Of a stretch of 64,000 nucleotides of DNA, positions 1 to 64,000 are shown piece by piece. The notes below the pieces were generated by a model. That model saw only the letters and a list, made by a program, of their open reading frames with translations, was not told where the DNA came from and made no database searches. Origin of the DNA: Thalassococcus arenae (GTDB lineage: Bacteria; Pseudomonadota; Alphaproteobacteria; Rhodobacterales; Rhodobacteraceae); the NCBI RefSeq assembly GCF_019104745.1, contig NZ_JAHRWL010000001.1:2089001-2153000 (forward strand), in the 5' to 3' direction. Made by a program: the position numbers and the translations under genes. Within the stretch, counting starts at the first letter, position 1; the number at the start of each line of letters is the position of its first letter.

Positions 1-430
1 GGCCTGTTTCACCGGCGATCTGCTGGGCAGCCTGAAATGCGATTGCGGCCCGCAGCTGAACGCCGCGCTGGCGCAGATGGGCGCCGAGGGGGCGGGGGTG
101 CTGCTTTACCTCAACCAGGAGGGGCGGGGGATCGGGCTGGCCAACAAGATGCGCGCCTACGCGTTGCAGGACCAGGGGTTCGACACGGTCGAGGCCAACC
201 ACCGGCTGGGCTTTGAAGACGACGAGCGCGATTTCCGCCTGGGCGCGGCGATCCTGCGCAAGCTGGGATTCGGCGCGGTGCGGCTGATGACCAACAACCC
301 CGCCAAGATCGCGATGATGGAGGCCTGCGGGATCGCGGTGGCCGAACGGGTGCCGCTGAAAGTGGGTCATACGGCGGAAAACGCGGCCTATCTGGCGACG
401 AAGGCGGCGAAGTCGGGGCATCTGTTGTAG
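1..430 (+). CDS. ribA: GTP cyclohydrolase II, C-terminal part (cut by window edge)
   Basis: This is the 3' end of GTP cyclohydrolase II, which converts GTP to the pyrimidine precursor of riboflavin. The frame is open from base 2. The first residues contain [18 protein letters not shown], the zinc-binding C-x10-C-x-C cluster of the family, followed by a [13 protein letters not shown] stretch that matches the GTP-binding/catalytic region (QEGRGIGL), and the NNPAK motif further on. About 142 residues are visible. The N-terminal portion lies outside the window, so it cannot be told whether the protein is monofunctional RibA or a RibB-RibA fusion. A palindrome-rich gap follows it. Confidence 0.93.
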
Positions 431-703
431 CGGTGACCCGATTGTCGCGGCTGCGCCGCGGCCGGTTTCCTGCGCCCCCTGGCGGGGGCGGTTTTCGGGA
501 TCGGGCGCCCACCCAAGCAGCGGCATCGGAGCCGGCCGTCACCTTGGCCTTGCGTGACGCACCCGACCCGGCGCATCAAGGAAAACAGCCGTATCCCCGC
601 CCGGGGGCGGGGCCCCGCGGCGGTTTTCCTTGACCCGCCGCGCCGGCTGCGTTCCGGGCGGCCCGGGTGACGGCCGGCTCCGAAGCAGCGGCGAGGGTTC
701 GCG
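431..703. repeat. Palindrome-rich intergenic stretch with 18-bp inverted repeat
   Basis: No gene is credible here. The arms TCGGAGCCGGCCGTCACC (526-543) and GGTGACGGCCGGCTCCGA (666-683) are perfect inverted copies. AAGCAGCGGC occurs directly at 515-524 and 683-692, beside each arm. Between the arms lies a second inverted pair, AAGGAAAAC near 569 and GTTTTCCTT near 624, around a GC-rich core. The region could fold into one long stem or be a small palindromic repeat element. It lies between ribA and the L,D-transpeptidase-like gene. Confidence 0.7.
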
Positions 704-1210
704 ATGCGCGTCGACGACATGGTTCTGACCCGGAGAGGTCTGCGCTTTGCGGGGCGGTATTGGCCGTGTGTCCCGGGCCGCGGCGGGGTGCGGGCCGACA
801 AGCGCGAGGGCGACGGGGCGACGCCGGTGGGTGTGCACCGGATCGTGGGGATGCTGTATCGGCCCGACCGGATGGCGCGGCCCGCCGATTGGGCGCTGCC
901 GATCCGGCCGGGCGATCTGTGGTCGGACGATGCGGGGCATGAGGATTACAACCTGATGGTCCGGGCGCCTTATCCGCACAGTCACGAGGTGCTGCGGCGG
1001 GGCGACCGGCTGTACGACCTGGTGATCCTGACCGATTGGAACTGGCCCTATGCCGAGCGCGGGCGGGGATCGGCGATCTTTCTGCACCGCTGGCGCCGGG
1101 CGGGGTATCCGACCGAGGGCTGCGTGGCCTTTCGGCCCGACCACCTGCGCGCCATCGCGGCACGGATCACCTATGCGACGCGGTTGATCGTGCCCGACAG
1201 CCTGGGCTAG
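704..1210 (+). CDS. L,D-transpeptidase (YkuD)-family protein
   Basis: A 168-residue protein of the YkuD/L,D-transpeptidase fold, a family that forms 3-3 peptidoglycan crosslinks or attaches proteins to the wall. The visible signature is near the C-terminus: IFLHRWRRAGYPTEGCVAF, which fits the catalytic His...(S/T)xGC pattern with the nucleophile Cys. No signal peptide is obvious from the chosen ATG at 704; a second ATG at 719 is in frame. The stop codon shares the palindrome CTAG with the convergent ArgE-like gene, so the genes overlap by 4 bp. Many such short cytosol-like members have no tested function. Confidence 0.8.
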   Translation: MRVDDMVLTRRGLRFAGRYWPCVPGRGGVRADKREGDGATPVGVHRIVGMLYRPDRMARPADWALPIRPGDLWSDDAGHEDYNLMVRAPYPHSHEVLRRGDRLYDLVILTDWNWPYAERGRGSAIFLHRWRRAGYPTEGCVAFRPDHLRAIAARITYATRLIVPDSLG

Positions 1211-2343
1211 CGCAGGGTTTGCGCAAGGCGCGCCAGCATCTGGCTGCATTGTGCCAGCTGGTCGGTGGAGACGTATTCGTCGGCCTTGTGCGCCTGGGCG
1301 ATATGGCCCGGCCCGCATAGCACCACGGCGGCGCCGGCCTGCTGGAACAGGCCGGCCTCGGTGCCGAAGGGGACGGTATGGGTGGCGTTGCGGCCGGTGA
1401 GCCGCGCGACCAGGTCGCGGGCGGGATTGTCGGCCTGCGGCGTCAGGCCGGCGACTTCGCCGATGGTCGTCGTCGCGATGGCGGCGCCGGGGGCGGCGCG
1501 CAGCATCGGCATCAGCGTGGTTTCGGTGAAGGCGCGCAGGGCCTCGTGGACGAAGGCGGCGTCGCCGTCCCGGACCGGGCGCATTTCCCAATCCAGTTCG
1601 GCCCTTGCGGGGATGACGTTGTGGGTGCTGCCGCCGCTCAGCCGGCCGATATTGATCGTGGTCCAGGGCGGATCGAAGGGGCTGGCGGCGGGGGCACGGG
1701 ATTTCAGCGCCTCGGCGAGATCGAGCAGGCAGGCGGCGTAGCGCGCCGCCGCGGCGACCGCGTTGGCGCCCAGATCGGGGGTCGAGCCGTGGCCTTCGAG
1801 CCCGGAGAAGGTCACGCTGTATTCGCAGCAGCCCTTGTGGCCGTCGACGATTTCCATCCCCGTGGGTTCGCCGACGATGACGATCTCGGGGGCGATGTTC
1901 AGACCGGCCAATCGGGGCATCATGGCGCGGGCGCCGAGGCAGCCGACCTCTTCGTCATGGGTCAGGGTGACGTGCAGCGGCTGGCGGGATTGCGCGAGGT
2001 CTGGCGCGGCGGCGAGCACGCAGGCGACAAAGCCCTTCATGTCGCAGGTGCCGCGGCCGTAGAGCCTGTCGCCGCTGTCGCGCAGGGTGAAGGGGTCGGA
2101 GGCCCAGTTCTGGCCGTCGACCGGCACCACATCGACATGGCCGGAAAGCAGCACGCCGCCGGGGCCGTCGGGGCCGAAGCTGGCCACCAGATTGGCCTTG
2201 GTCCCGCAGGGCGCGGGCAGATGGTGCAGCCGGGCGCCGGCCCTGTGCAGGTGGTCCGCGGCATAGTCCAGCAGCGCCAGGTTCGGGCGGTCCGACACGG
2301 TGGGAAAGGCCACCAGGTCGGCCAGGATCGCGGTGGCGGTCAT
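1207..2343 (-). CDS. argE: M20-family deacetylase, acetylornithine deacetylase (ArgE)-like
   Basis: A 378-residue zinc peptidase of family M20. Typical motifs are the metal-binding LSGHVDVVPV, the GRGTCDMKGF segment with its Asp, the THDEEVGCLGA catalytic Glu region, and a late FGTEAGLFQ segment. The closest named family is acetylornithine deacetylase (N-acetylornithine to ornithine plus acetate). It starts inside the stop of the M24 gene (ATGA overlap), so the two are an operon and probably one pathway. Because the partner resembles ectoine hydrolase, the real substrate might be another N-acetylated diamino acid, although the usual ectoine deacetylase (DoeB) is a different family. Confidence 0.82.
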   Translation of the reverse strand: MTATAILADLVAFPTVSDRPNLALLDYAADHLHRAGARLHHLPAPCGTKANLVASFGPDGPGGVLLSGHVDVVPVDGQNWASDPFTLRDSGDRLYGRGTCDMKGFVACVLAAAPDLAQSRQPLHVTLTHDEEVGCLGARAMMPRLAGLNIAPEIVIVGEPTGMEIVDGHKGCCEYSVTFSGLEGHGSTPDLGANAVAAAARYAACLLDLAEALKSRAPAASPFDPPWTTINIGRLSGGSTHNVIPARAELDWEMRPVRDGDAAFVHEALRAFTETTLMPMLRAAPGAAIATTTIGEVAGLTPQADNPARDLVARLTGRNATHTVPFGTEAGLFQQAGAAVVLCGPGHIAQAHKADEYVSTDQLAQCSQMLARLAQTLR

Positions 2344-3533
2344 GGTTTGACGAACAGCTGCCGGGGACGGTCACACAGCGCCTCGGCCGGGCCGGTGTCG
2401 CGGATCAGGATGGTTTCGGTGATCTCGAGCCCCCAATCGTCCATCCAGAGGCCGGGCATGAAATGGAAGGTCATGCCGGGTTGCAGGACCGTGTCGTCCT
2501 CGTCGCGCAGGCTGATCGTGCGTTCGCCCCAGTCGGGCGGATAGCTGAGCCCCACCGGATAGCCGCAGCGCGCGCCGCGTTCGATCCCGGCGCGGGTCAG
2601 GGGGGCGGCCAGCGCGGCGGCGATGTCGCAGGCGCGGTTGCCGGCGCGGGCGGCGTCGATGCCGGCCTGCAGCCCCTCGACCAGCGCGGCCTCGGCGCGG
2701 CGGATGTGATCGGGCGGATCGCCCAGGAACACCGTGCGGCAGAGCGGCGCGTGGTAGCGCCGGTAGCAGCCGGAGATTTCGAAGAAGGTCGCCTCGCCGC
2801 GTCGGAACGGGCGGCCGTCCCAGGTGAGATGCGGGGCGGCGGCGTCGGAGCCCGAGGGCATCAGCGGCACGATGGCGGCATAGTCGCCCCAATGGCCGTC
2901 GGCGCCGCGGATCGCGTCGCGCTGCGCCTCGGCGACCAGGTCGTTCTTGGGCAGGCCCGGTTCGATGCGCGCGACCAGCCCGTCGATCACCGACTCCGAT
3001 ATGCGGGCGGCGCGGCGCATGAAGACCAGTTCCTCGTCGGATTTGACGGCGCGCTGCCAGTTCACCAGAGCGGTCGCGTCGGTCAGCCTGGCCTGCGGCA
3101 GGGCGGCGGCCAGCGCGGCATGGGCGCGGGCCGAGTAGTAGTAATTGTCCATCTCGACGCCGATCCGGGCGGCGGCAAGCCCGAGGTCGGACAGCCGCGC
3201 CGCGAGGTCCTGCATCGGGTGGCGGGTGGTGGATTGCACGTAGTGGTCGGCGTAGCCGTGCACGTGATCGGGCGCCATCCACACCGTGCGCAATGCGCCG
3301 TTGGCATCCTGTCGCCGCCCCCACCAGCGCGGATCGTCGTCCATGGTCAGGATCACGCCCTGGTGGACATAGAAGGACCAGCCGTCATAGCCGGTCAGCC
3401 AGGCCATGTTGGACGGATCGGTGACCAGCATGGCATCGAGCCCCGCGCGATCCATCGCGGCGCGGGTCAGGGCCAGGCGCCGGGCGTATTCGGCGGGGCT
3501 GAAGGGCAGGTCGGGCGCGGTGCGGTCGGGCAT
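2340..3533 (-). CDS. doeA: M24-family hydrolase, ectoine hydrolase (DoeA/EutD)-like
   Basis: A 397-residue creatinase/prolidase-fold (M24) hydrolase. The N-terminal segment MAWLTGYDGWSFYVHQGV closely resembles ectoine hydrolases, which open ectoine to N-acetyl-diaminobutyrate. The C-terminal catalytic half has FFEISGCYRRYHAPLCRTV and the late MTFHFMPGLW and LEITETILI segments expected of the metal site. It is the first gene of a two-gene operon with the ArgE-like deacetylase. The remaining ectoine catabolic genes and the UehABC or TeaABC transporters are not present; the divergent neighbour is a polyamine-type ABC importer. The family is fairly sure, the exact substrate is not. Confidence 0.72.
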   Translation of the reverse strand: MPDRTAPDLPFSPAEYARRLALTRAAMDRAGLDAMLVTDPSNMAWLTGYDGWSFYVHQGVILTMDDDPRWWGRRQDANGALRTVWMAPDHVHGYADHYVQSTTRHPMQDLAARLSDLGLAAARIGVEMDNYYYSARAHAALAAALPQARLTDATALVNWQRAVKSDEELVFMRRAARISESVIDGLVARIEPGLPKNDLVAEAQRDAIRGADGHWGDYAAIVPLMPSGSDAAAPHLTWDGRPFRRGEATFFEISGCYRRYHAPLCRTVFLGDPPDHIRRAEAALVEGLQAGIDAARAGNRACDIAAALAAPLTRAGIERGARCGYPVGLSYPPDWGERTISLRDEDDTVLQPGMTFHFMPGLWMDDWGLEITETILIRDTGPAEALCDRPRQLFVKP

Positions 3534-3859
3534 GGCGGACCCCTGGGGTTGCTGTAAGCTTCATTGGCGTCGCGGTCGACGTGCCGGTCAAGAAAAACCG
3601 CGCCGGGACCGGGCGATGATTCTTCAGCGGCGGACCGGCGAAAAGCCGTGACGCCGGCGCAAGCATGCCGGAGATTCGCCCGAACGCTGCACATATCGCG
3701 ACGCTTTCGGCTGCGGGGCGACGTTTTCATGCGCGGTTGTCCCGGATGCGTCTTTCAAAGCACCCGATTCGCGGAACCCAGTTGCAACACGGGCCGCAAA
3801 GCGCTTTAGTTCGCAGTCGAGACAGCGGAGCAAATCCGCGGAGACCAGGGAGCCGATAT
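3534..3859. promoter_or_regulatory. Divergent intergenic region (326 bp)
   Basis: This stretch separates the reverse-strand M24 gene from the forward ABC operon and must hold both promoters. Its base composition is more balanced than the genes, with AT-richer patches around 3,590-3,640 and 3,680-3,740. The short open frames across it have no recognisable protein. I cannot assign a specific operator. Confidence 0.5.
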
Positions 3860-4963
<1,104 letters not shown>

Positions 4964-5078
4964 GGTTTTCGCGATCGCCGCAGCGGGGCATCGACGTTCT
5001 GCGCGGCGGTGAAGTCAGGCCCGGGTTCTTGCCCAGCATCCGGGTTCCAACATGTAACGGGCAAATAGGGAGTATGAG

Positions 5079-6188
5079 ATGAAACTCACCAAAACGCTTC
5101 TGGCCACGTCGGCCCTGACCGTGGCCGCGGCCGGTGTCTATGCCGGCGGGCACATGTCCAGCAGCATGACGCTGGTCTCGTGGGGCGGCGCCTACCAGAA
5201 GTCGCAGGACCGCGCCTATCTCCAGCCGTACCTGGAAATGAACGAAGGCCTTTCGGCGGCCTGGGACGAAAGCTCGGCCGAAGCCGTGGCCAAGCTGCGC
5301 GCGATGAACGAGGCCGGCAACATCACCTGGGACGTGGTCGACGTGGTGGCATCGGATGCCATCCGCCTGTGTGACGAAGGCCTGGCGATGGAAATCGACG
5401 CCGACGAGATGCTGGCAGCAGCGCCCGACGGCACGCCGGCCTCGGAAGATTTCGGCGAATTGCTGGTCAGCGACTGCTTCATCCCGCAGATCGTCTATTC
5501 GACCACCTTCGGCTATCGCACCGATCTGGTGGGCGACACCCCGCCGACCAGCGTCTGCGCGATCTTCGACACCGATGCCTATCCGGGCAAGCGGTCGCTG
5601 GAAAAGCGTCCGATCGCCAACATGGAATGGGCGCTGATCTGTGACGGCGTCAGCATCGACGACGTCTACGACGTGCTGGAAACCGCCGAAGGGCAGGACC
5701 GCGCGCTGGCCAAGCTCGACACGATCAAGGACCAGGTGGTTTGGTGGTCGGCCGGCGCCGACACGCCGCAGCTGCTGGCCGATGGCGAGGTGGTGATCGG
5801 CTCGACCTATAACGGCCGCCTGTTCTCGGCGATCGAAGAGCAGAAGCAGCCGATCGGCATGCTTTGGGACTGGCAGATGTTCGACCTGGATGGCTGGATC
5901 ATCCCCGCCGGCCTGCCCGAAGACCGCCTGGCCCGTGCGCTGGACTTCGTGAAATTCGCGACCGACACCCAGCGTCTGGCCGACCAGGCCAAGTACATCT
6001 CGTACGGCCCGGCGCGGGCTTCGTCGGCGCCGCTGGTGGGCCAGCATGCCGACCTGGGCATCGATATGGCGCCGCACATGCCGACCGACCCGGCGAACTC
6101 GCAGAACACCTTCCTGTTCAACTACGAGTTCTGGGCCGACTATCGCGACGATATCGACGCCAAGTTCCAGGCGTGGCTGGCGAAGTAA
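5079..6188 (+). CDS. potD: Polyamine-type periplasmic substrate-binding protein
   Basis: A 369-residue periplasmic binding protein of the PotD/PotF class. A Sec signal peptide is plain (KLTKTLLATSALTVAAAGVYA, cleavage near residue 22), followed by LVSWGGAYQKSQ, the usual first strand of these proteins. The C-terminal LFNYEFWADYRDDI region is also typical. The RBS AGGGAG stands upstream of the ATG. It sits 115 bp after the ATPase gene. Substrate could be a polyamine, an amino acid derivative or another cation; the adjacent M24/ArgE-like operon suggests a nitrogenous compatible solute or diamino compound, which is inference. Confidence 0.88.
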   Translation: MKLTKTLLATSALTVAAAGVYAGGHMSSSMTLVSWGGAYQKSQDRAYLQPYLEMNEGLSAAWDESSAEAVAKLRAMNEAGNITWDVVDVVASDAIRLCDEGLAMEIDADEMLAAAPDGTPASEDFGELLVSDCFIPQIVYSTTFGYRTDLVGDTPPTSVCAIFDTDAYPGKRSLEKRPIANMEWALICDGVSIDDVYDVLETAEGQDRALAKLDTIKDQVVWWSAGADTPQLLADGEVVIGSTYNGRLFSAIEEQKQPIGMLWDWQMFDLDGWIIPAGLPEDRLARALDFVKFATDTQRLADQAKYISYGPARASSAPLVGQHADLGIDMAPHMPTDPANSQNTFLFNYEFWADYRDDIDAKFQAWLAK

Positions 6189-6195
6189 GAGACCG

Positions 6196-6262
6196 CTGGG
6201 CGGGGTGATCCCCGCCCGACGGCCAAAGCGACCGGGTAGGGCGGGGCTTTCCCGCCTTACCC
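6196..6262. repeat. Two adjacent GC-rich palindromes between binding protein and DUF1330 gene
   Basis: GGGCGGGGTGATCCCCGCCC (about 6198-6217) and a second palindrome with GGTAGGGCGGG and CCCGCCTTACC arms (about 6235-6261) stand between two operon genes. The second belongs to the same repeat family seen at 38,750, 58,039 and 59,473. Either could weaken read-through or protect the upstream mRNA, as REP-like hairpins often do after binding-protein genes. Confidence 0.7.
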
Positions 6263-6284
6263 CCCGACCGTCGGAGGCTCTACC

Positions 6285-6572
6285 ATGCCCAAGGGCTACA
6301 TCATCGGCCACATCACCGTGAACGATCCCGAAGCCTACAAGGAGTATGTCGAGCGCGACACGCCGATCCTGCTGGGCCACGGCGCCAGGCCGCTGGTGCG
6401 CGGCGGGGCATCGCAGACGATGGAAGGCGCCGAATTCTCGCGCCACGTCGTGTTCGAGTTTCCGAGCTACGAGGCGGCGCTGACCGCCTACAACGATCCC
6501 GAATACCAGGAAGTCATGAAGATCCGCCACCGCACCGCGACCAGCATGATCATCGTTGCGGAGGGCGCCTGA
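6285..6572 (+). CDS. DUF1330 family protein
   Basis: A 95-residue protein of the dimeric alpha-beta barrel-like DUF1330 family: it opens MPKGYIIGHITVNDPEAYKEYV and has the late YEAALTAYNDPEYQEVMKIR segment. Its biochemical role is unknown in general. It is placed inside an ABC importer operon, between the binding protein and the first permease, and its stop is only one base before the permease ATG, so it is probably co-translated. That position hints at a role connected with the imported compound. Spacing and RBS (GGAGG near 6275) support the start. Confidence 0.85.
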   Translation: MPKGYIIGHITVNDPEAYKEYVERDTPILLGHGARPLVRGGASQTMEGAEFSRHVVFEFPSYEAALTAYNDPEYQEVMKIRHRTATSMIIVAEGA

Positions 6573-6573
6573 C

Positions 6574-8256
6574 ATGGCCGAGACAACCGCAATCGACGGC
6601 AACAATCCCGCCAAACCCGGCAAGCCGGCGAAAGCCGCGCCGGTGCTGGCCGCCGATGGCCGGCCGCTCAAGAAATCGCTGGGCCGCGCGCTGCGGATGC
6701 AGAAGCTGCGGGCGCTGGCGCTGATCGCGCCGCTGCTGCTGTTCGTGCTGATCACCTTCATCGCGCCGATCTTCGACATGCTGTTCCGGTCGGTGGAAAA
6801 CCAGATCGTGTCGGACACCATGCCGCGCACGGTCGCGGTTCTGCGCGACTGGGACAGCGACAGCGGCGAATTGCCCGGCGACGACGCCTTCGAGGCCGCC
6901 TATGCCGATCTGTTCATCGCCGCCGAGCGCAAGCTGCACACCCGGCTGGGCAGCCGTCTGAACTATGAGCAGACCGGCGCGGCATCGCTGTTCCGCAAGA
7001 CCGGCCGCGGCCTGGACGATATCGGCGAGACCTATCAGGACCAGTTCGAAACCCTGGACGAGGCCTGGGACGAGGCCGAGCCCTGGGCCCGGATGATGGG
7101 CGATCCCGACTGGCTTGAGAAACAGGCCGCCTGGAGCCGCGACGACGGGCGCCAGCCGCGATTCGTCTTGCGCGACGATATCGGCGAGGCGCTGCCGCGC
7201 ACCGCCGAGGCCTATCGCGTTTTCGCCCGGTTCCAGCAGACCGACGAGGGCAAGAGCCCGCTCAGGGAAGAACCCTGGAGCTACGTGCATTACGCGCTGT
7301 ATCAGGACCTGCTGCGCGGCGATCCGCCGGCGGATCTGGACGTGCCGGGCGTCGATCGTCTGCGGGCGCTGAACGCCGCCGTGGATGGCGGACAGATCGA
7401 GACCATATCGATCCGCGACGCGATGGCCGATGCCGACCGCGACTGGCTGAAGCCGGATATCTGGCGCACGATCAAGATCTACAGCCCGGCCTATACCACG
7501 GGCTATTTCCTGAATGCCGTCGACATGCAGAAGACGCCGGACGGCCCGGCCCTGCGCGACGAGCGCCAGCGCATCTACGGCATCCTGTTCCAGCGCACGA
7601 TGTTCATGTCGCTGGTCATCACGTTCAGCTGCATCCTGCTGGCCTATCCGGTGGCCTACCTGCTGTCGAACCTGCCGGCGCGCTCTGCCAACCTGCTGAT
7701 GATCCTGGTGCTGCTGCCGTTCTGGACATCGCTGCTGGTGCGCACGAGCGCGTGGAAGGTGATGTTGCAGCAGCAGGGCGTGATCAACGATACCCTGGTC
7801 TGGCTGGGTCTGGTGGATGACGCGAACCGGCTGGTGATGATCAACAACCAGTTCGGCACCATCGTGGCGATGACGCATATCCTGCTGCCCTTCATGATCC
7901 TGCCGATGTATTCGGTGATGTCGACGATCCCGCCCTATTACGTGCGCGCCGCAAAATCGCTGGGCGCAAGCAACTGGACCGCCTTCTGGCGGGTCTATTT
8001 CCCGCAATCGGTGCCGGGCATCGGCGCCGGGTCGATCCTGGTCTTCATCCTGGCCATCGGCTACTATATCACCCCCGAGATCGTCGGCGGCACGACCGGC
8101 ACGTTCATCTCGAACCGGATCGCCTATCACATCTCGTCCAGCCTGAACTGGGGTCTGGCGGCGGCGCTGGGCACGATCCTGCTGCTGGTGGTGTTGTTGC
8201 TGTACTGGGTCTACGACCGGATCGTGGGCATCGACAACGTCAAGCTGGGGGGCTGA
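6574..8256 (+). CDS. potB: ABC transporter permease (PotB-like) with long periplasmic insert
   Basis: A 560-residue inner-membrane permease. TM1 lies at about 46-66 (ALALIAPLLLFVLITFIAPI); then roughly 270 mostly hydrophilic residues follow before TM2 (about 345, FMSLVITFSCILLAYPVAYL). The C-terminal half has the standard binding-protein-dependent permease domain and the EAA-like loop, here AAKSLGASNWTAFWRVYFPQ. PotB proteins are usually near 280-320 residues, so the first extracytoplasmic loop is greatly enlarged. The ATG at 6574 has GGAGGG upstream. The C-terminus is followed three bases later by the second permease gene. Confidence 0.87.
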   Translation: MAETTAIDGNNPAKPGKPAKAAPVLAADGRPLKKSLGRALRMQKLRALALIAPLLLFVLITFIAPIFDMLFRSVENQIVSDTMPRTVAVLRDWDSDSGELPGDDAFEAAYADLFIAAERKLHTRLGSRLNYEQTGAASLFRKTGRGLDDIGETYQDQFETLDEAWDEAEPWARMMGDPDWLEKQAAWSRDDGRQPRFVLRDDIGEALPRTAEAYRVFARFQQTDEGKSPLREEPWSYVHYALYQDLLRGDPPADLDVPGVDRLRALNAAVDGGQIETISIRDAMADADRDWLKPDIWRTIKIYSPAYTTGYFLNAVDMQKTPDGPALRDERQRIYGILFQRTMFMSLVITFSCILLAYPVAYLLSNLPARSANLLMILVLLPFWTSLLVRTSAWKVMLQQQGVINDTLVWLGLVDDANRLVMINNQFGTIVAMTHILLPFMILPMYSVMSTIPPYYVRAAKSLGASNWTAFWRVYFPQSVPGIGAGSILVFILAIGYYITPEIVGGTTGTFISNRIAYHISSSLNWGLAAALGTILLLVVLLLYWVYDRIVGIDNVKLGG

Positions 8257-8259
8257 GCC

Positions 8260-9444
8260 ATGGCCGTCGAAACACAGGCCCGCAAGAAGCCCCTGTCCTT
8301 CTCGGTGCCCACCGTGGCCGCGGCGGGTGCGTTCCTGGGCATCTTCGTGGGGGCCTCGAACGGCTCGACCCTGGTCGGGATCGTGGCCGGGGCGCTGGTG
8401 ATGGCCACGGTGGCCTTTGCCGCGATGCGCCTGGTCGCCGAAAGCAGCGAGCGGTCGGTGCGGTGGGGGCTGATCGCCGGATTCGCCATCCTGGGTTTTC
8501 TTCTGGGGGGATTTCCCGGCCTGGTCATGGGCGCGCTGGCGGGCTGGTTCTTCGGCTGGTTCACCTACTGGGTCGGGCTGGGGCGCTACCGCGTGCCGCT
8601 GCCGCCCTACCTGACCGCCGGTCAGGTGTTGTGGCATTACGGGTTCCGGGTGATCTGCGGGGCGATCTTCGTCTTTCTGATCACGCCGATCCTGGTGGTC
8701 ATGCCGCTGAGCTTCAACGCGCAGGACTTCTTTACCTTCACCCCCGAGATGCTGCGTTTCGACCCCGAGGGCTACAGCCTCAAGCATTATCGCGATTTCC
8801 TGACCAACCCGGAATGGACCAGCGCGGTGCGCAATTCGCTGATGATCGCCCCCGTGGCGACGCTGATCTCGGTGTCGCTGGGCACGCTGGCGGCGATCGG
8901 CCTGTCGCAAAGTCACGTGCCCGGCAAGCAGGCGATCATGGCGATCCTGATCTCGCCGATGATCGTGCCGCTGATCATCTCGGCCACGGGGATGTATTTC
9001 TTCTATTCCAAGATCGGGCTTGTGGGCACCTATTGGGGCGTGGTGCTGGCCCATGCGGTGCTGGGCATCCCGTTCGTCATCATCACCGTGACCGCGACGC
9101 TGGTCGGCTTTGACCGGTCGCTGACGCGGGCGGCGGCGAATATGGGCGCCAACCCGGTGACGACCTTCTTCAAGGTACAGATGCCGCTGATCCTGCCCGG
9201 CGTGATCTCGGGCGGCCTGTTCGCCTTCATCACCTCGTTCGATGAAGTCGTGGTGGTGCTGTTCATCGGCTCGGCCGACCTGCAGACGCTGCCCTGGCAG
9301 ATGTTCACCGGCCTGCGCGAACAGATTTCGCCGACGATCCTGGCGGCGGCGACGATCCTGGTGGCGATCTCGATCCTGCTGCTGACCGCGGTCGAGATGC
9401 TGCGGCGCCGGTCGGAACGGCTGCGGGGCATGTCGCCGGGCTGA
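8260..9444 (+). CDS. potC: ABC transporter permease (PotC-like)
   Basis: A 394-residue second permease. The N-terminal 130 residues carry extra hydrophobic segments (glycine-rich, residues about 15-110), unlike the roughly 260-residue PotC. From about residue 130 it is a normal permease domain with the EAA-like loop (AAANMGANPVTTFFKVQMPLILPG) and the final LLLTAVEMLRRRSERL. It is the last gene of the importer operon, followed by a strong bidirectional terminator. Together with the ATPase, binding protein and first permease it makes a complete importer. Confidence 0.88.
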   Translation: MAVETQARKKPLSFSVPTVAAAGAFLGIFVGASNGSTLVGIVAGALVMATVAFAAMRLVAESSERSVRWGLIAGFAILGFLLGGFPGLVMGALAGWFFGWFTYWVGLGRYRVPLPPYLTAGQVLWHYGFRVICGAIFVFLITPILVVMPLSFNAQDFFTFTPEMLRFDPEGYSLKHYRDFLTNPEWTSAVRNSLMIAPVATLISVSLGTLAAIGLSQSHVPGKQAIMAILISPMIVPLIISATGMYFFYSKIGLVGTYWGVVLAHAVLGIPFVIITVTATLVGFDRSLTRAAANMGANPVTTFFKVQMPLILPGVISGGLFAFITSFDEVVVVLFIGSADLQTLPWQMFTGLREQISPTILAAATILVAISILLLTAVEMLRRRSERLRGMSPG

Positions 9445-9465
9445 GGCGCCACAATCACGGACGAG

Positions 9466-9496
9466 AAAAAAGGCGGCCCCCGGGGCCGCCTTTTTG
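9466..9496. terminator. Bidirectional intrinsic terminator
   Basis: AAAAAGGCGGCCCC and GGGGCCGCCTTTTT form a nearly perfect GC-rich stem flanked by A and T runs. It ends the ABC operon on the forward strand and ilvE on the reverse strand, so it likely works both ways. Confidence 0.9.
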
Positions 9497-9542
9497 GTTG
9501 TTGCGAAGCGGTTGGGCGGTCGGTTCGCCGACCGCGGGGCGC

Positions 9543-10415
9543 TCAGCTGCGCACCAGTTTCTCGTAGCTTTCGGCGATGTCGCGGGTGATGGCGCCGACC
9601 TCGAAATTGTAATCGCCGATCTTGCCCACCGGCGTCACCTCGGCGGCGGTGCCGGTCAGCCAGCATTGCTCGAAGCCTTCCAGTTCCTCGGGCATGATGT
9701 GGCGTTCGTTGACCTTGATCTGGCGGTCTTCCAGCATCCCGATCACGGTCTGCCGGGTCAGGCCGTTGAGGAAGCAGTCGGGTTTCGGCGTGTGCACTTC
9801 GCCATCCTTGACGAAGAAGATGTTGGCGCCGGTCGCTTCGGCGACATAGCCGCGATAGTCGAACATCATCGCGTCGGAACAGCCCTTGGCCTCGGCCTCG
9901 TGCTTGGACATGGTGCAGATCATGTAGAGCCCCGCCGCCTTGGCGTGGCTGGGCGCGGTTTCCGGCGACGGGCGCTTCCACTTGGCGATGTCCAGCTTGG
10001 CGCCCTTGAACTTGGCGTCGCCGTAATAGCTGCCCCATTCCCAGGCCGCGATGGCCAGCCGGACCGGGTTGCGCTTGGACGCGACGCCCATGTCCTCGCC
10101 GGCGCCACGCCAGGCCACGGCGCGCACATAGGCATCGGTGAAGCCGTTGGCTTCGAGCACCGCCTGCTTGGCGGTCTCGATCTCGTCGACGGTGAAGGGG
10201 ATCTCGAAATCCAGCTGGTCGGCCGAGAAATGCAGCCGTTCGGAATGCTTGCGCGACAGGAAGATCTTGCCGTTATAGGCGCGTTCGCCCTCGAAGACCG
10301 AGCTGGCATAGTGCATGGCGTGGGTCAGCACATGCACGTTGGCGGCCCGCCAGTCCACAAGCTGACCGTCCATCCAGATCTTGCCGTCGCGATCATCATA
10401 TGCGCCGTTTGCCAT
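9543..10415 (-). CDS. ilvE: Branched-chain amino acid aminotransferase
   Basis: A 290-residue class IV PLP aminotransferase, making or degrading valine, leucine and isoleucine. Recognisable segments: WMDGQLVDW at the start, HYASSVFEGERAYNGKIFL, the Lys-containing GAKLDIAKWKRP region, EATGANIFFVKDG and FLNGLTRQTVI. The ATG at 10,415 is preferred over the one at 10,421 because GGAGG lies at good spacing from it. It is divergent from petP, the arrangement I associate with Rhodobacterales. The 165-bp intergenic region holds both promoters. Confidence 0.93.
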   Translation of the reverse strand: MANGAYDDRDGKIWMDGQLVDWRAANVHVLTHAMHYASSVFEGERAYNGKIFLSRKHSERLHFSADQLDFEIPFTVDEIETAKQAVLEANGFTDAYVRAVAWRGAGEDMGVASKRNPVRLAIAAWEWGSYYGDAKFKGAKLDIAKWKRPSPETAPSHAKAAGLYMICTMSKHEAEAKGCSDAMMFDYRGYVAEATGANIFFVKDGEVHTPKPDCFLNGLTRQTVIGMLEDRQIKVNERHIMPEELEGFEQCWLTGTAAEVTPVGKIGDYNFEVGAITRDIAESYEKLVRS

Positions 10416-10580
10416 CGCCATCTCCTCCGAGGCCTGTATTTTCCGAATGTTGCGCAACCTAGGTCCGCATCGGACATAAAATTGCGCGAAAACTGTGAAT
10501 CGCTACCAGTTCGCACTTGGAATGTCAACAAGGCTGACTTAAAATGCCTCAAAATGCGGTTTGGTAACGGGCAGGGCAGC

Positions 10581-11090
10581 ATGGCAGAGCCACAGGGCGG
10601 ACAAATCCAGAGCGGCGGCGAATTGCTGTATCTGACCGACGAACAGCTGCGCCAGGGCATCGAGGCGATGTTCTTCGCCTATCGCGGCTTTACCGCCGAT
10701 CCCGACCGCATCCTGCAGGACCTGAGCTATGGCCGCGCCCATCACCGGGCGATCCATTTCATCAATTGCGCGCCGGGCACAACGGTCAACAACCTGTTGT
10801 CGATCCTGGGCGTGACCAAGCAAAGCCTGAACCGGGTGCTGCGCACGCTGATCGAGGACGGGTTGGTGGAAAGCCGCGTCGGTCGCAGCGACAAGCGCGA
10901 ACGCCACCTGTACCTGACCGAGGCCGGCCGGGTGCTGGAACGCCAGTTGTCGGACGCCCAGAGGGTGCGGATGCGTGACGCCTATCGCCAGGCCGGACCC
11001 GAAGCGGTGGCGGGTTTCAAGCGCGTGCTCGAAGCCATGATGGACCCCGAGATGCGGCGGCACTACCATGGTTTGAGGGAGGGCCGGTGA
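10581..11090 (+). CDS. petP: MarR-family regulator PetP
   Basis: A 169-residue winged-helix MarR protein. The DNA-binding part is visible as TTVNNLLSILGVTKQSLNRVLRTLIEDGLVESRVGRSDKRERHLYLTEAGR (residues about 66-117), with the wing at GRSDKRERHL. It overlaps the response-regulator gene by one base. A MarR protein paired this closely with an OmpR-type regulator matches the petP-petR pair of Rhodobacter capsulatus, reported to be needed for growth and to lie near the cytochrome bc1 genes. No bc1 genes are in this window. Confidence 0.82.
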   Translation: MAEPQGGQIQSGGELLYLTDEQLRQGIEAMFFAYRGFTADPDRILQDLSYGRAHHRAIHFINCAPGTTVNNLLSILGVTKQSLNRVLRTLIEDGLVESRVGRSDKRERHLYLTEAGRVLERQLSDAQRVRMRDAYRQAGPEAVAGFKRVLEAMMDPEMRRHYHGLREGR

Positions 11091-11791
11091 TGCGCGACGC
11101 GGACGCCCATTTGCTGATCGTCGACGACGATGAACGGATTCGGGGATTGTTGCAGAAATTCCTGATCCGCAATGGCTTTCTGGTCAGTGCGGCGCGCGAT
11201 GCGGGGCATGCGCGGCGCATCCTGTCGGGGCTGGATTTCGACCTGATCGTGCTGGACGTGATGATGCCGGGCGAAGACGGCATCAGCCTGACCAGGGCCA
11301 TTCGCGAGACCAGCCAGACGCCGATCCTGCTGCTGACCGCGCGGGCCGAGACCGAGGACCGGATCAAGGGGCTGGAGGCGGGCGCCGACGACTACCTGGC
11401 CAAGCCGTTCGAGCCCAAGGAGCTGCTGCTGCGGATCAATGCCATTCTGCGGCGGATGCCGGAAATCGGCGCCGAGGCCGCGGCACCCAAGCTGCTGACG
11501 CTGGGCCCGATCCGCTATGACATCGAACGCGGTGAAATGTGGAAAGGCGACGACCTGGTGCGCCTGACCGCCACCGAAAGCCAGCTGATGCGGATCTTCT
11601 CGGCCAAGCCCGGCGAGCCGATCAGCCGGGCCAAGCTGGTCGAGGACCTGGGCCGCGACAAGGGCCAGGCGCAGGAACGCGCGGTCGACGTGCAGATCAC
11701 CCGGCTGCGGCGCAAGCTGGAGGCCGATCCGAAAAGCCCGCGCTACCTGCAGACGGTCCGGGGTGCCGGATACATGCTGGCGCCCGATTGA
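11090..11791 (+). CDS. petR: OmpR-family response regulator PetR
   Basis: A 233-residue response regulator: receiver domain with acidic pocket D12-D14, phosphoacceptor D56 in LIVLDVMMPGEDG, T83 and K105; C-terminal winged helix ending VRGAGYMLAPD. Start ATG at 11,090 has GGGAGG upstream and overlaps the petP stop by one base; an in-frame GTG lies just before it. No histidine kinase gene is next to it. With PetP it forms the petPR pair known from R. capsulatus. The downstream gene begins 50 bp later through a conserved leader repeat. Confidence 0.88.
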   Translation: MRDADAHLLIVDDDERIRGLLQKFLIRNGFLVSAARDAGHARRILSGLDFDLIVLDVMMPGEDGISLTRAIRETSQTPILLLTARAETEDRIKGLEAGADDYLAKPFEPKELLLRINAILRRMPEIGAEAAAPKLLTLGPIRYDIERGEMWKGDDLVRLTATESQLMRIFSAKPGEPISRAKLVEDLGRDKGQAQERAVDVQITRLRRKLEADPKSPRYLQTVRGAGYMLAPD

Positions 11792-11802
11792 GGGGGCGGA
11801 AT

Positions 11803-11844
11803 TTGCGTATTTTCAAAAGAGAAGAAGCAGGGGGTTTTCGATGA
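11803..11844 (+). CDS. Possible 13-residue leader peptide (RIFKREE element, copy 1)
   Basis: TTG at 11,803 opens a short frame reading M-R-I-F-K-R-E-E-A-G-G-F-R and its TGA overlaps the ATG of the HDAC-like gene as ATGA. A GGGGGCGG stretch precedes the TTG at RBS distance. The DNA is a repeat with three further copies in the window (56,263; 56,489; 59,415), all of which read R-I-F-x-R-E-E in one frame. Translation is unproven; the element may instead act as RNA or DNA signal, with its purine-rich tail giving the RBS of the next gene. Confidence 0.4.
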   Translation: MRIFKREEAGGFR

Positions 11845-12767
11845 CCACGGCGCTGATCACCCATGCGGATTGTCTGGATCACGTCACGCCCGACGGTCAT
11901 CCCGAACGGGTGGCGCGGCTGGAACATGTGTTGCACGCCTTGCAGGAGCTGGATGTTCTGCGGGTGACGGCGCCCGAGGTGGCCGAGGACGATCTGCTGC
12001 TGATCCACCCGGCCGAGCACATGGCGCGGCTGCGGGCGGGTCTGCCGGCCGAGGGATATGCGCAGCTCGACGCCGATACCTGGCTGTCGCCGGGATCGCT
12101 GCGGGCGGCGTCGCGGGCGGCGGGCGCGGCGGTGCGGGCGGTGGACATGGTGCTGGGGGGCGAGGCGGCCAATGCCTTTTGCGCGATCCGCCCGCCGGGG
12201 CATCACGCCGAGCGGCTGACGCCGATGGGCTTTTGCCTGTTCGGCAATGCCGCGCTGGCGGCGAAACACGCGCTGGAACGGCACGGGCTGGCCCGCGTGG
12301 CGGTGGTGGATTTCGACGTGCATCACGGCAACGGCACGCAGGACCTGCTGTGGGACGAGGCGCGCGCGCTGGTGGTGACATCGCAGCAGATGCCGCTTTG
12401 GCCCGGCACCGGCGATCCGTCCGAACGCGGGGCGCATGACACGATCCTGAACGTGCCCCTGCCGCCCCGGTCGGGCGGCGCCGAGATGCGCGCGGCCTAC
12501 GAGGCGCAGGTGTTTCCGCGGTTGCGCGCCTTCAGGCCGGAGCTGCTGATCGTCTCGGCGGGGTTCGATGCGCACCAGGACGACCCGCTGGCGGAGTTGC
12601 GCTGGAGCACCGAGGATTTCCGCTGGCTGACGGCGCGATTGTGCGGGCTGGCGGCGGAGCTTTGCGAGGGCCGGGTCGTCTCGACTCTGGAAGGCGGCTA
12701 TGATTTGCAGGCCCTGGCGGCGTCGACGCGGGCGCATGTGCAGGAACTGATGGAGGCGGGACGATGA
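11841..12767 (+). CDS. Histone deacetylase-like amidohydrolase
   Basis: A 308-residue zinc amidohydrolase of the HDAC/acetoin utilisation/acetylpolyamine amidohydrolase superfamily. Motifs in order: RPPGHHAE (tandem His), VVDFDVHHGNGTQ (metal-binding Asp and His), VSAGFDAHQDDPLA (metal-binding Asp) and STLEGGYD. Substrate may be an acetyl-lysine protein or an acetylated small amine. The stop overlaps xseB by 4 bp, so it is bound into the xseB-ispA-dxs operon. The start follows the RIFKREE leader; no alternative start with a better RBS was seen. Confidence 0.88.
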   Translation: MTTALITHADCLDHVTPDGHPERVARLEHVLHALQELDVLRVTAPEVAEDDLLLIHPAEHMARLRAGLPAEGYAQLDADTWLSPGSLRAASRAAGAAVRAVDMVLGGEAANAFCAIRPPGHHAERLTPMGFCLFGNAALAAKHALERHGLARVAVVDFDVHHGNGTQDLLWDEARALVVTSQQMPLWPGTGDPSERGAHDTILNVPLPPRSGGAEMRAAYEAQVFPRLRAFRPELLIVSAGFDAHQDDPLAELRWSTEDFRWLTARLCGLAAELCEGRVVSTLEGGYDLQALAASTRAHVQELMEAGR

Positions 12768-13006
12768 GCGAGACACCGGTCGCGGAGATGAGCTTTGAGC
12801 AGGCGATGGCCGAGCTCGAGCAGGTGGTCGGCAAGCTGGAGCGCGGTGAGGTTCCGCTGGAGGAATCCATCACGCTGTACGAACGCGGTCAGGCGTTGCG
12901 CAAGCATTGCGATGCCAAGCTGAAGGCGGCGGAGGAGAAGGTCGCGGCGATCACGCTGGATGCCGAGGGCAACCCGGCGGGAACCAAGCCGCTTGATGCC
13001 GGCTGA
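12764..13006 (+). CDS. xseB: Exodeoxyribonuclease VII small subunit
   Basis: An 80-residue protein with the standard XseB pattern: SFEQAMAELEQVVGKLERGEVPLEESITLYERGQALRKHCDAKLKAAEEKV. It partners XseA in a nuclease that degrades single-stranded DNA to oligonucleotides. It overlaps both neighbours (ATGA with the HDAC-like gene, 11 bp with ispA). The xseB-ispA-dxs order is common in proteobacteria. Confidence 0.95.
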   Translation: MSETPVAEMSFEQAMAELEQVVGKLERGEVPLEESITLYERGQALRKHCDAKLKAAEEKVAAITLDAEGNPAGTKPLDAG

Positions 13007-13868
13007 CCTGCAGGCCGCCTTGCGCAACGCCTCGCGCTGGGTGGACCAGACCGTCCGCGCCTGTGTTCCGCGCGATGCGGGGCCCGTGGCGCAGGCGATG
13101 CTTTATGCCGTCGAGGGCGGCAAGTGCCTGCGCGGGTTCCTGGTGTTGGAGGGCGCGCGGGTGAACGGCGTGGCCGAACGACTGGCGGTGCCCTCTGCCG
13201 CCGCGATCGAATGCATCCACGCCTATAGCCTTGTGCATGACGACATGCCCTGCATGGACGATGACGACCTGCGCCGCGGCCGGCCCACCGTGCACAAGGT
13301 CTGGGACGAGGGCACCGCGCTGCTGGTGGGTGATGCGCTGCAATCGCTGGCGTTCGAAATGGTGGGGCATGGCGCCGGTTTGCCGGCCGCGACGCGTCTG
13401 CGCCTGTCGATCACGCTGGCACGCGCAGCGGGATTGCATGGCATGGTGGGCGGGCAGGCCGCCGATATCGCCGCCGAAAGGGCCACCGAACCGCTGACAC
13501 TGGACCAGATCGTCGCGCTGCAGAAGGGCAAGACCGGCGCGCTGATCGAATGGGCGGCGCAGGCCGGGGCGGTGATGGCCGGGGCCGATCCCGCGCCGCT
13601 GCGGCGCTACGGCGAAAACCTGGGCCTGGCCTTCCAGATCGCCGACGACATCCTGGATGTCGAGGGCGATGCCGAAACGGTGGGCAAGGCGGTGGGCAAG
13701 GATGCCGGGCGCGGCAAGGCGACCTTTGTCAGCCATCTGGGGCTGGACGGGGCGAAACGCCGCGCCGCCGAGCTGGTGACCGCCGCCTGCGACGCGCTAT
13801 CGTGTTACGGCGCGGGCGCGGAAACCTTGCGGCAGGCGGCCCGCTTCGTTATCACGCGCCGCACCTGA
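12996..13868 (+). CDS. ispA: Polyprenyl synthetase, farnesyl diphosphate synthase
   Basis: A 290-residue trans-isoprenyl diphosphate synthase that condenses IPP with DMAPP and GPP to FPP. First Asp-rich motif DDMPCMDDDDLRRG at 82-95, second AFQIADDILDVEG with DDILD around 215, plus GGKCLRG near the N-terminus for IPP binding. The start at 12,996 overlaps xseB. Placement before dxs ties precursor supply to chain elongation for quinones, carotenoids and hopanoids. Confidence 0.94.
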   Translation: MPADLQAALRNASRWVDQTVRACVPRDAGPVAQAMLYAVEGGKCLRGFLVLEGARVNGVAERLAVPSAAAIECIHAYSLVHDDMPCMDDDDLRRGRPTVHKVWDEGTALLVGDALQSLAFEMVGHGAGLPAATRLRLSITLARAAGLHGMVGGQAADIAAERATEPLTLDQIVALQKGKTGALIEWAAQAGAVMAGADPAPLRRYGENLGLAFQIADDILDVEGDAETVGKAVGKDAGRGKATFVSHLGLDGAKRRAAELVTAACDALSCYGAGAETLRQAARFVITRRT

Positions 13869-13884
13869 CATTTAGGCCGCCGAC

Positions 13885-15810
13885 ATGTCCAAACGCCCCG
13901 ACACCCCGATCCTCGACCGTGTGACCGGCCCCGACGATCTCAAGCGCCTCAGCGATGCCGAGCTGCACCAGCTGGCGCGCGAGCTGCGCGCCGAGACCAT
14001 CAGCGCGGTATCGGAAACCGGTGGGCATCTGGGCGCGGGGCTGGGCGTGGTGGAACTGACCGTCGCGCTGCACGCGGTGTTCGATGCGCCGCGCGACAAG
14101 ATCATCTGGGATGTCAGCCACCAGTGCTATCCGCACAAGATCCTGACCGGGCGGCGTGACCGGATTCGCACGCTGCGGATGGAGGGCGGGCTGTCGGGCT
14201 TCACCAAGCGATCCGAGTCGCCCTATGACCCGTTCGGCGCCGCGCATTCCAGCACCTCGATCAGCGCGGCACTGGGTTTTGCCGTGGCGCGCGACCTGGG
14301 GGGTGCCTGCGAGACCGGCCATGGTGACGCCATCGCGGTGATCGGCGATGGCGCGATGAGCGCCGGCATGGCCTATGAAGCGCTGAACAACGCCGGCCAT
14401 CTGAAAAAGCGGCTGATCGTCATCCTGAACGACAACGAGATGTCGATCGCCCCGCCCACCGGTGCCTTGTCCAACTACCTGTCGCGGCTTTATGCCGAGG
14501 CGCCGTTCCAGGATCTCAAGGCCGCCGCCAAGGGCGCGGTCAGCCTGCTGCCCGAACCGTTCCGCGAGGGCGCTAAGCGCGCCAAGGAAATGCTCAAGGG
14601 TATGACCGTCGGCGGCACGCTGTTCGAAGAGCTGGGGTTTTCCTATGTCGGGCCGATCGACGGGCATGACCTGGACCAGCTGCTGCCGGTGCTGCGCACG
14701 GTGCGGCAGCGGGCGACGGGCCCGATCCTGATCCACGCCATCACCAAGAAGGGCAAGGGCTATGGCCCGGCCGAGGACAGCGCCGACCGCGGCCATGCCC
14801 GGGCCAAGTTCGATGTCGTCACCGGCAAGCAGCAGAAGGCGCCGTCGAACGCGCCCAGCTACACCCGCGTCTTCGCGGATGCGCTGATCCAGGAGGCCGC
14901 CGGCGATCCGCGGATCTGCGCCGTCACCGCCGCGATGCCCGACGGCACCGGGCTGGATCTGTTCGCCGAACGCTATCCCAGCCGCTGTTTCGACGTCGGC
15001 ATCGCCGAACAGCATGGCGTCACCTTCTGTGCCGGCCTGGCGGCAGGCGGCATGCGGCCGTTCTGCGCGATGTATTCGACCTTCCTGCAGCGCGGCTATG
15101 ACCAGGTGGTGCATGACGTGGCGATCCAGCGGCTGCCGGTGCGGTTCGCCATCGACCGCGCGGGGCTGGTGGGGGCGGACGGCGCGACCCATGCCGGCAG
15201 CTACGACATCGCCTACATGGCCAACCTGCCGGGCATGGTGGTGATGGCCGCCGCCGACGAGGCCGAGCTGAAGCACATGGTGGCCACGGCGGCCGCCCAT
15301 GACAGCGGCCCGATCGCGTTCCGCTATCCGCGCGGCGAGGGTGCGGGCGTCGAGATGCCCGAACGCGGGCAGGTGCTGGAGATCGGCAAGGGCCGGATGA
15401 TCCGGCAGGGTCAGGGCGTGGCGCTGCTGTCTTTCGGCACGCGCCTGTCCGAGGTGCTGAAGGCCTGCGAGGCGCTCGAGGCGCGGGGCATTTCACCGAC
15501 GGTGGCCGATGCGCGTTTCGCCAAGCCGCTGGACCGCAACCTGATCCTGCAACTGGCGGCCGGTCACGATGCGCTGATCACCATCGAGGAAGGCGCGGTG
15601 GGCGGGTTCGGCAGCCATGTGGCGCAATTGCTGGCCGAAGAAGGCGTGTTCGACCGCGGGCTGAAATACCGCTCGATGGTGCTGCCCGACATCTTCATCG
15701 ACCAGGCCAGCCCGCGCGCGATGTACGACGTCGCCGCGCTGAACGCCGAACATATCGAGGCCAAGGTGCTGACGGTGCTGGGGGTCGAGACGCTGGGCAA
15801 GCGGGCCTGA
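13885..15810 (+). CDS. dxs: 1-deoxy-D-xylulose-5-phosphate synthase
   Basis: A 641-residue thiamine-diphosphate enzyme, the first step of the MEP isoprenoid pathway (pyruvate plus glyceraldehyde 3-phosphate). Visible are the TPP-binding [18 protein letters not shown] segment with [15 protein letters not shown], the catalytic-Glu region [11 protein letters not shown] and the transketolase C-terminal domain from about 500. Length matches the family. It ends the operon; the reverse-strand exoD stop is 4 bp away, so the two transcripts converge. Confidence 0.97.
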
Positions 15811-15814
15811 GCGG

Positions 15815-16405
15815 TCAGGTGACGCCGGCCACGACACCGGCGCCTGCCAGCACCATGACAGCCAGGACGACATAGCCGGCCAGGACATAGGCGCCGTCGC
15901 GGGTCATCAGCCCGAAGGCGATCAGCGACACCGCGCCAGCGCCAAAGGACGTCACGAAGGGCAGCAATTCCAGGAACGGCCAGGTCAGTGCGGTTGCGGC
16001 GATCATCGCAAAGGCCAGTTGGCGCAGCGGAATGCCGGTCAGAAGATGCAGCCGCGCCTGGCTGTGGCGGTCGATCCAGGCCGCCGGGCGTTGCAGGAAC
16101 GCGATGGCGCGGCACATGCGGTGCGCCGAAAGGCTGCGGCGGCGCAGAACGCCGGGCAGCCACAGGTGGCGCCGTCCCACCAGCCCCTGCAACGCGCAAG
16201 ACAGGATGATCAGGGCGCCCAGCGTCGGTGTCCCGGGCACGCCCGAGACCGGTGAGACAAGGATCAGCGCCGGGATCAGGATGGCCGGCGCGAATGACCG
16301 GTCGCCGATCTCGTCCAGGATGTCGGCGACGGAAACGCGTGCCTGCCCGTCGTCCGGCGTCATCGCCCGCAACAGGTCGCCCAGGCTGTCGGGCTTTTCC
16401 GCCAT
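15815..16405 (-). CDS. exoD: ExoD-family membrane protein
   Basis: A 196-residue protein of the exopolysaccharide synthesis ExoD family. N-terminal hydrophilic part (DLLRAMTPDDGQARVSVADILDEIGDRSF) typical for ExoD, then several hydrophobic segments: about 40-65, 128-150 and 158-193. ExoD in rhizobia affects exopolysaccharide production and alkali tolerance; the molecular function is not known. It follows the dehydratase-like gene with four bases between them, so the two are co-transcribed. Confidence 0.85.
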   Translation of the reverse strand: MAEKPDSLGDLLRAMTPDDGQARVSVADILDEIGDRSFAPAILIPALILVSPVSGVPGTPTLGALIILSCALQGLVGRRHLWLPGVLRRRSLSAHRMCRAIAFLQRPAAWIDRHSQARLHLLTGIPLRQLAFAMIAATALTWPFLELLPFVTSFGAGAVSLIAFGLMTRDGAYVLAGYVVLAVMVLAGAGVVAGVT

Positions 16406-16409
16406 CGGT

Positions 16410-17267
16410 TCAGCCGGTCTCGTCCGCCAGCATCGCCCGCAGCCCGCTGCGGTAGTCGGGATGGATCAGCCGCACCCCCAGTTCGTCCTTGATGCGGTCG
16501 TTCCGGACACGTTTGCTTTCGGCGTAGAAGCTGCGCGCCATCGGCGTCAGGTCGGCCTTGTCGAAGGGCACTTCCGGCGGCGGGTCGACCCCCAGCAATT
16601 CGGCGGCAAAGGCCAGCACGTCCTGCGGCGGGGCGGGGTCGTCGTCGCACAGGTTGTAGACCGCGCCGGGATCGGGCCGCGCGATCGAGGCGGCCAGCAC
16701 CTGGGCGATGTCATCGACATGGATGCGCGAAAAGACCTGGCCGGGCTTGATGATGCGGCGCGCGGTGCCGGCCTTGACCTTGGCGAACGGGCCGCGGCCC
16801 GGGCCGTAGATCCCCGCCAGCCGGAAGATGTGCAGCGGCAGGCCGGGAATGGCCCGCCATTCCGCCTCGGCCGCGACGCGGGCGCGTCCGCGCCGGGTGG
16901 ACGGGGTCAGCGCCGTGTTCTCGTCGACCCAGCCGCCATCGTGGTCGCCATAGACGCCGGTGGTGGACAGATACCCGGCCCAATCCAGCGCCCCGGCGCG
17001 CGCCCGGATCGCCTCGCCCGCCAGCGCCAGCGACGGATCGCCGCCGTCGTCCGGTCCGGCCGAGATCAGCAGGTGGGTCGAACGCGCCAGCGCCTCGCTC
17101 ACCAGGTCGGCATCCCACAGCACCGGGGTGACGTTCTGATCGGCCAGCGCTTCGGCCTTGTCGAGGCTGCGGGTGGTGCCGAAGACGTGCCAGCCCTGCG
17201 GCAGCAGGAGCCGGGTCAGCGCCTGCGCCGAATAGCCGTGTCCAAGCGAGAGCAATGTGCCGGTCAT
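16410..17267 (-). CDS. NAD(P)-binding epimerase/dehydratase-like protein (SDR, YeeZ-like)
   Basis: A 285-residue extended short-chain dehydrogenase relative. The N-terminus LLSLGHGYSAQALTRLL carries the Gly-rich Rossmann turn, and STTGVYGDHDGGWVDE followed by RLAGIYGPGRGPF is typical of the YeeZ/SDR subgroup in which the catalytic Tyr-Lys pair is partly lost. Substrate unknown. It heads a two-gene operon with exoD, and its start is divergent from the methyltransferase with 65 bp between. Confidence 0.85.
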   Translation of the reverse strand: MTGTLLSLGHGYSAQALTRLLLPQGWHVFGTTRSLDKAEALADQNVTPVLWDADLVSEALARSTHLLISAGPDDGGDPSLALAGEAIRARAGALDWAGYLSTTGVYGDHDGGWVDENTALTPSTRRGRARVAAEAEWRAIPGLPLHIFRLAGIYGPGRGPFAKVKAGTARRIIKPGQVFSRIHVDDIAQVLAASIARPDPGAVYNLCDDDPAPPQDVLAFAAELLGVDPPPEVPFDKADLTPMARSFYAESKRVRNDRIKDELGVRLIHPDYRSGLRAMLADETG

Positions 17268-17332
17268 GGCGCATAGGTGACGCGACCGCCGAGGTTTTGC
17301 AAGCCCGTGGGACCCTGCGCTAGGATGCGGCC

Positions 17333-17956
17333 ATGACCCGCAAGCCCGATCTCGACAGCGCCTATGCGCTGGATGGCCCCGAAGACAACCGGCGGCTCTA
17401 TGCCGAATGGGCCGAAACCTATGACAGCGACTTCGCCGAAGCCATGGCCTACCGGTTACCGCAGGCCGTGGCCGAAGGTTTTGTGCGGACAGGCGGGCGG
17501 GGGCCGGTCATCGATCTGGGCGCCGGGACGGGCCTGTGCGGCGCGGCGCTGGCGGGGCTCGGCATCGGGCCGGTCGACGGCACCGACCTGTCGCCCGAGA
17601 TGCTGGCTCGGGCCGGACGGCGCGGTTGCTATGCCCGGCTGTTTCCCGGGGATCTTCTGGATCGGCTGCCGGTGGCCGATGGCGCCTATGCCGGCGCCGT
17701 CAGTTCGGGCACCTTCACCCATGGCCATGTCGGCCCCGAGGCGCTGGACGAGGTGCTGCGCGTGGTGCGGCCCGGCGGATGGGTCGTGTTGTCGGTCAAC
17801 GCCGCGCATTGGCGGGCGCGCGGCTTTGCCGATGCTTTCGCGGCTCTGGCCGACCGGATCGCCGGCCTCGGCCTGCCCGAGGTGCCGATCTATGATGCGG
17901 GCACCGGCACCCATGCACGGGACCGCGCCATCCTCGCCACCTTCCGCAAGGCCTAG
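17333..17956 (+). CDS. Class I SAM-dependent methyltransferase
   Basis: A 207-residue methyltransferase of the Methyltransf_11/25 type. The SAM motif I is PVIDLGAGTGLCGAALAGLG (about 59-78), followed by the acidic-loop DGTDLSPEMLARA and the post-motif VVRPGGWVVLSVNA. The N-terminal LDGPEDNRRLYAEWAETYDSDFAEAM is like cytosolic small-molecule methyltransferases. Substrate unknown. Its stop shares a CTAG palindrome with the convergent aldolase gene (4-bp overlap). Confidence 0.87.
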   Translation: MTRKPDLDSAYALDGPEDNRRLYAEWAETYDSDFAEAMAYRLPQAVAEGFVRTGGRGPVIDLGAGTGLCGAALAGLGIGPVDGTDLSPEMLARAGRRGCYARLFPGDLLDRLPVADGAYAGAVSSGTFTHGHVGPEALDEVLRVVRPGGWVVLSVNAAHWRARGFADAFAALADRIAGLGLPEVPIYDAGTGTHARDRAILATFRKA

Positions 17957-18708
17957 CGCGCGTAGTCCGAGCCTTCCGCGTCCAGGATCGCCTTCAACTC
18001 GGCCAGGTGGCGGATATCCTGTTCGGGATAGGCGGCGATCTCGTCCGCGGTCTTGGCGGCGATGGCATCGGGCAGGATGGCCAGCGGCCGACCGGTCTGA
18101 AGGGCGCGGATATAGACCTCGCAGGCGCGTTCGAAGAAATACAGCCGGTTCCAGGTCTGCGCGACGGTCTGCCCGATCACCATGATGCCGTGATTGCCCA
18201 TGATCATAACGGTCTTCCTGGGGTCGCCGAACAGCTGCGCGCAGCGCTCGCCCTCTTCCTCGAAAGCCAGCCCGCCGTAATTGTCATCGACCACCTGCCG
18301 GTCAAAGAACATCGCGGCGTTCTGGTCGAGCGGTGGCAGCACCTTGTCCTGCAGGCAGGCCAGAACCGTGGCATGGACCGAATGCACATGCATGGCGCAG
18401 CGCGCATGCGGGCAATGGCGGTGCAGCGCGCCGTGCAGACCCCAGGCGGTGGGATCGGGCGCGTCGGGTCCCTGCAGCGTCTCGGGGTCGTTGGCGTCGA
18501 TCAGCAGCAGGTCGCTGGCGCGCACGCGGCTGAAATGCACCTGGTTGGGGTTCATCAGGAACCGCGTGCCATCCTCGTTCACCGATAACGAGAAATGGTT
18601 CGACACGCCTTCGTGCATGTTCAGCCGGGCGGTCCAGCGGAACGTCGCCGCCAGGTCCACTCGCTCCTGCCAGAACTCGATATTCGCGATGCCCGCCGGT
18701 GCGTTCAT
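17953..18708 (-). CDS. Class II aldolase/adducin-family protein
   Basis: A 251-residue class II aldolase-fold protein. Zinc ligands are apparent in the CAMHVHSVHAT segment (His-x-His) and in MIMGNHGIMVIG (His). Members include fuculose-phosphate aldolases and decarboxylases, but related family members in Rhodobacterales are often uncharacterised. The sequence opens WQERVDLAATFRWTARLNMHEGVSNHFS. A repeat element separates it from the VOC gene upstream; it may share its transcript or have its own promoter. Confidence 0.84.
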   Translation of the reverse strand: MNAPAGIANIEFWQERVDLAATFRWTARLNMHEGVSNHFSLSVNEDGTRFLMNPNQVHFSRVRASDLLLIDANDPETLQGPDAPDPTAWGLHGALHRHCPHARCAMHVHSVHATVLACLQDKVLPPLDQNAAMFFDRQVVDDNYGGLAFEEEGERCAQLFGDPRKTVMIMGNHGIMVIGQTVAQTWNRLYFFERACEVYIRALQTGRPLAILPDAIAAKTADEIAAYPEQDIRHLAELKAILDAEGSDYAR

Positions 18709-18767
18709 GTCCAGGTCCTCCTGCTTGCCATTGCGCGGCAGCGGCGAAGGTCTGTCAATCCGTCAAG

Positions 18768-18829
18768 CTTCATCTGGCCGAAAATATCCCGGGGGAGTCG
18801 CGGCTTGCCGCGACGGGGGCAGCGCCCCC
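18768..18829 (-). repeat. Intergenic repeat element, hairpin plus AGATGAAG tail (type B, copy 1)
   Basis: Read on the reverse strand: a perfect GGGGGCGCTGCCCCC palindrome (18,815-18,829), a CGCGGCAAGCCGCG palindrome (18,799-18,812), then a 28-base tail beginning CCCCCGGGATATTTTC and ending GGCCAGATGAAG (18,768-18,795). The same layout of a G-run stem and a CCCCCGG...AGATGAAG tail occurs at 30,482-30,528. I recognise this as a pattern scattered in Rhodobacterales genomes; its function is unknown to me. Confidence 0.7.
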
Positions 18830-18838
18830 GACGCCCGC

Positions 18839-19258
18839 TCACAACGGGCGCGAGGGCACCCAGGCATAGCCGTCGGGACACAGAAGATAGGCCTCGCGCA
18901 GCCCGTGCGGTTTGTCGGTGGGTGGCTGCAGGACAGTCATGCCGTGCGCTTCGGCGACGGCCGCCGCTGCGTCCGGGTCGCTGTCATACAGCCGCAATTC
19001 CGCACCCGCACCGCGCGGCGGGTTTTCTGGCAGCAGCGCCAGATAGGGATTGGCCGCATAGGTGCCGTCGCCGTGCAACTGGAACACCGCATCGCCGTAG
19101 CGCAGGATGGCGAAATCGCGGCTGACCCGATTGGCCTTCATCCCGAACACGCCCGCCAGCATCGCAACCTGCGCAGGCACGTCGCGCACCAGCAGGTTCA
19201 GCCCCATTCCGCGCAGTCCGGCGCCGAATTCCGCGGCGGAAACGGTCTCGTAATCCAT
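18839..19258 (-). CDS. VOC (glyoxalase/dioxygenase-like) protein
   Basis: A 139-residue vicinal-oxygen-chelate fold protein: a single-domain layout with the N-terminal AEFGAGLRGMGLNLLVRDVPAQVAMLAGVFGMK and C-terminal GMTVLQPPTDKPHGLREAYLLCPDGYAWVPSRPL halves giving the paired beta-alpha-beta modules. Substrate unknown. A repeat element follows it. It is divergent from the AMP nucleosidase gene. Confidence 0.8.
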   Translation of the reverse strand: MDYETVSAAEFGAGLRGMGLNLLVRDVPAQVAMLAGVFGMKANRVSRDFAILRYGDAVFQLHGDGTYAANPYLALLPENPPRGAGAELRLYDSDPDAAAAVAEAHGMTVLQPPTDKPHGLREAYLLCPDGYAWVPSRPL

Positions 19259-19335
19259 GTCAGACCTCCTGACCTACCGCGCAGCTTGAACCCGCCTGCG
19301 TTCCCTGTCAACGTGCGCGCAAATCCGAGGGGCCC

Positions 19336-20823
19336 ATGCAGCAGAACCGAACCAGCGATCTAGACGTCGTCACACCCGACCCGGTCGCGCCCGAGGGCTT
19401 CGATGCCGCGCGTCCGGCGGTCGACCGACTGTGCGCGCTTTACGACCAGGCCGTGACCTTTCTGCGCGACCGGTTTCTGGGCGCGATGGCCAAGGGCCAC
19501 CCCGGAGTGCGTTACCGCGCGTTCTATCCGGAGATCCGCATCACCACGACCACCTTCGCCAAGGTCGACAGCCGTCTGAGCTTTGGCCATGTCGCAGCGC
19601 CCGGGACCTATGCAGCCACCGTCACGCGGCCGCGAATGTTCCGCCACTACCTCGACCAGCAGATCAAGCTGCTGTTGGACAATCACGGTGTATCGGTGCA
19701 GGTCGGTCTGTCCGACACGCCGATGCCGGTGCATTTCGCGGTGGCCAATTTCCCGGACATCACCGTACCGCAGGAAGGCGCGTCGGATTTCATTCTGCGT
19801 GACGTCTTCGACGTGCCGGACCTGACGACGACCAATGACGACATCGTCAACGGCGTGGCGCAGCCCGCCGCCGACGGCGCGCTGCCACTGGCGCCCTTCA
19901 CGGCGCAGCGCGTGGATTATTCGCTGGCGCGGCTGGCGCATTATACCGCCACCGATCCCGAGCATTTCCAGAACCACGTTCTGTTCACCAACTACCAGTT
20001 CTATGTCAGCGAATTCGAGGCCTATGCCCGCGCCATGCTGGCCGATGAAGGCAGCGGCTATACGAGTTTCGTCAGCACCGGCAATGCCGAGATCACGCAG
20101 GCGGATGCGCCGCTGCCCGACACCCCCAAGATGCCGCAGATGCCGACCTATCATCTGAAACGGGCGAACGGCGCGGGGATCACGCTGGTCAATATCGGCG
20201 TCGGCCCGTCCAACGCCAAGACGGCGACCGACCATATCGCCGTGCTGCGCCCGCATGCCTGGGTCATGGTCGGGCATTGCGCGGGCCTGCGGAATTCGCA
20301 GTCGCTGGGCGATTTCGTGCTGGCCCACGCCTATCTGCGCGAGGACCGGGTGCTGGACGACGATCTGCCGGTCTGGGTGCCGATCCCGGCGCTGGCGGAA
20401 ATCCAGATCGCGCTGGAACAGGCGGTCGCGGTCGAGACTCAACTGGCGGGCTACGACCTGAAACGCGTGATGCGGACCGGCACGGTGGCCAGCGTGGACA
20501 ACCGCAATTGGGAATTGCGCGAACATTCCGGCCCGGTGCAGCGGCTGAGCCAGTCGCGCGCCATCGCCCTGGACATGGAATCGGCCACCATCGCCGCCAA
20601 CGGCTTCCGGTTCCGGGTACCTTACGGCACGCTGTTGTGCGTGTCCGACAAACCCCTGCATGGCGAATTGAAGTTGCCCGGCATGGCGTCGGACTTCTAC
20701 AAGACCCAGGTCGCGCGCCATCTGATGATCGGAATCCGGGCGATGGAGAATCTCCGGGAAATGCCGCTGGAACGCATTCACAGCCGGAAATTGCGCTCTT
20801 TCGAGGAGACCGCTTTCCTCTGA
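19336..20823 (+). CDS. amn: AMP nucleosidase
   Basis: A 495-residue AMP nucleosidase, which splits AMP to adenine and ribose 5-phosphate. The N-terminal domain has RYRAFYPEIRITTTTFAKVDSRLSFGHV and TVTRPRMFRHYLDQQIKLLLDNH; the C-terminal nucleoside phosphorylase-like domain has GVGPSNAKTATDHIAVLRPHAWVMVGHCAGLRNSQ and ALDMESATIAANGFRFRVPYG with the conserved Glu. Length fits the family. RBS CGAGGGG precedes the ATG. Confidence 0.95.
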   Translation: MQQNRTSDLDVVTPDPVAPEGFDAARPAVDRLCALYDQAVTFLRDRFLGAMAKGHPGVRYRAFYPEIRITTTTFAKVDSRLSFGHVAAPGTYAATVTRPRMFRHYLDQQIKLLLDNHGVSVQVGLSDTPMPVHFAVANFPDITVPQEGASDFILRDVFDVPDLTTTNDDIVNGVAQPAADGALPLAPFTAQRVDYSLARLAHYTATDPEHFQNHVLFTNYQFYVSEFEAYARAMLADEGSGYTSFVSTGNAEITQADAPLPDTPKMPQMPTYHLKRANGAGITLVNIGVGPSNAKTATDHIAVLRPHAWVMVGHCAGLRNSQSLGDFVLAHAYLREDRVLDDDLPVWVPIPALAEIQIALEQAVAVETQLAGYDLKRVMRTGTVASVDNRNWELREHSGPVQRLSQSRAIALDMESATIAANGFRFRVPYGTLLCVSDKPLHGELKLPGMASDFYKTQVARHLMIGIRAMENLREMPLERIHSRKLRSFEETAFL

Positions 20824-20963
20824 CGGGCCTCTGACGCGGCGGAAACCGGCCAAAATGCCTTATTTTGTGGGTCGAAAGCACACCAAGTGTTGTATTTCGA
20901 CGCAAGATGGGGCTATTTTCTGCCAATGGGGCCCAAGCAATGGGCAGTGAAGGAGACCATGAA

Positions 20964-21251
20964 ATGGCGAAGCCGATGACCAAGACCCAGCTGGTGGCAG
21001 CACTGGCGGAAAAGATGGACACCGACAAGAAGACGGCCAACACCGCCCTCGAAGCGCTGACCGACCTGATCACCTCGGAAGTTTCCGGCGGTGGTGCCGT
21101 GACCCTGCCGGGCGTCGGCAAGATCTACTGCCGCGAGCGCCCCGAGCGCATGGTGCGCAACCCCGCCACCGGCGAACAGATCAAGAAAGAAGCCGACAAG
21201 CAGGTCAAGATGACCATCGCAAAAGCGCTGAAGGACAGCGTGAACGGCTGA
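20964..21251 (+). CDS. hup: HU-family DNA-binding protein
   Basis: A 95-residue HU/IHF-fold nucleoid protein. Pattern: TKTQLVAALAEKMDTDKKTANTALEALTDLITSEVSGGGAVTLPGVGKIYCRERPERMVRNPATGEQIKKEADKQVKMTIAKALKD; the arm Pro in RNPATGE is present. ATG at 20,964 is chosen because GAAGGAG is 8 bases upstream and the mature N-terminus matches HU; an earlier start would add 33 atypical residues. The AT-rich 140-bp upstream region is a likely strong promoter, and a terminator follows. Confidence 0.94.
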   Translation: MAKPMTKTQLVAALAEKMDTDKKTANTALEALTDLITSEVSGGGAVTLPGVGKIYCRERPERMVRNPATGEQIKKEADKQVKMTIAKALKDSVNG

Positions 21252-21282
21252 CACCGTTAGCAGGTGCTGGTTTTCGAGTTGA

Positions 21283-21306
21283 GGGTCGCCATCGGCGGCC
21301 CTTTTT
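21283..21306 (+). terminator. Intrinsic terminator of the HU gene
   Basis: GGGTCGCC-ATC-GGCGGCCC stem (with one G-T pair) followed by TTTTT, 32 bp after the HU stop codon. It stands between the HU gene and the DUF1737 gene. Confidence 0.87.
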
Positions 21307-21337
21307 CCTTTCTTTTCCCGAATTCAGGACGGACGCG

Positions 21338-21523
21338 ATGAAAACACCCGCTCATGTCACCGACTACAAGATATTCAGCGACACCGATCCCGTTGCCCTT
21401 GCGCAGGCCGTCGTCTCGGCGATCCACGACGGCTGGCAGCCTTGGGGTGCGCTGACCGTCGCCGACGGCCAGGGCGATGCGCGGTATTCGCAGGCGATGG
21501 TGCGCTATGCCGAATGGGCGTGA
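21338..21523 (+). CDS. DUF1737 small protein
   Basis: A 61-residue DUF1737-type protein: YKIFSDTDPVALAQAVVSAIHDGWQPWGALTVADGQGDARYSQAMVRYA fits the family motif of a Gly-Trp-x-Pro/Leu-x-Gly turn in the middle (IHDGWQPWG). No biochemical role is known. A second DUF1737 gene lies at 45,230. It is convergent with the gene at 21,528 with only 4 bases between stops. Confidence 0.8.
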   Translation: MKTPAHVTDYKIFSDTDPVALAQAVVSAIHDGWQPWGALTVADGQGDARYSQAMVRYAEWA

Positions 21524-21527
21524 CGGG

Positions 21528-22130
21528 CTATCCGGCGAACACCGCTGAAGGACAGGTGTCGTAGGCGCGCATGCCCGCCTTGCGAAAGGCCGCCTCGAGC
21601 GTGTCCGAGATGAAGATCTGGCGCGGCAGCATGCGATCGACCCAGATCTGCCGCCTTTCGATGGCGTCGCCGCGCCAGGCGATGTCGGGATCGCCGGGAT
21701 AGGTGTAATAGACCGGTTTTCCCCCGATCATCTTGGGTGTGACGTTCGATGCCTCGGGCACCACCCCGTCGGTCAGATCGCCGGCGACGAACAGGAAGAA
21801 TTGCCCATCGATCACGCTGCCGTCCAGCAGCGTCAGGTCCAGCGGCACGAAATGGTGAGGCACACGGTCGTTGGCTTCGATCAGCGCGCGGACTCGGCGG
21901 CTGACGATCAGGTCGGAATTCCAGCGTCCGGCCACCAGGTCGGGCAGCACTCCGCCGGGTTGCAGCCGCCCGTCGCGCATGCGGTAGGGGATGGGCCCGG
22001 TCAGGGCGGGCGGTTTTCCATGCGCCTTGCCCAGCCCGGCATAGTCCGAGGTCTGCCGGTCGCGTGGCCAGACGTCTTCCCAATGGATGTGGTCGGGCTT
22101 GTAGGTGTGGACCTTCAGCAGGAATGGCAT
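21528..22130 (-). CDS. Hypothetical protein, possibly Imm11/DUF1629-like
   Basis: A 200-residue soluble protein with no signal peptide or membrane helix. It has a long mixed beta segment (DLTLLDGSVIDGQFFLFVAGDLTDGVV) and a C-terminal WVDRMLPRQIFISDTLEAAFRKAGMRAYDTC; this pattern of a final 'SDTLEAAF-KAG-' helix resembles DUF1629/Imm11 proteins, some of which are immunity proteins. No toxin gene is nearby. It is the third gene of the operon Tpa-GNAT-this. Confidence 0.55.
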   Translation of the reverse strand: MPFLLKVHTYKPDHIHWEDVWPRDRQTSDYAGLGKAHGKPPALTGPIPYRMRDGRLQPGGVLPDLVAGRWNSDLIVSRRVRALIEANDRVPHHFVPLDLTLLDGSVIDGQFFLFVAGDLTDGVVPEASNVTPKMIGGKPVYYTYPGDPDIAWRGDAIERRQIWVDRMLPRQIFISDTLEAAFRKAGMRAYDTCPSAVFAG

Positions 22131-22137
22131 CGGTGCG

Positions 22138-22848
22138 TCATCGACCCCGAAGTGCCGCCAGGCTGGCTTTCTGCCGTCCCTGGACGTCGAAGTTTTCCGG
22201 CGCCAGCCAGGCCTGGAATCCCGCCTTGATCGCGGGCCATTCGCTGTCGATGATCGAATACCACGCGGTGTCGCGGTTGCGGTGCTTGGTGACCTGGGCC
22301 TGGCGAAAGATGCCTTCGAAGGTGAAGCCCAACCGCAGCGCCGCGGCGCGCGACGGCGCGTTCAGCGCGTTGCATTTCCATTCATAGCGGCGATAGCCCA
22401 GGTCGTCGAAGACATGCGCCATCATCAGGTACTGCACCTCGGTCGCGGCGACGGTGCCCTGCAGGGCGGGTGAAAAATGGATATAGCCGATCTCGATCAC
22501 GCCGTGCGCCGGAGTGATGCGCAGGAAGGAACAGAAACCCGCCGGCACGCCGTCGCGCGACACGGTGTAGAACAGCGGGTCGCGGCTGGCGGCGCGGGTC
22601 TCGGTCCAGCGTTCCGCATCCGCCGGGTCGGCAAAGGGTTCGTCCTCGCCCAGATAGGTCCAGCCGGCGGGGTCGGTGAAACAGGCGAAAAAGCCCGGCG
22701 CGTGGTCCGGCACCATCGGCACCAGCGACACGGTCCGGCCGTGAAGCGGTGTGTGCGGTGGGGTGGGACGTGGAAGATCAGTCGAAACGGGCAGCCCGAT
22801 GGGCTGCCCGAACGCGTTCACAGGAAAGGGCGTGTCAGCCGAAGACAC
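22138..22848 (-). CDS. GNAT-family N-acetyltransferase
   Basis: A 236-residue acetyltransferase of the RimJ/RimL type (GNAT fold). The central EIGYIHFSPALQGTVAATEVQYLMMAHVFDDLGYRRYEWKCNALNAPSRAAALRLGFTFEG segment is the acetyl-CoA-binding Gly-rich loop and following helix, with NAPSRAAALRLGF near residue 176-188. Substrate may be a small amine or a protein N-terminus. The gene begins 14 bp inside the end of the taurine aminotransferase gene, so they are coupled. Confidence 0.88.
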   Translation of the reverse strand: MSSADTPFPVNAFGQPIGLPVSTDLPRPTPPHTPLHGRTVSLVPMVPDHAPGFFACFTDPAGWTYLGEDEPFADPADAERWTETRAASRDPLFYTVSRDGVPAGFCSFLRITPAHGVIEIGYIHFSPALQGTVAATEVQYLMMAHVFDDLGYRRYEWKCNALNAPSRAAALRLGFTFEGIFRQAQVTKHRNRDTAWYSIIDSEWPAIKAGFQAWLAPENFDVQGRQKASLAALRGR

Positions 22849-24223
22849 GGGTCAGTGCGCCGTCCACCGCATCGACGATCTGGTCCAGGTCGTCTTTCTT
22901 GGCGATCAGCGCGGGCGAGAAACACAGCGTGTTGTTGTAGCCCGGAACCGACCGGTTGGTCGCGCCGATGATCACGCCCTGGCCCATGCAATCGGCCACG
23001 ACCGCCTGCACCATCTTTTCCGGCGCCGGCGTGCGGGTGTCGCGGTCGGATACCAGCTCGGCGCCCAGGAACAGGCCCTTGCCGCGGACCTGGCCGATGA
23101 CGGCATGCTTGTCCTGCAATTCACCCAGCTTGCCCAGCATGTATTCGCCCATGCGGGTACAGTTGCCCAGCAGGTCCTCGTCTTCGATGATGCGCAGGTT
23201 CTCGATCGCCGCGGCCGGACCGGCGGTGCAGCCGCCAAAGGTCGAGATGTCGCGGAAATAGTTCAGCGGATCGTCGGCATTGTCCTTGAACATCGCGAAC
23301 ACCTCTTCGGTGGTCACCAGACAGGCGATGGCGGCATAGCCCGAAGCGACCCCCTTGGCCATCGTCACCAGATCGGGCTGTACGCCGTATTGCTGGTAGC
23401 CGAACCAGGTGCCGGTGCGGCCGACGCCGCAGACGACCTCGTCGATATGCAGCAGGATGTCGTATTTGCGGCAGATCTCCTGCACCCGGTCCCAATAGCC
23501 CTGCGGCGGGGTGATGACGCCGCCGCCCGCGGTGACCGGTTCCAGGCACAGCCCGCCGACGGTGTCGGGGCCTTCGCGCAGGATCACCTGTTCGATCTGG
23601 TCGGCCGCCCATTCGCCGTAGTTCTCGGTCGGCGCGCCCTGGTCGGCGGCGCGGTATTCCAGGCAATGCGGCACCCGCACGAAGCCGGGGGTGTAGGGGC
23701 CATATTGCGCGCCGCGTTCGTCCTGACCGCCGGCGGACAGGCAGGAAATCGTGGTGCCGTGATAGTCGCGGTCGCGGTAGAGGATCTTGTGCTTGGTCCC
23801 GCCATAGCGTTTGTGCGCGATCTGGCGGATCATCTTGAAGGCCTTTTCGTTGGCCTCGGACCCGGAGTTGCAATAGTAGACGCGGCTCAGCCCCGGCATC
23901 TTGGCGATCAGCTTCTCGGCGAACAGCGCACCGGGCACCGACCCGGCCGAGCCTGCGAAGAAGTTGATCTTGACCAGCTGGTCATAGACCGCCTTGGCGA
24001 TGCTTTCGCGGCCATAGCCCACGTTCACCGTCCAGACGCCGCCCGAGACGCCGTCGATATGTTCCTTGCCGGCCTGGTTCCAGACCCGCATCCCCTTGCC
24101 CTCGACGATGACGTTGGGGTCCTTCGTCTCGAACGGCTTGTGCTGGATCAGGTGATGCCAGATATGCGCCTTGTCGGCGTCGACCACGTGGCTCAGGTCG
24201 TTGGGTGTCAGGTTGCCGTCCAT
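22835..24223 (-). CDS. tpa: Taurine--pyruvate aminotransferase-like class III aminotransferase
   Basis: A 462-residue class III PLP aminotransferase. PLP-lysine K290 in TMAKGVASGYAA, D261 in HIDEVVCGVGRTG, and the phosphate-binding CNSGSEANEKAFK near 118-130. The long N-terminal IWHHLIQHKPFETKDPNVIVEGKGMRVWN and the overall sequence match taurine-pyruvate aminotransferases, which convert taurine and pyruvate to sulfoacetaldehyde and alanine. Usual partners (xsc, tauR, transporter) are absent; the following genes are a GNAT protein and an unknown. Without them, a beta-alanine or polyamine substrate is possible. Confidence 0.75.
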   Translation of the reverse strand: MDGNLTPNDLSHVVDADKAHIWHHLIQHKPFETKDPNVIVEGKGMRVWNQAGKEHIDGVSGGVWTVNVGYGRESIAKAVYDQLVKINFFAGSAGSVPGALFAEKLIAKMPGLSRVYYCNSGSEANEKAFKMIRQIAHKRYGGTKHKILYRDRDYHGTTISCLSAGGQDERGAQYGPYTPGFVRVPHCLEYRAADQGAPTENYGEWAADQIEQVILREGPDTVGGLCLEPVTAGGGVITPPQGYWDRVQEICRKYDILLHIDEVVCGVGRTGTWFGYQQYGVQPDLVTMAKGVASGYAAIACLVTTEEVFAMFKDNADDPLNYFRDISTFGGCTAGPAAAIENLRIIEDEDLLGNCTRMGEYMLGKLGELQDKHAVIGQVRGKGLFLGAELVSDRDTRTPAPEKMVQAVVADCMGQGVIIGATNRSVPGYNNTLCFSPALIAKKDDLDQIVDAVDGALTRVFG

Positions 24224-24294
24224 GGCTGCGCCTCCTTGATCGGATGCGTGCAGACTAGGGCAGGCGCCCCGGTTCGGGCAAGGCTCAGAGACGA

Positions 24295-25260
24295 CTATTC
24301 GCTGGCTGGCGGCGTCGTATCCGTGCCCTGCGACGTCGCTTCGGAACTCATCTGGTCCAGCGACCGCATCACCTGCATGACCCGTTCGTCCAGCCAGACC
24401 CGTGCCGCGTCGACGGCGGCGACATACCCGTCGACATAGGGCGCGGCCTGCGGGACCGAGGCCTTGATCTGCGGCGCGGACACGTAGACCGCCAGGCCGA
24501 TCACCGCCAGGACAAGAACAAGCGCGAAGCCCCGGGCAAAACCGCTGCGGCGTGGCTGGTCGACATCGCCGACGGTTTCGCGGCCTTCATCGGTGTCGAT
24601 GAGCCGCGGTTCGCTGGACGCGCGCAGCGTCTGGTTGATTTCCTCGACATCCGGCAGCAGATCGCGGCGCGAACCGGCCGCTGCCGCGGCGGCCGCTTCG
24701 GCGGCGCGCCGGCCGGCGCCGGGTTCGGATGTCTGCCCCTGCTGTGGCGCCGCCTGCCCGGCTTCGCCACGCATCCGCGCCATCCGTTCGCGTGCCTCGC
24801 GGGCGCGGCGGGCGGCTTCGTCTTCGTCGGGGGCGGCCAGGCCGAGATCCGGCTGGCTTTCCAGCGCCGCGGCTTCGGCGGCGCGGCGGCGTTTCTCCAG
24901 TTCGGCCTCTTCGCGCAGAACCTCGGCCACCTCGGGGTCGAGGCCGCGTTTCTGCACCGGCGCCGTCGGAGCTGGCGTTGCGGCGTCTTGCGGATCCTGC
25001 GCCGGCGGACGGGCTTCGGAACGCGGATCGGGGCGCGGCGCGGCGATGCTCGCCGGGTCGGGACCGTCGTCCGGCTCGGGTTCCCACGACGTGTCGGGAA
25101 CCCCTTCGCCCAGTTCCTCGGCCAGCGCCGGATCGTCGTCGGGGTGGCGCTGGAACCAGGTATGCCCGCAATTGGAGCACTGCACGTCGCGGCCACCCTC
25201 GGGTATGACCTCGGACGGCACTTCGTATTGCGCGCCGCAATTGGGGCAAATCAAACGCAT
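24295..25260 (-). CDS. Zinc-ribbon (MJ0042-type) protein with C-terminal membrane anchor
   Basis: A 321-residue protein. N-terminal zinc ribbon MRLICPNCGAQYEVPSEVIPEGGRDVQCSNCGHTWFQ: CPNC and CSNC are the metal ligands. A long acidic and low-complexity middle (Pro, Asp, Glu, Ala-rich, about residues 45-225) is followed by one hydrophobic segment, GFALVLVLAVIGLAVYVSAPQ, at about 250. It is divergent from ftsE; the two share a 146-bp promoter region. Function unknown. The start at 25,260 is fixed by the zinc ribbon beginning at residue 1. Confidence 0.86.
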   Translation of the reverse strand: MRLICPNCGAQYEVPSEVIPEGGRDVQCSNCGHTWFQRHPDDDPALAEELGEGVPDTSWEPEPDDGPDPASIAAPRPDPRSEARPPAQDPQDAATPAPTAPVQKRGLDPEVAEVLREEAELEKRRRAAEAAALESQPDLGLAAPDEDEAARRAREARERMARMRGEAGQAAPQQGQTSEPGAGRRAAEAAAAAAAGSRRDLLPDVEEINQTLRASSEPRLIDTDEGRETVGDVDQPRRSGFARGFALVLVLAVIGLAVYVSAPQIKASVPQAAPYVDGYVAAVDAARVWLDERVMQVMRSLDQMSSEATSQGTDTTPPASE

Positions 25261-25406
25261 CCTGCCGCCACCCAACCTGTTTTTCTGCCGTGATCCCTTT
25301 GTCGACAATAGGTTGCACGGGAACGGCGGAAAAGTCCAATTCTTAACCGTTTGCATTGCAACGCCGTGTCCGCTGCGGCACAACGGGGCAATTCTGACCA
25401 ACCGGC

Positions 25407-26096
25407 GTGAGCATTCCCGTGATCGAGTTCGACAACGTTGCCTACAGCTACGGTGGCGGCGAATTGCTGACCGACATGACGATGGCGCTGGCGCCGGGGT
25501 CGTTCCATTTCCTGACCGGTCCGTCGGGCGCGGGCAAGACCACGATCCTCAAGCTGTGCTATGCGGCGCTGCAACCCACGGCGGGGCAGGTGCGGGTGTT
25601 CGGACAGGACGCGCGGGCGATGACGCGCACGGATATCGCGATGGCACGGCGGCGGATCGGCGTGGTGCACCAGGATTGCCAGTTCCTCGACCACCTGCCG
25701 GTGGACGAAAACGTCGCGCTGCCCCTGACGGTGTCCGGCCAGGCCGCGGCGGACCATGCCGAAAACCTGCTGGAATTGCTCAGCTGGGTCGGGTTGACCG
25801 ATCGCGCCCGTGCCTTGCCGCCCGAACTGTCCGGCGGCGAACGCCAGCGCGCCGCCCTGGCCCGCGCGGTGATCCTCAGCCCCGACGTGATCCTGGCGGA
25901 CGAACCCACCGGCAACGTCGACTGGGAGATGTCGCAGCGGCTGCTGAAACTGCTGGTGGAGCTGAACAGAATGGGCAAGACGATCATGATCGCCACGCAT
26001 GACCTGGGCCTGATCCGCGCGGCCAAGGCGCAGGTGCAGGCCCGGGTTCTGCGGATCTCGAACCGGCGGCTTCAGGCGGCGGGGGCGGATCTGTGA
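25407..26096 (+). CDS. ftsE: Cell division ATP-binding protein FtsE
   Basis: A 229-residue ABC ATPase of the FtsE family. Walker A GPSGAGKTT (38-46), signature LSGGERQRAALARA (about 146-159), Walker B VILADEPTGNVDWEMS with the FtsE-typical 'EPTGN(L/V)D', and ATHD His near 203. It overlaps ftsX by 4 bp (GTGA). The start codon is GTG. FtsE with FtsX controls amidases at the septum. Confidence 0.95.
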   Translation: MSIPVIEFDNVAYSYGGGELLTDMTMALAPGSFHFLTGPSGAGKTTILKLCYAALQPTAGQVRVFGQDARAMTRTDIAMARRRIGVVHQDCQFLDHLPVDENVALPLTVSGQAAADHAENLLELLSWVGLTDRARALPPELSGGERQRAALARAVILSPDVILADEPTGNVDWEMSQRLLKLLVELNRMGKTIMIATHDLGLIRAAKAQVQARVLRISNRRLQAAGADL

Positions 26097-27001
26097 AAAC
26101 CCCCGACCTGACGATCCTGCGCGGGCTCTGGACGCGCGACAAGGCCGCCGACCGGGTGGTGCCGCCGGCGGGGTATACCGTCACGCTGACGCTGTTCAGC
26201 GCGGGGGCCATGGCGTTCCTGGCGGTCTTCGCGCTGGCCTTGTCGCTGGCGGCGGGGCGGCTGGCGGATCGCTGGGGCGATGAACTGGCGCGGGCCTCGA
26301 CGATCCGGATCTCGGCGCCCGCCGGGCAGATGGCGGCGCAGACCGAAGCGGCGCTGCGGGTGCTGCAGCAGACGCCCGGCGTGGCCGAGGCCCGCGCGCT
26401 CAGCACCGAGGAACAGCAGGCACTGCTCGAACCGTGGTTCGGGCCGGGCCTGCCGGTCGAGGATCTGCCGGTGCCCCAGCTGATCGAGGTGATCGAAGAC
26501 GGCGCCGGGTTCGATGCCGACGGGCTGCGGTTGCGCCTGCAGGCCGAGGTGCCGGGCGCGGTGCTGGACGACCACACGCGCTGGCGCCAGCCGCTGGTGA
26601 CGGCGGCGGGCCGGCTGCGGGCGCTTGGTTGGGTCGCGCTGGTGCTGCTGTGCGGCGCGGTGGCCGCGATGGTGACGCTGGCCGCGAACGCGGCCCTGGC
26701 GGCCAATGCCCAGGTCATCGCGGTGTTGCGGCTGGTGGGCGCGACCGATGGCTACATCGCCGGCGCTTTCGTGCGGCGCTTCACCCTGCGCAGCCTGACC
26801 GGCGCTGCGGTGGGCACGGCGGCGGGCCTGGCGGCTCTGGCGCTGCTGCCTTCGGCCGACGATGCCGGCGCGGTGCTGACCGGGCTGGGCCTGCGCGGCT
26901 GGCACTGGGTCTGGCCGCTGTTCATCCCGCTTCTGGCTGCGCTGGTCGCCTGGCTGGCCACCGAAGCGGCGGCACGCCGCGTGCTGGGGGGGCTGGCATG
27001 A
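26093..27001 (+). CDS. ftsX: Cell division permease FtsX
   Basis: A 302-residue FtsX-like permease: TM1 near 34-56 (GAMAFLAVFALALSLAAG), an extracytoplasmic domain of about 110 residues, then three TM segments (about 183-203, 229-250, 277-297). Overlaps ftsE at its GTG start and the acyltransferase at its end (ATGA). It is a partner of FtsE and probably works at the septum through murein hydrolases. Typical FtsX has a longer cytoplasmic N-terminus. Confidence 0.9.
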   Translation: MKTPDLTILRGLWTRDKAADRVVPPAGYTVTLTLFSAGAMAFLAVFALALSLAAGRLADRWGDELARASTIRISAPAGQMAAQTEAALRVLQQTPGVAEARALSTEEQQALLEPWFGPGLPVEDLPVPQLIEVIEDGAGFDADGLRLRLQAEVPGAVLDDHTRWRQPLVTAAGRLRALGWVALVLLCGAVAAMVTLAANAALAANAQVIAVLRLVGATDGYIAGAFVRRFTLRSLTGAAVGTAAGLAALALLPSADDAGAVLTGLGLRGWHWVWPLFIPLLAALVAWLATEAAARRVLGGLA

Positions 27002-27723
27002 TCCGCTGGGTGATGTCGGCGCTGTTCGTCGGGCAGATGTACCTGATGATGGCCATCATGGGGATCGTGTTCTTTCCCGCCGCGCTCGTGTCGCCCAAGG
27101 GTGCGCGCCTGGCCTGCAAGACCTATTGCGCCTGGGTGCGCTGGACCGCGCGCTGGATGGTCGGCCTGCGCACCGAGGTGCGCGGCACGCCGCCCACCGG
27201 CGAGGTGCTGATCGCGGCCAAGCACCAGTCCTTCCTGGACATCATCCTGATCTTTCACGCCGTGCCCGCGGGCAAGTTCATCATGAAGCGCGAATTGATG
27301 TGGGCGCCGGTGATCGGCCAATACGGCTTGCGCATCGGCTGCGTGCCGGTCAACCGCGGCAAGCGCGGCGAGGCGATCAAGAAGATGGTCAGGGATGTCG
27401 AGAAAGGCGCTGCGCAACCCGGCCAGTTGATCATCTATTCCCAGGGCACCCGCATCGCGCCGGGGGTCAAGGCCCCCTACAAGGTCGGGACGGCGGTTCT
27501 GTATGAGCAGACCGGCCAGCCCTGTGTGCCGGTGGCCACCAATGTCGGCGTGTTCTGGCCCAAGCGCGGCATCTACCGCAAGCCGGGTCTCGCGGTTGTC
27601 GAATTCCTCGACACGATCCCGGCCGGGCTGGACAAGGACACGTTCCTGGCGCGGCTCGAGACCGTGGTCGAGACGCGGTCGAACGCGCTGATGCGCGAGG
27701 CGGGGTTCCATGTCGAGGATTGA
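26998..27723 (+). CDS. plsC: 1-acylglycerol-3-phosphate O-acyltransferase (PlsC-like)
   Basis: A 241-residue acyltransferase with HQSFLD (H76 to D81, the H-x4-D catalytic box) and IYSQGTRIAPG, where the usual EGTR is replaced by QGTR. PlsC esterifies lysophosphatidic acid at sn-2 and sits at the inner membrane; one N-terminal hydrophobic segment (5-31) is visible. The ATG at 26,998 overlaps ftsX by 4 bp, so it is coupled to the cell-division pair. Confidence 0.9.
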   Translation: MIRWVMSALFVGQMYLMMAIMGIVFFPAALVSPKGARLACKTYCAWVRWTARWMVGLRTEVRGTPPTGEVLIAAKHQSFLDIILIFHAVPAGKFIMKRELMWAPVIGQYGLRIGCVPVNRGKRGEAIKKMVRDVEKGAAQPGQLIIYSQGTRIAPGVKAPYKVGTAVLYEQTGQPCVPVATNVGVFWPKRGIYRKPGLAVVEFLDTIPAGLDKDTFLARLETVVETRSNALMREAGFHVED

Positions 27724-28312
27724 AACGCTGGAGCAGTTGCACGCGCTTTACGGCGATCCGGCCACGCTGGCGCTGCGCAAGGTGGCGGTGCGGCTGACCC
27801 CGCTTTACCGCGCCTGGATCGAGGGGTCGCGCTTCTGCGTGCTGAGCACGGTCGGCCCCAAAGGCACCGATGGCAGCCCGCGCGGCGACGACGGCCCGGT
27901 GGTGCAGGTGGCGGATGAAACCACGCTGCTGATGCCCGACTGGCGCGGCAACCAGCGGCTGGATTCGCTGCGCAATATCGTACGCGACGGGCGGGTGTCG
28001 CTGATGTTCCTGGTCCCGGGGTCGCGGACCATCGTGCGGGTGAACGGCACGGCCTGGCTCAGCGCCGATGACGCCCTGCGGATGCGCTTCGAACAGCGCG
28101 GCAAGCACCCCGCCACGGTGATCGTGATCGAGATCGCCGAGATCTACACCCAGTGCCCCAAGGCGCTGATCCGGTCGGGCTTGTGGTCCCGCGACGATGC
28201 CGATGGCGTGCCGGGCATGGGCGCGATCCTGGCCGAGATGACAGATGGCGAGGAGGGCGGCGAGGATTACGACCGCACTTACGAGGAACGCGCGCAGCCG
28301 CGCATGTGGTGA
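27710..28312 (+). CDS. PPOX-class FMN-binding protein
   Basis: A 200-residue protein of the split-barrel FMN-binding (pyridoxamine 5'-phosphate oxidase-like) family. Visible are RAWIEGSRFCVLSTVGPKGTDGSPRGDDGPVVQV near 39-73, the LPDWRGNQRLDSLRNIV segment and the conserved late IYTQCPKALIRSGLW of the MSMEG_1061-type subgroup. Cofactor (FMN or F420) and substrate cannot be told. It overlaps plsC by 14 bp, closing the ftsEX-plsC operon. Confidence 0.82.
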   Translation: MSRIETLEQLHALYGDPATLALRKVAVRLTPLYRAWIEGSRFCVLSTVGPKGTDGSPRGDDGPVVQVADETTLLMPDWRGNQRLDSLRNIVRDGRVSLMFLVPGSRTIVRVNGTAWLSADDALRMRFEQRGKHPATVIVIEIAEIYTQCPKALIRSGLWSRDDADGVPGMGAILAEMTDGEEGGEDYDRTYEERAQPRMW

Positions 28313-28485
28313 GCAGGGCGGCGCGGAATCAAGGCCGCAGGCCGCCGCGCATCGCCTGGCCGCCCGGACGGCACGGCGATTTGGTGGGGCCAGCGCGCCG
28401 TTCAGAGGTTTCGCGGAGCGTCGCGATAAAGCGCTTCTGGTCAAACCTCGGATCGCCGTACCGCGGCCCGACGATGCGCGGCACC

Positions 28486-28857
28486 TCACCGATGCTGGTC
28501 GATCAGCACCGGGTTGCCGTCGGGATCGGTCAGCACGATATGCGCGGGGCCGGTGCCGTCGGGATCGGTGGGCTCGACCGGTTCCAATCCCTTGTCGCGC
28601 AGGGTTTTCTGGATCTCGCGGATGTCGGTGAATGCGTCCAGCGGCTGCGCGCCCTGGTCCCAGCCGGGGTTGAAGGTCAGCATGTTGCGCTCGAACATGC
28701 CCTGGAACAGACCGATCACCGTCTCGCCGTTCTTCAGGATCAGCCAGCCCTGGGTGGCGTCGCCGCCCATCGCGTCGAAGCCGAGCTTTTCATAGAAGGC
28801 CTGCGAGGCGGCGAGGTCTTTCACCGCGAGGCTGACGGAAAAGGCGCCGAGTTGCAT
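28486..28857 (-). CDS. VOC-family protein
   Basis: A 123-residue glyoxalase-fold protein: [24 protein letters not shown] at the start and [19 protein letters not shown] at the end are the two metal-site strands. Substrate unknown. The ATG at 28,857 is chosen because GGGAGA lies upstream and homologues begin at [10 protein letters not shown]; an upstream ATG would add 44 unrelated residues. Confidence 0.86.
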
Positions 28858-28949
28858 GATCTGTCTCCCTATTGATTGCGGGGAGGGTAGCATGGATTTC
28901 GGCAGGCGCTTTCGATTGAAAGGGGCGGGAACCCGGATTGCACGCCCGG

Positions 28950-29011
28950 CATGAAGAGTGGGCGGGAACGCGGGAAGGGCGCCTTGCATGAAGAGGGGGC
29001 GGGAACGCGGG
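28950..29011 (+). repeat. Short direct repeat
   Basis: Two near-identical 25-base copies of CATGAAGAG(T/G)GGGCGGGA... extending to ACGCGGG lie at 28,950-28,974 and 28,987-29,011 with 12 bases between. They stand upstream of the reverse-strand VOC gene and downstream of lpdA. No coding frame is convincing. Confidence 0.65.
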
Positions 29012-29064
29012 TTTTCTGCGAAAACCCGCTGTCTCCCGCTGCGGACGGTTCGCAGAGCGAACCG
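29007..29064 (-). terminator. Possible terminator hairpins after lpdA
   Basis: Two hairpins follow the lpdA stop: a CGGTTCGC/GCGAACCG stem (29,046-29,064) and GCGGGTTTTC/GAAAACCCGC (29,007-29,029). No T-run follows either, so they may stabilise the transcript end instead of acting as a Rho-independent terminator. Confidence 0.45.
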
Positions 29065-29067
29065 CCG

Positions 29068-30453
29068 CTACATGTGGATCGCGCCGTCTCCGCAGGCCAA
29101 CGCCGCTTCGCGCACGGCTTCGGAGAAGGTCGGGTGGGCGTGGCAGGTCAACGCCAGATCCTCGGCGCTGGCGCCGAATTCCATCGCCACGCAGATCTCG
29201 TGGATCAGATCGCCCGCCATCGGGCCGATGATATGCGCGCCCAGGATGCGGTCGGTGTCCTTGTCGGCCAGGATCTTGACGAAACCGTCGCCGGCGAACA
29301 CCGCCTTGGCGCGCCCGTTACCCATGAAGGAAAACTTGCCGACCTTGTAGGCGCGGCCGGCCTCCTTCAGCTCCTGTTCCGTGGCGCCGACGCTGGCGAC
29401 CTCGGGATGGGTGTAGATCACCGAGGGAATGACACCGTAATTCACGTGGCCATGTTTGCCCGCGATCACCTCGGCACAGGCCATGCCCTCGTCCTCGGCC
29501 TTGTGGGCCAGCATCGGCCCGGCGATGCAGTCGCCGATGGCGTAGATGCCGGGCACGTTGGTGCGCCATTGCGCGTCGGTCCTGATCTGGCCGCGGTTCA
29601 TCTCGACGCCGAGCGCGTCCAGCCCCAGCCCGTCGGTAAAGGGCTTGCGCCCGGTAGCCACCAGCACGACATCGGCGTCGATCTCGTGGTCGCTGTCATC
29701 CTTGCGCAGCTTGTAGGCCACCTTGGCCTTGGTCTTGAGCGCCTCGACGCCCTGCACCGCCGCGCCAAGCGTGAAGGACAGGCCCTGCTTGGTCAGCAGT
29801 TTCTGGAACTGCTTGGACACTTCGGCATCCATCGTGGGCGTGATCGTGTCGAGATATTCGACGACGTGCACCTCGGTACCCAGGCGGGCATAGACCGAGC
29901 CCATTTCCAGCCCGATCACCCCGGCGCCGATCACCACCATCTTTTTCGGGACCTTCGGCAATTCCAGCGCGCCGGTCGAACTGACCACGATCTTCTCGTC
30001 GATCTCGACGCCGGGGATCGAGCTGGGCTCGGAGCCGGTTGCGACGATGATGGACTTGGCGTCATACGTGGTATCGCCGACCTTGACCTTGCCGGCCTCG
30101 GGGATGCTGCCCCAGCCCTTGAGCCAGTGGATCTTGTTCTTCTTGAACAGAAACTCGATGCCCTTGGTGTTCTGGCCGATCACGTCGTCCTTGTAGGCCA
30201 GCATCTGTTTCCAGTCGACCGATGGGCTTTTGCCCTTGAGCCCCATCTTGGCGAAGTTGTGTTCGGCCTCGTGCAACTGGTGGGATGCGTGCAGCAGCGC
30301 CTTGGACGGGATGCAGCCGATGTTCAGGCAGGTGCCGCCCAGGGTTTCGCGGCCTTCGACGCAGGCGGTTTTCAGGCCAAGCTGCGCGGCGCGGATCGCG
30401 GCGACATAGCCGCCGGGGCCGGAGCCGATGACGATGAGGTCGTATTGAGACAT
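29068..30453 (-). CDS. lpdA: Dihydrolipoyl dehydrogenase (E3)
   Basis: A 461-residue flavoprotein disulfide reductase, E3 of the 2-oxoglutarate dehydrogenase complex. N-terminal FAD motif [11 protein letters not shown], redox pair C42 and C47 in [19 protein letters not shown]-binding [19 protein letters not shown], and C-terminal catalytic HAHPTFSE. It ends a cluster with sucA and sucB, separated from sucB by three extra genes. The start at 30,453 is MSQYDL, the usual one. Confidence 0.95.
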
Positions 30454-30481
30454 GGGCGGTGTCCTTTCTTTGATCGTCGGA

Positions 30482-30528
30482 GTGGGGGCCAGCCCCCACA
30501 CCCCCGGAGTTTACCGGGCAAGATGAAG
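30482..30528 (+). repeat. Intergenic repeat element (type B, copy 2)
   Basis: GTGGGGGC-CA-GCCCCCAC stem at 30,482-30,499, then a tail that begins ACCCCCGGAGTTTACCGGG and ends GCAAGATGAAG by 30,528. It matches the 18,768-18,829 element in layout but is on the opposite strand to the surrounding genes, between the MAPEG gene and lpdA. Confidence 0.65.
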
Positions 30529-30530
30529 TG

Positions 30531-30920
30531 TCAAGTCAGCGCCAGTATGAGCATGGCGACCGTGGCAAGGAACCCCACGAACCAGATCACCGAGCGCCAG
30601 GGCGCCCAGCCGAACAGATAAGCGGGGACATAAAGGATGCGGGCGGCGAGATAGAGATAGGCGCACAGCGCGGTATAGGCGGTGCCGCGGTCGGAAAAGG
30701 TGACGACGAGGACCGCGATGGTGAACAGGATCAGCCCTTCGAAATGATTGGTGAGCGCGCGTTGGGCGCGCCCGGCATAACCGGTGAGCCGGATCGGCGT
30801 GTCGCGGGGCCCAAGCGCGGCTTTCGGACCGGCCTGCAGGTTGCCCAGCACCGAGTAGAGCACGAACTGGGCCGCCTGCAGCAGCGCGGCCAGGGTCAGG
30901 GCGGTCAATTCGGGGGTCAT
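30531..30920 (-). CDS. MAPEG-family membrane protein
   Basis: A 129-residue integral membrane protein of the MAPEG superfamily (glutathione-linked or eicosanoid enzymes; bacterial roles mostly unknown). Four hydrophobic segments: about 6-26, 58-78, 84-103 and 108-128; the GYAGRAQRALTNHFEGLILFT stretch is typical. Its start overlaps the glycosyltransferase stop by 4 bp. Confidence 0.85.
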   Translation of the reverse strand: MTPELTALTLAALLQAAQFVLYSVLGNLQAGPKAALGPRDTPIRLTGYAGRAQRALTNHFEGLILFTIAVLVVTFSDRGTAYTALCAYLYLAARILYVPAYLFGWAPWRSVIWFVGFLATVAMLILALT

Positions 30921-31891
30921 GAGGCGGCCTTTCGCCGGGTCCAGGCCGAGCGGTTTTCAGGTGTCAGGATGGCAGCGCGGCGCGCGGTGAACCAGTCCTG
31001 GCAGGCGCGTTCCAGCCGGGCGGTTTCGGGGTCGGCGCGCCATTCGGCCAGCCGGGCGCGGATCGCGGGCAGATGACGGTGCAGGCTGCGGTCCTCGACA
31101 TCGTTGCAATTGGCCCGGAGATGCCAGCGCGAGCCCAGGTGATACTTGCCGCCGCCGGTCTTGCCCTGACCGTCGCCGCGGTCGTTCTTCATCAGGAACG
31201 TGTCTTCGGAGCGGATCGCGTAATGGTGGATCAGGCCGGTTCGTGCCCCGGCAGCGATCTCGGCGGGCTGGAACCGGCTGGACCGGGCGCGGCGCAGCGT
31301 CTTGTTCGACAGGGCTTCGCCATCGGGGGTGCAGACCAGCGGAAACTCGACCAGTGGGTCGAGCGGGTTGTGATCGGTGGCGCGGGCGAAACTGTCGACG
31401 CGGAACAGGCATTTCGACTTGGTCTCGTCCGGTACCGGCGCCGGCTCGGCGCGGATGTTGCGTTCGATCACCAGATCGCCGGGGGTCCAGTCGGTCACGC
31501 CGCTGTCGCCGAAGCTGCGCCAGACGAAGGCCACCACGTCGGCGCCCTCGGTGCGGGCCATGAGCGCGGGCAGATCGTCATCGGCCAGATGCAGGAATTC
31601 GTCGCTGTCCATGTGCAGGACAAAACCGATGCCGCGGTCCCGGCAGAGCCGCAGCACATGGTCCATGCCGGCATCCTGCGGCGGTGTGCCCTTCGGCACC
31701 TCCTGCGCAATGTGGATGACGATGCCCCGCGCCGCCAGCCGGTCGAGCAGCAGGTCCGAGCCGTCGGTGCAATCGTTGGTCACCACGATGATCGGATCGA
31801 AGCCCAGCCCGGCATGATAGGCCAGCCATTCCAGCAGGAAGATGCCTTCGTTGCGCATGCAGGCGGCGAGGGCGGGGATTACGCGTGTCAT
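30917..31891 (-). CDS. Glycosyltransferase family 2-like protein
   Basis: A 324-residue protein of the Glyco_tranf_2_4 type. The N-terminal CMRNEGIFLLEWLAYHAGLGFDPIIVVTNDCTDGSDLLLDRL is the family signature, and FVLHMDSDEFLHL (about 100-112) carries the metal-binding DxD. Acceptor unknown; no sugar pathway genes are adjacent. It overlaps the upstream membrane gene and the downstream MAPEG gene by 4 bp each. A second gene of the same kind is at 40,228. Confidence 0.85.
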   Translation of the reverse strand: MTRVIPALAACMRNEGIFLLEWLAYHAGLGFDPIIVVTNDCTDGSDLLLDRLAARGIVIHIAQEVPKGTPPQDAGMDHVLRLCRDRGIGFVLHMDSDEFLHLADDDLPALMARTEGADVVAFVWRSFGDSGVTDWTPGDLVIERNIRAEPAPVPDETKSKCLFRVDSFARATDHNPLDPLVEFPLVCTPDGEALSNKTLRRARSSRFQPAEIAAGARTGLIHHYAIRSEDTFLMKNDRGDGQGKTGGGKYHLGSRWHLRANCNDVEDRSLHRHLPAIRARLAEWRADPETARLERACQDWFTARRAAILTPENRSAWTRRKAAS

Positions 31892-32457
31892 GTTCGGCTA
31901 ATGCGGTAAACAATATCCGCGAAAGCCAGTAGATATCTATTTGACTGTCTCCACGAGAGGTAACAACTGCAAACCGCTGCAATCGGACCGAAAAAAAGTA
32001 CCCAGTACCAATCCCAATTCACTAAAACTACCGTTGTAGTACTTGAGAACAAGTACAATAGTGCGACGCCAAATCCATCCAACACAGTAATGGAGTTCCG
32101 CGTTTCTAGGAAAAGCCTTTGAAGAAATTCATTCTTTGATGAAACCACGTATGCTATTGTCTCAGCGTCGAGACTGCCCCAAAAACGCTGCCTCATAGCT
32201 CCTCCCAATTGGATGGAAATCAGTCCAAAGGCGTATGTCATGAACACCGCTCCGAAGCCTGCGATCGCAGCAAATGCTGTTTTCATCTGCTCTGGAGTGT
32301 TGACGTTATTCAAAAACCCATGAGACGTTTCTAAATCCACTACATTACTCAAAACTGAGGCGAGCGGGATCATTCCCAAGGATGCAACCGTTCCAACTCC
32401 GAGAGCAGAAAAAGCCCCCGGAACTGGAGAAAGCAGTGCATGAGCGCTGCTCAACAT
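31888..32457 (-). CDS. Low-GC four-helix membrane protein of unknown function
   Basis: A 189-residue protein starting [16 protein letters not shown]. Four hydrophobic stretches are visible: about 16-36, 61-84, 129-147 and 151-167. A hand count over 31,921-32,400 gives about 46% GC, far below its neighbours. Its ATG shares one base with the sucB stop (TGATG), and its TGA overlaps the glycosyltransferase ATG (ATGA). I do not recognise the family. The base composition suggests recent transfer, yet both junctions are exact overlaps. No RBS of its own is obvious, so translation may depend on coupling. Confidence 0.72.
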   Translation of the reverse strand: MLSSAHALLSPVPGAFSALGVGTVASLGMIPLASVLSNVVDLETSHGFLNNVNTPEQMKTAFAAIAGFGAVFMTYAFGLISIQLGGAMRQRFWGSLDAETIAYVVSSKNEFLQRLFLETRNSITVLDGFGVALLYLFSSTTTVVLVNWDWYWVLFFGPIAAVCSCYLSWRQSNRYLLAFADIVYRISRT

Positions 32458-33992
32458 CACAAATCCATCAGCAACCGCCGCGGATCCTCCAGCGCCTCTT
32501 TCACGCGCACCAGGAAGGTCACGGCGCCCTTGCCGTCGACGATGCGGTGGTCGTAGCTCAGCGCCAGGTACATCATCGGGCGGATCACGATCTGGCCGCC
32601 GACCACCATGGGCCGGTCCTGGATCTTGTGCATGCCCAGGATGCCCGATTGCGGCGGGTTCAGGATCGGCGAGGACATGAGCGAGCCGTAGACGCCGCCG
32701 TTCGAGATGGTGAAGGTGCCGCCCTGCATTTCGGCCATCGACAGCTTGCCGTCGCGGGCGCGCTTGCCCTTTTCGTTGATCGCCTTCTCGATCTCGGCGA
32801 AGGACATCCGGTCTGCATCGCGGATCACCGGCACCACCAGGCCCTGCGGCGTGCCCGCGGCGATGCCCATGTGGACGAAGTTCTTGTAGACGATGTCGGT
32901 GCCGTCGATCTCGGCATTGACCTCGGGCACTTCCTTGAGCGCGTGGCAGCACGCCTTGGTGAAGAAGGACATGAAGCCCAGGCGCACGCCGTGTTTCTTC
33001 TCGAACAGGTCCTTGTATTCGCTGCGCAGCTCCATCACCGCGCCCATGTCCACCTCGTTGTAGGTGGTCAGGATCGCGGCGGTGTTCTGCGCGTCCTTGA
33101 GGCGTCGGGCGATGGTCTGGCGCAGGCGGGTCATCTTGACCCGCTCTTCGCGCGCGGCGTCGTCGGCGGGCACCGGGGCGCGCGGCGCCGCGGCCGGAGC
33201 GGATGCCGCGGGTGCGGTCGATGCCGCGGCGACTGCCTTGGCCACGTCGTCCTTCATAACCCGGCCGTCGCGGCCCGAGCCGGTGACCTGGTCGCGCGAC
33301 AGGTCGGCCTCGGCCATCGCCTTTTTCGCGGCGGGCGCATCCTCGATATCGCGGCCGGGGCCGCCGTCGCCGGCGGGCGGCGTGGTGTATTGCTCGCCCT
33401 CGGCCGCGGTGCCGTCGGTCTTGGGCGCGGCGGCGGCGGCGCCGTCGCCGGCGGCGATCACGGCCAGCTTGGCGTTGGCCTCGACCGTGGTGCCTTCGGC
33501 GGCGACGATCTCGGTCAGGGTGCCGGCGGCCGGTGCGGGTACCTCGACCGACACCTTGTCGGTTTCAAGCTCGCACAGCATCTCGTCCTGCGCGACCGCA
33601 TCGCCGACCTTCTTGAACCAGGTCGACACGGTGGCCTCGGACACCGATTCTCCCAGCGTCGGCACCATCACGTCGACACTGGCGCCGCCCTTGGCGGCGG
33701 GTGCCTTGGCCGCGGGTTTCTTTTCGGACTTGGCCTTGGGGGCGGGGGCCGCGTCGCCTTCGGCGATATTGGCCAGCAAGGCGTCGACGCCCACCGTCTC
33801 GCCTTCGGCGGCGATGATGTCGACCAGCGTACCGGCGGCGGGCGAGGGCACCTCGACCGTGACCTTGTCGGTCTCCAGTTCGCACAGCATCTCGTCCACG
33901 GCGACGCTATCGCCGGGTTTCTTGAACCAGGTGGCCACCGTGGCTTCGGTCACCGATTCCCCCAGGGTGGGGACGCGCACTTCGGTCGTCAT
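32457..33992 (-). CDS. sucB: Dihydrolipoyl succinyltransferase (E2 of 2-oxoglutarate dehydrogenase)
   Basis: A 511-residue E2 subunit with two lipoyl domains: lipoyl Lys K43 in [14 protein letters not shown] and K146 in [14 protein letters not shown], linked by Ala/Pro-rich segments. The peripheral subunit-binding domain is near 215-250 ([31 protein letters not shown]). The C-terminal catalytic domain has [15 protein letters not shown]. Tandem lipoyl domains are unusual for E. coli-type SucB (one) but are known in some alphaproteobacteria. The gene follows sucA after 3 bases. Confidence 0.96.
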
Positions 33993-33995
33993 CGC

Positions 33996-36968
33996 TTATT
34001 TCCCTTCGATCGTCAGCGCTTCGTTCACGAGCGCTTCTTGCTGTGCCTTGTGCTGGCTGGCCAGGCCCGTCGCGGGCGAGGCCGATGTCTGGCGGCCGAC
34101 ATAGGCCGGGCGCTTGTGCTTGGCCTTGATGCGGCCCAGCACCCATTCGATGTTGGGCTCGATGAAGGTCCAGGCGCCCTGGTTCTTGGGCTCTTCCTGG
34201 CACCAGATCATCTCGGCCTGCGGGAAGCGTTCCAGTTCCTTGACCAGCGACAGCGCCGGGAAGGGATAGAACTGCTCGATCCGCAGCAGGTAGATGTCGT
34301 CGATGCCGCGCGCATCGCGTTCCTCGAGCAGGTCGTAATAGACCTTGCCGGAACACATCACCACGCGCCGGATGTCCTTGTCGGCCTTCAGCCGGGTGTC
34401 GGAATTGCCCTTTTCGGCGTCATCCCACAGCACCCGGTGAAAACTGCTGCCATTGGTGAACATGTCCGCATCCGAGATGCACAGCTTGTGGCGCAGCAGC
34501 GATTTCGGCGTCATCAGCATCAGCGGCTTGCGGAAGCTGCGATGCAGCTGGCGGCGCAGGATGTGGAAATAGTTCGCGGGCGTCGAGCAATTCGCCACGA
34601 TCCAGTTGTCCTGGCCGCACAGCTGCAGGAACCGTTCCAGTCGCGCCGATGAATGCTCCGGCCCCTGGCCTTCGAAACCGTGCGGCATCAGGCAGACAAG
34701 CCCCGACATCCGCAGCCATTTCGATTCACCGGAACTGATGAACTGGTCGAACATGATCTGCGCGCCGTTGGCGAAATCGCCGAACTGCGCCTCCCACAGG
34801 GTCAGCGCGTTGGGTTCGGCCAGCGAATAGCCGTATTCGAAACCCAGCACCGCGTATTCCGACAGCGCGCTGTCGATCACCTCATAGCGCGCCTGACCTT
34901 CGCGGATATGGTTCAGCGGGTAATAGCGTTCCTCGGTCTGCTGGTCGACAAAGGCCGAATGACGCTGGCTGAAGGTGCCGCGGGTGCTGTCCTGGCCGGC
35001 CAGGCGCACCGGATAGCCCTCGGTCAGCAGCGACCCGAAGGCCAGCGCTTCGGCGGTGGCCCAGTCAAAGCCCTTGCCGGTCTCGAACATCTGCGCGCGG
35101 GTCTCGACCAGTCGTGCCACGGTCTTGTGGATCGGATAGCCGTCGGGGATGCGGGTCAGGGCCGCGCCCACCTCTTTCAGCGTCTTTTCCGGGATCGCCG
35201 TCTTGCCGCGCTGGTACTTGCCCTGTTTCTGGCGGTCCAGATGCGACCAACGCCCGTCCAGCCAGTCGGCCTTGTTGGGCTTGTAGTTCTTGCCGGCCTC
35301 GAATTCCTCGTTCAGATGCGCCTGGAAGGCGGCCTTCATGTCCTCGATCTCGCCCTCGGGGATCAGCCCGTCCTTGACCAGCCGTTCGGTGTACAGCGTC
35401 AGCGACGTCTTGTGACCCTTGATCTTGTTGTACATGATCGGGTTGGTGAACATCGGCTCGTCGCCTTCGTTGTGACCGAAGCGGCGATAGCAGAACATGT
35501 CGATCACCGCGTCCTTGCCGAATTTCTGGCGGAACTCGGTCGCGACCTTGGCGGCGTGCACGACCGCCTCGGGGTCATCGCCGTTGACGTGAAAGATCGG
35601 CGCCTCGACCACCAGCGCGTTGTCGGTGGGATAGGGCGACGAGCGGCTGAAATGCGGCGCCGTGGTAAACCCGATCTGGTTGTTCACGACGATATGGATC
35701 GTCCCGCCCGTCTTGTGGCCGCGCAGGCCGGACAGCGCGAAGCATTCCGCCACCACGCCCTGGCCGGCAAAGGCCGCGTCGCCGTGCAGCAGGATCGGCA
35801 GGACCGAGGTGCGGGCCTTGTCGCCCATCTGGTCCTGCTTGGCGCGTACCTTGCCCAGAACCACCGGGTTCACCGCCTCGAGATGGCTTGGGTTGGCGGT
35901 CAGCGACAGGTGCACGACATTGTCGTCGAACGTCCGGTCCGACGACGCGCCCAGGTGGTATTTCACGTCGCCCGAACCGTCGACTTCCTCGGGTTTGAAG
36001 CTGCCGCCCTGAAACTCGTTGAAGATCGCGCGATAGGGCTTGGCCATCACGTTGGCCAGCACCGACAGGCGGCCGCGATGCGGCATGCCGATGACGATTT
36101 CCTTGATCCCCAGGGCACCGCCGCGCTTGATGATCTGCTCCATCGCCGGGATCAGGCTTTCGCCGCCGTCCAGGCCAAAGCGCTTGGTTCCCATGTACTT
36201 GACGTGCAGGAACTTCTCGAAGCCCTCGGCCTCGACCATCTTGTTCAGGATCGCCTTGCGGCCTTCGCGGGTGAACCGCACTTCCTTGCCGTAACCCTCG
36301 ATGCGTTCCTTCAGCCAGGCCGCCTGTTCGGGGTCCGAGATGTGCATGTATTGCAGCGCGAAAGTGCCGCAATAGGTGCGTTTCACGATGTCGACGATCT
36401 GCCGCAGCGACGCGATCTGCAGCCCCAGCACGTTGTCGATGAAGATCGGCCGGTCCATGTCGGCCTCGGTGAAGCCGTAGGATTTCGGGTCGAGCTCCGG
36501 GTGCGGTTCGGGCGCGCGCATGCCCAGCGGGTCCAGGTCGGCGGCCAGGTGGCCGCGGATGCGGTAGGCGCGGATCAGCATCAGCGCCCGGATGCTGTCC
36601 AGCACGGCGCGCTGGATCGCCTCGTCGGAAACCTCGACCCCCTTCTCGGCGGCGGCTTCCTTGATCTTCGTCGCCGCGCCCTTGGCCTCGGCCGGGACCA
36701 GCGGCATCGGGTATTCGCCGGTCAGCGCGCCGGTCAGGTCGTCATCGGGCTGCGGCGGCCAGTCGCGCCGCGCCCAGGACGGTCCCGTCGCCTCGCGTTT
36801 GACGTCCATCTCGGCATCGCCCAGCTGGCGAAAGAATTCCGCCCAGGCCGCGTCCACCGCACCCGGGTCGCTGGCATAGCGGGCATACATCTGTTCGAGG
36901 TATTCCGCGTTGTGCCCCTGCATGAAGCTCGAGGCGTGAAAGGCGTCGTTGGGGGATTGGTCGGTCAT
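33996..36968 (-). CDS. sucA: 2-oxoglutarate dehydrogenase E1
   Basis: A 990-residue thiamine-dependent E1. Its N-terminus SPNDAFHASSFMQGHNAEYLEQMYARYASDP is standard. Further markers: GMPHRGRLSVLANVMAKP, GDAAFAGQGVVAE (TPP region), FCYRRFGHNEGDEPMFTNP and the C-terminal MLMTPKSLLRHK. It decarboxylates 2-oxoglutarate and succinylates the E2 lipoyl groups. It is preceded 14 bp upstream by an orphan gene that interrupts the normal sucD-sucA order. Confidence 0.97.
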   Translation of the reverse strand: MTDQSPNDAFHASSFMQGHNAEYLEQMYARYASDPGAVDAAWAEFFRQLGDAEMDVKREATGPSWARRDWPPQPDDDLTGALTGEYPMPLVPAEAKGAATKIKEAAAEKGVEVSDEAIQRAVLDSIRALMLIRAYRIRGHLAADLDPLGMRAPEPHPELDPKSYGFTEADMDRPIFIDNVLGLQIASLRQIVDIVKRTYCGTFALQYMHISDPEQAAWLKERIEGYGKEVRFTREGRKAILNKMVEAEGFEKFLHVKYMGTKRFGLDGGESLIPAMEQIIKRGGALGIKEIVIGMPHRGRLSVLANVMAKPYRAIFNEFQGGSFKPEEVDGSGDVKYHLGASSDRTFDDNVVHLSLTANPSHLEAVNPVVLGKVRAKQDQMGDKARTSVLPILLHGDAAFAGQGVVAECFALSGLRGHKTGGTIHIVVNNQIGFTTAPHFSRSSPYPTDNALVVEAPIFHVNGDDPEAVVHAAKVATEFRQKFGKDAVIDMFCYRRFGHNEGDEPMFTNPIMYNKIKGHKTSLTLYTERLVKDGLIPEGEIEDMKAAFQAHLNEEFEAGKNYKPNKADWLDGRWSHLDRQKQGKYQRGKTAIPEKTLKEVGAALTRIPDGYPIHKTVARLVETRAQMFETGKGFDWATAEALAFGSLLTEGYPVRLAGQDSTRGTFSQRHSAFVDQQTEERYYPLNHIREGQARYEVIDSALSEYAVLGFEYGYSLAEPNALTLWEAQFGDFANGAQIMFDQFISSGESKWLRMSGLVCLMPHGFEGQGPEHSSARLERFLQLCGQDNWIVANCSTPANYFHILRRQLHRSFRKPLMLMTPKSLLRHKLCISDADMFTNGSSFHRVLWDDAEKGNSDTRLKADKDIRRVVMCSGKVYYDLLEERDARGIDDIYLLRIEQFYPFPALSLVKELERFPQAEMIWCQEEPKNQGAWTFIEPNIEWVLGRIKAKHKRPAYVGRQTSASPATGLASQHKAQQEALVNEALTIEGK

Positions 36969-36982
36969 GGGATCATCACCTT

Positions 36983-37765
36983 TTAGACGGAAACCGCGTC
37001 ATGGCGGACGCGTGCGAATAGGAATGGAACTGTGGGATCGATGTCCCATTTGGACTGAGCGGCGCGGTAGCTGGCAGGAAAAACCGCGCCGTCAAAGCGG
37101 ATCTGGCTATGCCCGCGACCGCCCATGGACAGGCGGCTGGAAGCGGAATAGACGCCGCGATAATTCTCCCGGCGGCGCGATGTGCTATGCGTGCCGCGCC
37201 CGCCGATCTCGCCATTGTACCAGGACGGTTGGCGCAGGCCGGGGCGGTCCAGCAGCGCTTCGGCTTCCTGCTCGGGGGACTCTCCGGGCCATTCGCTGGC
37301 CGCGACCACGTAGAGGCCTTCGTCGATTTTCTGGCCTGATCTGTTGTCGTTTTGGTGCAGCACAAAAAGTCCCGCGTCATGTGTCCAAACCTCCGCAGGA
37401 TGCGTCAGGTGCAGCGATTTCATCAGCGAGATTTCTTCATCGGCGGCAGCCTTGACGCAGGCCTGTTTGAGCTTGGGCAGAGACGACCCGGGCCGCAGGT
37501 CCTGCGGCAGGACGTGCAAGGCGTTGAACGTGTCCGAGAAGATCAGCCGGTGAAACAGACCAGAGTAAATCACGTCGTAGAGGCTGTCGATTCCGGCCGC
37601 ATCAAGGGCCAGCCTCTGAAAACCGCTGCGTTCCAGACACTCCCTAATGGGAGCCTTGTCGTAACCTTGATGGTTCATCCGCAGCTCCAGCGCAATAAAA
37701 GCCACGGTCGCAGGATCGCCCTCTGGGCGACGACCGGCCGTTGGTTTTTTGGTCATGCTGAGCAT
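36983..37765 (-). CDS. Hypothetical protein between sucD and sucA
   Basis: A 260-residue protein that I do not recognise. It has no signal peptide or TM segment. A mixed charged N-terminal half (RMNHQGYDKAPIRECLERSGF) is followed by a WTHDAGLFVLHQNDNR segment and a Ser/Arg/Gly-rich region (residues about 187-225). The local GC looks lower than that of sucD and sucA. Two start codons (37,765 and 37,756) are possible and no strong RBS is seen. It lies 79 bp after sucD and 14 bp before sucA in the same direction, so it must share their transcript. Confidence 0.65.
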   Translation of the reverse strand: MLSMTKKPTAGRRPEGDPATVAFIALELRMNHQGYDKAPIRECLERSGFQRLALDAAGIDSLYDVIYSGLFHRLIFSDTFNALHVLPQDLRPGSSLPKLKQACVKAAADEEISLMKSLHLTHPAEVWTHDAGLFVLHQNDNRSGQKIDEGLYVVAASEWPGESPEQEAEALLDRPGLRQPSWYNGEIGGRGTHSTSRRRENYRGVYSASSRLSMGGRGHSQIRFDGAVFPASYRAAQSKWDIDPTVPFLFARVRHDAVSV

Positions 37766-37844
37766 CTTTGCGCTACCGATGGTGATGCGCGCCCGCAGGC
37801 ATCGCGTGGGTGGCCGGGGCGCATGGACAGCGCCCCGGCGTGTT

Positions 37845-38732
37845 TCAGCCTTTGTCGATCGCCTTCAGCACCGCCTCGCCCAGCGTCGCGGGGCTGTCGG
37901 CGACCACGATCCCGGCGGCCTTCATCGCCTCGATCTTGTCCTCGGCGCCGCCCTTGCCGCCGGCCACGATGGCGCCGGCATGGCCCATGCGGCGGCCCGG
38001 AGGCGCGGTGCGTCCGGCGATGAAGCCGGCGGTGGGCTTCCAGCGACCCTTCTTCTTCTCCGACGCCAGGAACGCGGCGGCCTCTTCCTCGGCCGATCCG
38101 CCGATTTCGCCGATCATGATGATCGCCTCGGTCTCGTCATCGGCCAGGAACCATTCCAGCACGTCGATATGCTCGGTCCCCTTGATCGGGTCGCCGCCGA
38201 TGCCGACGCAGGTCGACTGGCCCAAGCCCACATCGGTGGTCTGCTTGACCGCCTCGTAGGTCAGCGTGCCGGACCGGCTGACGACACCGACCTTGCCGCG
38301 CTTGTGGATATGGCCCGGCATGATGCCGATCTTGCAGGCGTCCGGCGTGATGACCCCGGGGCAGTTCGGCCCGATCAGGGTGGATTTCGAGTTTTCCAGC
38401 GCCCGCTTGACCTTCATCATGTCCAGCACCGGAATGCCTTCGGTGATGCAGACGATCAACTCCATCTCGGCGTCGATCGCCTCGAGGATCGAATCCGCGG
38501 CAAAGGGCGGCGGCACGTAGATCACCGATGCATTGGCCTCGGTCTTGGCCTTGGCCTCGTGGACCGAGTTGAAGACCGGCAGGTCCAGATGCGTCTGCCC
38601 GCCCTTGCCCGGGGTCACGCCCCCGACCATCCGGGTGCCATAGGCGATGGCCTGTTCGGTGTGGAATGTCCCCTGCGAGCCGGTAAGGCCCTGGCAGATG
38701 ACTTTAGTGTTCTTGTCGACGAGGACGGCCAT
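37845..38732 (-). CDS. sucD: Succinyl-CoA synthetase, alpha subunit
   Basis: A 295-residue protein. CoA-binding domain begins [44 protein letters not shown]. The phosphorylated His is in [21 protein letters not shown] (about 246-265). It produces ATP or GTP with SucC in the TCA cycle. A large hairpin repeat lies between it and sucC. Confidence 0.97.
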
Positions 38733-38749
38733 TTTGGCGTTCTCCTGAT

Positions 38750-38807
38750 GTAGGGCGGGTTCACCCCGCCGCGTCTTTCGGGAAAGGCGGGGTGAACCCC
38801 GCCCTAC
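38750..38807. repeat. Large palindromic hairpin between sucC and sucD
   Basis: GTAGGGCGGGTTCACCCCGC on the left arm (38,750-38,770, with the last C) and its near-exact inverse on the right (38,786-38,807), 15 bases apart. The right arm has one more G. The same core GGCGGGGTTCACCCCGCC occurs at 59,473-59,494, and variants at 58,039 and 6,235. It may fix the SucC:SucD ratio through mRNA stability. Confidence 0.8.
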
Positions 38808-38809
38808 GT

Positions 38810-40003
38810 TCAGCCTTTGACCGCCTTCACGATCTTCTGCGCGCCGTCCTTGAGGTCGTCGGCGGCGATCACGTCGAGACCGGAGCCGGAGATGATCTCC
38901 TTGCCCTTCTCGACATTGGTGCCTTCCAGGCGCACCACCAGCGGCACCTTCAGGCCCACTTCCTTGACCGCGGCGATCACGCCCTCGGCGATCACGTCGC
39001 AGCGCATGATGCCGCCGAAGATGTTGACGAGGATGCCTTTGACGTTGGGGTCGGAGGTGATGATCTTGAACGCCTCGGTGACCTTTTCCTTGGTCGCCCC
39101 ACCGCCCACGTCGAGGAAGTTGGCCGGTTCCGCGCCATACAGCTTGATGATGTCCATCGTCGCCATCGCCAGGCCCGCGCCGTTGACCATGCAGCCGATC
39201 TCGCCATCCAGCGCGATGTAGTTCAGGTCGTACTTGGACGCGGCCAGTTCCTTGGGGTCTTCCTCGGTCTCGTCGCGCAGCTCGGCGATATCGGGATGGC
39301 GATAGACCGCGTTGCCGTCAAAGCCGACCTTGGCGTCCAGCACCTTGAGGCTGCCGGTCTTCATCACGATCAGCGGGTTGATCTCCAGCATCTCCATGTC
39401 CTTCTCGACGAAGGCCTTGTAGAGAATGCCCATCAGGCGCACGCATTCCTTGACCTGCCCGCCTTCGAGCCCCAGGGCAAAGGCGATGCGGCGGCCGTGG
39501 AACGGCTGGTAGCCGGTGGCGGGATCGACGCTGAACGACAGGATCTTTTCCGGCGTCGCGGCGGCGACCTCTTCGATATCCATGCCGCCCTCGGTCGAGC
39601 AGACAAAGGAAATCCGGCTGGTCTGGCGATCCACCAGCAGCGCCAGGTACAGTTCGCGCGCGATGTCGGAACCATCCTCGATATAGATGCGGTTGACCTG
39701 CTTGCCGGCCGGGCCGGTCTGGTGCGTCACCAGGGTGCGGCCCAGCATCTTCTTGGCCTCGGCGGCGGCTTCCTCGACCGACTTGGCCAGGCGCACGCCG
39801 CCCTTTTCGCCGGCATCGGCTTCCTTGAAGCTGCCCTTGCCGCGGCCGCCTGCATGGATCTGCGCCTTGACGACCCAAAGCGGCCCGTCCAGTTCGCCTG
39901 CCGCGGTCTTGGCCTCTTCGGCCCTCAGGACGACGCGGCCATCGCTGACCGGCGCGCCATAGCTGCGCAGCAGGGCTTTCGCCTGGTATTCGTGGATATT
40001 CAT
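38810..40003 (-). CDS. sucC: Succinyl-CoA synthetase, beta subunit
   Basis: A 397-residue ATP-grasp protein: [22 protein letters not shown] start, ATP-grasp [19 protein letters not shown], and C-terminal CoA-ligase [15 protein letters not shown]...[17 protein letters not shown]. It is the first gene of the suc operon. Two TGTGATCACA palindromes lie about 120 and 141 bp upstream. Start at 40,003 (ATGAATATC) matches the family. Confidence 0.97.
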
Positions 40004-40117
40004 GGCTGGGACGGCCCCCGTTACTGACTTGCGTTTCCAGCCGTATACGCTGGTGTACCGACGCGCCGTAACCGAAATTTTGCCGCAGGGCAGGAAAACC
40101 GGCAGAAATTCGCAATT

Positions 40118-40148
40118 TGTGATCACACGCCGAAAAAGTGTGATCACA
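40118..40148. promoter_or_regulatory. Paired TGTGATCACA operators upstream of sucC
   Basis: TGTGATCACA at 40,118-40,127 and again at 40,139-40,148, both perfect palindromes with centres 21 bp apart, so on the same helix face. Centres are 119.5 and 140.5 bp before the sucC start. The same palindrome appears before sdhC and sdhB at similar distance. A divergent glycosyltransferase starts 80 bp on the other side. A GntR-family regulator such as AkgR is a plausible binder, which is inference. Confidence 0.75.
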
Positions 40149-40227
40149 AGGCTGCCGTCAGCCCCGGGCTTGGCAGGGAATCACCGCCCGCGTAGTTTGC
40201 ACCCGGGCAGCATGGGCAGGCAACACG

Positions 40228-41235
40228 ATGACACCAACCTGGGCGATCGTCATGACCGCGCGCGAACCGGCAGCGCTGGTCGTGGCCAATGCACGCTGGC
40301 ATCTCGCCACCGGCGCATCCGAGGCGCATGTCTATCTCGACCGCGCCGACGATCCGGCCGCGGCGATGCTGGCCGCCTTGCCCGGCTGCCGGGTCACGGT
40401 CTGCGACGATGCCCATTGGTCCGCCATGCGCGGCCGCAAGGGCCGCCCCGACAGCCAGATGCGGCGCCAGAGCCTGAATGCCAACCACGCCCAGGCGCGC
40501 AGCGACGCGGGCTGGATGCTGCATCTGGATGCCGACGAATTCCTGTGGCAGGACCGGCCCCTGGCCGACGAACTGGCGCTGGTGTCCGAACTGGGTGCCG
40601 AGCTGCGCTTTCCGGTGTTGGAACGCACGATGCGGCACGGCGAGACGCAGAACACCCTGTTCGCGGGCCGCTTCCGCCGCGTCTCGCCCTCGGCCGCCGG
40701 GATCAACCGGGTCATCTACGGCGACAAGGCGCGGTTCCTGCGCGACGGCATGTTCTCGCACGGGTCGGGCAAATGCGCGGTGCCGGTGCGGCACGGCTTT
40801 CACCACTATGTGCATGAAAGCGTGATCGACGTCGACGGCAAGCGGGTGCGCCCGCCGTCCTTCCGCTCGACCGCCGCGCGGCTGCTGCATTTCGACGGGC
40901 TGACGCCGCTGCACTGGCTGGTCAAGATCCTGCGCTACCGCCGCAATCCGCCCGATGTGCAGCGCCAGATCCTGCCGGATCACCGGTTCGCGCAGATCGA
41001 CTGGGCGCTCGACCGGATCGCCGATCTGCCCTCGGCCCTGGCGGCCCATGCCGCACTGCTGTGGATGACCGAGGCGGAAGAGACACGCCTGCGCGGTTTC
41101 GGCCTGATCGACGACCGGGCCTTCGACCCCGCACCGATGCTGGGCGATCTGGCGCCGGCGCTGGCGCCCGCGGCATTCGATGCGGCGCTGCGCGCGATGG
41201 AACCGGAACTGTTCGCGCTGACCGGCTGGACATGA
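40228..41235 (+). CDS. Glycosyltransferase family 2-like protein
   Basis: A 335-residue protein of the same Glyco_tranf_2_4 type as the gene at 30,917: VYLDRADDPAAAMLAALPGC, then GWMLHLDADEFLW with the DxD and a long C-terminal half. Acceptor unknown. It is inserted on the forward strand between mdh and sucC and ends at a bidirectional terminator. The operator pair upstream of sucC is also upstream of this gene. Confidence 0.78.
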   Translation: MTPTWAIVMTAREPAALVVANARWHLATGASEAHVYLDRADDPAAAMLAALPGCRVTVCDDAHWSAMRGRKGRPDSQMRRQSLNANHAQARSDAGWMLHLDADEFLWQDRPLADELALVSELGAELRFPVLERTMRHGETQNTLFAGRFRRVSPSAAGINRVIYGDKARFLRDGMFSHGSGKCAVPVRHGFHHYVHESVIDVDGKRVRPPSFRSTAARLLHFDGLTPLHWLVKILRYRRNPPDVQRQILPDHRFAQIDWALDRIADLPSALAAHAALLWMTEAEETRLRGFGLIDDRAFDPAPMLGDLAPALAPAAFDAALRAMEPELFALTGWT

Positions 41236-41237
41236 AA

Positions 41238-41263
41238 AAAGCCCGGGACGGCGCCCGGGCTTT
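41238..41263. terminator. Bidirectional terminator between glycosyltransferase and mdh
   Basis: AAAGCCCGGG-ACGGCG-CCCGGGCTTT, a perfect 10-bp stem preceded by A6 and followed by T3. It closes the forward glycosyltransferase and the reverse mdh. Confidence 0.85.
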
Positions 41264-41286
41264 CGATCGCGTTTGCAGGGATCGGG

Positions 41287-43179
<1,893 letters not shown>

Positions 43180-43494
43180 TCAGGCATCGTTGCCCTTGGG
43201 CGGCAGGGCTTCGGCCAGTTCCTCGAAGGCCTGTCCGCTGGCCACCAGGCAGGTCATGCCGCTGGCCGTCGTCACGGTGATCGTCCAGGTGCCGGTCTCT
43301 TCCGAGGCGAACACCTCGACCACCGCGTTGTTGTTGCCCAACCCGATGCTTTGCCGGGTCTCGCCGTATTTCGTCGCCAGCCGCTCGATCACCATCTCGC
43401 GCGGTGCGCAATTGGCGGTCTGCGCGGCCGCCTGGCCCGCCATCGTGCCGCCGATCAGGGCAGCCGCCACAAGGCCTTTCACACAAGTCTCCAT
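43180..43494 (-). CDS. Small secreted protein
   Basis: A 104-residue protein with a Sec signal peptide METCVKGLVAAALIGGTMAGQAAAQ (cleavage after about residue 24). The mature part has an extended beta pattern (CAPREMVIERLATKYGETRQSIGLGNNNAVVEVFASEETGTWTITVTTASGMTCLVASGQAFEELA) and two cysteines that could pair. I do not recognise a named family. It faces mcl2 across a 298-bp region. Confidence 0.8.
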   Translation of the reverse strand: METCVKGLVAAALIGGTMAGQAAAQTANCAPREMVIERLATKYGETRQSIGLGNNNAVVEVFASEETGTWTITVTTASGMTCLVASGQAFEELAEALPPKGNDA

Positions 43495-43792
43495 CGGTCT
43501 TCCCTTTCGGTCCCGGCGGCCGCCCTTTCGAACGGTCAGCGCCCCCAAGTCTTCTCCTCGGGCCGGAGCGGCTTCCTCCCGGCTGGCCCGTTCGAGGCCA
43601 GGTCCGGTCCATGCGACAAGGCTGCCCTGAAAACACTCCAGAAAAGGTTAATGCGCCGCGCGCCCCTGCACCCGCGGCACAACGGTTTGCGCGCCCGCCG
43701 CGAAAGGTTTTCTGCGATGCGGCAAATCAACCCTTGAACTTTCCGTCCGGAAATGGCCCTTTCTGCGCAACTTTGTTTCGCAGGAGATGATC

Positions 43793-44644
43793 ATGGACAT
43801 GCGCGCGCGGCCCTATCGCTCGGTGCTCTACATTCCCGGATCCAAGGAAAGGGCGCTGGAAAAGGCCCGCACGCTGCCGGTCGACGCGGTCATCTTCGAT
43901 CTCGAGGACGCGGTCGCGCCCGGCGAAAAGGACACCGCGCGCGCCGTTCTGGCGGACGCACTGCGCGGCGATTACGGCAAACGCACGCGGATCGTGCGGA
44001 TCAACGGGCTGGATACCGACTGGGGCCAGGCCGATGCCCGCGCCGCCGCCATGATGGATTGCGACGCGGTCCTGCTGCCCAAGGTCGAAAGCCCCGCGCA
44101 GCTCGACGCGCTGGCCGCGCTGGTGGGCGACAAACCGCTCTGGGCGATGATGGAAACCCCGCGCGGCATGCTGGGTGCAGCCGATATCGCCGCGCATCCG
44201 CGACTGGCCGGCATGGTAATGGGCACCAACGATCTGGCCAAGGAACTGAACAGCCGCTTTCGCGATGACCGCCTGCCGATGCTGACCGGGCTGGGCCTGT
44301 GCCTGCTGGCGGCCAAGGCGCATGGCCAGGTCATCGTCGACGGCGTCTACAACGCCTTCAAGGATGACGACGGGCTGCGGGCCGAATGCGCGCAGGGCCG
44401 CGACATGGGCTTTGACGGCAAGACGCTGATCCACCCCGCGCAGGTCGACATCGCCAACGCCGCCTTTGCCCCTTCCGAGGCCGAGATCGACCTGGCCCGC
44501 CGCCAGATCGCCGCCTTCGACGCGGCCGAGGCAGCGGGGCAGGGCGTGGCCGTCGTGGACGGCAAGATCGTCGAGAACCTGCACATCGTGACCGCCAAAT
44601 CGACCCTGGCCAAGGCCGCGGCCATTGCGGCCCTGGCCGAATGA
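43793..44644 (+). CDS. mcl2: (3S)-malyl-CoA thioesterase
   Basis: A 283-residue HpcH/HpaI aldolase-fold protein. Segments: RSVLYIPGSKERALEKARTLPVDAVIFDLEDAVAPGEKDTAR, LLPKVESPAQLDAL, AMMETPRGMLGAADIA and FDGKTLIHPAQVDIAN. The length and sequence fit Mcl2, which hydrolyses (3S)-malyl-CoA in the ethylmalonyl-CoA pathway; the longer Mcl1 lyase (about 318) is not here. The ATG at 43,793 is chosen because CAGGAG stands 6 bases before it; an in-frame ATG at 43,787 abuts the RBS. A CTGCG/CGCAG pair (43,763-43,783) could mask the RBS. Confidence 0.85.
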   Translation: MDMRARPYRSVLYIPGSKERALEKARTLPVDAVIFDLEDAVAPGEKDTARAVLADALRGDYGKRTRIVRINGLDTDWGQADARAAAMMDCDAVLLPKVESPAQLDALAALVGDKPLWAMMETPRGMLGAADIAAHPRLAGMVMGTNDLAKELNSRFRDDRLPMLTGLGLCLLAAKAHGQVIVDGVYNAFKDDDGLRAECAQGRDMGFDGKTLIHPAQVDIANAAFAPSEAEIDLARRQIAAFDAAEAAGQGVAVVDGKIVENLHIVTAKSTLAKAAAIAALAE

Positions 44645-44679
44645 CCGCTTAGTAGCGACGTCTGAAACAGGAGGTCGAC

Positions 44680-45225
44680 ATGCTTTTGCTGATTCTGGGA
44701 CTGCTGATCTGGTCGGCGGCGCATCTGTTCAAGCGCGTGGCGCCGGACCGCCGCGCCGCGATGGGCGACAAGGGCAGGGGGATCGTCACGCTGGGCATCT
44801 TCGCCGGCCTCGCGCTGATGATCCTGGGCTACCGCATGGCGGATGGCGCGTTCTTCTGGGGCCGTCACCCGGCGATGGTGGGCATCAACAACCTGTTGAT
44901 GCTGTTTTCCGTCTACCTCTTCGCCGCGTCGGGCCTGAAGACCGCCATCACCGCCCGCATCCGCCACCCGCAACTGACCGCGGTCAAGGTCTGGGCGCTG
45001 GCCCATATCCTGGTGAACGGCGACATGCCGTCGCTGGTGCTGTTCGGCGGTCTTCTGGCCTGGGCGGTGGCTGAGGTCATCGTCATCAACAAGCAGACGG
45101 AATGGGTCCGCCCGCAGCCGCCCTTCGCCCGCGACCGCGAGATCAAGGCGATCGTCGGAACCGTGATCGTCTATGCCATCCTGTCCGGCGCGCATTATCT
45201 GCTCGGCTACCCAGCATTCGGATAA
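44680..45225 (+). CDS. NnrU-family membrane protein
   Basis: A 181-residue membrane protein: hydrophobic segments near 1-14, 37-54, 70-90, 108-132 and 160-178. The pattern LIWSAAHLFKRVAPDRRAAMGDKGRGIVTLGIFAGLALMILGYR fits the NnrU family (linked with nitric oxide respiration or with heme-related steps elsewhere). Here it sits between mcl2 and mch. GGAGG lies before the ATG. Confidence 0.82.
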   Translation: MLLLILGLLIWSAAHLFKRVAPDRRAAMGDKGRGIVTLGIFAGLALMILGYRMADGAFFWGRHPAMVGINNLLMLFSVYLFAASGLKTAITARIRHPQLTAVKVWALAHILVNGDMPSLVLFGGLLAWAVAEVIVINKQTEWVRPQPPFARDREIKAIVGTVIVYAILSGAHYLLGYPAFG

Positions 45226-45229
45226 GACC

Positions 45230-45433
45230 ATGAAACTCTATCGCTTTCTGACCGAAGACGACACCTCGGCCTTTTGCCACAAGGTGACCGACGCGCTGAA
45301 CAAGGGCTGGGAATTGCACGGCCAGCCCACCTATGCCTTCGACGCCGCCAACGGCGTGATGCGCTGCGGCCAGGCCGTGGTGAAAGACGCGCCCGGCACC
45401 TACACAACCGACACCAAGCTGAGCGAGCACTAG
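45230..45433 (+). CDS. DUF1737 small protein
   Basis: A 67-residue DUF1737 protein, MKLYRFLTEDDTSAFCHKVTDALNKGWELHGQPTYAFDAANGVMRCGQAVV, with the family's NKGWELHGQP turn. It follows the NnrU gene by 4 bases and precedes mch. The genomic position is common in Rhodobacterales, as I recall; function unknown. A paralogue is at 21,338. Confidence 0.82.
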   Translation: MKLYRFLTEDDTSAFCHKVTDALNKGWELHGQPTYAFDAANGVMRCGQAVVKDAPGTYTTDTKLSEH

Positions 45434-45475
45434 CGCGCAAGCCGCGCGGCGACAGCGCAAAAGGAGATGAATGCG

Positions 45476-46501
45476 ATGAAGACCAATCCGGGGCGCTTCT
45501 TCGAGGATTATCGCGTCGGCGACACCATCCACCACGCCGTGCCCCGGACCGTCTCGGGCGGTGAACGGGCGCTCTATCATACGCTCTATCCCGCCCGCCA
45601 CGCGCTTTATTCCTCGGATGAATTCGCCCGCGCCTGCGGCCTGCCCGCCAGCCCGCTGGACGATCTGGCCGCCTTCCATGTCGTCTTCGGCAAGACGGTG
45701 CCGGACGTGTCGCTGAACGCGGTCGCCAACCTGGGCTATGCCGAGGGGCGGTTCCTGCAACCGGTCTATCCCGGCGACACGCTGCGCTCGGTCTCCGAGG
45801 TGATCGGCCTCAAGCAGAATTCCAACGGCAAGACCGGTGTCGTCTGGGTCCGCACCACCGGGCTGAACCAGAAGGGCGAGGCGGTGATGTCCTATGTCCG
45901 CTGGGTCATGGTGCGCAAACGCGATGCCGATGCGCCCGCGCCCGACACCGTGGTGCCCGATCTCAAGCCGCATCTCGACGCCGCCGACCTGACCATCCCG
46001 GCGGGGCTGGATTTCTCGGACTACGACTTTGCCCTCGCGGGCGAGCCGCATCGCTGGGGCGATTACGCGGTGGGCGAAACCATCGACCATGTCGACGGCG
46101 TCACGATCGAAGAAGCCGAACACATGATGGCCACCCGGTTGTGGCAGAATACCGCCAAGGTGCATTTCGACCTGACCTTCCGCCCCGAGGGCCGGCTGAT
46201 CTATGGCGGTCACGTGATCTCGCTGGCGCGCACGCTGTCCTTCAACGGGCTGGCCAACGCCCAGATGATCGCCGGGCTGAATGCCGGGGCGCATGCCAAT
46301 CCCTGTTTCGCCGGCGACACGGTCAAGGCCTGGTCCGAGGTGCTGGACCGGGCCGAAACCGCCAACCCGTCGGTCGGCGCGCTGCGCCTGCGGCTGGTGG
46401 CCACCAAGGGCGGCGCGCCGTTCGACCTGCGCGGCGCGGACGGCAAATACCAGCCCGACGTGCTGCTCGATCTCGACTATTGGGCGCTGGTGCCGCGCTA
46501 G
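45476..46501 (+). CDS. mch: Mesaconyl-CoA hydratase
   Basis: A 341-residue MaoC-like tandem hydratase. Markers: RFFEDYRVGDTIHHAVPRTVSGGERALYHTLYPARHALYSSDEFAR, AVANLGYAEGRFLQPVYPGDTLRSVSEV and the second hot-dog half with GGHVISLARTLSFNGLANA. It hydrates mesaconyl-CoA to beta-methylmalyl-CoA in the ethylmalonyl-CoA pathway. ATG at 45,476 fits AAGGAG at 9 bases; the ATG at 45,467 is directly next to the RBS. With mcl2 and ecm this gives three pathway steps in the window. Confidence 0.93.
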   Translation: MKTNPGRFFEDYRVGDTIHHAVPRTVSGGERALYHTLYPARHALYSSDEFARACGLPASPLDDLAAFHVVFGKTVPDVSLNAVANLGYAEGRFLQPVYPGDTLRSVSEVIGLKQNSNGKTGVVWVRTTGLNQKGEAVMSYVRWVMVRKRDADAPAPDTVVPDLKPHLDAADLTIPAGLDFSDYDFALAGEPHRWGDYAVGETIDHVDGVTIEEAEHMMATRLWQNTAKVHFDLTFRPEGRLIYGGHVISLARTLSFNGLANAQMIAGLNAGAHANPCFAGDTVKAWSEVLDRAETANPSVGALRLRLVATKGGAPFDLRGADGKYQPDVLLDLDYWALVPR

Positions 46502-46598
46502 GACTTATCCCCAGACGGCATCGAATCGTTCCCGAATCCCGGCGCTGCCATTAGCTTTGCGCCATCGGGGGGATTCGGAACGACAAGGGACGCTGCCC

Positions 46599-46802
46599 AT
46601 GCCGCATCACGTGCTGCCAACCGCCACCGACGAGGTGCTGGCCATTCCCAGCCAGGACGTGCCCGACACGATCCGCCACCTTTTGCGCAACCGTGCCATG
46701 TCGAGCCTCGTGGAACGCATCCACGGCGACCTGCGGTCGTCCGACCCGGCCCGCCGCGACCGTGGCGCGCAGGCGCTGGCCCATCTGGGTTTCGCGGACT
46801 GA
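46599..46802 (+). CDS. Small conserved-looking hypothetical protein
   Basis: A 67-residue protein: PHHVLPTATDEVLAIPSQDVPDTIRHLLRNRAMSSLVERIHGDLRSSDPARRDRGAQALAHLGFAD. No signal or membrane segment. AAGGGA lies about 8 bases before the ATG. The stop TGA overlaps the CTG start of the metallopeptidase gene, so the two are probably coupled. I recall similar short proteins in Rhodobacterales but no function. Confidence 0.7.
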   Translation: MPHHVLPTATDEVLAIPSQDVPDTIRHLLRNRAMSSLVERIHGDLRSSDPARRDRGAQALAHLGFAD

Positions 46803-47524
46803 TCCGCGCCCGCGCCCTGCTCTGCATCGCTCTCGCCGGTCCGGTCTGCGCGGACCCGGACGAAGACGCCTTCGTCGCGGCCAACATCACCGGCATCCTC
46901 TATCACGAGATCGGCCACGCGATGGTCGACCTGCTCGCCCTGCCGGTCTTCGGCCAGGAAGAGGACGCCGCCGATGTCGCCTCGGTCCTGCTGGTCGAGG
47001 CGCTGCACGAAGCCGACGAGGCGCTCGATCTGGCCTATGACGCGTCCTTCGGCTTTGCCGCCGAGGCGATGGCCCGCGACGCCGAGGGCCATGACGTCGC
47101 CTGGTGGGACACGCACGGCCCCGACGAACAGCGCTTCTTCAACACCGTGTGCCTGTTCTACGGCGCCGACCCCGACGGCCGCGACGGCTTTGCCCAGGAC
47201 ATGGACCTGCCCGAGGACCGCGCCGAGACCTGCGAAGAGGAATTCCAGCTGGCCTGGGACAGCTGGGGCCCGGTCTTCGACGATCTCGAGGACGCCTCGG
47301 GCGACCCGATCACGCTGGTGGCCGACGGCGACAGCCTGTCCCACCGCGTGGCCGCCGACCTGACCGACCGCCTGAACGCCGTCTTCCGCTGGCCCGAACC
47401 GCTGACGCTGATCGTCGAGCCCTGCGACGAGGCCAACGCCTATTTTTACCCGGACGGGCGCGAGATCGTCCTGTGCACCGAATTCGAACCCTATCTCCGG
47501 CAGCTTTGGCGGCTTTCCGAATGA
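46799..47524 (+). CDS. DUF4344-type metallopeptidase (start at CTG)
   Basis: A 241-residue secreted-type protein. With the CTG start, residues 1-18 form a signal peptide (LIRARALLCIALAGPVCA), and HEIGH at 36-40 gives the zinc-binding HExxH. EEDAADV at 54-60 supplies the likely third ligand. The conventional ATG at 46,922 would remove HExxH and the signal, so it is rejected. CTG is rare; coupling to the preceding TGA may allow it. DUF4344 proteins are predicted metallopeptidases of unknown substrate. The rest is very acidic. Confidence 0.72.
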   Translation: MIRARALLCIALAGPVCADPDEDAFVAANITGILYHEIGHAMVDLLALPVFGQEEDAADVASVLLVEALHEADEALDLAYDASFGFAAEAMARDAEGHDVAWWDTHGPDEQRFFNTVCLFYGADPDGRDGFAQDMDLPEDRAETCEEEFQLAWDSWGPVFDDLEDASGDPITLVADGDSLSHRVAADLTDRLNAVFRWPEPLTLIVEPCDEANAYFYPDGREIVLCTEFEPYLRQLWRLSE

Positions 47525-47594
47525 TCCGGCCCGCATCCGGGGCCGCGGCGCAGAATCAGCAGGGGCCGCGCGATTCCGATGGTAGCGCCGAAAC

Positions 47595-47624
47595 TGTGAT
47601 CACGGCTTTGAGAGTGTGATCACA
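47595..47624. promoter_or_regulatory. Paired TGTGATCAC-type operators upstream of sdhC
   Basis: TGTGATCACG at 47,595-47,604 and TGTGATCACA at 47,615-47,624, centres 20 bp apart, at 141.5 and 121.5 bp before the sdhC start. The spacing and position match the sucC pair. Likely the same regulator. Confidence 0.75.
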
Positions 47625-47740
47625 TATCGGCCGATTTCCACCGCATTGCGCCAAAAAACCGCGTGTCCCAAGGGCAAGCACCCGTGACACCATGCAGAAA
47701 ACCGATAAAACCCTGATCAGGGAACCGAAAGGACAATGCC

Positions 47741-48124
47741 ATGGCCGACGCGAAACCGGGCCCCCGCCCGCTGTCTCCGCATCTGCAGATCTACCGCCCG
47801 CAGATCACCTCGATCAGCTCGATCCTCATCCGCATCACCGGCAACGGCCTGATCGTCGGCGCCCTGCTGGTGATCTGGTGGCTGCTCGCCGCTGCGACCA
47901 GCCCCGAATATTTCGCCGTGGCCGACGCGGTGTTGACCTCGTGGTTCGGCGACCTGGTCCTGACGCTGTCGCTTCTGGCGATCTGGTATCACTACCTGGG
48001 CGGCCTGCGGCACGTGATCTACAGCGCCGGCAAGGGCCTGGACGTGCCCACCGCGGAAAAGCTGGGCTGGGCCTGCATCGGTGGATCGGTCGTGCTGACC
48101 GTCCTGACACTTCTGATCATCTGA
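47741..48124 (+). CDS. sdhC: Succinate dehydrogenase cytochrome b556 subunit
   Basis: A 127-residue membrane anchor: RPLSPHLQIYRPQITSISSILIRITGNGLIVGAL with the quinone-site Ser/Arg region, TM segments near 35-55, 65-85 and 105-127. The heme-ligand His lies in IWYHYLGGLRHVIYSAGKGLD. It anchors SdhAB and reduces ubiquinone. Operators and a 216-bp leader precede it. Confidence 0.94.
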   Translation: MADAKPGPRPLSPHLQIYRPQITSISSILIRITGNGLIVGALLVIWWLLAAATSPEYFAVADAVLTSWFGDLVLTLSLLAIWYHYLGGLRHVIYSAGKGLDVPTAEKLGWACIGGSVVLTVLTLLII

Positions 48125-48134
48125 GGGGACGGCC

Positions 48135-48506
48135 ATGCGTTATCTCACCGACCGCAAGCGCGCCGAAGGCAAGGGCTCGGCGCATTCGGGAACCGAACAT
48201 CACTGGTCGATGATCATGAGCGGCATCGGCCTCGCGCTGATCGTGCCCGCCTTCCTGTTCATCTTCGGCAAGGCACTGGGCGGCAGCCACGAACAGGTTC
48301 TGGCGACATTCTCGCGTCCGGTTCCGGCGATCCTGACCGGGCTGGTGATCTTTGTCGGGCTCAACCACTTCCGCAAGGGCGCGCAGGTCGCGATCGAGGA
48401 TTACACCCGCGGCACCACGAAAAAGGCGCTGATCATCGCGGTCACCGCGCTCAGCTACGGGCTGATCGCCACCGGCCTTTTCGCGCTCGCCCGCATCGCT
48501 CTTTAA
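48135..48506 (+). CDS. sdhD: Succinate dehydrogenase membrane anchor subunit
   Basis: A 123-residue protein with three hydrophobic segments at about 27-47, 55-77 and 98-121. The HHWSMIMSGIGLALIVPAFLFIFG and GLNHFRKGAQVAIEDYTRG stretches fit alphaproteobacterial SdhD. Ten bases after sdhC. Confidence 0.93.
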   Translation: MRYLTDRKRAEGKGSAHSGTEHHWSMIMSGIGLALIVPAFLFIFGKALGGSHEQVLATFSRPVPAILTGLVIFVGLNHFRKGAQVAIEDYTRGTTKKALIIAVTALSYGLIATGLFALARIAL

Positions 48507-48518
48507 GGACTGAACAAC

Positions 48519-50321
48519 ATGGCATCCTACGAATACGAGACGCATGACTATGACGTCGTGGTCGTCGGCGCCGGCGGCGCCGGCCTGCGCGCCACCCTGG
48601 GCATGGCCGAACAGGGCCTGCGCACCGCCTGCGTGACCAAGGTCTTCCCGACCCGGTCGCACACCGTCGCGGCACAGGGCGGCATCGCCGCGTCGCTGTC
48701 CAACATGGGCCCCGACAACTGGCAGTGGCACATGTACGACACCGTCAAGGGCTCCGACTGGCTGGGCGACACCGACGCGATGGAATACCTCGCCCGCGAG
48801 GCGCCCAAGGCGGTCTACGAGCTGGAACATTACGGCGTGCCGTTTTCCCGCACCGAAGAGGGCAAGATCTACCAGCGTCCCTTCGGCGGCCACACCACCG
48901 AGTTCGGCGAAGGCCCCCCGGTGCAGCGCACCTGCGCCGCCGCCGACCGCACCGGCCACGCCATCCTGCACACGCTTTATGGCCAGTCGCTCAAGAACAA
49001 CGCGGAATTCTACATCGAATATTTCGCCATCGACCTGCTGATGGAGGACGGCCAGTGCAAGGGCGTGCTGTGCTGGAAACTGGATGACGGCACCTTCCAC
49101 GTCTTCAACGCCAAGATGGTCGTGCTGGCCACCGGCGGTTATGGCCGCGCCTATTTCAGCGCGACCTCGGCCCATACCTGCACCGGCGACGGCGGCGGCA
49201 TGGTGGCGCGCGCCGGCCTGCCGCTTCAGGACATGGAATTCGTGCAATTCCACCCCACCGGCATCTACGGCTCGGGCTGCCTCATCACCGAAGGCGCGCG
49301 CGGCGAAGGCGGCTATCTGACCAATTCCGAGGGCGAGCGGTTCATGGAACGCTACGCGCCCAACTACAAGGATCTCGCCCCGCGCGACTATGTCAGCCGC
49401 TGCATGACGATGGAAATCCGCGAAGGCCGCGGCGTCGGCGACGAGGGCGATCACATTCACCTCAACCTGTCCCACCTGCCGAAAGAGGCGCTGGCCGAAC
49501 GGCTGCCCGGCATTTCGGAATCGGCCAAGATCTTTGCCGGGGTCGACGTGACCAAGGAACCGATCCCGGTCCTGCCCACCGTGCATTACAACATGGGCGG
49601 CATTCCCACGAACTACTGGGGCGAGGTGCTGAACCCCACCAAATCCGACCCCAACGCCGTGGTGCCCGGCCTGATGGCCGTGGGCGAGGCCGGCTGCGCG
49701 TCCGTGCACGGAGCCAACCGGCTGGGCTCGAACTCGCTGATCGACCTGGTGGTCTTCGGCCGCGCCGCGGCGATCCGCGCGGGCAAGGTGGTGGACCGCG
49801 ACAGCGCCGTGCCCACCGCGCCGAAATCCGAGATCGACAAGGCCTTCGACCGCTTCGACGGCATCCGTCACGCCGATGGCGCGATTCCCACCGCCGATCT
49901 GCGGCTGGAAATGCAAAAGACCATGCAGCGCGACGCTGCCGTTTTCCGCGCCTCGGACACGCTGGCCAACGGCGTCAAGGAAATGACCGCCATCGCCGGC
50001 AAGATGTCGGATATCAAGGTCACCGACCGGTCTCTGGTCTGGAACTCCGACCTGATGGAGACGCTCGAGCTGACCAATCTCATGCCCAACGCGTTGGCCA
50101 CCATCGTCGGCGCCGAGGCGCGCAAGGAAAGCCGCGGCGCCCATGCCCACGAGGATTTCGCCAAGCGCGACGACAAGAAATGGCGCGTCCACACGATTTC
50201 CCGCATCGACGGCGACAAGGTTGCGCTGTCCTACCGCCCGGTGATCGAAGACCCGCTGACCACCGAGGCCGAAGGCGGAATCGCGCTGAAAAAGATCGCC
50301 CCCAAGGAACGGACGTTCTGA
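48519..50321 (+). CDS. sdhA: Succinate dehydrogenase flavoprotein subunit
   Basis: A 600-residue SdhA. FAD motif [16 protein letters not shown], covalent-FAD His in [16 protein letters not shown], catalytic region [23 protein letters not shown], the substrate-binding [19 protein letters not shown] and the C-terminal [18 protein letters not shown]. It oxidises succinate to fumarate. Its TGA overlaps the following lipoprotein ATG by one base. Confidence 0.97.
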
Positions 50322-50734
50322 TGCGCAGGACCGCCCTCGCGCTGGCATGCGCCGCCCTTGGCGCCGGTTGTGCCGAACAGGACCTGCTGCAATTCCAGGG
50401 CCGGCCCGCCCAAACCGTGGACGAATGCCGCGCGGCCTACGAAGCCGCCCGGCAGCGCGGTGCGAACACGCCGGTGAACTATTCCAGCGGCGCCTCGGTG
50501 CTGGGCGCCGGCATCGGCAAGAGCATGGCGCGCGGCATGATCGATTCGGCCTACCGGTCCTGCCTGGCGCGCGTGGCCAACAATCCCGGCGCCCCGGTGC
50601 AGACGCCCGCAACGGGGCGGCAACCGGCGCGCGTCACAACCCTCTCGCGCCCGGCCGTGACCGCTCCCTCTGTCGGATGCACGCGCGGCGGCGGCGTCAT
50701 GCAGGGGGGCACGGGCTATTGCGTCGGCTACTGA
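50321..50734 (+). CDS. Small lipoprotein
   Basis: A 137-residue protein with a lipoprotein signal [17 protein letters not shown] (lipobox LGAGC, lipidation Cys 17). The mature part is a Gly/Ala/Thr-rich unknown with further cysteines (CRAAYEAARQRGANT, YRSCLARV, VGCTRGGG). It is translationally coupled to sdhA (TGATG). Role in Sdh unknown. Confidence 0.82.
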   Translation: MRRTALALACAALGAGCAEQDLLQFQGRPAQTVDECRAAYEAARQRGANTPVNYSSGASVLGAGIGKSMARGMIDSAYRSCLARVANNPGAPVQTPATGRQPARVTTLSRPAVTAPSVGCTRGGGVMQGGTGYCVGY

Positions 50735-51048
50735 CGATCGCTGTTGCCGCCGCGCCGCTATGGCTGGCGGCCTGCTCGCCGCAGCAGCAGGATCAGTTCG
50801 CGCGCGACGCCGCCCGGTCCGCCATCACGCCGGTGGTGGCCGAACGCTTTCCCGGGGTGCCTTTGCAACCGGCCATCGACTGCCTGATCGACAACGCCTC
50901 GGCCGCCCAGATCCGCGCGCTGGCCATCGACAGCGTCACCGGGCCGACCGAGAATACCGCGCAGATCGTCACCGACATCGCCAGCCAGCCCGAAACCCTG
51001 ACCTGCCTCGCCAATCGAGGTCTGCCCGTGCTGCTCACCGGGCTCTGA
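50719..51048 (+). CDS. Small lipoprotein with TTG start
   Basis: A 109-residue protein read from TTG at 50,719: its signal peptide is MRRLLTIAVAAAPLWLAAC, with the lipobox LAAC. GGGGGG lies 9 bases before the TTG. It overlaps the previous gene by 16 bp. The mature part, SPQQQDQFARDAARSAITPVVAERFPGVPLQPAIDCLIDNASAAQIRALAIDSVTGPTENTAQIVTDIASQPETLTCL, is helical, with two Cys. A scan for ATG starts would miss it. Confidence 0.78.
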   Translation: MRRLLTIAVAAAPLWLAACSPQQQDQFARDAARSAITPVVAERFPGVPLQPAIDCLIDNASAAQIRALAIDSVTGPTENTAQIVTDIASQPETLTCLANRGLPVLLTGL

Positions 51049-51055
51049 CCCGCTC

Positions 51056-52180
51056 TCAGCGCTGCCGCAGCATGTCCTCGGCGATCCCGTCCCAATACCG
51101 CGCCAGCGTCCGGGCAAAGGCCGCCTTGCGCTCCAGCAACCGCGCCCGCACCGCGCGCTGCGCCTCGTCCGAGGTCAATTGCTCGCGAATCCGCGCCAGG
51201 AACGCCGCGTCGTCGCCCTGAAACATCATCTCGGGCGTGCCGAAATCCTCCAGCAACTCGGCGTATTTGTGCGACCAGCCCACGGCCAGGCTGGGCACCC
51301 CGCAGGACAGCCCGTTGGCCAGCCCGTGAAACCGCGCGGTGACCACGACACGCGCCCGCGACAGATAGCTCTTGATATCCAGCGGATCGTCGAAGGCGAC
51401 CAGGTCCGCGCCGCCGAATGCCGCCAGTTCCTCGGACAGGGTGCGGTCGGCCTCGGGTTCGTGCAGCACGATCTTCGCCGCCACGCCGCAATTGGCGATG
51501 GTGGTCAGGATATCGCGGTAAAGCGCCATCAGCCGGTCCTCGCCGAAAGTGCCCGATTTCAGCAGCATCGCGTTGATGACGACCGCGGCAAAGGGCGTAT
51601 CCGGCGCCGCCACGCGCGCGGGGTCGGGCGCCAGACCCAGCGTGATGTCCGGCACGACGGTGATCTCGCGCCCGGTGCCCAGACCCTCCAGATGCGCCTG
51701 CGATTGCCGGTCGCGGGCGGATATCGATCGCGCCCCGCGGACGATATCCTGCATGATGCCGCGCAGCTTGGGGGTCTCGAACGGGCCGAAGGCCTGTGGC
51801 AGCAGGTAGGTGGGATAGCCGGCGGCGATATAGGCCGCCGCCCGCGACCGCGCCTTGCCCGCCCCCCAGCTGTCGCCATAGGCAAAGCCGGACGCATCGA
51901 TGACATGGGTCACGCCGGGCCGCTCGGCCCGGGTGGCGCGCGGCCGCGCGATCCCGGGCCACAGCTTTTCCGTCCTGTGCCAGACACTGCCCTTGCGCGG
52001 CTCGAACGCCGGCATGCCCAGGGCGGCGCGGCGCGCGTCGGGCCCCTGCGCCTTGGAACAAAAGGCGATGCCGGGAATGCGCGCGCGCAATTCGGTCACC
52101 GCGGTCACCGCCATCAGCTCCGCCCCCTTGTTGGGCAGCCAGACGCCGGCGATCTCGGCCCGGATATCAGTCGACGACAT
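51056..52180 (-). CDS. Polysaccharide pyruvyl transferase-family protein
   Basis: A 374-residue protein of the WcaK/AmsJ family: GVWLPNKGAELMAVTAVTELRARIPG start, INAMLLKSGTFGEDRLMALYRDIL mid and VVVTARFHGLANGLSCGVPSLAVGWSHKYAELLEDFG, the family's His-Gly signature. Members add pyruvyl ketals to exopolysaccharide or other carbohydrate chains. The gene is on the reverse strand between sdhA and sdhB and overlaps the nitroreductase gene by 14 bp. Confidence 0.85.
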   Translation of the reverse strand: MSSTDIRAEIAGVWLPNKGAELMAVTAVTELRARIPGIAFCSKAQGPDARRAALGMPAFEPRKGSVWHRTEKLWPGIARPRATRAERPGVTHVIDASGFAYGDSWGAGKARSRAAAYIAAGYPTYLLPQAFGPFETPKLRGIMQDIVRGARSISARDRQSQAHLEGLGTGREITVVPDITLGLAPDPARVAAPDTPFAAVVINAMLLKSGTFGEDRLMALYRDILTTIANCGVAAKIVLHEPEADRTLSEELAAFGGADLVAFDDPLDIKSYLSRARVVVTARFHGLANGLSCGVPSLAVGWSHKYAELLEDFGTPEMMFQGDDAAFLARIREQLTSDEAQRAVRARLLERKAAFARTLARYWDGIAEDMLRQR

Positions 52181-53201
52181 GCAGCACCTCGTGCACCGGG
52201 CGTTTCGCGGAATAGGGGATCATGCTTTCCGGCTTGGGGTGGCCGACCCCGATCAGCATCACCGGCACCTGGTAGGCGGCCAGGCCCAGGATGTCGCGCA
52301 GCGCGGCGTGGTTTTCCGGGATGTCGGGCCAGTTGATCGGAACCGATCCCAGCCCCGCCGCCGTCAGCGCCTGCATGAAGGCCATGCAGGCCAGCCCGGA
52401 ATCGACGAAGATCAGGTGCCGGTCGCGGGCATGCGCGTACATCGACAGATCGCCGACCACCGCGACCACCACGGGCAGGTCCGCCCCGAACCCCGCCGTG
52501 CCCAGGGGCAGGTCAGTGATCGCCTTGACCTTTTCGCGGCTGCGCGCGGCGTAAAAGCGGAACGGCTGGCGGTTGCACGCGCTCGGCGCCTGCGCGGCGC
52601 AGGCCACGGCCCGTTCCAATACCGCGGGGTCGACCGGCGTGTCGCTGAACCAGCGCTGCGACCGCCGCGCCCGGCACAGGCGCGCATAACTGTCCAGGTC
52701 GGGCAGGGCGGCCAGCTCCGATCCCACATAGTCCGGCAGATCGGCAAAGCGGTAGGGCGCGAATGCCGCGCCGTCGCTTGCCGCGCCCTGCTGCGGCGCG
52801 TTGGCCGCGTCCCACACCGCCTTGGCTTCCGCGACGAAGGCGACCGACTGGTCGACCGCGTCGAAATAGCGGCTCAGCACGTCATGGGCCCATTTCAGCT
52901 CGTCCGGTTCGGCATCTCCGGCGGCGGCCAGCTTGGCATACAGCATCACCGTGTCGGCCAGGTATTGCTCGGCAAAGACCGGCCTGCGCGGCCCGGGCAT
53001 GCACAGGCCCTTCTCGATCCGGTGCACGTTGCGCCGCAACAGCGCCGAACTGCGCGACACCTGCGCCTTGCCGGCCTCGAACGCCGCCAATCCGGCCTCG
53101 ACCGCGGTCTTTTCGGCCGCCAGCGCCACCTCGAAGGCTTCGGCCAGCTTGCGCGCCTTCTTTTCGCTCTTGCTGGGTTTCTTCAACAACCGCCCGAACA
53201 T
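52167..53201 (-). CDS. Nitroreductase-family protein with N-terminal extension
   Basis: A 344-residue protein. The N-terminal 130 residues are charged and helical (EKKARKLAEAFEVALAAEKTAVEAGLAAFEAGKAQVSRSSALLRRNVHRIEKGLCMPGPRR). The C-terminal nitroreductase fold begins near 180 with RRSQRWFSDTPVDPAVLERAVACAAQAPSACNRQPFRFYAARS, an FMN site. It pairs with the polysaccharide pyruvyl transferase (14 bp overlap), an association seen in polysaccharide loci. Confidence 0.83.
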   Translation of the reverse strand: MFGRLLKKPSKSEKKARKLAEAFEVALAAEKTAVEAGLAAFEAGKAQVSRSSALLRRNVHRIEKGLCMPGPRRPVFAEQYLADTVMLYAKLAAAGDAEPDELKWAHDVLSRYFDAVDQSVAFVAEAKAVWDAANAPQQGAASDGAAFAPYRFADLPDYVGSELAALPDLDSYARLCRARRSQRWFSDTPVDPAVLERAVACAAQAPSACNRQPFRFYAARSREKVKAITDLPLGTAGFGADLPVVVAVVGDLSMYAHARDRHLIFVDSGLACMAFMQALTAAGLGSVPINWPDIPENHAALRDILGLAAYQVPVMLIGVGHPKPESMIPYSAKRPVHEVLHVVD

Positions 53202-53268
53202 CTCCGCCTGTCCCTTGTGCTGCGCCCGCTTCGCCCCGGGCCGTGCCGATCCGCCCCGCCCGGCCGCG

Positions 53269-53278
53269 TGTGATCACA
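53269..53278. promoter_or_regulatory. Single TGTGATCACA operator upstream of sdhB
   Basis: TGTGATCACA with centre 126.5 bp before the sdhB ATG. It matches the sucC and sdhC sites in sequence and distance. It implies that sdhB has its own promoter, which is needed because two reverse-strand genes separate it from sdhA. Confidence 0.72.
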
Positions 53279-53399
53279 AACGCGGAAAAATCCGGGATTA
53301 GGACAATTTGCCGTATCAAACCCGGCTTCTACTCTTTGTCACCCCATCCGCAAAGCCCTATAGTCCAGTCAAAGCAGAGGCATGAGGATCTGACTCGCG

Positions 53400-54179
53400 A
53401 TGGTTCAGTTCACACTTCCCAAGAATTCCAAGATCCGCACCGGCAAGACCTGGCCCAAGCCCGAGGGCGCGACCAATGTGCGCAAGTTCCATATCTACCG
53501 CTGGAACCCCGACGATGGCCAGAACCCGTCGGTCGACACCTATTTCGTCGACATGGACAAATGCGGCCCGATGGTTCTGGACGCGCTCATCAAGATCAAG
53601 AACGAGATCGACCCGACCCTGACCTTCCGCCGGTCCTGCCGCGAAGGCATCTGCGGCTCCTGCGCGATGAATATCGACGGGATCAATACCCTGGCCTGCA
53701 TCTACGGCCTCGACGAGATCAAGGGCGACGTCAAGATCTACCCCCTGCCGCACATGCCGGTGGTCAAGGATCTGATCCCCGATCTCAACCATTTCTACGC
53801 CCAGCACGCCTCGATCATGCCCTGGCTGGAAACCAAGACGAACCGCCCGGCCAAGGAATGGCGCCAGTCCATCGAGGATCGCAAGAAACTCGACGGGCTC
53901 TACGAATGCGTGATGTGCGCCTCGTGCTCGACCTCGTGCCCCAGCTACTGGTGGAACGGCGACCGCTATCTCGGCCCCGCCGCGCTGCTGCACGCCTATC
54001 GCTGGATCATCGACTCGCGCGACGAGGCCACGGGCGAACGGCTGGACCAACTCGAGGACCCGTTCAAGCTCTACCGCTGCCACACCATCATGAATTGCGC
54101 GAAAACCTGCCCCAAGGGTCTGAACCCGGCCAAGGCCATCGCCGAGATCAAGAAGATGATGGTCGATCGCGCGGTTTGA
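53400..54179 (+). CDS. sdhB: Succinate dehydrogenase iron-sulfur subunit
   Basis: A 259-residue SdhB. [2Fe-2S] cysteines C80, C85, C88 and C100 (CREGICGSC); the C-terminal domain has C170, C173, C176, C180 and C227, C233, C237 for the [4Fe-4S] and [3Fe-4S] clusters. The protein links SdhA to the membrane anchor. It is separated from sdhA by about 3 kb, with its own likely promoter. Confidence 0.97.
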
Positions 54180-54203
54180 CGACCGCCCGGAACGTGGCTC
54201 GCC

Positions 54204-54845
54204 ATGCCGGTGATCGTGACGCTGGCCGCGTTGGGTGCGCTGGCGGCCTGCGCCGTGGGCTGGACCTTTTTCGCGATACGCGGTGTCCGGCGCGCGCTTG
54301 ACGGGACCGCCAGGGGCCCCGCCCCCACGGCGCTGGCAGAGATTTCCGTGCTGGCCGGCCTGGTCTTGCTGATCCGCGGAGACCCGGTGCTGGCCTTTCT
54401 CGCGCTCGGCTTTCCGCCCATAGCCCTGCTGGCCATCCCCAACCCGGCCGACCACGCGGTTTTGCTGGGCCAGGCCGTTGTCTTCGCAGTGCCGGTGGCG
54501 CTGATCGTCTTTCTCGCCTGCGTGCTCGGGTTTCCAAAAGCCCTGTTTGCCGTCATTCTGCCATCGATGCTTGGCGGTGCAACGCTGATCGCCGTGGCCG
54601 ACCGTTTCGCGGGGCAAGCCGTCTGCGAAACGGCGCAGGTGCGGGGTCTGTCCGACATCCGGCGCCACTCCCTGTTCTGGAGCCTTGCCAACACGCCCCG
54701 CGAATTCCAGTTCGATCTGCACGGCCTTGCCCGGCAGGGCGACCGCCATTTCGGCTGGAGCTACTCCGAGATGGACTGGTATGTCCTGCCCGACACGTTC
54801 GGCGTCGATACCCGGGCGGGACGTCCCGTCTGTACCGAACGCTGA
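54204..54845 (+). CDS. Membrane protein of unknown function
   Basis: A 213-residue protein with about four hydrophobic stretches: 3-24, 42-58, 62-80 and 88-108, then a hydrophilic C-terminal 80 residues (ETAQVRGLSDIRRHSLFWSLANTPREFQFDLHGLARQGDRHFGWSYSEMDWYVLPDTFG). Starts 24 bp after sdhB. I do not recognise the family. Confidence 0.72.
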   Translation: MPVIVTLAALGALAACAVGWTFFAIRGVRRALDGTARGPAPTALAEISVLAGLVLLIRGDPVLAFLALGFPPIALLAIPNPADHAVLLGQAVVFAVPVALIVFLACVLGFPKALFAVILPSMLGGATLIAVADRFAGQAVCETAQVRGLSDIRRHSLFWSLANTPREFQFDLHGLARQGDRHFGWSYSEMDWYVLPDTFGVDTRAGRPVCTER

Positions 54846-55034
54846 TCCGGTTCTCCGTCATCGCCACCCGGGCGCGGTTCCCTCGGGTCCGGGCCCGGGC
54901 CGAAACCTCCGCATGCGTTGCATTTTTGCGTTTTCGGCATGGCCAGAATGCCGGCTTTGCAGAGGTGCGTCGCACCGGTTGCGCCTATCTTGCAGGGCAG
55001 GGAGGGGACCACGCCAACCCGAAAGGCGCAACCG

Positions 55035-55172
55035 ATGACCCAAGCCCAGAAACAAGCCGCGCTCGACGCGCTCGACCAGGCCTACGCCTATTACATGCCC
55101 GAGCCGAAACAGCCCGCGCGCGACGCGGCCAACGAAAACGGCCCCATCGTCCCCTACTACCAGGCTGCCTGA
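55035..55172 (+). CDS. Short hypothetical protein
   Basis: A 45-residue protein: MTQAQKQAALDALDQAYAY plus a Pro/Asn-rich tail ending YYQAA. It has a weak upstream GAAAGGC that could serve as RBS. The convergent hydrolase gene overlaps its end by 16 bp. I recall similar 45-residue Rhodobacterales proteins but have no function. Confidence 0.55.
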   Translation: MTQAQKQAALDALDQAYAYYMPEPKQPARDAANENGPIVPYYQAA

Positions 55173-56128
55173 ACGTCACGCAGCAAGGCCAGCATCGCCG
55201 CGGTCGCCGTGTCGTCATGGCCCGCCCAGACATGGCCGCCATCGGGCAGGATCAGCAACTCGGACCCGGCGATGCGGCCGGCCAGCCAGCGCGCGTTGCG
55301 CGCCGTCATGAAACGGTCGTCCTCGGTCGACAGGATCAGCGTGGGCGCGGTGATCCTGTCCAGCGGCAAGTCCAGCACCCGGTTGGTCTGGCGGTTGTCG
55401 AACAGCAGCCCCTCGACCCGCGCCGAGATCGGCATCAGCGTGTCGATCAGCGCGTCGATCCGGGCCCGTTCGGCCGCCGGTGCCGCGCGCACCAGCGCCG
55501 GGTCGGTGGCCAGAACCGTGCCGATCAGCCGGTCGCGGGCGAACCGCGTCGCTGCCCAGAACAGCAGGTCCGACCCCAGGGCGGCGAAAACCGCCTGTTC
55601 CAGCAGCGGCGGCCAGGGCTCGACCAAAGGCGCGCCGGGTGGTTTCAGCGCCGGCACCAGCGGCAGCAATGCCGCGGTGCGGTCGGGATAGAGCCCCGCA
55701 AAGCTCAGAGCCGGGATCGCGCCGGCCGACACGCCGGCCACCGCCACCCGCTCCAGCCCCAGGGCATCCAGCAGATCGGCTATCGCCTCGGCCTCGTGCC
55801 GATGCGTCGCACCGGCGGGCATCGGCGTGCCGAGATAGCCGAAACGCGACGGCGCCACGATCCGGTAGCCATGCCTGGCAAGGCCGCGGGCCAGCAGCAA
55901 ACCCTGGTCGAACCCGCCGCCGGTACCGTGCAGCATCAGCAGGGCCGGGCCCTGGCCGGTTTCGGCGACCTCGACCGGGCCGTGCCGGGTCTCGACGATC
56001 CGCGCCGGCCGCGCGGCCAGGGCCCTGCGCGCCCGGCCGATATCGCGGCGATACATCCCGGCCAGACCCAGCCCGACCGCCAGGGCAACCGCGCCCGTTC
56101 CGATCAGAAACCGCCTGCGCCCGCGCAT
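55157..56128 (-). CDS. Alpha/beta hydrolase with N-terminal membrane segment
   Basis: A 323-residue alpha/beta hydrolase. The N-terminus has a hydrophobic anchor or signal (RRFLIGTGAVALAVGLGLAGMY, residues 4-25). Oxyanion GGGFDQG appears in MLHGTGGGFDQ; the nucleophile elbow is GVSAGA (V-A-G-V-S-A-G, about 142-147) and the Asp/His pair in LSTEDDRF and DGGHVWAGHDD. Lipase, esterase or another substrate possible. Confidence 0.85.
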   Translation of the reverse strand: MRGRRRFLIGTGAVALAVGLGLAGMYRRDIGRARRALAARPARIVETRHGPVEVAETGQGPALLMLHGTGGGFDQGLLLARGLARHGYRIVAPSRFGYLGTPMPAGATHRHEAEAIADLLDALGLERVAVAGVSAGAIPALSFAGLYPDRTAALLPLVPALKPPGAPLVEPWPPLLEQAVFAALGSDLLFWAATRFARDRLIGTVLATDPALVRAAPAAERARIDALIDTLMPISARVEGLLFDNRQTNRVLDLPLDRITAPTLILSTEDDRFMTARNARWLAGRIAGSELLILPDGGHVWAGHDDTATAAMLALLRDVQAAW

Positions 56129-56262
56129 CGCCCCCCGCCTTTTCCAGCTTGCGGAACGATACAGGCAAAACGGGCCGCTTCGCCATGATCCGGATCACCT
56201 CGGCCGCGGCCCGGCCGTTTTCGCCCCATCCCCGCGCAACGCGCGATGGCACCGCCGCGCCA

Positions 56263-56290
56263 TTGCGTATTTTCAAAAGAGAAGAAGGGC
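56263..56290 (+). repeat. RIF-REE element, copy 2
   Basis: TTGCGTATTTTCAAAAGAG followed by AAGAAGGGC. It is identical to copy 1 over its first 25 bases (11,803 onward). Frame from TTG reads R-I-F-K-R-E-E-G and stays open to 56,436 (57 codons). No gene begins just after it. Confidence 0.75.
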
Positions 56291-56463
56291 AGGACGCGGC
56301 ATTGACCCGCGCCCGTGCGCAAAAGGTCCACCCCGCCGCGCCCCCGGCCTCGATCGGCATCCCTGAAGGGCGCGCGCGGGGCTTCTCCTCTTTGCGGTCA
56401 TCGGCTCGCCAGCCTGTCCCGCATCCCCGACAATGATGCGGCTTGGTTAACGCGGAGTTGATT

Positions 56464-56489
56464 GCCCTTCTTCTCTTTGAAAAATACGC
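56464..56489 (-). repeat. RIF-REE element, copy 3 (inverted)
   Basis: Reverse strand: GCGTATTTTTCAAAGAGAAG then AAGGGC. From the GTG at 56,494, the reading is M-P-R-I-F-Q-R-E-E-G-Q-S-T-P-R and stops at 56,447. It is the inverted partner of copy 2, 173 bp away. Confidence 0.72.
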
Positions 56490-56639
56490 GGCACGCCGCT
56501 GCCGCCCGCGACCAGGCTTGCGCCGGTTTCGCGCCGGCGCCCGAACCCCCCGTCCGCCAGGGCAAACCGCCCCGTCCGCCCCGGTTGCCATGCGCGCGGC
56601 TTCGTGCTTCGCTGGCCCCCGCCCAGGAGACCGCACCCC

Positions 56640-57203
56640 ATGCCCAAGCTGCCCAACCTGCCCGACACCGCCATCCTGGCCGACCTGCTCCGCCTGCATC
56701 CCGGCCATGCCGGCGCGCTGATGGGCTATATCGACGACCTGATGCGCGGCCCCGGAGAATGGGATATCGCCGAGCGCGAGTTGATCGCGGCTTTCGTCTC
56801 GGCGCGCAACGCCTGCACCTACTGCCTCGGCGCGCATGTGCTCTATGCCGAGGCGTTCGGGATCGCGCCCGACAGGCTGCAAGCGGCGCTGGACGATCCC
56901 GCCACGGCGGGGCTCGATCCCGAACTGGCCGCGATGCTGGGCTATCTGGAACATTTCCAGACGCTGCCGCAGCGCGCCCGCCAGGCGGACATGGACAAGG
57001 TTCTGGCCGCCGGCGTCAGCGAAGCCGCGATCGTGCAGGCGCTGCTCATCGCCGGCGCCTTTCAGATGATGAACCGCGTGGCCGAGGGCACGGGCGTCAC
57101 CACCGATCTGCGCACCGCGCCCCAGCGGCATGGCCTGTCCGGCCTGGACGATCCGCGCAGCCACCGGTTCACCGCCCCAAAACCGCAGGACGACACGGCA
57201 TGA
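56640..57203 (+). CDS. AhpD/carboxymuconolactone decarboxylase-like protein
   Basis: A 187-residue peroxidase-related AhpD-fold protein. The ACTYCLGAHVLYAEAFG segment (about 59-75) contains the CxxC-x2-H redox motif. The helical remainder (GVSEAAIVQALLIAGAFQMMNRVAEGTG) is typical. It may reduce peroxides or act in a decarboxylase-like manner. It overlaps the DUF1989 gene by 4 bp (ATGA). Confidence 0.88.
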   Translation: MPKLPNLPDTAILADLLRLHPGHAGALMGYIDDLMRGPGEWDIAERELIAAFVSARNACTYCLGAHVLYAEAFGIAPDRLQAALDDPATAGLDPELAAMLGYLEHFQTLPQRARQADMDKVLAAGVSEAAIVQALLIAGAFQMMNRVAEGTGVTTDLRTAPQRHGLSGLDDPRSHRFTAPKPQDDTA

Positions 57204-58042
57204 CCGACCCCGCCGACCGCGCCGCCCACCGCGCGCTCAAGCCGGTGATCTGCTATCCCGTCGAGACCTTGCCGCGGCCGGACATGGCGCTCTACCGCGC
57301 CGCGCTGGCCTCGGCCCGCGTCACCGGTCAGACCCTGGCCGCCCCGCGCGACGCCGCGAGCTTCCGCGTCCCCGCCGGCCATTTCTTCCGCATCACCGCC
57401 GCCGAGGGCCCACAGGTGGGTGACCTGAACCTGTGGCACGCGCACGACCTGACCGAGCGGTTCTATTCCGGAAAGACCCGTGCGCTGCACGGCACCCATG
57501 TCGGCATCGGCGACCGGCTCTGGTCGTGCCTGCCCTTCCTGCGCCCGATGGCCACCATCGTGCGGGACGATCTCGACTGGTACGGCATCGACGCCGATGG
57601 GGGCGCGGTGCATGACGTGATCGGCACCCGCTGCGATCCCTATACCGGCATGCTGCTGTCGGGCACGTCGTATCACCATTGCTGCCATTCCAACCTGACC
57701 CGGGCGCTGGCCGACGCGACCGGGCTGTCCCTGGCCCAGGCCGAGCCGCATGTCCACGACGTGCTCAACGTCTTCATGTGCACCGGCTTCACCCGCGAAA
57801 CGGGGCAGTATTTCATGAAGGCCAGCCCGGCCAGGCCCGGCGACAGCCTCGTGCTGTTCGCCGAGATCGACCTGCTGGGCGCGCTCAGCGCCTGCCCGGG
57901 TGGCGATTGCGGCGCCACCCACAGTTCGGACGCCGCGCTCTGCCACCCGCTGCGGATCGACATCCTGACCCCCGAACCGGGTGCGCTGCATGGCTGGACC
58001 AGCCCGCCGCGCAACGGATACGATCGCAGCCACGGCCGCTAG
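57200..58042 (+). CDS. DUF1989 (urea carboxylase-associated) family protein
   Basis: A 280-residue protein of the DUF1989/urea-amidolyase associated family: FRVPAGHFFRITAAEGPQVGDLNLWHAHDLTERFYSGKTRALHGTHVGIGDRLWS and HCCHSNLTRALA, CTGFTRETGQYFMKASPARPGDSLVLFAEIDLLGALSACPGGD, typical of the family. Members work around urea or amide metabolism; some carry enzymatic activity. No urea carboxylase or allophanate hydrolase gene is in this window. Coupled to the AhpD gene. Confidence 0.83.
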   Translation: MTDPADRAAHRALKPVICYPVETLPRPDMALYRAALASARVTGQTLAAPRDAASFRVPAGHFFRITAAEGPQVGDLNLWHAHDLTERFYSGKTRALHGTHVGIGDRLWSCLPFLRPMATIVRDDLDWYGIDADGGAVHDVIGTRCDPYTGMLLSGTSYHHCCHSNLTRALADATGLSLAQAEPHVHDVLNVFMCTGFTRETGQYFMKASPARPGDSLVLFAEIDLLGALSACPGGDCGATHSSDAALCHPLRIDILTPEPGALHGWTSPPRNGYDRSHGR

Positions 58043-58059
58043 GGCGGGTCTAACCCGCC
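58039..58059. repeat. Degenerate GGCGGG palindrome
   Basis: TAGGGCGGGTC followed by TAACCCGCC, a variant of the 38,750 and 59,473 repeats, located exactly across the convergent stop codons of the DUF1989 and SHMT-like genes. Confidence 0.6.
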
Positions 58060-59375
58060 GCGCCGTGGACGAAATGTACCCGGTCGAAGGTCGCGCGCCA
58101 GGCCGCCACCTCTGGCGCCAGCGCCGCCGGATCGTTCGACCGCAGCGCTGCCGCGATCAGCCCCGCCAGCCGTTCCATGTCGGCCACGCCCATGCCCCAC
58201 CGCACGATCTCGGGCGTGCCCAGCCGCAGCCCGTTCAGATCGCCGGGGACAGCCGGCAGCGGCAGGCCGATCCCGCAGGCCAGGAACCCGGCGGCACGCA
58301 GCCGTTTCGCCGCCGCCTGACCGCCGCCCAGCGGCGCGGCCTCCAGCGCGAACTGGTGCGACGCGGTAAAGCCCCGCGCGGCGCCGAACACAGCCAGGCC
58401 CTGCGCCGCCAGCGCCGCCGCCAGCGCCTGCGCCGTGGCGACCATCGCGCGGGCATAGTCCGCGCCGAAATCGCGCCAGTCCAGCAGGCCCATCGCCAGC
58501 GCCGCGGTCTTGGCGGCATCGAAATTCGCGGTCATGCCGGGATAGGCGATGGCCTCCAGCCGTTCGGCGATCGCGGCGTCGCCCGTCAGCACCAGCCCCG
58601 CAGGCGGCCCGCCCAGGCTCTTGTAGGTGCTCATCGTCATCACGTCGGCGCCCTGCGCCAGCGGGTTGTCCCAGACCCCGCCCGCGATGATCCCGCATTG
58701 ATGCGCGGCGTCGAACAGCACGCGCGCGCCGACCTCGCGCGCCACCGCGACCACGCCGCCCACGTCATGCGGCCACAGGTTCAGCGACCCGCCCAGGGTG
58801 ATCAGTTTCGGCCGCTCGGCCCGCGCCAGCGCCCGCAACCCGTCCAGGTCCAGCGTGTAGCCCGCCGCATCCACCGGCGCCTCGACGATGCGCAGCCCGT
58901 ACAGCCCCGCGCAGCCCGCGCCGTGATGGGTCACATGCCCGCCGATGCATGCCGGCGGCACCAGCACCGTGTCGCCCGGCCGGGTCAGCGCCATGAAGGC
59001 GTACAGGTTCGCCATCGCCCCCGAAGCCACGCGCAGTTCCACGAAGCGCGCGCCGAAGACCTCCGATGCCAGTTCGGCGGCGATCACCTCGATCTCCTCC
59101 ACCGCCTCCAGCCCGGTCTCGTACTTGTCGCCCGGATGACCCAGCGAAGGCCGGACCCCCAGCCCCGAGGCCAGCAAGGCCTCGGCGCGCGGGTTCATGA
59201 CGTTGGTGGCGGGGTTGAGGTTGAAGCAGTCGCGCTCGTGGATGCGCCGCGACGCGGCCGCCAGGGCGTCGATCCGGTCCGCCACCGTGCCCGAAGCCGC
59301 ACCCGCGATCTCCCCGGCTACCCGGTCGACCACGGCCTGCGTGACCGCCGGCACCCAATCGCGCCGCTCCAGCAT
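58050..59375 (-). CDS. Serine hydroxymethyltransferase-like PLP enzyme
   Basis: A 441-residue fold-type I PLP enzyme related to SHMT. The PLP Lys is K252 in MTMSTYKSLGGPPAGLVL; canonical GlyA has THKTLRGPRGG here, so the His before the Lys is replaced by Tyr. DAAHQ (D222, H225) is in place. N-terminal NLNPATNVMNPRAEALLASGLGVRPSLGHPGDKYETGLE fits the family. It may be a paralogue for other amino acids (for example alpha-methylserine). The start is fixed by GGGGAGG and by the RIF-REE element just before. Confidence 0.78.
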   Translation of the reverse strand: MLERRDWVPAVTQAVVDRVAGEIAGAASGTVADRIDALAAASRRIHERDCFNLNPATNVMNPRAEALLASGLGVRPSLGHPGDKYETGLEAVEEIEVIAAELASEVFGARFVELRVASGAMANLYAFMALTRPGDTVLVPPACIGGHVTHHGAGCAGLYGLRIVEAPVDAAGYTLDLDGLRALARAERPKLITLGGSLNLWPHDVGGVVAVAREVGARVLFDAAHQCGIIAGGVWDNPLAQGADVMTMSTYKSLGGPPAGLVLTGDAAIAERLEAIAYPGMTANFDAAKTAALAMGLLDWRDFGADYARAMVATAQALAAALAAQGLAVFGAARGFTASHQFALEAAPLGGGQAAAKRLRAAGFLACGIGLPLPAVPGDLNGLRLGTPEIVRWGMGVADMERLAGLIAAALRSNDPAALAPEVAAWRATFDRVHFVHGAAG

Positions 59376-59387
59376 CCGCGCCTCCCC

Positions 59388-59415
59388 CTGCTTCTTCTCT
59401 TTCGAAAATACGCAA
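59388..59415 (-). repeat. RIF-REE element, copy 4 (upstream of SHMT-like gene)
   Basis: Reverse strand: TTGCGTATTTTCGAAAGAG followed by AAGAAGCAG. Read from the TTG: R-I-F-E-R-E-E-A-G-G-G, continuing in another frame across the SHMT-like gene. Its purine tail, GCAGGGGGAGG, provides the RBS of the SHMT-like ATG, just as copy 1 leads to the HDAC-like gene. Confidence 0.75.
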
Positions 59416-59472
59416 GCACGCCGCGGCCGCAGGTGCAACGCCCGAGGTCGCCGCGGCGCTCCACCCGATCCC

Positions 59473-59494
59473 GTAGGGCGGGGTTCACCCCGCC
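59473..59494. repeat. GGCGGGGTTCACCCCGCC palindrome
   Basis: GTAGGGCGGGG followed by TTCACCCCGCC, a near-perfect copy of the arm sequences at 38,750-38,807. It stands between deoD and the SHMT-like gene, just after the deoD stop in the transcription direction. Confidence 0.75.
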
Positions 59495-59500
59495 GCCCCG

Positions 59501-60205
59501 TCAGCCGAAGGCCGCTTCCAGCGCGATCTCGACCATGTCGCCGAAGCTGCGCTCGCGCTGGTCAGACGGCAGCGCCTCATGGGTCAGCAGATGGTCCGAC
59601 ACCGTCAGAACCGCCAGCGCCCGCGCGCCGTGGCGCGCCGCGACGGTGTAAAGCTCCGCCGCCTCCATCTCGACGCCCAGCACGCCATGGCGGGTCATCA
59701 TTTCGGTCAGGTCCGGCCGTTCGTCATAGAACACGTCCGACGAATAGATGCCGCCCACATGCACCGGCGTGCCCCTGGCCTCGGCCGCCGCCACCGCGGC
59801 GCGCAGCAGGCCGTAATCGGCGCAGGGCGCGAAATTCACTTCGCGGAAGAACCCGCGCGACGGCGTCGACAGGGTCGAGGCGGTCATCGCCACGATCACG
59901 TCGCGCACCGCGATGCGGTCCTGCATCGCCCCGCAGGACCCGATCCGGATCAGCGTCCTGGCGCCGTAATCGCGGATCAGTTCGTTGGCGTAGATCGACA
60001 GGCTCGGCATCCCCATGCCCGAGCCGTGGATCGTCACCCGGTTGCCTTTCCAGGTGCCGGTGAATCCCAGCATCCCGCGCACCCGGTTCACGCATTCGGC
60101 GTTTTCCAGAAAGGTCTCGGCAGCCCATTGCGCGCGCAACGGGTCGCCGGGCATCAATACGCATTCGGCGATCTGGCCGGGTTCCGCACCGATATGGACG
60201 GTCAT
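59501..60205 (-). CDS. deoD: Purine-nucleoside phosphorylase
   Basis: A 234-residue DeoD-type phosphorylase: [55 protein letters not shown] with the nucleoside Glu, and [13 protein letters not shown]. It splits purine nucleosides with phosphate. The ATG shares one base with the H-NS gene stop (TGATG), so it is coupled. Confidence 0.94.
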
Positions 60206-60513
60206 CAGAGCGCCAGGTCGTCGATCGACTTGCCGGATTTCAGGGCATCGATCACCCAATTGGGCTTGCGGCCGCGACCCGTCCAGGTCTGCGACGGATC
60301 GGCGGGATTGGCGTATTTCGGGGCGCCCTTGCTGCCCTTGCCGCCCGCACCCATCACCTCATCCAGTGAAAAGCCGAATTCCTTGGCGGCCTTTTCGGCG
60401 GCCAGTTTCGCGGCGGCCTTGCGGCGGGCATCGACCGATTTCAGCGCCTTTTGCGCGTCGGAAATCAGTTTCTTCAGTTCTTCGCTCGAAAGGCTTTCCA
60501 GATCGATTTTCAT
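60205..60513 (-). CDS. hvrA: H-NS-family nucleoid protein (HvrA/Spb-like)
   Basis: A 102-residue H-NS-like protein. The N-terminal half is a coiled-coil helix ([39 protein letters not shown]) and the C-terminus [16 protein letters not shown] is the AT-DNA-binding motif. HvrA in Rhodobacter capsulatus and Spb in R. sphaeroides modulate photosynthesis genes. It is coupled to deoD. The 168 bp before it is AT-rich, typical of its own promoter. Confidence 0.88.
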
Positions 60514-60681
60514 TGATGTCTCCTGTCTTGTGAATCCGCCTTTTCAAAACGGATCATCGATTTCAAGACGCATTTTGTGACACCTGTCGAAATCAGCAGG
60601 GAAAACCGCCGGGTTTCGTGTCAGTGGCGAAATACCGCCAATTCCTGCAATCCAGATTTGTCCGGATCGCAAGAATTGACG

Positions 60682-62646
60682 CTATTCAGCAGCAATTGAT
60701 TTCGCATCCACCAATGTCACGATATCGCGCATGATGGCGTTCAATTCGAAATCCTTGGGCGTATAGACCTTGGCCACCCCCATCGCGCGCAGGCGCGCGG
60801 CGTCGTCGTCGGGAATGATGCCGCCGACGATCACCGGAATATCGCCCAGGCCCTCGGCCCGCATCCGCGCCATCAGATCCTCGACCAGCGGGATATGGCT
60901 GCCCGACAGGATCGACAGGCCGACCACATGCGCGCCACTCTTCGCCGCCTCGACGATCTGCTCGGGGGTCAGCCGGATGCCTTCATAGTCGATGTCCATG
61001 CCGCAATCGCGGGCGCGGAACGCGATCTGCTCGGCGCCGTTGGAATGGCCGTCCAGCCCCGGCTTGCCGACCAGGAACCGCAACCGTCGGCCCAGCTTGT
61101 CGCTGACCGCGTCGACCGCGGCGCGGATGTCGTCCAGCCCCTCGGTCTTGTTGCTGACGGCCGCCGAAACCCCTGTCGGCGCCCGGTATTCGCCGAAAAT
61201 CCCCCGCATTTCGCCGGCCCATTCGCCGGTCGTGACACCGGCGCGGGCCGCGGCGATCGACGCCGGCATGACGTTCTCGCCCTTGCGCGCCGCCTGCCGC
61301 AGCGCCTCCAGCGCCGCCTTGACCGCCGCGTCGTCGCGCTGTGTCCGCCAGTCTTCCAGCCGCGCGATCTGCTCGGCTTCGACCGCGGGGTCGACCACCA
61401 TGATGCCGCCATCCTCGCCCACCAGCGGCGACGGCTCGCCCTCGGTCCAGCGGTTCACGCCCACGACCACGGTTTCCTGCCGCTCGATCCGGTTCAGCCG
61501 CTCGGCATTGCTGTCCACCAGCCGGCCCTTCATGTAGTCGATCGCCCCGATGGCGCCGCCCATGCTGTCGATATTGGCCAGTTCGGCCCGCGCGCCTTCT
61601 TTCAGCGCCGCGACCTTGCGATCGACCGCGGGGTTGCCGTCGAACAGGTCGTCATATTCCAGCAGGTCGGTCTCGTAGGCCAGGATCTGCTGCATCCGCA
61701 TCGACCATTGCTGATCCCAGGGCCGCGGCAGGCCAAGCGCCTCGTTCCAGGCCGGCAATTGCACCGCGCGGGCGCGGGCGTTTTTCGACAGCGTCACCGC
61801 CAGCATCTCGATCAGGATGCGGTAGACGTTGTTTTCCGGCTGCTGTTCGGTCAGACCCAGCGAATTGACCTGCACGCCATAACGGAAGCGGCGGTATTTC
61901 GGGTCTTCGACGCCATAGCGGGTTTCCAGGATCTCGTCCCACAGATCGACAAAGGCGCGCATCTTGCACATCTCGGTGACGAACCGGATGCCGGCATTGA
62001 CAAAGAACGAAATCCGCCCGCACAGCGCCGGGAAATCCTCGGCCGCGACGCGCGGTTTCAGCTCGTCCAGAACCGCGATGGCGGTGGCCAGCGCAAAGGC
62101 CAGCTCCTGCTCCGGCGTGGCACCCGCCTCTTGCAGGTGATAGGAACACACGTTCATCGGGTTCCATTTCGGAATATGCGTATAGCAATACTCGGCCACG
62201 TCCCCGATCATCTTCAGCGACGGTTTCGGCGGGCAGATATAGGTGCCGCGCGACAGGTATTCCTTGATCAGGTCGTTCTGCACCGTGCCCTGCAACGCGC
62301 TGACATCCGCGCCCTGTTCCTCGGCCACCGCGACATACAGCGCCAGCAGCCAGGGCGCCGTGGCGTTGATCGTCATCGAGGTGTTCATCTGGTCCAGCGG
62401 GATCTGGTCGAACAGGGTGCGCATGTCGCCCAGGTGGCAGACCGGCACGCCGACCTTGCCGACCTCGCCGCGCGCCAGGATGTGGTCGCTGTCATAGCCG
62501 GTCTGGGTCGGCAGGTCGAAAGCCACCGACAGCCCGGTCTGTCCCTTGGCAAGATTGGCGCGATACAGCGCGTTGGATTTCGCGGCGGTGGAATGGCCGG
62601 CATAGGTGCGGATCAGCCAGGGGCGGTCTTTTTGCGTGTCGGTCAT
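60682..62646 (-). CDS. ecm: Ethylmalonyl-CoA mutase
   Basis: A 654-residue B12-dependent acyl-CoA mutase. TIM-barrel half: TYAGHSTAAKSNALYRANLAKGQTGLSVAFDLPTQTGYDSDH at the N-terminus. C-terminal cobalamin domain: GLDGHSNGAEQIAFRARDCGMDIDYEGIRLTPEQIVEAA with the DxHxxG motif and VVGLSILSGSHIPLVEDLM. It turns ethylmalonyl-CoA into methylsuccinyl-CoA. The order and sequence fit Ecm rather than methylmalonyl-CoA mutase. With mcl2 and mch it shows the ethylmalonyl-CoA route. Confidence 0.93.
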   Translation of the reverse strand: MTDTQKDRPWLIRTYAGHSTAAKSNALYRANLAKGQTGLSVAFDLPTQTGYDSDHILARGEVGKVGVPVCHLGDMRTLFDQIPLDQMNTSMTINATAPWLLALYVAVAEEQGADVSALQGTVQNDLIKEYLSRGTYICPPKPSLKMIGDVAEYCYTHIPKWNPMNVCSYHLQEAGATPEQELAFALATAIAVLDELKPRVAAEDFPALCGRISFFVNAGIRFVTEMCKMRAFVDLWDEILETRYGVEDPKYRRFRYGVQVNSLGLTEQQPENNVYRILIEMLAVTLSKNARARAVQLPAWNEALGLPRPWDQQWSMRMQQILAYETDLLEYDDLFDGNPAVDRKVAALKEGARAELANIDSMGGAIGAIDYMKGRLVDSNAERLNRIERQETVVVGVNRWTEGEPSPLVGEDGGIMVVDPAVEAEQIARLEDWRTQRDDAAVKAALEALRQAARKGENVMPASIAAARAGVTTGEWAGEMRGIFGEYRAPTGVSAAVSNKTEGLDDIRAAVDAVSDKLGRRLRFLVGKPGLDGHSNGAEQIAFRARDCGMDIDYEGIRLTPEQIVEAAKSGAHVVGLSILSGSHIPLVEDLMARMRAEGLGDIPVIVGGIIPDDDAARLRAMGVAKVYTPKDFELNAIMRDIVTLVDAKSIAAE

Positions 62647-63041
62647 TTCGGTCTCCGTCTGGGTCGCGGCGGAATCGGTTGGGCAATCTTGTTGCGTTTT
62701 TTGTTGGATACGCGAAACATTATGACCCTGTCAATTCGCCGCGCTGCGGCATGTGCGGGCGCAGCATAGCCGCGATCGGGGTGCATTCGCAAATGCCGGC
62801 ACACGGTGCGCCCGGGGCATGGCGTCGCTGCGTTGCGGCACGATGACCAATCCGTACCGAACCCGCGGCTTTCGGGTCGGATTGCTGGCGGGACGCTCCG
62901 TTAACCCGTGCACACGGCCGGATTTCGGCGTTTCGGGCGCCATCGCGCCGGTTCGGGCAAGCAATCCGTCCCGAACGGTCCCGATTCAGGACATATCTCT
63001 GCCCTTGCGGGGCGTTGCGCGGCCTGTCACGGTCGTTAACC
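62647..63041. promoter_or_regulatory. 395-bp divergent region between ecm and PlsB-like gene
   Basis: Divergent promoter region. CAATCCGTACCGAAC (62,848-62,862) and CAATCCGTCCCGAAC (62,962-62,976) are direct near-copies, and CGGGTCGGATTG (62,873-62,884) is an inverted partial. They may form an operator for the acyltransferase or the mutase. No coding frame is convincing. The segment 62,660-62,740 is AT-richer and could hold the ecm promoter. Confidence 0.5.
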
Positions 63042-64000
63042 ATGACCAGTCCGGTGACGCTGCCCTTTTGGCTTTTTGTGCTGATCCTGCTCTTCGCAGC
63101 GGCGTCGTTTTCGTCGAATTTCCTGTTCCCCTCCGTCCGCTGGTTCCTGCGCCGCCGCGCCGAGAAAGTCGTGGCCCGTCTGAACGAACGGCTCGAGACG
63201 CCGATCCAGCCGTTCAAGCTGGCCCGCCGCTACGACCTGATCCAGCGGCTGATCTATCACCCGGACGTCACGCGCGCGATCGTCGAACACGCAGACGAGG
63301 AAGGCGTGCGCGAGGACGTGGCCTTCGAACGCGCGCGGCGCTATGCCCATGAAATCGTGCCGTCTTTTTCCGCCTTCGCCTATTTCGGCGCGGGTGTGCG
63401 CGCGGCGCGGTTCCTGTCGAACGCGCTCTACCGGGTGCGGCTGGGCCACCACGACGAAGCCGCGCTCGCCAAGCTCAATCGCGACGCGACGATCGTCTTT
63501 GTCATGAACCACCGGTCCAACATGGACTATGTGCTGGTGACGTATCTTGCGGCCGAACGCTCGGCGCTCAGCTATGCCGTGGGCGAATGGGCGCAGGTCT
63601 GGCCGCTGTCGCGGCTGATCCGGGCGATGGGGGCGTTCTTCATCCGGCGCAAGTCCCGCAACGCGTTGTATCGCAAGGTTTTATCTCGCTACGTGCAGAT
63701 GGCGACGGCCGGTGGCGTGACCCAGGCGATGTTCCCCGAAGGCGGTCTCAGTCTAGATGGAGGCCTGCAGGATCCCAAGCTGGGCCTGCTGAAATACGTC
63801 ACCGACGAGCTCGATCTGGCGGCGCGCGACGTGGTGTTCGTGCCGGTCGCGATCAACTACGACCGGGTTCTCGAAGACCGGGTGCTGATCGAAGCCGGGC
63901 GCAATGGAACAAGGCGGTTCGACGCCGGGATGGGAAAGATCGCCGCGGCGGCGACCAAGCAGTTGTGGCTGCGGCTGCGCGGGCGGTTCCATCGCTTCGG
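63042..64000 (+). CDS. PlsB-like glycerol-3-phosphate acyltransferase (truncated by window)
   Basis: The first 319 codons of an acyltransferase. N-terminal TM (LPFWLFVLILLFAAASFSS, 7-25), then helical basic residues. HRSNMD at 157-162 is the H-x4-D box, and FPEGG at 231-235 the second motif. FVPVAINYDRVLEDRV follows. The whole pattern is the PlsB-type acyltransferase seen in some Rhodobacterales. It probably makes lysophosphatidate. The ATG at 63,042 is the first after the stop-rich region. Confidence 0.85.
   Translation, partial: MTSPVTLPFWLFVLILLFAAASFSSNFLFPSVRWFLRRRAEKVVARLNERLETPIQPFKLARRYDLIQRLIYHPDVTRAIVEHADEEGVREDVAFERARRYAHEIVPSFSAFAYFGAGVRAARFLSNALYRVRLGHHDEAALAKLNRDATIVFVMNHRSNMDYVLVTYLAAERSALSYAVGEWAQVWPLSRLIRAMGAFFIRRKSRNALYRKVLSRYVQMATAGGVTQAMFPEGGLSLDGGLQDPKLGLLKYVTDELDLAARDVVFVPVAINYDRVLEDRVLIEAGRNGTRRFDAGMGKIAAAATKQLWLRLRGRFHRF

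Follow-up and report, generated by a model that had tools for sequence, protein, structure and literature searches.

Paired palindromes upstream of two TCA cycle operons, sucCDAB and sdhCDA, have AkgR as their most likely regulator, and we put at roughly 80% the probability that two AkgR dimers activate both operons across a linker of phased A/T tracts, possibly curved, and that a single dimer represses akgR itself. The pairs are conserved in relatives, co-occur with a GntR-family regulator gene that carries the same palindrome at its own start, and stand at preferred, helically phased distances from the predicted promoters.

Results

Palindromes upstream of sucC and sdhC

The window, by which we mean the whole 64,000-nucleotide stretch of DNA analysed, holds copies of TGTGATCAC(A/G) beginning at 40118, 40139, 47595, 47615 and 53269, all five exactly where a preliminary description had placed them before sucC, sdhC and sdhB, and all five containing the core GTGATCAC (Table 1). 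The centre distances claimed there are exact too: counted from the gene starts at 40003 (sucC, minus strand), 47741 (sdhC) and 53400 (sdhB), the centres lie 119.5 and 140.5, 121.5 and 141.5, and 126.5 bp upstream, and the spacing within pairs, described as 20-21 bp or two helical turns, is 21 bp at sucC and 20 bp at sdhC. The core is expected 0.91 +/- 0.96 times in the window and occurs 5 times, a number that none of 100 shuffles reaches; for the 10-mer with at most one mismatch the 5 copies compare with 1.11 +/- 1.17 expected, and 1 of 100 shuffles reaches 5. Because the window holds no other copy with at most one mismatch, the reported absence of the palindrome before mdh, mcl2 and ecm holds as well; the open reading frame tried as mdh (42315-43280) gave no Pfam family match. 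The genome (3.7 Mb) contains the perfect 10-mer TGTGATCACA five times, four times in the window and once before nuoG, and its reversed control not once, while a search with one mismatch returned 23 places against 4 for the reversed control. Among six one-mismatch sites with an intact core (L006, L012, L015, L167-L169), three lie inside open reading frames and one at the edge of an open reading frame.

The half-site TGTGA resembles that of CRP, and one might therefore read the palindromes as CRP- or FNR-type sites. But a CRP site is TGTGA-N6-TCACA, and here the half-sites abut in all five copies, with no 6-bp spacer; the FnrL site, TTGAT-N4-ATCAA, does not match either. R. sphaeroides, moreover, has no predicted CRP analogue according to PMC4344238. 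With the half-site geometry wrong, this candidate was rejected, and we give it practically no credence. A separate observation is that a glycosyltransferase-family gene (40228-41235) diverges from sucC across the operator pair and might share it.

Table 1. Operators, predicted promoter elements and genes at sucC, sdhC and sdhB (positions in the window)
Feature	Position	Strand	Basis or remark
sucC promoter-proximal AkgR-type operator (putative), TGTGATCACA	40118..40127	.	exact match, pair conserved
sucC promoter-distal AkgR-type operator (putative), TGTGATCACA	40139..40148	.	21 bp centre to centre
sucC linker up to and including the predicted -35, A/T tracts with a phase of about 10 bp	40066..40117	-	periodicity p=0.017
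sucC predicted -35, TTACGG	40066-40071	-	prediction, hand-placed at the mean best offset of the sigma70 scan
sucC predicted -10, TATACG	40042..40047	-	prediction, hand-placed on the sequence
sucC, first gene of sucCDAB	38810..40003	-	Pfam; name follows from family
sucD	37845-38732		Pfam; name follows from family
sucA	33996-36968		Pfam; name follows from family
sucB	32457-33992		Pfam; name follows from family
sdhC promoter-distal operator (putative), TGTGATCACG	47595..47604	.	
sdhC promoter-proximal operator (putative), TGTGATCACA	47615..47624	.	20 bp centre to centre
sdhC linker, phased A/T tracts	47625..47683	+	periodicity p=0.0012
sdhC predicted promoter	47684..47711	+	GTGAC[AT] conservation and blind sigma70 scan
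sdhC predicted -35, GTGACA	47684-47689	+	conserved GTGAC[AT], blind sigma70 scan
sdhC predicted -10, TAAAAC	47706-47711	+	by eye
sdhC, sdhD, sdhA	47741..50321	+	Pfam
Single TGTGATCACA before sdhB	53269..53278	.	unconserved in relatives, function uncertain
sdhB	53400..54179	+	Pfam

Conservation of the pairs

Relatives were compared in a set of 80 loci around sdhA plus the window, a pair being two sites that match at 8/10 or better. Pairs stand upstream of sucC in 48 of the 49 upstream regions that could be examined and upstream of sdhC in 61 of 80, the window being included in both counts, and the two sites are mostly 21 bp apart, in some cases 20 and rarely 22-26. The 19 sdhC upstreams without a pair divide into four with a single site and 15 with none, the latter coming from Bartonella, Mesorhizobium or Salaquimonas (seven) and from Rhodobacteraceae or close kin (eight). 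Elsewhere a third site extends the tandem at 21-22 bp spacing, upstream of sucC in L042 and L078 and upstream of sdhC in L026, L080 and L082, which suggests arrays of more than two dimers. At the level of whole genomes, the exact-core pair GTGATCAC-N12/13-GTGATCAC occurs in 265 of 295 genomes of the family, typically twice, and its reversed control in none. Of 187 genomes of the class that lie outside the family, one (G440) has it, next to a TonB-receptor-like gene rather than suc or sdh (L203); one of the 187 (G367) likewise holds the reversed control, five times. AkgR-type pairs at TCA genes are near-universal in the family, and the other genomes sampled from the class almost all lack them.

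The expectation that the palindrome would be conserved upstream of all three genes was borne out for sucC and sdhC and failed for sdhB. The exact sdhB-upstream site is confined to the window and L055 (2 of 80 upstreams), six more have an 8/10 match, and a pair before sdhB is found in none of the 80; sdhB as a shared third target finds no support. Two minus-strand genes (51056-53201; polysaccharide pyruvyl transferase and nitroreductase families by Pfam) split sdhA from sdhB in the window, and sdhB therefore probably needs its own promoter. A split operon as the explanation of the site was nevertheless rejected, since L016 and L017 seem likewise split and have no site, and L055 has the site yet only plus-strand open reading frames, a comparison made with crude open reading frame picking that mis-called the window itself. 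The fifth perfect TGTGATCACA of the genome (G000:C2:198131-198140; L005 1501-1510) sits among complex I genes, as judged by Pfam, with a DUF5333 gene on one side and nuoG, whose start is 165.5 bp downstream, on the other. A comparison covering 30 of 61 genomes found a site at 9/10 or better in only 2 of 30 nuoG upstreams, own genome included, so this site is a matter of chance or of one lineage, and nuoG was set aside as a target.

AkgR as the probable regulator

The preliminary description had guessed at AkgR, whose gene in R. sphaeroides we take to be RSP_0981. Published work lends support to the guess: GTGATCAC is among the binding sites of AkgR, a transcriptional activator, according to PMC6365646, and PMC4344238 predicts the GntR-family protein RSP_0981 to regulate succinyl-CoA synthetase (sucCD), sdh and the alpha-ketoglutarate dehydrogenase complex (sucAB), targets that match the position of the palindromes upstream of sucC and sdh. 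The CceR regulon of R. sphaeroides also includes sdh, according to PMC11323563, so AkgR need not act alone.

The genome encodes 11 FCD regulators, and one of them, P0002, is our candidate for AkgR. This protein of 221 aa (gene G000:C1:734542-735204, minus strand, about 1.4 Mb from the pairs) combines a GntR winged helix (PF00392, 49.7 bits, cut-off 27) with an FCD domain (PF07729, 62.6 bits, cut-off 24.3) and has no match above the cut-offs in NCBIfam. That P0002 may be AkgR is suggested by the operator at its own start, by co-occurrence and by linkage in some relatives. Orthologues (E<=1e-50) are present in 268 of the 295 family genomes, and their presence goes with that of the pair: both occur in 259 genomes, the regulator only in 9, the pair only in 6 and neither in 21 (Fisher p=5e-20). 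The association is inflated by shared ancestry, but 21 of the 27 genomes without P0002 are also without pairs, and such joint losses argue for a functional link all the same; three of the six pair-only genomes are 73-77% complete. Relatives of P0002 outside the family are at most 42% identical among the matches listed. As to linkage, the orthologue is present in two of the 80 loci (none of them longer than 21.8 kb): it starts 3.4 kb from the start of sdhB in L058 and 7.9 kb from it in L049, in keeping with the locus numbers RSP_0974-6 and RSP_0981, and the orthologue lies 10-18 kb from a pair in several genomes (e.g. G196, G010, G207, G154 and G063).

The operator at the start of P0002 is CGTGATCACA, just before the ATG (G000:C1:735212-735221; L008 1501-1510). 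A site is found near the start in 30 of 30 orthologue loci, 29 times at 9/10 or better and once at 8/10 with an intact core, these being the best 30 loci of 289 matched genomes, own genome included, and thus the closest orthologues. TTGAC begins exactly 17 bp before the site in 26 of the 30 and 17-19 bp before it in 28, and the start codon follows the site's first base by 17-18 bp in 24 and by 11-21 bp in all, so that TTGAC-N12-site-N7/8-ATG is a rigid arrangement in most of these 30 closest orthologue loci. If TTGAC is the -35, the site would overlap the -10, the mRNA would be nearly leaderless and binding should repress; so rigidly placed a site at the start of its own gene leads one to expect that the regulator feeds back negatively.

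It is also conceivable that another regulator binds the sites, say a further GntR/FCD paralogue or some unrelated factor that recognises palindromes, P0002 sharing only the lineage. The number of FCD regulators leaves room for this, and they include a paralogue 37% identical to P0002 (G000:C1:1064901-1065530) that has relatives of 38-39% in G055 and G209; P0002 and the pairs are, in addition, both family-wide, so their co-occurrence partly reflects ancestry. However, the locus of the paralogue has no site at 9/10 or better and only two 8/10 matches, whereas the closest orthologues of P0002 all carry a site near the start codon, mostly at a nearly fixed place, and genomes that lack P0002 mostly lack the pairs. 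We consider a regulator other than P0002 improbable and continue with AkgR, taken to be P0002.

Distance from the pairs to the predicted promoters

Downstream of the sdhC pair, GTGAC[AT] is present in 51 of 59 loci, followed about 16 bp on, by eye and in most cases listed, by a hexamer containing TA. Counting one value per locus, it lies 61.5-64.5 bp from the proximal centre in 37 loci, 50.5-52.5 bp in 5, 73.5-75.5 bp in 4 and 83.5-84.5 bp in 5, and the window's own sdhC distance is 64.5 bp. In a wider set of 150 listed matches, presumed to be on the sdhC side and drawn from the 190 of 295 genomes that had a match, 127 fall at 61.5-65.5 bp, 8 at 51.5-52.5, 13 at 70.5-75.5 and 2 elsewhere; a second distance search placed 10 of 16 at 81.5-86.5 bp, the other six being scattered over 90.5-104.5 bp, perhaps by chance. 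Distances from site to -35 therefore cluster near 52.5, 63, 74 and 84 bp. The 39 of 166 listed distances that do not belong to the main class repeat with a phase of 10-11 bp (best 11.0) and keep step with that class, with a Monte Carlo p of 0.00025, or 0.023 when each distance is counted once, relatedness being ignored in both.

A blind scan for sigma70 promoters, with approximate weights, gave the best mean -35 score for sdhC at 62.5-63.5 bp, with lesser peaks near 52.5 and 73.5 bp and a further one at 10.5 bp, adjoining the operator. For sucC the best mean score was at 51.5 bp, so the two operons would differ by about one helical turn. Taken individually, 33 of 59 sdhC upstreams have their best -35 match at 61.5-64.5 bp and 19 of 48 sucC upstreams have theirs at 49.5-53.5 bp, which leaves the sucC promoter less sure. 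If the -35 is assumed to start at -36, the pair centres would stand near -88 and -109 at sucC and near -99 to -101 and -120 at sdhC; a start-site map for R. sphaeroides is reported in PMC7471390.

These positions bear on whether the regulator might repress sucC and sdhC instead of activating them. Many GntR proteins are repressors, and the akgR site, between TTGAC and the start codon, is in a repressing position. But the predicted -35 has the pairs on its upstream side and in a preferred helical phase, which is the usual place of an activator, and AkgR is described as a transcriptional activator in PMC6365646. We regard repression of the two operons as very unlikely, and activation by AkgR as the better account.

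A phased A/T linker

When pairs 20-21 bp apart (48 of 48 at sucC, 59 of 61 at sdhC) are aligned, the A+T fraction of the DNA between pair and -35 rises and falls periodically in both operons, over about five turns. At sucC it runs 0.98, 0.15, 0.98, 0.10, 0.88, 0.23, 0.88, 0.23 and 0.92 over offsets 10 to 50. The best period is 9.5 bp for sucC and 10.0 bp for sdhC, in each case short of 10.5 bp, and in neither operon do any of 2000 randomisations of either kind match the oscillation. Single linkers are periodic (p<0.05) in 36 of 48 cases at sucC and 49 of 59 at sdhC, with test periods of 10.0 and 10.5 bp that were picked after the period scan; 10.5 bp alone gives 23 of 48 and 37 of 59. Controls drawn from loci L016-L086 are periodic in 8-13% of cases (49 of 600 random, 54 of 599 A+T-matched and 18 of 138 ORF-free stretches), and the window's own two linkers are both periodic (Table 1).

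Phased A/T tracts could, of course, be a general trait of strong promoters in these GC-rich genomes, unrelated to AkgR. UP elements are known, 20 of 59 sequences downstream of the sdhC -35 are periodic (p<0.05), and there is slight periodicity on the far side of the pair (12 of 48 at sucC, 11 of 59 at sdhC), as in the ORF-free stretches. However, the promoter side of the pair shows a much stronger periodicity than the far side, and we think a general promoter trait rather unlikely, though of the alternatives weighed here it carries the most weight; a linker that serves activation by AkgR remains our preferred reading.

What is kept in the linker seems to be shape. A and T are interchangeable at several peaks (at sdhC offset 20, A 0.46 and T 0.44) and not at others (A 0.92 at sucC offset 10 and 0.71 at offset 50). 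A/T runs of at least four without a TpA step number 105 of 162 in sucC linkers and 95 of 139 in sdhC linkers, compared with 124 of 385 in ORF-free stretches and 10232 of 20991 over entire loci, the controls again coming from L016-L086. Beyond the pair, on its far side, the numbers are 32 of 64 at sucC and 47 of 84 at sdhC. The interchangeable peaks together with the TpA-poor runs point to selection on DNA shape, with which DNA curvature and docking of the RNA polymerase alpha C-terminal domain (alpha-CTD) are both compatible.

Discussion

We propose that the palindromes are operators of AkgR, a GntR/FCD regulator that would be P0002, and that two AkgR dimers would occupy the paired sites on the same face of the helix, with their centres 20-21 bp apart. 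From there, and in a preferred helical phase, AkgR would activate transcription at a sigma70-type promoter, most likely through contact with RNA polymerase, for example its alpha-CTDs. The A/T tracts of the linker, about one per turn, might curve the DNA toward polymerase or might offer the alpha-CTD minor grooves to dock on in phase. At akgR, the single site between TTGAC and the start codon would bring about negative autoregulation. With the distance ladder and the phased linker, what was a catalogue of binding sites becomes a mechanism, open to test, by which activation could act over a distance.

We speculate further, and with somewhat less than even confidence, that sucCDAB and sdhCDA of the Rhodobacteraceae share a composite element in which two AkgR dimers, a linker of about five turns with phased A/T tracts of the curvature type and the -35 lie on one helical face. 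With AkgR, linker and polymerase all on one face, the promoter would move in evolution mainly by whole turns, and DNA shape would be kept rather than sequence, A or T being largely interchangeable. Such an element, if true, would offer a natural library in which to test the reach of an activator and the means by which it gets to polymerase.

The AkgR regulon of Rhodobacter sphaeroides was reportedly described by Imam, Noguera and Donohue (mBio, 2015). The core GTGATCAC (PMC6365646) and the predicted RSP_0981 targets sucCD, sdh and sucAB (PMC4344238) are alike there and here, and the genus is another. Since core and targets are largely in print, the palindromes described here add one more case to a regulon already known. 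The paired spacing, the distance ladder, the phased A/T linker and the conserved site at the akgR start were seen in this analysis; we noticed no description of them in the literature searched, and the primary mBio study may contain them. PS417_07240, a GntR protein of deoxyribonate oxidation in Pseudomonas simiae, shares the GTGATCAC core and is 32% identical to AkgR, but it serves another pathway, and PMC6365646 gives its palindrome as unpaired, at -47 to -40 relative to the start codon.

By sequence, the closest solved relative of P0002 is E. coli McbR (PDB 4p9f, E=3.4e-21), which has the same GntR/FCD fold. This likeness does not imply orthology. The physiology of McbR differs from AkgR-type regulation of TCA genes. 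A parallel in mechanism is class I activation by CRP, with the alpha-CTD on UP elements, where an activator likewise sits upstream of the -35 and can be moved in steps of one helical turn, and where A/T-rich minor grooves are contacted. The arrangement proposed for sucC and sdhC differs from that system in having two GntR-type sites and about five phased A/T tracts.
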